A DNA stretch of 21,414 bases from positions 1-21,414 of IMG/VR virus record IMGVR_UViG_3300042887_001327; one strand, 5' to 3'. Numbering within the stretch: the stretch's first letter is position 1; every line of letters begins with the position of its first letter. The notes below the pieces were generated by a model. That model searched no databases and had not been told where the DNA came from. It was given only the letters and a program-made list of their open reading frames with translations. The position numbers and the translations under genes are program-made. Positions 1 to 21,414 of this stretch are shown here, piece by piece. The DNA comes from a virus.

Positions 1-1
1 G

Positions 2-610
2 CGTGATCTGAACAAGCGCGAACACACCAAGCACCTGCTGCGCCTGCGTCACCCCACGGCGCTCAAGAACGACGAGGGCCACGGTGAGATCATCCTGCTG
101 AACTCGCACGACGGCACGAGCTCGTTCCAGTTGATGTCGGGCTTCTTTCGCATGGTGTGCGCCAACGGCATCATCGCAGGTGACGTGGCCGCAGATTGTC
201 GCGTGCGTCACACCGGGCGCGTGGTTGACGACGTGGTGGACGCGTCCTACCGCGTGATCGACGAGCTCAACGCCGTGGGCTCGCGCATCAACGACTACAA
301 GGCCGTGACGATGGATCGCCCCCACCAAGAGCTCTTCGCACGCGCCGCGTTGGCACTGCGCTACGACGACGGTGCCGCGCCCATCACCTCGGAGCGCCTG
401 CTCACCCTGCGCCGCTGGGACGACAACAAGGACAACCTCTGGACGACGTTCAATCGTGTGCAGGAGAACATGATCAAGGGCGGCGTGCAGGGTCGCACAA
501 CTAACGGTCGCAACATGTCAACGCGTGCCGTGGGTGGCGTGACCGAGAACGTCAAGTTGAACAAGGCGCTCTGGACGCTGGCCGACGAATACGCCAAGCT
601 CGCAGCGTAA
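2..610 (+). CDS. DUF932 family phage/plasmid protein, 5' end outside window
   Basis: The reading frame is open from base 2 to the TAA at 608-610, so the gene starts upstream of the window and about 202 residues are visible. The visible part matches the DUF932 family from memory of its signature: a LLNSHDGTSSFQL block, then GFFRMVCANGI and an RVRHTGR stretch. DUF932 proteins are common on phages and plasmids; their biochemical role is not established. An internal ATG at 131 falls inside the conserved block and is not the real start. The gene is followed by a short G/C hairpin and then the next plus-strand gene. Family call is fairly secure; function unknown. Confidence 0.85.
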   Translation, partial: RDLNKREHTKHLLRLRHPTALKNDEGHGEIILLNSHDGTSSFQLMSGFFRMVCANGIIAGDVAADCRVRHTGRVVDDVVDASYRVIDELNAVGSRINDYKAVTMDRPHQELFARAALALRYDDGAAPITSERLLTLRRWDDNKDNLWTTFNRVQENMIKGGVQGRTTNGRNMSTRAVGGVTENVKLNKALWTLADEYAKLAA

Positions 611-618
611 AAACAACA

Positions 619-632
619 GGGGGCTCGCCCCC
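619..632 (+). other. short G/C hairpin after DUF932 gene
   Basis: GGGGG (619-623) can pair with CCCCC (628-632) around a CTCG tetraloop, nine bases after the DUF932 stop. The following bases are GTTTGC, so there is no proper T-tract and it would be at best a weak terminator or an mRNA-end stabiliser. A mirror-image hairpin with the same CTCG loop lies at 1016-1029 after the next gene. Confidence 0.5.
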
Positions 633-648
633 GTTTGCATCCAACAGC

Positions 649-697
649 TTTACAATGTAAACTGTAGTTTCAGTACCCAAACACGACAAACACGGAG
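649..697 (+). promoter_or_regulatory. palindromic leader upstream of the 706 gene
   Basis: A perfect 6-1-6 palindrome, TTTACAATGTAAA, sits at 649-661 and contains the -10-like TACAAT (651-656). No matching -35 box lies 17 bases upstream, because the G/C hairpin occupies that place; TTGCAT (635-640) with TAAACT (658-663) at 17 bases is an alternative pair. CACGGAG at 691-697 is the ribosome-binding site and is shared with the leaders at 5801 and 10062. The palindrome closely resembles TTTACATTGTCAA at 10045-10057. Role as promoter/operator is inferred. Confidence 0.4.
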
Positions 698-705
698 CCT
701 TAAAA

Positions 706-1008
706 ATGAACTTCACCCCCTCAGCAGTCGACCAGCTCGGTCTCCTCCTCGCCCAAATCGCCGACCTCACCAAGCAAGCCGACGCCATCAAGAAAGTTGT
801 CAAAGAACGCGGTGCCGACGGCAACCTCGAAGTCGATGCCGACGGCGTCGCGTTCGTGGAAGGCTCGTTGTTTCGCGCGACCTACAGCGAATTTAACAGC
901 ACCATCTTCGACAAGGAAAAGTTCGTCAAGCAGTTCGGCGAGGCCGAGTACGCCAAGTACACCAAGCAGTCTGCCTCGTTTCAAGTTCGCGTCAAAGCCC
1001 GCAAGTAA
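706..1008 (+). CDS. small phage protein of unknown function, coiled-coil start
   Basis: 100 residues. ATG at 706 follows CACGGAG at 691-697 with an 8-base spacer. Residues about 8-35 are a helical, probably coiled-coil segment (LGLLLAQIADLTKQADAIKK). The second half has an EGSLFRATYSEF block and a basic end (VRVKARK). This layout, a short helix followed by a beta-rich 'G.l.ra.vs' domain, is recognised from other phage proteins, but I cannot name a family. It is flanked by mirror-image G/C hairpins and sits between the DUF932 gene and another small gene in the same direction. An overlapping minus-strand frame at 721-1044 is a shadow. Confidence 0.75.
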   Translation: MNFTPSAVDQLGLLLAQIADLTKQADAIKKVVKERGADGNLEVDADGVAFVEGSLFRATYSEFNSTIFDKEKFVKQFGEAEYAKYTKQSASFQVRVKARK

Positions 1009-1015
1009 ACCAACC

Positions 1016-1029
1016 GCCCCCTCGGGGGC
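1016..1029 (+). other. short G/C hairpin after the 706 gene
   Basis: GCCCC (1016-1020) pairs with GGGGC (1025-1029) around CTCG, eight bases after the stop of the 706 gene. No T-tract follows. It is the mirror image of the hairpin at 619-632, so each of the first two genes ends with the same kind of element. The AAGG ribosome-binding site of the next gene starts two bases later, so it could affect translation of that gene. Confidence 0.45.
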
Positions 1030-1042
1030 TAAGGCACCCAAC

Positions 1043-1252
1043 ATGAACTACGAGCAACTGATCGCGTCGTACCCCGACGACCTCGCCAAGCACGCAGTGT
1101 GCACAGGCTGGAACGCGGCCAACACCGTCATGATGAACGCGATCATGAACCAGATCACCGTCGCCACCGAGGCCGGGAACTACTCAACCGCCTCGACGCT
1201 CTTCAGACTGCTCGACAACCTGCAGTCCACGCTCGCCATCAAGCGGGTCTAA
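1043..1252 (+). CDS. small unknown phage protein
   Basis: 69 residues from ATG at 1043, preceded by TAAGG at 1030-1034. The same frame is open further upstream to 797, but that part is antisense-like shadow over the 706 gene, and the ATG after the hairpin is the sensible start. The product is predicted mostly helical (MNYEQLIASYP..., NTVMMNAIMNQITVATEAGNYS...) with no membrane segment and no recognised motif. Its last 14 bases overlap the 3' end of the convergent SNF2-type helicase gene, so transcripts from the two strands meet here. It resembles small helical phage accessory proteins; function unknown. Confidence 0.65.
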   Translation: MNYEQLIASYPDDLAKHAVCTGWNAANTVMMNAIMNQITVATEAGNYSTASTLFRLLDNLQSTLAIKRV

Positions 1253-2537
1253 CCATCGCGCGCAAGAGCTCGACCTGCGTCGTGCTCTTTTCCCCCAGCC
1301 GCGCCAACACCACCTCATCTGTCGTACCCGCCACAACGAGGTGGTGGATAAAAACCGGCCTTGTCTGACCCTGACGGTGCAACCTCCCACAAGCCTGAAT
1401 GTACTGCCCAAGGCTCGCCGGGAGTGTGAACCACACCGCGATACTCCCCCCGTGCTGCAGGTTCAAGCCCGCCCCACACGAGTCAGGGTGCGCCAAGGCG
1501 ACCTTCTGCAAGCCGGCGTTCCACCTGTCAACGTCCAGCAGCTCGGCACCCGTGGCGGCCTGTATCCGGTCGATCTCGTGCCTGTAGCCGTAGAACACCA
1601 GCACCGGGTTGCCGTTGGCACCCTCAATCACATCCTGCAGGCCGGCAAGCTTCACGTTGGAGAACACATGTACGGCTTTATCCTCGTCGTAGATCGCCCC
1701 GCCCGAGAGCTGGTGAAGCTTGCCCCAGAGCACCGCGGCGTTAGCCGCCGTGATCGGTTCACCGTTTGAGATGGGCAGGAGCGCATCGCGTCTGAGCTGC
1801 TCGTAGACCCTGAGCTCACCGGGCAGCATCTCGACCACCGTGTTGCTGTCAACACGCTCAGGCATGTCCAAGTAATCCTCAGCACGCATGGCCACCGTGA
1901 TGTCCTTGACCCTTGCGTGTATCTCCTTTTCTGCGTTGGGACGGGGTGCGAGGCTCCAGCCCATGTAGTCGCCCACAAAGAACGCGTTGGTGTAGCCCGT
2001 GTAGGTCTTGCCCAGCCTCTCGCCCCTGTCAGCCAAGTAGCACTGGCTCCAGAGCCCCAGCAAGCCCTCTGAGGCCGGTGTGGCACTCAGGAGTATCACC
2101 CGGTCAAACTTAACGCGCCTAAGCGCCTTAAATCGCGCCGTGGACGGGCTCTTGAACCCCTGACTCTCGTCCACCACCAAAACATTGAACGGCCAACGAT
2201 CCTTGAGCTCGTCCACCAGCCACTTCACGTTGTCTCGCCCGATCACCTTGACCGCGCACGGTGTCCTGAGCGCCCTTAGTCGCTGCGCTGGGTTGCCCTT
2301 GATCACCAGCATCGGCATCTTGGGTGCCCACAGATCGCGCTCGGCCTCCCACACGTGCTCAGAAACACGCTTAGGAGCCACGATCAGCACTTGGATAGGC
2401 TCACCCCTTGCCTTCATCATCCGAAGCGCCTGCAGGGTCGCTGCGGTCTTGCCCAGCCCCACCTCCGACCAACACATCGCCCCGCGGTGCTCCACCATGT
2501 GCTCGGCCATCCTCAACTGATAATCGTGCAGTTTCAT
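1239..2537 (-). CDS. SNF2/DEAD-like superfamily 2 helicase
   Basis: 432 residues. Motif I is EVGLGKT at 25-31, Ia is VAPKRV at 53-58, II (Walker B) is DESQ at 123-126, and III is SATP at 151-154. Near the C-terminus are SCGAGLNLQ (motif V) and QACGRLHRQGQ (motif VI, with the arginine finger). This is the short SNF2-like ATPase found in many phage replication modules beside VRR-NUC and primase-helicase genes, probably a DNA translocase or fork-remodelling helicase. Start ATG at 2537 has AAAGGA about 8 bases upstream, and MKLHDYQ is the normal beginning of the fold (Q-motif-like). The first 137 bases lie inside the 3' end of the VRR-NUC gene. The end overlaps the convergent 1043 gene by 14 bases. 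Last gene of the leftward operon. Confidence 0.93.
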   Translation of the reverse strand: MKLHDYQLRMAEHMVEHRGAMCWSEVGLGKTAATLQALRMMKARGEPIQVLIVAPKRVSEHVWEAERDLWAPKMPMLVIKGNPAQRLRALRTPCAVKVIGRDNVKWLVDELKDRWPFNVLVVDESQGFKSPSTARFKALRRVKFDRVILLSATPASEGLLGLWSQCYLADRGERLGKTYTGYTNAFFVGDYMGWSLAPRPNAEKEIHARVKDITVAMRAEDYLDMPERVDSNTVVEMLPGELRVYEQLRRDALLPISNGEPITAANAAVLWGKLHQLSGGAIYDEDKAVHVFSNVKLAGLQDVIEGANGNPVLVFYGYRHEIDRIQAATGAELLDVDRWNAGLQKVALAHPDSCGAGLNLQHGGSIAVWFTLPASLGQYIQACGRLHRQGQTRPVFIHHLVVAGTTDEVVLARLGEKSTTQVELLRAMVRPA

Positions 2538-2805
2538 CTAAGAATCCTTTAACCTCATCGTGCCCATACAGTACCCGGGCATCAAACCCCAAGTCACCCA
2601 AAACCTTCAGCCGGTACTTTTGCAACTCACTAAGTTTTCCTGTGCCTGTCTTCAACTCGATGAACGTCACCCGCCCGCCCGGCATCAAAACCAAGCGATC
2701 AGGCCACCCCGCCGAGGCCGGGCTGACGAACTTCACCGCCAGCCCACCAAGCCGCTTTATACCCCCCACTAAACGCTTTTCTACGTCCTTTTCCATGTCA
2801 CCCAT
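2401..2805 (-). CDS. VRR-NUC domain nuclease
   Basis: 134 residues. The PD-(D/E)XK signature is clear: GWPDRL at 33-38 (Asp36), IELK at 49-52 (Glu50, Lys52) and Gln62 of the following helix. VRR-NUC proteins are structure-specific or junction-type nucleases, and in phages sit next to an SNF2-like helicase, as here. The core fold should finish near residue 90. The last roughly 45 residues are Gly/Asp/Arg-rich and low-complexity, and are read from DNA that also encodes the helicase N-terminus, so this tail is probably overprinted and may be dispensable. The ATG at 2805 has no good Shine-Dalgarno; ATG at 2796 is an alternative, and the GTGACAT repeat sits between them. Confidence 0.88.
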   Translation of the reverse strand: MGDMEKDVEKRLVGGIKRLGGLAVKFVSPASAGWPDRLVLMPGGRVTFIELKTGTGKLSELQKYRLKVLGDLGFDARVLYGHDEVKGFLDETARLSVEDGRAHGGAPRGDVLVGGGAGQDRSDPAGASDDEGKG

Positions 2806-2820
2806 GACACTATGACCAGC

Positions 2821-2901
2821 TTTGCTAACTCTATATAGGAAGTATGTAGTGTGTTACCACCTAACATCACAGTTACCCTATATAAAATATATATAAATAT
2901 A
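2821..2901. other. AT-rich block, possible DNA-unwinding element
   Basis: The part from 2877 to 2901 is almost pure A/T (CCCTATATAAAATATATATA and onward), and TATATA-type steps also occur at 2832-2837. It abuts the iteron pair at 2902 and 2911 and would melt easily, as expected of an origin unwinding element. It could instead hold minus-strand -10 boxes for the VRR-NUC gene. No convincing -35 box was found on that strand, so the promoter reading is weaker. Confidence 0.45.
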
Positions 2902-2951
2902 GTGACATAGGTGACATGTTCCCTATGATGACACCTAATGTCACTACCCCC

Positions 2952-2981
2952 CTTTCATGTCACCATATAGTGACATGAAAG
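2952..2981. repeat. perfect 12-bp inverted repeat inside the iteron cluster
   Basis: CTTTCATGTCAC (2952-2963) and GTGACATGAAAG (2970-2981) are perfect complements separated by CATATA. The arms contain two facing iterons. On the plus strand the hairpin is followed by CCCTTTTTT (2982-2990), which looks like a rho-independent terminator, but no plus-strand gene ends nearby. It may be a paired protein-binding site, a cruciform, or a terminator for antisense transcripts. Confidence 0.7.
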
Positions 2982-3059
2982 CCCTTTTTTGCCTACTTTT
3001 TACACCGCATGTCACCATGTCACCCCTACGGTGACATACGCCGACAGTTTTTAACCATG

Positions 3060-5549
3060 TCACCATACCTCGCCCCCAACGTCCACAACCCCCATTGCCT
3101 TGCTCAGCGGCACGGCCAGATAGCGGCCAGTGGACAGCCGTTTTTTGAGCCCACCGTTCAACTTCAGCACCGCCGCACCCGCCAAACTGGTGTCCCTTTT
3201 ACTGGGGCTCCTCACGTCCAGCCACCTCAGAATCTCTGAGGCGCTCATCCATTTACACCGCGTTTCGCTAAAATCCGCCCACGCCAAGCCGTCCGTTATG
3301 AGCTCCACAATCGGGTCGGACTGCTCAAACTGGTTGTTATGCACGCTCACCTCGCCCATCTCCGACTGGCTAAGGTAGTGCACCTCGCCAGCCTTCCAGA
3401 GCGCCAGCACCTCCGCCCAGAGCTGCTGCATGTCGATCGAGTGGTCGTGCACGACAGCACTCACCGGGATCACCCAGAAGCGACTGTTGCCCGTGGGGTC
3501 ACCCAAGAACGTCTCGTCGTTCACCGAGGCCGCGAACACCGTGCGCCGGGCGTAGCGCGAAGACGCCGCGGCATAGGGCCTGCGTATCTCGTCCACCGTC
3601 TGGGTGAGGAAGGCCTTGAGCGCCGCGATGTCGCTCTTCTTAAACGTCGCATCAAGCTCACCCAGCTCAGCCAACCAGCCCGAGAGCACGTTCATGAGCG
3701 AGTCCTTGTCGTGCACGTTCAGGCTCTTGCCGGTGTTGACTAGGTTCAAGTTCGCCGGCACAAGCGAAGTCAGCCACCGGGTCTTGCCGATGTACTGCGC
3801 GCCTTGGAGCACCAGCACGCCACGCGCCATCACCCCGTCGGGCGAGTAGGCCGCGGCAATCGCCGAGAGCGCCCACTTGCGCATGAGCAGCTCCTTGCGC
3901 CCGCGCTCGATGGCCTCGGTCACCTCCACCAGCGTGTCGTACCAGCTCTGCAGCCGGCTCACACCGTCCCATGGCTTGCTACTCACCCACTCGACCACCG
4001 GGTTGTAGACGTTCATGTCGGCGATCGTGGTGACGATGCTCTTCAGGTACTGCGTCCTGATCTCGGCCTTGTGGCACATCGAGCGGATCACCGTGAGCGA
4101 GGCCTCGGCCGCGTTGTCCATCGTCCAGCCCGCACCGGGCACGAGGATCTCGTCGTGCTTGTTGATGCAGTTGTAGCGCACGACTATCCCCGCGTTCTGG
4201 CAGACCGCTGCCACGTTCTCAATCGTCTGCTGGGGCGCGCCCTCGGCGTTCATGTCAGGCAGCGCCACCTGCGCACGCCGTGGGCGCATCATGCGCCGGA
4301 TGTCGGCAACTGGCATGTTCGCCCCCAGCTCAATAAAGCGACGCCTGAGCGCCTGCACGAGCGCGGCCTGCTCAACCTGCCCAACGTCCAAACCGATCTC
4401 TGCCGTGAGCGCCTCCAAATCTGTTAATGCGGCCGCCGCGATGCGCTCCGACCAACTGGCGACGGCCGCTGTCTTTTCCGCGGCAATTTCTGGCAGGCCC
4501 TCGCACATCCTGATCATGGCCAGCTGCGAGGGGTGTGACTGTATCTGGACCAGATCGAGCGGGTCAGCGCCCTCATCGAGGTGGCCGAACTTGTGCACGC
4601 GCACCAGATCAAAGACGTTGACCGCGCGCCCCAGACACGGGTCGGTCGCGTGCTTGTTGACCACGTGCATACGGTCGTCGCTGATAAAGGCACCACCCAC
4701 TGAGCCGCCACCGGCCTTGTAGGTGAGCCGGCGCTCGTTGTCATCCATCTGGAAGCGGAACTTATCCGACAGCCAGCGCACGATCACCTCCTCGACACTG
4801 AAAGCACGACAGAACGCGCCCACCACGCCGGGCTTCTCACGCGGGTCGCTCATGGCGTAAGACGACGAGCCCTCGTACTCGGGCACCATCACGGACGACA
4901 CGTCAATGCCTACCGAGTCGAACCAGCCAGACGACATACCCGAGCGAGCCTCAACGGGGTCAGTCACGCCAGCCTCGAACACAGGGGCGGCTGTGTAGTG
5001 CGCCTGCACGGGGTTAAAGACCGAGTGATCAAGGCCTGCGATGCCGATACCCCACGCACGCAGCTGAGCGCTCGTGCGAGGCTCGGCCAACCAGAACCAC
5101 ACGTGTGCCTTGAGTACGCCGGGTGTGCGCCCTGCAGACGACGAGAGCTGCCACCAGTAGCGCACACCAGCGAACGCAGGCAGCGTGGCCTCGATCCACG
5201 CGTCGATCGCCTCCTCAGGTGCGCCACCATGCTCGAAGTTATCAACGTCAAACATAACCGCGTGCAGCGGCTGATCGGTGAAGTTAACCAGCGCACGTCG
5301 CACGTACCCCGGGTACTCCGAGGGCTCAGCGAGCTCGTCACCCACGTAAGCCCCGCGTATCAGGCACACGTCGGGTTTACCCTCAATCCTCTTGAGCATC
5401 GCGCCGAGCTCGTCTAAACTTGCGACCTGCTCGCGGCGCATCTTAAAGTGCTTGGCGTCCTCGTAGCCATCGATCGTACCGTCTTGTTTCCATAACTTGG
5501 TCATCCTGCGACCGTTCATCGTTTTAAGCAACGTTATCGTGTCTGTCAT
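3060..5549 (-). CDS. primase-polymerase (AEP) fused to VapE-type SF3-like helicase
   Basis: 829 residues with two enzymatic halves. The N-terminal half looks like an archaeo-eukaryotic primase: FDVD at 100-103 (metal-binding D101, D103), the HVWF strand with His149, and LDHS with Asp174. The C-terminal half is a virulence-associated-E-like P-loop ATPase: WDGVSRLQ near 527, Walker A GAQYIGKT at 583-590, an acidic Walker B stretch LAELGELD near 627-633, and NSRFWVIPV near 688-696 with the arginine finger. Such fusions prime and unwind DNA at phage replication forks. Start ATG at 5549 lies one base after the HTH gene stop, with AAGG inside the last HTH codons, so translation is probably coupled. 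The TGA stop lies within the last GTGACAT iteron. Confidence 0.92.
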   Translation of the reverse strand: MTDTITLLKTMNGRRMTKLWKQDGTIDGYEDAKHFKMRREQVASLDELGAMLKRIEGKPDVCLIRGAYVGDELAEPSEYPGYVRRALVNFTDQPLHAVMFDVDNFEHGGAPEEAIDAWIEATLPAFAGVRYWWQLSSSAGRTPGVLKAHVWFWLAEPRTSAQLRAWGIGIAGLDHSVFNPVQAHYTAAPVFEAGVTDPVEARSGMSSGWFDSVGIDVSSVMVPEYEGSSSYAMSDPREKPGVVGAFCRAFSVEEVIVRWLSDKFRFQMDDNERRLTYKAGGGSVGGAFISDDRMHVVNKHATDPCLGRAVNVFDLVRVHKFGHLDEGADPLDLVQIQSHPSQLAMIRMCEGLPEIAAEKTAAVASWSERIAAAALTDLEALTAEIGLDVGQVEQAALVQALRRRFIELGANMPVADIRRMMRPRRAQVALPDMNAEGAPQQTIENVAAVCQNAGIVVRYNCINKHDEILVPGAGWTMDNAAEASLTVIRSMCHKAEIRTQYLKSIVTTIADMNVYNPVVEWVSSKPWDGVSRLQSWYDTLVEVTEAIERGRKELLMRKWALSAIAAAYSPDGVMARGVLVLQGAQYIGKTRWLTSLVPANLNLVNTGKSLNVHDKDSLMNVLSGWLAELGELDATFKKSDIAALKAFLTQTVDEIRRPYAAASSRYARRTVFAASVNDETFLGDPTGNSRFWVIPVSAVVHDHSIDMQQLWAEVLALWKAGEVHYLSQSEMGEVSVHNNQFEQSDPIVELITDGLAWADFSETRCKWMSASEILRWLDVRSPSKRDTSLAGAAVLKLNGGLKKRLSTGRYLAVPLSKAMGVVDVGGEVW

Positions 5550-5550
5550 A

Positions 5551-5733
5551 TCAAACCTTGTAAGTGAATTTCTTACCCGCGGCCAAACTCAGCGCTGCTG
5601 CGAAGCGCTCCGAGGGCTTGCGCTTCCCGTGCGCGATCATTCCAAGATAGCTCATGCTACTGTGCACGCCAAGCGCAAGATCACGCTTTTGCTGCGCAGT
5701 CAGCGAGGCATAATACTTACTGAACTTGAACAT
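5551..5733 (-). CDS. Cro/YdaS-like helix-turn-helix regulator
   Basis: 60 residues. An upstream in-frame ATG at 5766 would add 11 residues, but ATG at 5733 has a perfect GGAGG six bases upstream and begins where the fold begins, so I chose it. Residues about 11-45 form a Cro-like HTH: an AQQKRDLALGVHSSMSYLGM core and then HGKRKPS, a typical basic end of the recognition helix in Cro/YdaS proteins. It is the first gene of the leftward replication operon and diverges from the 5816 gene across an 82-base promoter region. It probably binds there and controls the two operons. Whether it is a Cro-type repressor or a YdaS-like toxin-antitoxin relative cannot be settled here. Confidence 0.82.
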   Translation of the reverse strand: MFKFSKYYASLTAQQKRDLALGVHSSMSYLGMIAHGKRKPSERFAAALSLAAGKKFTYKV

Positions 5734-5759
5734 ACAAAACCTCCGAAAGAGCAAAAATA

Positions 5760-5813
5760 TTAACACAGTTAAAATCCGTGATACTATTTAAATTCATCAA
5801 CACGGAGAAACAC
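5760..5813 (+). promoter_or_regulatory. sigma70-like promoter and leader for rightward replication operon
   Basis: TTAACA (5760-5765), 16 bases, TACTAT (5782-5787), then the ribosome-binding leader CACGGAGAAACAC (5801-5813) just before ATG at 5816. The bases after the -35 box are CAGTTAAAA, as in the promoter at 10024, and the leader is identical to that at 10062-10074. The region is shared with the start of the divergent HTH gene, so it probably contains that regulator's operators, though I could not define a clear operator repeat. Confidence 0.6.
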
Positions 5814-5815
5814 AA

Positions 5816-6163
5816 ATGTTTACGATCAATATCCAAGCCCAGACAATTGAAGAGCTACGCCGCAAGGTATCTGATTTAAGTAGCGCGATATCCACGATTA
5901 GTAACGCAGTGATGGTAGCTGACAAGCCACCAGTCGAAGAGGCAGAAGAACCCAAGCCCAAGGTCGCCAAGCCACGCAAGAAGGCCGAGCCCGAGCACAT
6001 CAGTGTCGAGGATCTGCAGGCGCTGTGCGTGACCACGGCCGCGGAGGTTGGTAGCCCCGCAGTCAAGGCGATGATCTCGTCCTACAGCACCGGCGGCATC
6101 AAGGCCATGACCGACGAGCAGCGCGACGAGCTGGCCGCCAAGCTGAGCAACCGCCATGAGTGA
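5816..6163 (+). CDS. unknown protein, first gene of rightward replication operon
   Basis: 115 residues in three parts: an N-terminal helix (IEELRRKVSDLSSAISTISN) with coiled-coil character, a flexible charged linker rich in Glu, Pro and Lys (about residues 38-62), and a small C-terminal helical domain (ISVEDLQALCVTTAAEVGSP, then a KAMTDEQRDELAAKL end). The C-terminal layout resembles a small domain common in phage proteins encoded next to recombination or SSB genes, but I cannot name the family. ATG at 5816 follows the shared CACGGAG leader. Its stop overlaps the start of the DUF2800 gene by 8 bases, suggesting coupled translation and a link to the DNA-processing genes. Confidence 0.75.
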   Translation: MFTINIQAQTIEELRRKVSDLSSAISTISNAVMVADKPPVEEAEEPKPKVAKPRKKAEPEHISVEDLQALCVTTAAEVGSPAVKAMISSYSTGGIKAMTDEQRDELAAKLSNRHE

Positions 6164-7253
6164 GCACGCCTACCTCGGATGCTCTAAGAGCCACCAGTGG
6201 CTGAACTGCACGCCGAGCGTGCGGCTTGAGTCGCACTTCCCAGACGAGCAGAGCCCGTATGCGGCAGAGGGTCGTCTTGCGCACGAGCTCGGTGAGCGCG
6301 CGCTGGTGACAGGCAAGTCTGCCAACGACATGTCAGGTGACGACAGCCAAGAGATGCGCGACGCGGTGCAGATCTACCTTGACTACGTGCGCTCGATCAA
6401 GCACGAGCACATGCTGGTGGAGGTTAAGTTAGACGTGAGCCCTTGGGTGCCAGAGGGCTTTGGTACGAGCGACTGCGTGCTAATCAACGATCGCACGCTA
6501 CACGTCATCGACTACAAGCACGGCAAGGGTGTCGCCGTGGACGTTGAGAATAATTCACAGGCCATGCTCTACGGCTTGGGTGCGATTAACGAGTACGACT
6601 TGGTGTACGGCCCGTTCACCGACATCGTGCTCCACATCGTGCAGCCACGTATCCATAACATCAGCTCGTACGCCACCAACGTGGACGCACTCCTTGCGTG
6701 GGGCGAGACGGTTAAGCCAATTGCCGCGATCGCGTTTAAGGGCGAGGGCGCGGCCGTTGCAGGTGACCACTGCCGGTTCTGCAAGGCGCGTCACTCGTGC
6801 CGGGCACGCGCTGACATGATGATTGCAACCGTGTCTGACCAACCCGCAGGCGAGCTCATGGCCGATGCAGAGCTTGCGGCACTCTACCCCAAACTTGCTG
6901 GCATCGTTGCGTGGGCTAATGATTTGCAAGACCAAGCGCTCAAGCGTGCAGAAACTGGCGTGAAGTTGCCGGGTTTGAAGTTGGTCGAAGGTCGCAGCGT
7001 GCGCAGTTGGTCAGACGACGCGAAGGTTGCGCAGAAGTTGCTAGAAAACGACTTTAAGTCGGAACATATCTATGCTACAAAGCTGCTTGGAATAGGTGCC
7101 ATCGAGACCCTCGTTGGCAAGAAGAAATTTACCGAGTTACTTGGTGATTTAATTACCAAGCCGCCCGGTAAACCCACGCTGACAACGATCGAGGACAAGC
7201 GATCGGAACTCAGCACAAACGATGCAGCGCTCGCCGAGTTGCTGCGTTCTTAA
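6156..7253 (+). CDS. DUF2800 Cas4/RecB-like nuclease
   Basis: 365 residues. The order of motifs is that of PD-(D/E)XK exonucleases of the Cas4/RecB group: AEGRLAHELGE with His43, GTSD with Asp106, IDYKHG with Asp119 and Lys121, and QAMLY with Gln135. Cys206, Cys209 and Cys215 (CRFCKARHSC) with an N-terminal cysteine (Cys9 or Cys18) could hold an iron-sulfur cluster. DUF2800 is the family I recognise; it normally sits beside a DUF2815 SSB in phage replication or recombination modules, as here. Likely an end-processing exonuclease. Its ATG overlaps the previous gene and has a poor ribosome-binding site, so it probably depends on translational coupling. Confidence 0.9.
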   Translation: MSEHAYLGCSKSHQWLNCTPSVRLESHFPDEQSPYAAEGRLAHELGERALVTGKSANDMSGDDSQEMRDAVQIYLDYVRSIKHEHMLVEVKLDVSPWVPEGFGTSDCVLINDRTLHVIDYKHGKGVAVDVENNSQAMLYGLGAINEYDLVYGPFTDIVLHIVQPRIHNISSYATNVDALLAWGETVKPIAAIAFKGEGAAVAGDHCRFCKARHSCRARADMMIATVSDQPAGELMADAELAALYPKLAGIVAWANDLQDQALKRAETGVKLPGLKLVEGRSVRSWSDDAKVAQKLLENDFKSEHIYATKLLGIGAIETLVGKKKFTELLGDLITKPPGKPTLTTIEDKRSELSTNDAALAELLRS

Positions 7254-7274
7254 ACACGTTAAAAAGGTATCTAT

Positions 7275-7838
7275 ATGGCAACCGCCGCTAAAATCCAAGT
7301 CACACGCTCTTCACGAGTTAACTCACCCAAAGCACGTGCGTCCTACCCGCACATCTTCAAGCCCACAGCCTTCCAAGGCGAGGGTGACCCGAAGTACTCG
7401 ATCAGCCTGCTCGTGCCCAAGGCCGAGAAGAAGTTTATCGAAGACCTGCGCGCCGCTCAGGACGCCGCGGTGAAGGAGCTCTACCCGACCAAGGTGCCCA
7501 CGAACTTTGAGCGCTGGGGTATCACCGACGGCGACGAGGTCGACGACCCTGCGGCCAAGGGCAACTGGGTGATCAAGGCGAGCAACAAGCAGCGCCCACG
7601 CATTGTGGACGCCAACAGTGCCGAGATTCTCGACGAGCTCGAGGTCTACGGTGGCTGCTACGTGCGCGCCAGCTTGAACGCCAAGGCCTACGGCACCTCG
7701 CAGAAGGGTGGCGTGACGCTCGAGCTCAACGTCGTGCAGAAGGTTGCCGACGGCACACCGTTCGGTGGCGCAGCCAAGGCCATGACCGACGCGGTCAACG
7801 AGCTCGGTGCCTACGAGGCGTCAGGCGAGGACTGGTAA
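7275..7838 (+). CDS. DUF2815 single-stranded DNA-binding protein
   Basis: 187 residues. Recognised as DUF2815, a phage SSB-type OB-fold family (T7 gp2.5-like role). The N-terminal part shows SYPHIFKPTAFQGEGDPKYS, the middle has the NWVIKASNKQRPRIVD strand block, and ELEVYGGCYVRASLNAKAYG is characteristic of the family. The protein ends in an acidic-aromatic tail (ASGEDW), as SSBs do for partner binding. The ATG has AAAAAGG 7 bases upstream (7260-7267). It follows the DUF2800 gene by 21 bases and precedes the structured non-coding region. Probable role: coating single-stranded DNA at the fork and stimulating the phage polymerase. Confidence 0.9.
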   Translation: MATAAKIQVTRSSRVNSPKARASYPHIFKPTAFQGEGDPKYSISLLVPKAEKKFIEDLRAAQDAAVKELYPTKVPTNFERWGITDGDEVDDPAAKGNWVIKASNKQRPRIVDANSAEILDELEVYGGCYVRASLNAKAYGTSQKGGVTLELNVVQKVADGTPFGGAAKAMTDAVNELGAYEASGEDW

Positions 7839-7878
7839 AGTCATTACAGGTCGCCGGGCACCTGAACCCAAAGCCCGG

Positions 7879-7993
7879 CACCAACACGCATGGGGATTGC
7901 TGGCTGACGAGCAGCATCAGACTGAGTCCAAAGGGCTGTGACAAGGCCAGCCACAGTTTGATGTATAAAAGGCAGTCCCTAGCCGTGTTGGTG
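7879..7993 (+). repeat. structured unit 1
   Basis: Outer stem CACCAACACG/CGTGTTGGTG, an internal loop CAT (7889-7891) against AGC (7981-7983), then inner stem GGGGATTGC/GCAGTCCCT, closing 71 bases that include a third stem TGGCTG/CAGCCA. A 7-bp hairpin with a 13-base loop lies directly 5'. The 5' arm, internal loops and 3' arm are nearly identical to unit 2, while the enclosed sequence is unrelated and longer. Confidence 0.7.
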
Positions 7994-8091
7994 TCAAGTG
8001 TTAGCGACTTGATTGTGTGCTTGAAAAAAGCTTGCAGCTCCTTAAACCCTGCTTTATGGGAAACACAACATGACACCTCGGAAAGACGAGG

Positions 8092-8176
8092 ACCAACACG
8101 CATGAGGATTGCCGTAACCACAGAGCAGCAAGTCGCAAGACCCTATGCCCGAATAGCAGTCCTCAGCCGTGTTGGT
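8092..8176 (+). repeat. structured unit 2
   Basis: Same architecture as unit 1: outer stem ACCAACACG/CGTGTTGGT, internal loop CAT (8101-8103) against AGC (8165-8167), inner stem GAGGATTGC/GCAGTCCTC. It encloses 43 bases containing a short GTC-GCAA-GAC hairpin with a GNRA-type loop. The pair 8105-8163 is A-T where unit 1 has G-C (7893-7979), and 8104-8164 is G-C where unit 1 has G-T. A CCTCG-GAAAGA-CGAGG hairpin lies directly 5', the counterpart of the hairpin before unit 1. Confidence 0.7.
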
Positions 8177-8293
8177 ATGTGAAAGCAGATGCTGTGGTGA
8201 TGGGTAGCGCCCAGCAGCCATTCTAGATAGTCGCTGAGAACAGCTTGCCACGGTGCAGCGAGTAGTATGCCAACAACTAAAACGGAGAACACG

Positions 8294-10027
8294 ATGAAAA
8301 CGGTCGCACTGGATATTGAAGTCTACAGGGATTACTTCCTCGTCATGATGAAGGACGAGCAGAAGACCATGTACTACGAGATGTACGAAGGGCACGACCT
8401 GAACCGCGACGCACTGCGCAGCGTGCTGGGCAAGGTCTGCGTGGTGACGTTCAACGGCAACGGCTACGACATGCCGCTCCTGAACGCAGCGCTCGAGGGC
8501 GCGAGCTGCCACGAGCTCAAGGAGTACTCAGACAACATCATCGTGCACGACATACGGCCGTGGGAGCTCGACCTGCGCGCACCCAAGGGTGTGAACCACA
8601 TCGACCTGATCGAGGTCGCACCGGGGCTCACGGGGCTTAAGACCTACGCCGGGCGTATGGGCGCACCCAAGATGCAGGATTTACCCATCGAGCCCTCGGC
8701 CAGCATCACGCCTACCGACCGCGTGGCGTTGCGCGAGTACTGCGAGAACGACCTAGATGTCACGCTCATGCTCTTTAAGCGCCTGCAGCCCCAGATCGCG
8801 TTGCGCGAGAAGCTGGGCGACCAGTACGGACAAGACCTGCGCAGCAAGTCGGATGCGCAGATTGCAGAGGCCGTGATCAAGGCCGAGGTGCACAACGTGA
8901 CCGGTAAGCCCGTTGGCAAGCCCCGTGTGAGCATCGGCAAGGTGTTCAAGTACAAGGCACCCCCATTCATCCAAGACAGCGCCACGCTCGATTTCGTGCG
9001 CGCGTGTGACTTCGTGATCGCTGAGAGCGGCTCACCCAAGTGCGAGGCGCTCGATAACTACAAGGCAGGCACCTACCGCATGGGGATCGGTGGCCTGCAC
9101 AGCACAGAGAGCGCAATCTCACACATCGTGGGTGAGGACGAGTTCTTAATCGAGCGTGACGTGGCGTCCTACTACCCGTCGATCATCCTGCAGTGCGGCC
9201 TGTATCCCGAGACGATGGGCGAGGCCTTCCTCGACGTGTACACGACCATCTACGACCGCAGGCTGGCCGCCAAGGCCGCGGGTGATAAGGTGACCGCGGA
9301 CACGCTCAAGATCGCGCTTAACGGCACCTTCGGTAAGCTCGGTAGCCGCTATAGCTGCCTGTACTCACCGGGACTGCTCGTGCAGGTCACGCTCACCGGC
9401 CAGCTCGCGCTGCTCGACCTGATCGCGATGGTCGAGGCCGCGGGCGCGCAGGTGGTGAGCGCCAACACCGACGGCATCGTGATACGGGGCAAGAAGACGC
9501 GCTACGTGGCCGTGCAGGAGGCTGTGGTTAAGTGGGAGAAGTGCACGGGCTTTGTGACCGAGGAAACTTCGTACCGCGCGCTGCACTCGCGTGACGTGAA
9601 CAGCTACGTGGCCATCAAGCCAGACGGCCGCGTCAAGCTCAAGGGCGCGTACGCCACCACCACGCTCTCAAAGAGCCCGGCTAACGAGATATGCTCGATC
9701 GCGGCCGTCAAGTACTTGGCAGAGGGCGTGCCCATCAGGCAGACCATCTACGGCTGCGAGGACATCACGCTCTTTGCCACGGTGCGTGCGGTGCGCACGG
9801 GTGCGATCTACCGGGGCAGGTACTTGGGCAAGGTGGTGCGCTGGTACCGGGGCACTGAGGGCGACTTCATACGCTACAAGAAGAACGGCAACAAGGTACC
9901 CAAGTCAGACAACGCGGTGCCAATCATGGAGCTGCCAGAGGTGTTACCCACTGATATCGACTATCAGTGGTACATGAGCGAGGCGGTAAAGATTCTGATA
10001 GACGTAGGTCTTCATAAACTTTATTGA
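8294..10027 (+). CDS. family B DNA polymerase with 3'-5' exonuclease
   Basis: 577 residues. Exonuclease motifs are LDIE (Asp7, Glu9), FNGNGYDMP (Asn56, Asp59) and YCEND (Tyr149, Asp153). Polymerase motif A is DVASYYPSII with Asp289, motif B is KIALNGTFG with Lys339, and motif C reads SANTDG, with Asp393 preceded by Asn391 where most PolB enzymes have a first aspartate. The size is close to the compact phage polymerases such as that of phi29, but I cannot identify terminal-protein insertions, so the priming mode is open; the AEP primase in the window suggests RNA/DNA priming. An in-frame ATG at 8267 lacks a ribosome-binding site. ATG at 8294 follows ACGGAGAACACG, the same leader type used elsewhere, and begins directly at the fold, so it was chosen. 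Confidence 0.92.
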   Translation: MKTVALDIEVYRDYFLVMMKDEQKTMYYEMYEGHDLNRDALRSVLGKVCVVTFNGNGYDMPLLNAALEGASCHELKEYSDNIIVHDIRPWELDLRAPKGVNHIDLIEVAPGLTGLKTYAGRMGAPKMQDLPIEPSASITPTDRVALREYCENDLDVTLMLFKRLQPQIALREKLGDQYGQDLRSKSDAQIAEAVIKAEVHNVTGKPVGKPRVSIGKVFKYKAPPFIQDSATLDFVRACDFVIAESGSPKCEALDNYKAGTYRMGIGGLHSTESAISHIVGEDEFLIERDVASYYPSIILQCGLYPETMGEAFLDVYTTIYDRRLAAKAAGDKVTADTLKIALNGTFGKLGSRYSCLYSPGLLVQVTLTGQLALLDLIAMVEAAGAQVVSANTDGIVIRGKKTRYVAVQEAVVKWEKCTGFVTEETSYRALHSRDVNSYVAIKPDGRVKLKGAYATTTLSKSPANEICSIAAVKYLAEGVPIRQTIYGCEDITLFATVRAVRTGAIYRGRYLGKVVRWYRGTEGDFIRYKKNGNKVPKSDNAVPIMELPEVLPTDIDYQWYMSEAVKILIDVGLHKLY

Positions 10028-10074
10028 CTCAGTTAAAAAAAAGCTTTACATTGTCAATTCACACGGAGAAACAC
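10024..10074 (+). promoter_or_regulatory. sigma70-like promoter and leader for the small-gene operon
   Basis: TTGACT (10024-10029), 17 bases, TACATT (10047-10052); the -35 box starts in the polymerase stop codon region. CAGTTAAAA follows the -35 box as at 5766. TTTACATTGTCAA (10045-10057) is a near-palindrome overlapping the -10 box and resembles the one at 649-661. The leader CACGGAGAAACAC (10062-10074) is identical to 5801-5813. This is the best-matching promoter in the window. Confidence 0.7.
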
Positions 10075-10167
10075 ATGCTCACACGATATATTGCTTTTGT
10101 AGTTAAGGCCTCAGTAGTTTTTTACGCGCTCTTCATCCTGTACTTTGTTATTTCTTACGGGATGTGA
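10075..10167 (+). CDS. 30-residue single-span membrane microprotein
   Basis: ATG at 10075 directly follows the CACGGAGAAACAC leader. The product has a basic start (MLTRYIAFVVK) and then a hydrophobic segment rich in Val, Phe, Tyr, Leu and Ile (about residues 13-28) ending in YGM. It is best read as one transmembrane helix with the N-terminus in the cytoplasm. It is the first gene behind the strongest promoter, which argues that it is translated. Small membrane proteins in this position in phages often act on the host membrane (for example superinfection exclusion or membrane-enzyme inhibition), but nothing in the sequence decides the role. Confidence 0.7.
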   Translation: MLTRYIAFVVKASVVFYALFILYFVISYGM

Positions 10168-10169
10168 TC

Positions 10170-10349
10170 ATGGAACTCAAACCAGAGCACTTACCCTACG
10201 CCCCAGCCTCGGCCACCAACGTGCAACGCACTTGGAAAAAATACGGCTGGACCCCACCCTCAAAAGATTCAGAAACCATTGCCAAGTGGGACTACTACAA
10301 GAGTCTCTCGTTGTTATCAGAAACCGCCCTACACATTAAAAAGGATTAA
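10170..10349 (+). CDS. small unknown phage protein
   Basis: 59 residues from ATG at 10170, two bases after the microprotein stop; a GTG at 10164 in the same frame is an alternative start. GGGA at 10159-10162 can serve as ribosome-binding site. The protein is hydrophilic and Trp/Tyr-containing (TWKKYGWTPPSKDSE, KWDYYKSLSLLSETA), and the KKYGWTPPS stretch is reminiscent of small phage proteins encoded near replication genes. No domain recognised. Followed after 3 bases by the next gene. Confidence 0.7.
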   Translation: MELKPEHLPYAPASATNVQRTWKKYGWTPPSKDSETIAKWDYYKSLSLLSETALHIKKD

Positions 10350-10352
10350 ACC

Positions 10353-10715
10353 GTGGAACAAATTACACAGATCGCATTGAACAAAGCCATTGTTTTATTA
10401 AAGGCCATCAAGGCCGAGTACGTCATCCAGATACCGGATGAGCCAATCATCAACGAGGGCTCGCTTGAGGTGGTCGCACCGCGCGAGCGTAAGAGGCGTC
10501 AGATGACGGTACCCTACGGCACGTACAGCACCTTTTTAACCGGCAAAGACTTTGACAAAATGCAACCCAGTGACGTGTTTTTACTTGAACCCGGCGAGTT
10601 TGATGCCGAGTCGTTGCGATCGGCGGCCGTGTCGCGTGGGTGCAAGTTGTGGGGCAACGGCTCGGTCATAAGCACCATTAAAAACAACGTCATTGAGTTC
10701 ATGAGGCTGCAATGA
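10353..10715 (+). CDS. unknown phage protein with GTG start
   Basis: 120 residues. GTG at 10353 has AAGGA 8 bases upstream inside the end of the previous gene. An N-terminal helix (IALNKAIVLLKAIKAEYVI) is followed by a basic PRERKRRQ stretch (about 44-51) and an alpha/beta C-terminal part (FLTGKDFDKMQPSDVFLLEP, SLRSAAVSRGCKLWGNGSVI). The basic patch could touch nucleic acid, but this is only a possibility. No family recognised. The stop overlaps the next ATG (ATGA). Confidence 0.75.
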   Translation: MEQITQIALNKAIVLLKAIKAEYVIQIPDEPIINEGSLEVVAPRERKRRQMTVPYGTYSTFLTGKDFDKMQPSDVFLLEPGEFDAESLRSAAVSRGCKLWGNGSVISTIKNNVIEFMRLQ

Positions 10716-10972
10716 CACCTGAAAAAATCCTACGCAACCTTGACCACGGGTTCTTTATGACCCACCAAGAGCAGTCCGAGGCCGCGGCGTTGATACGTGA
10801 TCAAGAGAAGTCAATCAAGGCGCTGCACGAGAACCTGCACGACTACGCGGCCGAGATCGTGCGCCTGCGCTCGCAAATCCGTGCGGCGTGGTCGGCACTG
10901 CAGACTGGGCATGACGTCGACGTTGTGGCCGCCATTGATATCTTACGGAGGTCCAATGAAAGAGCATCGTGA
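10712..10972 (+). CDS. coiled-coil phage protein
   Basis: 86 residues; ATG overlaps the previous stop, with GAGG 6 bases upstream. Residues about 20-60 are a long helical, heptad-like segment (EAAALIRDQEKSIKALHENL, EIVRLRSQIRAAWSAL), so it probably forms a coiled-coil dimer. It is of the type of small phage 'ALxxxxDILR' proteins of unknown role found in accessory operons. Its 3' end contains the GGAGG of the next gene, and the two overlap by 17 bases. Confidence 0.7.
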   Translation: MTPEKILRNLDHGFFMTHQEQSEAAALIRDQEKSIKALHENLHDYAAEIVRLRSQIRAAWSALQTGHDVDVVAAIDILRRSNERAS

Positions 10973-11198
10973 ATTGCAGACGCTGATCGACCAACTTGAG
11001 GCGCATATCAGGGCACAGGCGGCGGAGATTGAATCACTGCATAAGCTGCTTGACAGCACGGTTAGCCTCGCGCCTGCCATAACAAGAGACGCCGCACGCT
11101 ACCGTTGGCTGCGTAAATACACAGGGCAGATGTTCATGGCAACTGAACAACAGGTGGATGATGAGGTTGATAGTGCGATGAGCGGGGGTGTGAAATGA
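10956..11198 (+). CDS. coiled-coil phage protein with C-terminal RYRWLR motif
   Basis: 80 residues from ATG at 10956, preceded by GGAGG (10947-10951); the frame is open upstream but only this start has a ribosome-binding site. Residues 5-40 form a coiled coil (LIDQLEAHIRAQAAEIESLH), followed by RDAARYRWLRKY, a motif I recognise from many small phage accessory proteins that have the same coil-plus-RYRWLR layout. Function unknown. Stop overlaps the next start (ATGA). Confidence 0.75.
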   Translation: MKEHRELQTLIDQLEAHIRAQAAEIESLHKLLDSTVSLAPAITRDAARYRWLRKYTGQMFMATEQQVDDEVDSAMSGGVK

Positions 11199-11356
11199 CC
11201 GTCTATGAAGATGAATTTATCCGTGTACGCAATCGCCCCGATCAATGGATGCCGGACATAGAGCATCGAAGGCTTGAGCGCAGAGTAGTCGGCACATACT
11301 TCTTTGGCTTGTTTAAACGATACGAGTTTTACTATACAGAATGGAGTAAAGAATGA
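11195..11356 (+). CDS. small basic/aromatic unknown protein
   Basis: 53 residues. ATG overlaps the previous TGA, and GGGGG six bases upstream is a strong ribosome-binding site. The product is rich in Arg, Glu and aromatic residues (HRRLERRVVGTYFFGLFKRY, then YEFYYTEW). FFGLF is a short hydrophobic patch, too short for a membrane span. The stop overlaps the next ATG, and both junctions follow the pattern of this operon. No family recognised. Confidence 0.65.
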   Translation: MTVYEDEFIRVRNRPDQWMPDIEHRRLERRVVGTYFFGLFKRYEFYYTEWSKE

Positions 11357-11562
11357 GCAAAGAACCCGTAGCATACGTTGTGTTCATCAACGGCGCACCG
11401 CAGTCAGTGATGCTAAGGGATCACGCCATTGAGATTGATGATGAGTTGGTCCACTCAATACCTGTGTATGAGAGCGTACAGAAAGATTGGTACTTCATCA
11501 ATGAGGTGCAATTTAAAACGCTTGCTAAAAAGTTTGGGTATGTGAAGGAGAAGGCGAAATGA
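11353..11562 (+). CDS. small unknown phage protein
   Basis: 69 residues; ATGA junction with the previous gene and GGAG 6 bases upstream. The N-terminus (EPVAYVVFINGAPQSVML) resembles the 'EPVAY/W...' beta-strand module common in small phage accessory proteins and also seen at the C-terminus of the 12306 product (LKPVAYMDSKG). The end is basic (KKFGYVKEKAK). Overlaps the next gene by 4 bases. Function unknown. Confidence 0.7.
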   Translation: MSKEPVAYVVFINGAPQSVMLRDHAIEIDDELVHSIPVYESVQKDWYFINEVQFKTLAKKFGYVKEKAK

Positions 11563-11843
11563 AACACAAACACGCAGAGTTAATCAAGGCATGGGCTGAC
11601 GGGGCACAGATTCAAGGTAAAAGTGAGTATGTGGAATGGCACGATTTAAGACACCCGTCTTGGAATAAAAGTTGGCAATATCGCATCAAGCCCGAACCAA
11701 CGCCTGACTTGTACAAATACGTTGATGTCAGGGCGGTTAGGGATGGCATTTGTCAATGGACTACGTGCCTGCCTGAAGAGGCGAACTTGCGCTTGATTTT
11801 CGACGGCGAAACCAAACAATTGAAATCAGCGGAGGTGCTATGA
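11559..11843 (+). CDS. small phage protein with WxYRIKPE motif
   Basis: 94 residues. AAGGAGAAGG precedes the ATG. The layout is one I recognise from many phage accessory genes: HAELIKAWADGAQIQ at the start, a variable Trp-rich middle (YVEWHDLRHPSW), then SWQYRIKPEPTP. The second half (KYVDVRAVRDGICQW and onward) is an additional alpha/beta part. These proteins are abundant in tailed phages but their function is unknown to me. ATGA junctions at both ends. Confidence 0.75.
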   Translation: MKHKHAELIKAWADGAQIQGKSEYVEWHDLRHPSWNKSWQYRIKPEPTPDLYKYVDVRAVRDGICQWTTCLPEEANLRLIFDGETKQLKSAEVL

Positions 11844-12079
11844 CCGACTTCACATCTGAATCACTTGAGCAGGTGCTTATCAAGATAAGCCAAGCCCTTG
11901 AGTGCGTTGTTGCGCGTCCAACAAAATTGATTGTGCCAAAGAAGTTGTTACGACAAGCTATTTTTATCATGCACGGCAAACACAAGGCACACCTAATGCC
12001 GTTTAAACAACGTAAGGCAACACGCAGAGCGAAGGCTCGACAACACGCATCATTTATGACACCGAGGTGGGCAGCATGA
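11840..12079 (+). CDS. small basic unknown protein
   Basis: 79 residues; GGAGG four bases before the ATG. After an acidic first 20 residues the protein is strongly basic in its second half (KLIVPKKLLRQ, then FKQRKATRRAKARQH), which suggests nucleic-acid or nucleoprotein contact, but no motif is recognised. The stop overlaps the start of the zinc-ribbon gene by 4 bases. Confidence 0.65.
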   Translation: MTDFTSESLEQVLIKISQALECVVARPTKLIVPKKLLRQAIFIMHGKHKAHLMPFKQRKATRRAKARQHASFMTPRWAA

Positions 12080-12309
12080 CAATCAAAATTACTTACGACC
12101 ATGAGTGCGATGGTTGCAAAAAGATAATCATGTCTGAAAACTACAACTGGGCAAGTTTTCCAAGCTATACAACGCCGCAACCCCAAAGAGGTAATGCGTT
12201 TGTTTTATTTGGTGTTAACGCTGACCTGTGTAGTGAGTGCGCTCAACCGCTGCAAGAGGCTAAAGAACGCATGATGGAAAAAATTATTGAAGCGAGGGGC
12301 CTAACATGA
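12076..12309 (+). CDS. small zinc-ribbon-like protein
   Basis: 77 residues from ATG at 12076 (GAGG 8 bases upstream); a GTG at 12067 is in frame but less well placed. Two CxxC pairs, CDGC (residues 11-14) and CSEC (about 52-55), are spaced as in a zinc ribbon or knuckle, with the beta-strand FVLFGVNADL before the second pair. The C-terminus is a helix (EAKERMMEKIIEARG). Probably binds one zinc; the target (nucleic acid or protein) cannot be read from the sequence. Confidence 0.7.
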   Translation: MTIKITYDHECDGCKKIIMSENYNWASFPSYTTPQPQRGNAFVLFGVNADLCSECAQPLQEAKERMMEKIIEARGLT

Positions 12310-12806
12310 GCGCACTCAGACGCATTAAAAAAGTAAAAGAAGGTTACGAAGTCACCGTCTCTTGCACCAACAAGCCGATGCTGACGGCATTTTATCGTAC
12401 CTACGAACAGTGCGAAAAATTTGCAGACGATTACTTTCTTGATTACTTAGGCGTAGCCCTGAAGAGTGTCCATCACCCCGAAGGCGATGGCATAGAGCCT
12501 GATGGTGTTAACCCCGACTCACTTGAAACGATTGAGATTGAGATACCTATGAGCAAACGATTGAAAGAACTTGCTGAACAAGCTGGATTGGAAGAGCTTG
12601 GTGATGGGGATTGGTGCTCATTAAATCACCCTGATGTACGAGCCGAACACCTTGAACGCTTTGCCGAACTTGTGCGCCAAGACTATTTGCGTGAGTTGAA
12701 AGCGTTGAAGCCTGTGGCTTACATGGATAGCAAAGGAATACTGTTTAACGACACTACACACCCGCATTTGAACACAGCACTCTACGCACTTGAGGTGACG
12801 AAATGA
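12306..12806 (+). CDS. unknown phage accessory protein, apparently modular
   Basis: 166 residues; GAGGGG six bases upstream of the ATG, which overlaps the previous stop. Three pieces can be seen: an N-terminal beta-rich region (EGYEVTVSCTNKPMLTAF), a central acidic-helical region (MSKRLKELAEQAGLEELGDG) and a stretch HLERFAELVRQDYLREL, then a C-terminal KPVAYMDSKGILF module. The HLERFAELVRQ and KPVAYMD parts are each familiar from separate small phage proteins, so this may be a fusion of accessory modules. Function unknown. Confidence 0.7.
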   Translation: MSALRRIKKVKEGYEVTVSCTNKPMLTAFYRTYEQCEKFADDYFLDYLGVALKSVHHPEGDGIEPDGVNPDSLETIEIEIPMSKRLKELAEQAGLEELGDGDWCSLNHPDVRAEHLERFAELVRQDYLRELKALKPVAYMDSKGILFNDTTHPHLNTALYALEVTK

Positions 12807-13204
12807 CCGACACAAAACAACCCGAAACGTTGCGCTTGGCTGATGCGCTTGTATGTACGAGCGTCATATATCCAAGGGCGCAAGCAGCCGCTGAACTACG
12901 CCGCTTGCATGAAGAAAACGAAACACTTAAAAAATGTCTGTTTCAAATGCAAAACGCAGCGATTGAGTTAGCCAAGCCTGAGCAAGAGCCTATTGGTTGG
13001 TTTTTAAAAGACCATTTAGAAACTTACATGGAAAGCTATAAAGATATTGAAGGAGCAATCCCACTCTACACCTCACCACCACGCAAAGAATGGGTCGGTT
13101 TGTCGGTCAATGAAGGTCGTGACTTTTTTGAAAGCAAATTGACAAGAGCGGAATTGATTGCTGAGATCAGCGAATTTTTGGAGGAGAAAAACAATGCCGT
13201 TTGA
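12803..13204 (+). CDS. phage accessory protein with coiled coil and PLYTSPP module
   Basis: 133 residues. GAGGTGA, a seven-base match to the anti-Shine-Dalgarno, precedes the ATG. The start (ETLRLADALV, then RAQAAAELRRLHEENETL) is the common phage 'RLAD...AAELRRLH' coil. The middle has EPIGWF and then IPLYTSPPRKEWVGLS, a string seen in many small phage proteins, and the end is an acidic helix. The gene overlaps the next by 11 bases, whose product carries the same WVGL element. Function unknown. Confidence 0.75.
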   Translation: MTDTKQPETLRLADALVCTSVIYPRAQAAAELRRLHEENETLKKCLFQMQNAAIELAKPEQEPIGWFLKDHLETYMESYKDIEGAIPLYTSPPRKEWVGLSVNEGRDFFESKLTRAELIAEISEFLEEKNNAV

Positions 13205-13412
13205 ACCGCACCCAACCGACCCAACAAAGGTTATTTACAAGACGAATGAGTACTGGATACCCAAGCCGTGGGTAGGCCTGACTGATGATGAAATAAAAGA
13301 GGTGCTTGATTTAAACGTAGCACCTTGGTCGTTATCAGGGGTTGCGTTGCAGCATGTAATGGATGACGCTCGTGCCTTAGAGGCCAAACTTAAAGAGAAA
13401 AACGGTGGCTAA
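13194..13412 (+). CDS. small phage protein with WVGLTDDEI motif
   Basis: 72 residues from ATG at 13194, with GGAGGA starting 15 bases upstream; an ATG at 13158 in the same frame lies within the previous gene and lacks a site. The sequence contains KPWVGLTDDEIKEVLDL, close in form to KEWVGLSVNEGRDFFES of the preceding product, and ends in a helix (VMDDARALEAKLKEKNGG). The related tails suggest module shuffling or duplication within this operon. Function unknown. Confidence 0.7.
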   Translation: MPFEPHPTDPTKVIYKTNEYWIPKPWVGLTDDEIKEVLDLNVAPWSLSGVALQHVMDDARALEAKLKEKNGG

Positions 13413-13740
13413 GCCTAAAGCAGATTACACAGTCACTCTTAACGAACCGCCAATGACTCAAGAAGAAATAAGCCGCAAATTTGTTGAAAACGCCAAAAAA
13501 TACCTGCAACAACAAATCGACTTTTATAAAAAATTGAACCAGTTAAAAAGGAATGAAATGACACCATCGGAACAACTGCACCTTGATGCCGCGGAATACG
13601 CACACATGCGGTTAGAGCTATACAAAGCGGCAAAGAAAGACGGCTCAGTTATAAAAAGAACACCCGAACAGATACAAGGCATTTGGTTGGCTCATTACGA
13701 GGGCTACGTTGCGGGGTACGAAGCCAGAGCGGAAAAATGA
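13405..13740 (+). CDS. unknown helical phage protein, GTG start
   Basis: 111 residues from GTG at 13405, overlapping the previous stop by 8 bases; the ribosome-binding site (AAGAGA) is modest. The product is almost entirely helical and rich in Lys, Gln and Tyr (NAKKYLQQQIDFYKKLNQLK, then PSEQLHLDAAEYAHMRLELY), and ends in GIWLAHYEGYVAGYEARAEK. No family recognised. Its stop forms an ATGA junction with the Trp-rich microprotein gene. Confidence 0.65.
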   Translation: MAKPKADYTVTLNEPPMTQEEISRKFVENAKKYLQQQIDFYKKLNQLKRNEMTPSEQLHLDAAEYAHMRLELYKAAKKDGSVIKRTPEQIQGIWLAHYEGYVAGYEARAEK

Positions 13741-13829
13741 ACATCCCCGCTGACCTACCAATGTGGATGCTGTGGTGGTACGGCGCATGGTGCGCATTCT
13801 TATTATTTTTAAAGTGGTGGTTTAAATGA
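13737..13829 (+). CDS. 30-residue tryptophan-rich membrane microprotein
   Basis: ATG at 13737 overlaps the previous TGA, and its own TGA overlaps the next ATG, so it fills exactly the gap between two genes in the ATGA chain. Six of 30 residues are Trp. The sequence starts MNIPADLPMWMLWWYGAW, continues with a hydrophobic CAFLLFL and ends with KWWFK, giving a short amphipathic or transmembrane helix with aromatic belts at both ends and a basic C-terminus. The upstream site is weak (GCGGAAAA), consistent with translational coupling. Likely membrane-associated; function unknown. Confidence 0.65.
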   Translation: MNIPADLPMWMLWWYGAWCAFLLFLKWWFK

Positions 13830-14119
13830 AAGAATTGACTGATTTCCAGAAGAAGTTCTTTGCCCGCGGCACCAACTCACGGGTGTTCACGCAGGAGGAG
13901 TTTGACGAGGCGCTGGCGCTTGCCAAGGCCGAGATCATGCAGATCGCGATCAACACGACCAAGACCGCGATTTCAATTGAGCGCGAAGAGTGCGCCAAGA
14001 TTGTTGACGCGATGCGTAAGGGGCTCGATGGTGTGGACGTGCCGATGGTGCTGGACGTGGCGCTCGAGCAGCTCGCAACGCAGATCCGCGATAGGCTAAC
14101 GAAGCAGCGGCATGGTTAA
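13826..14119 (+). CDS. unknown helical phage protein
   Basis: 97 residues, ATG overlapping the previous stop; the weak site GGTGG lies 5 bases upstream. The first part (LTDFQKKFFARGTNSRVFTQ, then EEFDEALALAKAE) and the middle (EREECAKIVDAMRKG) are helical. 'REECAKIVDA' is a string common in small phage proteins that otherwise have no assigned role. From this gene on, codon choice returns to the GC-rich style of the replication genes. Overlaps the alternative start of the next gene. Confidence 0.7.
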   Translation: MKELTDFQKKFFARGTNSRVFTQEEFDEALALAKAEIMQIAINTTKTAISIEREECAKIVDAMRKGLDGVDVPMVLDVALEQLATQIRDRLTKQRHG

Positions 14120-14129
14120 GGGGTCCGAC

Positions 14130-14393
14130 ATGGAACTGAACGAGCAAGAGTTAAAAGGTATTGCGCAAATAGGCGCAGCAATACGCGCCAACGCGCAACA
14201 AGTAGGTGGCGCGCACTACGCCACCAAGGCCATACAGCCGTGGGATTTTATTATTGCCAACAACCTCGGCTACCTCGAGGGCAACATCGTGAAGTACGTC
14301 AGCCGGTGGAAGGACAAGGGCGGTGTTGAGGACCTGAAAAAAGCGCGGCATTACCTAGACAAGTTAATTGAGGTGAACGATGAAAACATTTGA
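14130..14393 (+). CDS. DUF3310 family protein (T7 gp1.7-like domain)
   Basis: 87 residues from ATG at 14130, chosen because AAGGGG lies 6 bases upstream; an in-frame ATG at 14112 overlapping the previous gene would add 6 residues. The DUF3310 signature is clear: QQVGGAHYATKAIQPWDFII, NNLGYLEGNIVKYVSRWKDK, then GGVEDLKKARHYLDKLIE. The domain occurs in T7 gp1.7, reported as a nucleotide kinase, so a role in nucleotide metabolism during phage DNA synthesis is a reasonable inference, though many DUF3310 proteins are uncharacterised. Overlaps the next gene by 14 bases. Confidence 0.88.
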   Translation: MELNEQELKGIAQIGAAIRANAQQVGGAHYATKAIQPWDFIIANNLGYLEGNIVKYVSRWKDKGGVEDLKKARHYLDKLIEVNDENI

Positions 14394-14604
14394 CGGTCTT
14401 GAAAGCGCCCTAGTTGGCAGAGCCGAAGTTTGGCAACCAGACGGTAACCGTGTTACCCGGGCAGTCTACGACGGTGAGAAGATCATCAAGCTGCTCATGC
14501 AAGACATGCCGCAAGGCGAGGCACGCGAGTACTGCGACTTCAACATCGAGGGCGGTTACCACGGTGAAGACACCCCCATTATTTTTTGGAATCACGATGA
14601 ATGA
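14380..14604 (+). CDS. small unknown phage protein
   Basis: 74 residues; GAGGTGA directly upstream of the ATG within the end of the DUF3310 gene. The sequence has a beta-type start (GRAEVWQPDGNRVTRAVYDG) and ends with YCDFNIEGGYHGEDTPIIFW, an IEG.YHGE string I have seen in phage accessory proteins without assigned function. No catalytic motif is visible. Overlaps the next small gene by 8 bases. Confidence 0.7.
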   Translation: MKTFDGLESALVGRAEVWQPDGNRVTRAVYDGEKIIKLLMQDMPQGEAREYCDFNIEGGYHGEDTPIIFWNHDE

Positions 14605-14740
14605 CGACGAGCTGTTCAAACTATACGCCGGCATGGCGATGCAGGCCCTGATAACGGCCGCCAAGGTGCCTTGGGATTTAATCCCTCACTTGGCCAACGA
14701 GATGGCGCAAAAGATGATTGCCGAGCAGGGGAGCTCGTAG
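14597..14740 (+). CDS. small conserved-looking phage protein
   Basis: 47 residues from ATG at 14597; the same frame is open back to 14414 but that part is a shadow of the 14380 gene. The layout MNDDELFKLYAGMAMQALIT followed by HLANEMAQKMIAE is a familiar phage microprotein pattern (DDELxxxYAxMAMQALI...A..MA). Function unknown. Its TAG shares a base with the GTG start of the HTH gene, so translation of the two is likely coupled. Confidence 0.7.
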   Translation: MNDDELFKLYAGMAMQALITAAKVPWDLIPHLANEMAQKMIAEQGSS

Positions 14741-14961
14741 TGGCCGGCTACTCACTATCACTGATCAGGCAGATCAACGACACGCCCTTCACGCCCTTCA
14801 CACGCTTGGCCATGAAGGCCATCGAGCTTGACGTGAGCATCGTGGATATTGCCGACCACCTAGAGGTGTCACGCACCGCGGTGTACGCGTGGTTCTTGGG
14901 CAGGTACGAGCCAAGCGCTGATAAATTTACCAAACTGGAGAAATACCTTGAACGAATGTGA
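14740..14961 (+). CDS. small helix-turn-helix regulator
   Basis: 73 residues from GTG at 14740, with GGGGAG 6 bases upstream; an upstream in-frame ATG at 14671 lies inside the previous gene and gives an unnatural N-terminus. Residues 34-56 (IVDIADHLEVSRTAVYAWFL) form a typical HTH with the turn at LEVSR and recognition helix TAVYAWFLGR, followed by YEPSADKFTKLEKYL, as in XRE-family repressor-like proteins. It lies at the end of the rightward operon next to the convergent virion operon, and could regulate late transcription. Targets unknown. Confidence 0.8.
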   Translation: MAGYSLSLIRQINDTPFTPFTRLAMKAIELDVSIVDIADHLEVSRTAVYAWFLGRYEPSADKFTKLEKYLERM

Positions 14962-15091
14962 ACAGGCATACCAAGACTGGCTCAAACTGCTCGACGACGC
15001 CAACGCACGCGACCTGCTCGAGGACCCCTACAACATCTGGCTAGAGGCGTGGGAGCAGGCGCGCATTACACAGGAAAAGCCCGCTGGTTAG
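14948..15091 (+). CDS. small acidic protein with TTG start
   Basis: 47 residues from TTG at 14948, overlapping the HTH gene by 14 bases in another frame. GGAG lies 7 bases upstream, which supports the unusual start. The product is acidic and Trp-containing (YQDWLKLLDDANARDLLEDP, YNIWLEAWEQARIT), probably two helices. It could be a partner or antagonist of the HTH protein, but this rests only on position. The last codons form the left arm of the terminator of the convergent minus-strand operon. Confidence 0.6.
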   Translation: MNECEQAYQDWLKLLDDANARDLLEDPYNIWLEAWEQARITQEKPAG

Positions 15092-15097
15092 GCGGGC
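15075..15097 (-). terminator. rho-independent terminator of the minus-strand virion operon
   Basis: GCCCGC (15079-15084) and GCGGGC (15092-15097) pair around a 7-base loop. Read on the minus strand, the stem is followed by TTTT (15078-15075). It lies 30 bases past the stop of the 15127 gene. The plus-strand gene 14948-15091 ends inside it, so the two operons share this end; on the plus strand it lacks a T-tract. Confidence 0.7.
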
Positions 15098-15124
15098 AAA
15101 CAACCCTGAACGGTTGAGGAGTAA

Positions 15125-15150
15125 AATTATTTGTTAGGGTTAAAATAATT
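15125..15150. repeat. AT-rich inverted repeat at the 3' end of the 15127 gene
   Basis: AATTATTT (15125-15132) and AAATAATT (15143-15150) are perfect complements with a 10-base spacer. They cover the last codons and stop of the 15127 gene. The hairpin would be weak, and the codons (Asn, Phe, Lys) favour such bases, so it may be chance. Confidence 0.35.
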
Positions 15151-16293
15151 AAAACCCTTTCTAATTGCGCCATACGCCAACGGCCCATACTCATAGGCTA
15201 GAGATGGTGCCATGGCTGCAACGCCAGCAGCTTTAACCAGTGGATGTGGTGCCAGCATCAAGGCACCACTGACGCCTTCTAGGCCGTGCAGCATTGCGTC
15301 TCTGTAGTTGCCCCTCATAAACTCTTCGTATGCTTGAGGCAATTTGTACGCAGAGATAGCGCCTAAGCCTGCGCCGACTTTAGGGCCAGACACATAGCTA
15401 GCAATTTTTTCTGCGGCAGTTGGTACAGCTTTTTGAGCTGCTAACATTTCAGCTTTTGAGCCTGCAACTTGTCTCTCTAATCGATCTACTGTTGACGCTA
15501 GTTTAGGATCAATAGATGACTGCGCAGCGGCCTCTGCAGCTTGCGCAGCTTCACGAGCAATAATGGCTTCTTGCAAAGTTTTGTCAATATTGCCAACCAT
15601 CATGCCCGCGCGAGTGCCTTCTGAGCTTCTACCGGGCTCCACGAGCAATCCGCTAGGTAGCTGAGCGCTAGGTCCAAAAACCCGTTGGGCTTTAGGCTCA
15701 GTTGCTGCGTACTGGGCAACGGCATCTTTAGCGCCGCCTTTGCCCACAAGTTGGTTTTCAATAATTGGATTTACATTGCCATACTCGGACTTAAACCAGT
15801 TTTTAGAACCGTAGCCAGCCTGAGGAGCCATTGCTTTTACAAACAGTTCTGGGCTTTTAACAAAGTCTTGCGGATCAACGCCTAGCTGCATAGCGCGTTG
15901 CGTAACAAATTCCATCAGCATACGATTACGCGCTAGCTCCATTTGAGCAGCTTCAGTCACGCCTTGAGCAGCTGCAAAAGGCGCACGAGCACTTTCTAGT
16001 TGCTGTGATGCAACGCGACCTTGCGCACGCAGACCAGACAGCTCGTCTTTTAGATTTGCTGCACGATTTTTAGCTTGCGAATCAATCGGGTCAAGCGGAA
16101 AAAACTTATTAGCCCCGTACCCAACCGCGGCGCCCGCTGCAATTGCTGCTGGGTTTACATCAGAGCCTTCTTCAGGCGCTGAAGATGAGCCTGTAGCTGT
16201 TGGTGTAAAAGGCGCGTATCGATCAACAGGCTTAGCCTCAGACGCAGCAGGAGCGCCGCCATCGAAGGGGGCGTAACGATCAAATTTTGCCAT
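15127..16293 (-). CDS. putative virion/DNA-ejection protein with RYAPF repeats
   Basis: 388 residues. The start carries DRYAPF twice (residues 5-10 and 24-29) in a flexible Ala/Pro/Ser region. Then come an Ala/Gly-rich hydrophobic stretch (about 48-66), a long helical Ala/Gln/Glu-rich section (about 75-130, and EAIIAREAAQAAEAAAQSSI further on), and a hydrophobic C-terminal part (LEGVSGALMLAPHPLVKAAG, VAAMAPSLAYEYGPLAYGAI). Helical Ala-rich proteins with hydrophobic patches are typical of phage internal virion or ejection proteins; this is inference, and no family was recognised. ATG shares a base with the previous stop (TAATG), so translation is coupled. Last gene of the operon. Confidence 0.75.
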   Translation of the reverse strand: MAKFDRYAPFDGGAPAASEAKPVDRYAPFTPTATGSSSAPEEGSDVNPAAIAAGAAVGYGANKFFPLDPIDSQAKNRAANLKDELSGLRAQGRVASQQLESARAPFAAAQGVTEAAQMELARNRMLMEFVTQRAMQLGVDPQDFVKSPELFVKAMAPQAGYGSKNWFKSEYGNVNPIIENQLVGKGGAKDAVAQYAATEPKAQRVFGPSAQLPSGLLVEPGRSSEGTRAGMMVGNIDKTLQEAIIAREAAQAAEAAAQSSIDPKLASTVDRLERQVAGSKAEMLAAQKAVPTAAEKIASYVSGPKVGAGLGAISAYKLPQAYEEFMRGNYRDAMLHGLEGVSGALMLAPHPLVKAAGVAAMAPSLAYEYGPLAYGAIRKGFNYFNPNK

Positions 16294-17924
16294 TATCTAA
16301 ACCCCGGTGAATTTTGCATGATCGTATCCAACAGCTTTGAATACTTTTGCGTCGCTTCGTAGTACGCACCAGCAGGTTGTCTGAAAAACCCGCTAGGGTC
16401 TCTGCCTCGCCCTGTTTTTGTCTCGTACTGCTGAAGGCCTTTGTATATGTCATTCATGACTTCGTACTCAGCGGCACGGCCTTGTGCCCATGAGTAAATA
16501 TTTGCTGCAAGATTAGGCGTACCAGCCTGCGCTGCTTGAAAAAGTCGTGCGTCGTTGTCCGTTGGGTTGACGCCTAACAAACCGCGATTCGTGCTCATTG
16601 ACGCTAAAAACTCTTGCCCAATCAGTCTTGTCAGCTCTGTCACGGCAAGACGTTGATTCTTGGTTAGGTTGGCAGTCTGTAAATACTTTTCAACGGGTAT
16701 GGATATTGACCCAAAGTTGCCTAGCTTTATGCCCTCTTGGGCGCTCGCAAGGAAGCCGTTTAACATGCGCTGAAAGCTATCGTTATCCTTTGCGTTTTGC
16801 AGCAGACCAGTTATTTCAGGATTTGCAGTTAATATTTTTAAAATACCGTCGGTGCGATTCAAGTTTTGAACCGTCTTGATGTTGTCAAAACTTTTAAGTT
16901 TGGCGGTTTCTTCTAAATAAGGCTTGTCTAGAGCTTCTAAATTAGCCTTATAAATATTTTGTTGTGATTCAGTTAATTTAGCAATTTGATCTTGTATTTC
17001 TTTTTCTGATGCGCCCGGTGCGGGTTTAAAAATATTGTTATTAAAACGCGACTGATATGTACCATTGGATAACTGCCTATAGCCAAACTCAACGGGTGCT
17101 TCAGTATTTTCAGACGCGGGTGTGGATGCTGGAGGGGTGTTACCTCTTCCTCGTTGATCTTCTGTGTCCTCAGGCGTTTTTGGCGTACGATCGCCGTCAA
17201 TGCCGGGCACAGCGCCAGCAGGCAACGGCTCTGGTCGAGCAGGACCGCTGCTTAGATTTGGATTAGATGCGGGTGCGCCTGTTTGCGAGGGCTGACTTAC
17301 ACCCGCATAATTAAACGCATTTGCAACTGCAGCAGCGCCGTAGTCTCTATTTAATTTAGCAACGTCTACGCCAGCTTTAAGCCCGTCAATGATAAGTTTT
17401 CGTCTTTCAGTGTCCATTGTCGCTGCGTCTTTTACAGTCGCAGCAATCTTCGGATCAAGCAACGACATGGCTGTAAAGAACTCAGGCGTAAACTTACTGC
17501 CAAGACCAATTATGCCTTCGCCTGATCTTAAAGCGTTGCTTGCTTCTGTTGGAGTTTTAAAACCCATGACGTTTGCAAGCATGTTGTAGGCTTGCGTTTT
17601 ATTGCCAAGCTCGTATTTCTGACCCGCTAACTGTGCACGCATCTGCGCAAGCGGTATGGCGTTTTGTTCTTCAACTTCGCGTTGCTGACCAATGACGCCC
17701 ATTGCGCGACCAAAACCCTCAGCAGCAGAGCCTGTGCGACCGGGGTCAGCCATCGCAGCGGCAACTTTTGCTAAATTTATAGTGCCGCCACGATTCTCAA
17801 GCGCTTTTAACTGAGCGTCGATTGCCTGCGTGTACTTAGCGAGCGCTTCGGGATCTGCGCCAATGCCCATCGGCGGAGCTACTAAGCCACCCGATAACGG
17901 TGCGCCTGCAACTGAAGTGACCAT
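16293..17924 (-). CDS. putative internal virion protein
   Basis: 543 residues. ATG at 17924 has AAGGA 8 bases upstream. The N-terminal half is helical and Ala/Gln-rich (DPEALAKYTQAIDAQLKALE, INLAKVAAAMADPGRTGSAA, AQMRAQLAGQKYELGNKTQA). A Pro/Ser/Thr/Glu-rich disordered linker follows (about 205-275), then a helical C-terminal half (EKEIQDQIAKLTESQQNIYK and onward, ending KYSKLLDTIMQNSP). No enzymatic motif is visible. Context, large size and composition fit a phage internal or ejection protein. Its DNA is more AT-rich than the neighbouring 17947 gene. Confidence 0.72.
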   Translation of the reverse strand: MVTSVAGAPLSGGLVAPPMGIGADPEALAKYTQAIDAQLKALENRGGTINLAKVAAAMADPGRTGSAAEGFGRAMGVIGQQREVEEQNAIPLAQMRAQLAGQKYELGNKTQAYNMLANVMGFKTPTEASNALRSGEGIIGLGSKFTPEFFTAMSLLDPKIAATVKDAATMDTERRKLIIDGLKAGVDVAKLNRDYGAAAVANAFNYAGVSQPSQTGAPASNPNLSSGPARPEPLPAGAVPGIDGDRTPKTPEDTEDQRGRGNTPPASTPASENTEAPVEFGYRQLSNGTYQSRFNNNIFKPAPGASEKEIQDQIAKLTESQQNIYKANLEALDKPYLEETAKLKSFDNIKTVQNLNRTDGILKILTANPEITGLLQNAKDNDSFQRMLNGFLASAQEGIKLGNFGSISIPVEKYLQTANLTKNQRLAVTELTRLIGQEFLASMSTNRGLLGVNPTDNDARLFQAAQAGTPNLAANIYSWAQGRAAEYEVMNDIYKGLQQYETKTGRGRDPSGFFRQPAGAYYEATQKYSKLLDTIMQNSPGFR

Positions 17925-17946
17925 GATTTATTCCTTAAATATTTAC

Positions 17947-19095
17947 TTAAATCAAATAACTATCAGAGCCCGTTTGCGGCAAATCGCCATAATTCCCGCT
18001 TGAAGGATCAATAGCCGGTTTAGTCCCACTACCAAAAGTCTTGCCAAGCCACCCGCCGATATTATCTATGATGCTCGGCCCACCGCTTGCAGGTGTTTGA
18101 AAGAACGAGCCAATACCAGCGCCAAGCGAGCCGAGCTGCATGAGCGGCGAGGTCTGGTACGCGCCCGGAATCGGTCCTGTGTAAGTTGACGACACAGACG
18201 TTGGAATCGTGAAGCCCTTCATCAGAGCTGCTTGCTGCGCTGCAACCTGCAGCGGGAACAACTGCTGATTCTGAGCCATCTGCTGCTGCTGACCGCCCAT
18301 CGTGCTGAGCGCATTAACATCACCCATGCCCAAGTTCTGCGTCGTGGTGCCTAGCGCGCCCATCTGCGCACCGCCAGTTAGTTGGCGCGCTAGATCAGCT
18401 TGGGCTGTCGTCAACGCGTTCTGGTAACCGGCTGCGAGTAAGCCCTGCTGCTGACCGCCCAAGTTCTGCAGCGCGTTTGTGACGTTCTGGCCAAGCACGT
18501 TAGCGCCACGGGTCGAGCCAAACTGACCCGAACCCACAGCACCTGCTGTTGCTTGAGGCGAGATCGTGTTGCGAATGTTCTGCAGACCTAAGCGACCTGC
18601 CTCATCAACGACGTTGTTGATGTACGGGTTCATGTAAGCACCCGCCATGTCTGGCGCGCCAGTGGTCGCAGCGTTCATCGTAAGCGCGTTTGCAGACTGC
18701 AGGTTTGGCTGGTAGTTACCAACGTTTGCGGCTGTCTGATTAAACGCTTGTTGCTGCAGAGGTTGCGCACCAATGTACTGAGCATTTGCGCCTGCTGCCG
18801 TGCTCGTACCGGCCAAGTTGTTCAGGTAATCCATGTACCACGCGGGCGCGGCCGTGGCCTGCTGCTGCGTGGTCGTGATGTTAGGTAGCGCCGCACCCTG
18901 AGTGAACGTGCCGCTCGAGGGTGAAGAGGGCGTGCCGAGCTGAGGGGGCGTCACGTAATTAGACGGCGCAGCGGTCAAGTTTGGACCTGTTGCGGCGTTG
19001 AACGTCGCACCCGGTGTTGGGGCAGCCGCCGCAGCAGTCAGTGGGGAGACTGGCACAGACGTCGGGTCAAAAGTTGTCAGATCAATGTCAGCCAT
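17947..19095 (-). CDS. Gln/Ala/Asn-rich putative virion ejection protein
   Basis: 382 residues; GGAAGGAAATAATC lies directly before the ATG, the same site type as the other virion genes here. The first 80 residues are Ala/Pro/Thr-rich and probably disordered. Residues about 85-290 form a low-complexity helical region rich in Gln, Ala, Asn and Gly (QYIGAQPLQQQAFNQTAANV, QNLGGQQQGLLAAGYQNALT, MGGQQQQMAQNQQLFPLQVA) with a GSGQFGSTRGANVLGQNV stretch seen in DNA-ejection-type proteins. The C-terminus is Gly/Ser-rich. Role in DNA ejection is inferred from composition and place. Confidence 0.72.
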   Translation of the reverse strand: MADIDLTTFDPTSVPVSPLTAAAAAPTPGATFNAATGPNLTAAPSNYVTPPQLGTPSSPSSGTFTQGAALPNITTTQQQATAAPAWYMDYLNNLAGTSTAAGANAQYIGAQPLQQQAFNQTAANVGNYQPNLQSANALTMNAATTGAPDMAGAYMNPYINNVVDEAGRLGLQNIRNTISPQATAGAVGSGQFGSTRGANVLGQNVTNALQNLGGQQQGLLAAGYQNALTTAQADLARQLTGGAQMGALGTTTQNLGMGDVNALSTMGGQQQQMAQNQQLFPLQVAAQQAALMKGFTIPTSVSSTYTGPIPGAYQTSPLMQLGSLGAGIGSFFQTPASGGPSIIDNIGGWLGKTFGSGTKPAIDPSSGNYGDLPQTGSDSYLI

Positions 19096-19097
19096 GA

Positions 19098-21414
19098 TTA
19101 TTTCCTTCCTACGTTTTGTAGCGCTTCTTTCATGTACTCAAGAGGCGATGCTTTTGGTGGTATTTTATCAGCGGGTGCTGACCTCGTGTGATCTCTTAAC
19201 GACTCGCGAAACGCATCTAAGAGCTTGGCACCTGCGTCAGATGAGCCGTTACCAAGCGTTGACACGGTTGACGCGTCAAAAACGTACTCACCGTCAGCGA
19301 GCATCGCGGGAATGTCATCCGACTGCCCGTCGCCGCGACCCCTGACGTAGTGCCCAGTCGCGCCCGTGATGAACTCAGGAATATGCTCGCCCTCGCCACT
19401 GCCATGTGCCTGCCCACCTTCGGCCATCATCCCGCCGGGCAAGCTAGGTATACCGGTGCCGGCCATGGCCAGTGGGTTAGTGCCCGAGCCTTGATAGAGC
19501 CAGTCGGCTGCCGCTTTCTGACCCGTTGGGATGACAGGGATACCGGGCGTGGGCTTACCCATCAACTGGCTACCCGCAAACGTTGTAGGATTGCCACCAG
19601 ACGTGTCAGAGCCGTAGGTGAAGTAGTTAGGTGCTTGGCGTTTTTGCAACACGCCATAGAGACGCGGATCTAGCCCCGAAATGCCTTGCTGCATCTGCGC
19701 AAGCTGCAAGGGGCTACCGCCCTCTGCAGCCCGTATAGGCGCTAGTTGCTGATACACGTTGTAATTCTCAAATGGGTTGTATTCGTTCACGTTCACACCT
19801 TGCAAGAATGTACTTTGTAAGTTACCGGGCAGCGCCCCCGGACTTGAACCTTGGGCACCTGCGTACATGTACGAGGGTGCCATCGCAGCGCTTGGTGCCG
19901 AGGCCTTAGGCGGCGTGATCGCTGCCTGCACCAACGGTGGCGGGTTGATGATAGGCGGGTTTATATCAATTGGCGGTTCTACGTCAATTGGGGGCGTAAC
20001 GCTTGGTGGCGGGTAGATAACAGGCAACGGCGGCTTGACTGTGGATGTACCACCACCGCCTATATTGCCACCACCGATTGGCGGCTCATCAATCTTTACC
20101 GTTTTTATTGGCTCCCGCAAGACGGGTTGCGTTTCAGTTTGCAACGCAAAATCTGTCAACGGGCTTGTTTCTGCAACAGGCTGTGTAATAGGCTGCGTTT
20201 GTGCAACGTGCTCAGCCCCTGCCTCAGTTAGCGCGCCTTCTTTTGTTACCCAATCTTTAGCAATTGCTTCTGCAGGTGTTGTTCCAAGTTTTGTTGAATT
20301 TAATAAAAAAGCAAACGCTGCGGGTAACCTGTCAGCTTCATCTAGCTTATCTGTTGCTTTGTTAACATCTTGTAGGGATTGCTCAATTGACGCACCGTTG
20401 CCATTGCCCCCGCTCCCACCGGAATTTTGACTAGCAAAAACAACAGCCGCTCCGACGTCTTTTAAAGACGCACCGTCTTTAACCAAACCTTGTAAGAAGT
20501 TCAATGTTTTAACAGACGGCGTATCAAGTGCAACACTTGAATACAAATCACTGATAGATGTTTTTACCTGTGATTTTAATAAATCAGGAATAGCGTCGCC
20601 GGTTTTTAAATTATTTAAAAGTTCTTGAACCAACGAGCCGTCTGTCTTTTTTCCAACAGCTAACAAGTCATCAATCAGCGTTGCACCTGCGGTTTTCTGA
20701 AATATTCCGCTGTTTGATTCATCTAGCAAGCTGCTTACTAAAGCCTTGCCGGCAACGCTTGTACTGTTTTCTGTTTTTCTTAAAAAGTCAAAAGTTTTTG
20801 ATGGCTCAACAACATTCATCACCCCGTTCGGAGCGAGTTCAAAACCATAAAACTTGTTAGTAAAGCTGTTAATGCCCTCAAGGCTGCTAAGCGTAGGTGC
20901 TATCTGCTCGCCATAAAGCTTTAAACCTGCACCGACTTGTCCAGCAGGTGGTAAAGCAGCCAAGCTGGTAACGGGCGGCAAGCCTTTGCTTGAACCAGTC
21001 AGTGCAGCGGGTAAGTCGCCAAGAGCTTGTGCAATATTTTGCCCCTCTTGCGTTACAGGCGTGTAGGACAATCGCTCTGCAATGTTATTGGCAACAGTGT
21101 CAATAACTTTTGGATCAACTGGCGCTCCTGTAGCAAGGTCGTACCAAGTTTTACCCACACCATAGCCGGCTGCTGCGACGTTCCCCGCAACAAAGCCTAG
21201 TTGATTCATACCTGCTTCAAACAAACCAAGCGCTTGATTTTTTATTTCAGTTGGAAAATTAGCCAAGTAATCTAATAGACCACCAGTGTTTTCTGTTGTC
21301 AGTTGACTATTTTGAGCGCTAACTACATTACCCTGCGCGTCAATTTGTGGGACAGCAGAGCCGTATGTTTTTGTTGGCGCGGTTACTACCGGCAGCGCAC
21401 CCGCGCTTGTCGTT
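19098..21414 (-). CDS. large virion-associated protein, 5' end outside window
   Basis: The frame is open to the window edge; at least 771 residues are visible. A TTG at 21266 is not the real start, because the protein continues upstream without a stop (LTTENTGGLLDYL precedes it). The N-terminal visible half is helical. A striking Pro-rich hinge follows (STVKPPLPVIYPPPSVTPPI and onward, DNA about 19900-20070). The C-terminal domain contains GHYVRGRGDGQSDDIPAMLA, DGEYVFDASTV and LGNGSSDAGAKLLDAFR. This 'SDxIPAxLxDGEyV...GxGSSxAGA' block is familiar from many phage structural proteins, though its function is not known to me. The stop lies 2 bases before the next gene's ATG. Confidence 0.82.
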   Translation of the reverse strand, partial: TTSAGALPVVTAPTKTYGSAVPQIDAQGNVVSAQNSQLTTENTGGLLDYLANFPTEIKNQALGLFEAGMNQLGFVAGNVAAAGYGVGKTWYDLATGAPVDPKVIDTVANNIAERLSYTPVTQEGQNIAQALGDLPAALTGSSKGLPPVTSLAALPPAGQVGAGLKLYGEQIAPTLSSLEGINSFTNKFYGFELAPNGVMNVVEPSKTFDFLRKTENSTSVAGKALVSSLLDESNSGIFQKTAGATLIDDLLAVGKKTDGSLVQELLNNLKTGDAIPDLLKSQVKTSISDLYSSVALDTPSVKTLNFLQGLVKDGASLKDVGAAVVFASQNSGGSGGNGNGASIEQSLQDVNKATDKLDEADRLPAAFAFLLNSTKLGTTPAEAIAKDWVTKEGALTEAGAEHVAQTQPITQPVAETSPLTDFALQTETQPVLREPIKTVKIDEPPIGGGNIGGGGTSTVKPPLPVIYPPPSVTPPIDVEPPIDINPPIINPPPLVQAAITPPKASAPSAAMAPSYMYAGAQGSSPGALPGNLQSTFLQGVNVNEYNPFENYNVYQQLAPIRAAEGGSPLQLAQMQQGISGLDPRLYGVLQKRQAPNYFTYGSDTSGGNPTTFAGSQLMGKPTPGIPVIPTGQKAAADWLYQGSGTNPLAMAGTGIPSLPGGMMAEGGQAHGSGEGEHIPEFITGATGHYVRGRGDGQSDDIPAMLADGEYVFDASTVSTLGNGSSDAGAKLLDAFRESLRDHTRSAPADKIPPKASPLEYMKEALQNVGRK

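Follow-up and report, generated by a model that had tools for sequence, protein, structure and literature searches.

The array and its units in the window

In a viral record of 21,414 nt (IMG/VR record IMGVR_UViG_3300042887_001327; this whole stretch is referred to as the window), the gap from the gene of an Enc34-type ssDNA-binding protein (SSB) to the DNA polymerase gene is filled by an array of structured RNA elements at positions 7839–8293 (455 nt; Table 1). The preliminary description reported two copies of a 5′ arm and of a complementary 3′ arm, and both lie exactly where it placed them, the 5′ arm ACCAACACGCATG(G/A)GGATTGC at 7880–7900 and 8092–8112 and the 3′ arm at 7972–7992 and 8156–8176. 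With up to three mismatches allowed, the 5′ arm pattern matches the window three times, as the two exact copies and, on the reverse strand, the image of the second 3′ arm, against a chance expectation of 0.01 matches. Folding compared with shuffles confirmed that the two copies share an outer stem, internal loop and inner stem: the fold z-scores are −5.46 for unit 1 and −6.51 for unit 2, with 0 of 200 shuffles as good, and −4.3 for all 455 nt of the array region. The sequence differences between the copies also hold as first described, namely the compensatory change of G-C at 7893–7979 versus A-T at 8105–8163, the change of G·T at 7892–7980 versus G-C at 8104–8164, and the lengths of the enclosed sequences. 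Within the CAT/AGC loop an extra U-A pair is possible (7891–7981; 8103–8165), after which a 2 × 2 loop remains (A·G and C·C/U).

The conserved element is wider than first noted, since 7993–8077 and 8171–8274 are further modules. The hairpins reported directly before the two copies both exist (7853–7859/7873–7879 and 8076–8080/8087–8091), but of the two the second alone recurs as a module, its GGAAAGAC loop being found with covarying stems at ∼15 loci among the matches listed. The hairpin pair of the linker between the units (GUUAGCG / CUGCUUUAUG) recurs at 21 of 124 loci, on 20 different stems (matches listed). The downstream module is of the type GAAAGCRGAUGCUG...GCAGCGAGUA and is found both in relatives of the window (L001, L004, L005, L010 and L011) and at other sites (L002, L024, L048 and L072); its closing stem is formed by 8171–8179/8266–8274, and strand 8171–8176 is common to this stem and the outer stem of unit 2.

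Table 1. Coordinates of the array features in the window and of features in related loci
Feature	Position	Strand	Basis or remark
Hairpin 5′ of unit 1 (GCCGGGC...GCCCGGC)	7853–7879	+	sequence; retained in L001, L004, L005, L010, L011
RNA unit 1	7880–7992	+	position and folding; R1 score 56.8 bits (unit in R1 training alignment)
Unit 1, outer stem	7880–7888/7984–7992	+	followed by CAT/AGC internal loop
Unit 1, inner stem	7892–7900/7972–7980	+	interior 71 nt
Linker module	7990–8077	+	same hairpin pair at other loci
Linker hairpin CAAGU-GUUAGCG-ACUUG	7995–8011	+	
Linker hairpin CCC-UGCUUUAU-GGG	8047–8060	+	
Linker, possible closing stem GGUGUCA/UGACACC	7990–7996/8071–8077	+	
GGAAAGAC hairpin (CCUCGGAAAGACGAGG), directly 5′ of unit 2	8076–8091	+	recurring module
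RNA unit 2	8092–8176	+	position and folding; R1 score 65.4 bits (unit in R1 training alignment)
Unit 2, outer stem	8092–8100/8168–8176	+	followed by internal loop
Unit 2, inner stem	8104–8112/8156–8164	+	interior 43 nt
Downstream module GUUGGUAUG..GAAAGCAGAUGCUG....GUGCAGCGAGUA..UAUGCCAAC	8171–8274	+	same module in relatives and elsewhere
Proteo-phage-1 RNA in phage PS-1	L143:964–1043		5′ of unit and module D
tmRNA-like segment, P1	L141:573		
tmRNA-like segment, HK620	L142:986		
tmRNA-like segment, IME11	L145:1009		
tmRNA-like segments, further loci	L146:854; L139:1274; L138:1283; L149:3052; L150:3060		

Searches for known RNA families

No Rfam family reaches its gathering threshold in the window, which supports the initial judgement that the element is not a tRNA, tmRNA, known ribozyme or riboswitch. 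At E ≤ 10 the Rfam search, which had been suggested as a check, returned evident chance matches only, and the weak matches to Flavi_TBFV_SL6 (E 0.004) and SorX were rejected as unrelated. ARAGORN called 0 tRNA or tmRNA genes in the window, and a T-arm is present in neither of its units. The STnc100 model (RF02076) was unmatched in the window at gathering threshold or E ≤ 10, as was the Proteo-phage-1 model (RF03044) in the window and in 29 freshwater loci. Searches by blastn with the window region and the array of locus L008 gave no matches in phage records and nothing relevant in plasmids. The unit family has no match in Rfam 15, though phage structured RNA is otherwise a known kind. We found no earlier description of such arrays in the open-licence literature; closed journals or supplements may mention them.

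A phage RNA family with a conserved fold

Scanning IMG/VR with the exact 5′ arm identified 11 contigs, and scanning with the 3′ arm identified at least 120 viral contigs. Together the matches comprise at least 154 distinct complete units in at least 124 sequences, nearly all of them viral contigs, with the consensus ACCAACACG-CAU-G(G/A)GGAUUG, interior, CAGUCC(C/U)C-AGC-CGUGUUGGU. Since the search pattern fixed most of the 3′ arm, the invariance of that arm is partly imposed. Among the matches listed, units are 60–144 nt long with a hypervariable interior, and they occur singly at 93 sites, in twos at 27 and in threes at 4, joined by other recurring folded modules.

The fold of these units is under selection as RNA. 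Across 69 aligned units, 99.3% of the cells in the inner stem (helix 2) are paired, 41 cells of the structure carry double-sided changes compared with 10.2 in shuffles, and the covariation score is 0.201 compared with 0.127 after shuffling. Shifting the partner by one column in the same alignment reduced pairing from 95% to 38–49%. This strong covariation in 69–154 relatives supports the original proposals of a conserved functional RNA and of a phage ncRNA. The preliminary description expected the arms of homologous phages to keep their pairing as they mutate, and this holds for the inner stem, but the outer stem is often broken: among the matches listed, base pairs 7–9 are almost invariant, while roughly every second unit has a mismatch at base pair 4, 5 or 6, a breakage that had not been foreseen. 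The sixth base pair of the inner stem is a T·G wobble in 137 of 154 units (matches listed; CG in 11, TA in 6), and the covariance model R1 scored unit 2 at 65.4 bits on the + strand versus 37.8 on the other strand. The kept wobble and the higher + strand scores indicate that the element is an RNA rather than a DNA palindrome. The family is thus well supported, while its function has to be inferred.

R1 describes the freshwater unit as a 17-bp two-helix frame with the CAU/AGC loop. Outside its training set it matched L267 (47.2 bits) and L268 (37.0 bits), genomes of the order to which L133 belongs (Burkholderiales). Units are rare in cells, since R1 matches only 3 of the 399 genomes searched in this order. 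In accordance with this, the exact 5′ arm has 5 matches in 257 Gb of cellular contigs, and the only one with a full unit is L133, a short contig of a Burkholderiales MAG; for this reason we rejected, at the level of the 5′ arm, mimicry of a conserved host RNA or CRISPR repeat. One contig with units of the new family, L009, also bears an int-alpA RNA (RF02996) at 5460–5534 (−).

Gene neighbourhoods and turnover

Outside the window the arrays lie beside many other genes, among them RusA- or DUF968-like nucleases and terminases upstream and terminase small subunits or a dps-like regulator downstream. Among the matches listed, 111 upstream neighbours fall into 72 gene clusters and 119 downstream neighbours into 70. 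The array and the gene downstream of it point in the same direction in 89 of 119 cases (p = 6e-8), promoter-like sites (at least 10 of 12 positions) stand upstream of 18 of 111 arrays compared with 3.4 in shuffles, and an intrinsic terminator follows within 250 nt in 7 of 113. At L002, L015, L032, L064 and L066, the last codons of the DUF968-like gene hold a near-consensus −35/−10 promoter that points into the array.

Relatives of the window reveal turnover at the same SSB–polymerase site. L001, L010 and L011 have one unit that joins the leader of unit 1 to the interior of unit 2, as recombination between the arms would be expected to give. L004 and L005 retain unit 1 and differ in unit 2, the inner stem of which is swapped on both sides (GGCUGGAUAUUCC/GGAAUAUCCAGCC). 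The polymerase gene stays in these relatives while the units change. The varied neighbours, together with the loss and replacement of units at one site of conserved synteny, argue against a dedicated polymerase switch, and control of polymerase translation, one of the roles first considered, is not supported as a general role.

A strand common to two helices

The 3′ strand of the unit's outer stem, GUUGGU, usually serves also as the 5′ strand of the stem that closes the following module (GUUGGU...ACCAAC), and where this strand is common to both helices, they cannot both form fully at once. Among the matches listed, 95 of 152 downstream linkers close with an ACCAAC strand (pairing with GUUGGU and at least one further base), and in 73 of these 95 the closing strand is followed by A.

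Module D (GUGAAUGCGCAGGCUGAUGCGC ... GCCGGAGAUCAGCACCGGCCAC) provides an independent test of the shared strand because it is present in many phages with other stems. It has two hairpins with complementary loops (GCUGA:UCAGC; ACUGA:UCAGU in two relatives). The number of linkers with 5 such loop–loop pairs is 12, compared with 0.4 in shuffles, and since the loops are complementary beyond shuffles, a loop–loop (kissing) contact is likely. Resemblance to the L002 copy was found in 137 phage records, and further copies in IMG/VR. The closing stem of module D covaries strongly, with 22 different stems (matches listed). Of 79 module D copies outside the GTTGGTG lineage, 20 are preceded by a strand that is complementary to the shared middle strand over 8 nt or more, whereas permuted strands gave 1.4 expected and a maximum of 4 in 200 permutations. 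The upstream strands of these 20 copies comprise 9 different sequences; the three strands change together. The module is found at L002:1774–1911 and in ∼100 further copies in viral loci and known phages, with a topology like that of STnc100.

The two pairing states differ by a median of 0.5 kcal/mol, with 84 of 94 within 5, although these near-equal energies are partly built in because selection required both helices to share six pairs. About three quarters of module D copies and ∼40% of freshwater linkers have no detected partner strand, so that the coupling of outer stem and closing stem is common, not universal. The occurrence of the same layout in other phages, with other sequences in the three strands, indicates that there is probably competition between the outer stem and the stem that closes the module after it. 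This three-strand array layout appears to be undescribed. That a perfect outer stem goes with the lack of a downstream partner was not supported, as 27 of 59 units lacking a partner are mismatch-free at base pairs 2–6 compared with 39 of 94 with a partner.

Similar arrays in known phages

Phages of Pseudomonas and enterobacteria have the layout as well, with each of the three strands differing in sequence. Among known phages, it lies between Q and the lysis genes in HK620 and in E. coli prophages, and within tRNA regions in P1, Aeromonas ST4 and Pseudomonas ZC03. Rfam matches in these regions are tRNAs, Proteo-phage-1 (in PS-1) and STnc100, the last just under its threshold. R1 gave no match to the enteric unit (ACAACAGGTAAGAGCAUU..AGUGCUCUUUCCGUUGUG) in L138–L150, and since the model does not detect them, our claim for the enteric units extends to the layout and not to homology.

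STnc100 is likewise phage-borne and structured; its models match array modules of P1, Magnus and ST4 at sub-threshold scores, and it resembles module D in its closing stem UGGUG..CACCA, two hairpins and variable middle. However, the framing unit is absent from the STnc100 model, the window has no match to it, and the sRNAs of this type that have been described are stand-alone genes and not parts of an array. Proteo-phage-1, another RNA of proteobacterial phages, stands 5′ of a unit and module D pair in Pseudomonas phage PS-1, but as a neighbouring module and not as the new unit.

Likeness to tRNA takes several forms: in some interiors or linkers a T-arm adjoins an acceptor-like stem, most closing stems are 7–8 bp long with an A after them, and the arrays of P1, ST4 and ZC03 lie among tRNA genes. 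In contrast to tRNAs, most units have no T-arm, and no CCA is encoded. T-arm-like hairpins occur in 4 of 154 units and 2 of 95 linkers among the matches listed, and with a T-arm beside the inner stem in so few units we rejected tRNA mimic as a label for all units. The linkers of L083, L100, L056, L120, L126 and L113 contain degenerate tRNA-like modules, which show features of a D-loop and a T-loop and an acceptor-like stem GUUGGUG/CACCAAC and are not called by ARAGORN.

Proposed function and alternatives

Starting from the observed fold and its covariation, the distribution, the modularity, the strand common to two helices and the turnover, we tentatively propose that the locus may encode a co-transcribed array of exchangeable structured RNAs that act in trans on translation or RNA-binding machinery. 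The array would be transcribed on the + strand, with the operon or from its own promoter, and the units would first fold as hairpins. The downstream strand would then compete for GUUGGU, such that the array either switches between two pairings or folds in order through them, and the array could be released as a stable small RNA. Directed in trans at the translation or RNA-binding machinery of the host, its modules may serve as mimics or decoys, as suggested by the minority of tRNA-like modules, by arrays within tRNA clusters and by STnc100-like modules elsewhere; tRNA-like features are absent from the window array and are a minority feature of the family. Interiors are exchanged fast, which is compatible with an interaction subject to arms-race selection. 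A broader reading, which we consider doubtful, is that proteobacterial phages carry an unrecognised modular class of RNA, in which the outer strand of each unit would pass to the next closing stem and the whole array would fold by ordered exchange. Swapped as cassettes, and some with tRNA-, STnc100- or tmRNA-like features, such modules would be mimics or decoys of host translation or RNA processing, possibly against tRNA-directed defence.

A folded RNA could instead act in cis, as a leader controlling translation, mRNA stability or transcription of the downstream gene or operon, for example through processing between SSB and polymerase or through read-through at the start of a late operon. The predominance of co-directional downstream genes (89 of 119 arrays), the frequent position just before terminase genes, the location between Q and lysis genes in HK620 and E. 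coli prophages and the few arrays with their own terminator (7 of 113) are all in accordance with a leader. However, the neighbours are as diverse as DNA polymerase, terminase, a dps-like protein, HNH and tRNA genes, 30 arrays are not co-directional, the relatives of the window retain the gene pair and change the RNA, and no conserved relation to a ribosome-binding site is seen; overall we regard a cis-acting leader as somewhat unlikely. Base-pairing sRNAs of the STnc100/PasD type, in which the interiors would be seeds against host or phage mRNAs and the frame would serve stability and processing, seem quite unlikely to us. The interiors are themselves structured and often paired, and the units lack a terminator or Hfq-type tail, even though array modules of P1, Magnus and ST4 match STnc100 below threshold and STnc100 and its relative PasD are established prophage sRNAs that differ in their seeds (PMC13192938).

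Cassette-like turnover at one site and inverted repeats between replication genes could also be explained by a DNA-level element, that is, a site for recombination, cassette exchange or replication whose DNA folds into a cruciform or as a single strand. Integron attC sites offer a superficial likeness in their folded arms, unpaired spacer, hypervariable middle and cassette-like turnover. The R boxes of attC sites read RYYYAAC / GTTRRRY, and by inspection the ACCAAC/GTTGGT outer boxes seem not to fit them. The conserved T·G wobble and the G-C/A-T/G-T exchanges suit RNA rather than DNA, and with the strand bias relative to the next gene and the excess of upstream promoter-like sequences over shuffles, they make a DNA element very improbable. 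That the units are decayed tRNA-like or mobile repeats without function, left by chance or as selfish remnants, would agree with the high turnover of units and interiors and with the variable copy number, but it is hardly credible for an inner stem that stays paired, with compensatory changes, across divergent units and for a conserved internal loop.

Structured noncoding regions of phages are mostly blank in annotation, and here one conserved frame connects more than 100 environmental phage sequences. The three-strand layout reaches P1, HK620 and many phages of Klebsiella, Escherichia and Pseudomonas, which are tractable laboratory systems, and the spread and conservation of the RNA family make its function worth testing, for which P1 and HK620 offer a direct route. 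Were the modules released as stable RNAs, they would form a large reservoir of exchangeable phage RNAs, and were the shared strand a switch, the RNA architecture would be an unusual one.

tmRNA-like segments in enteric phage arrays

Several enteric phage and prophage arrays share with tmRNA and permuted tmRNA (RF00023, RF04321) a tag-coding segment, but the Rfam scores of these segments are below threshold. Near the freshwater arrays we found no convincing tag reading frame and one doubtful match, in L051. The enteric segments (Table 1) are unannotated, read UAAAUGCAAACGA(U/A)GA.. and encode the tags ANDDLMMVAA, ANEEMYLAVA or ANDDVVLMAA; upstream, pseudoknot-like complementary segments seem to covary (CUUUG/CAAAG, ACUUU/AAAGU, UUAUG/CAUAA). 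Judged from sequence, the segment is possibly an overlooked phage tmRNA or a tmRNA mimic. DNA similar to it is present in 793 phage records. In phage IME11, 2 kb without annotated genes (L145:150–2270) hold dense hairpins, tRNAs and array modules.
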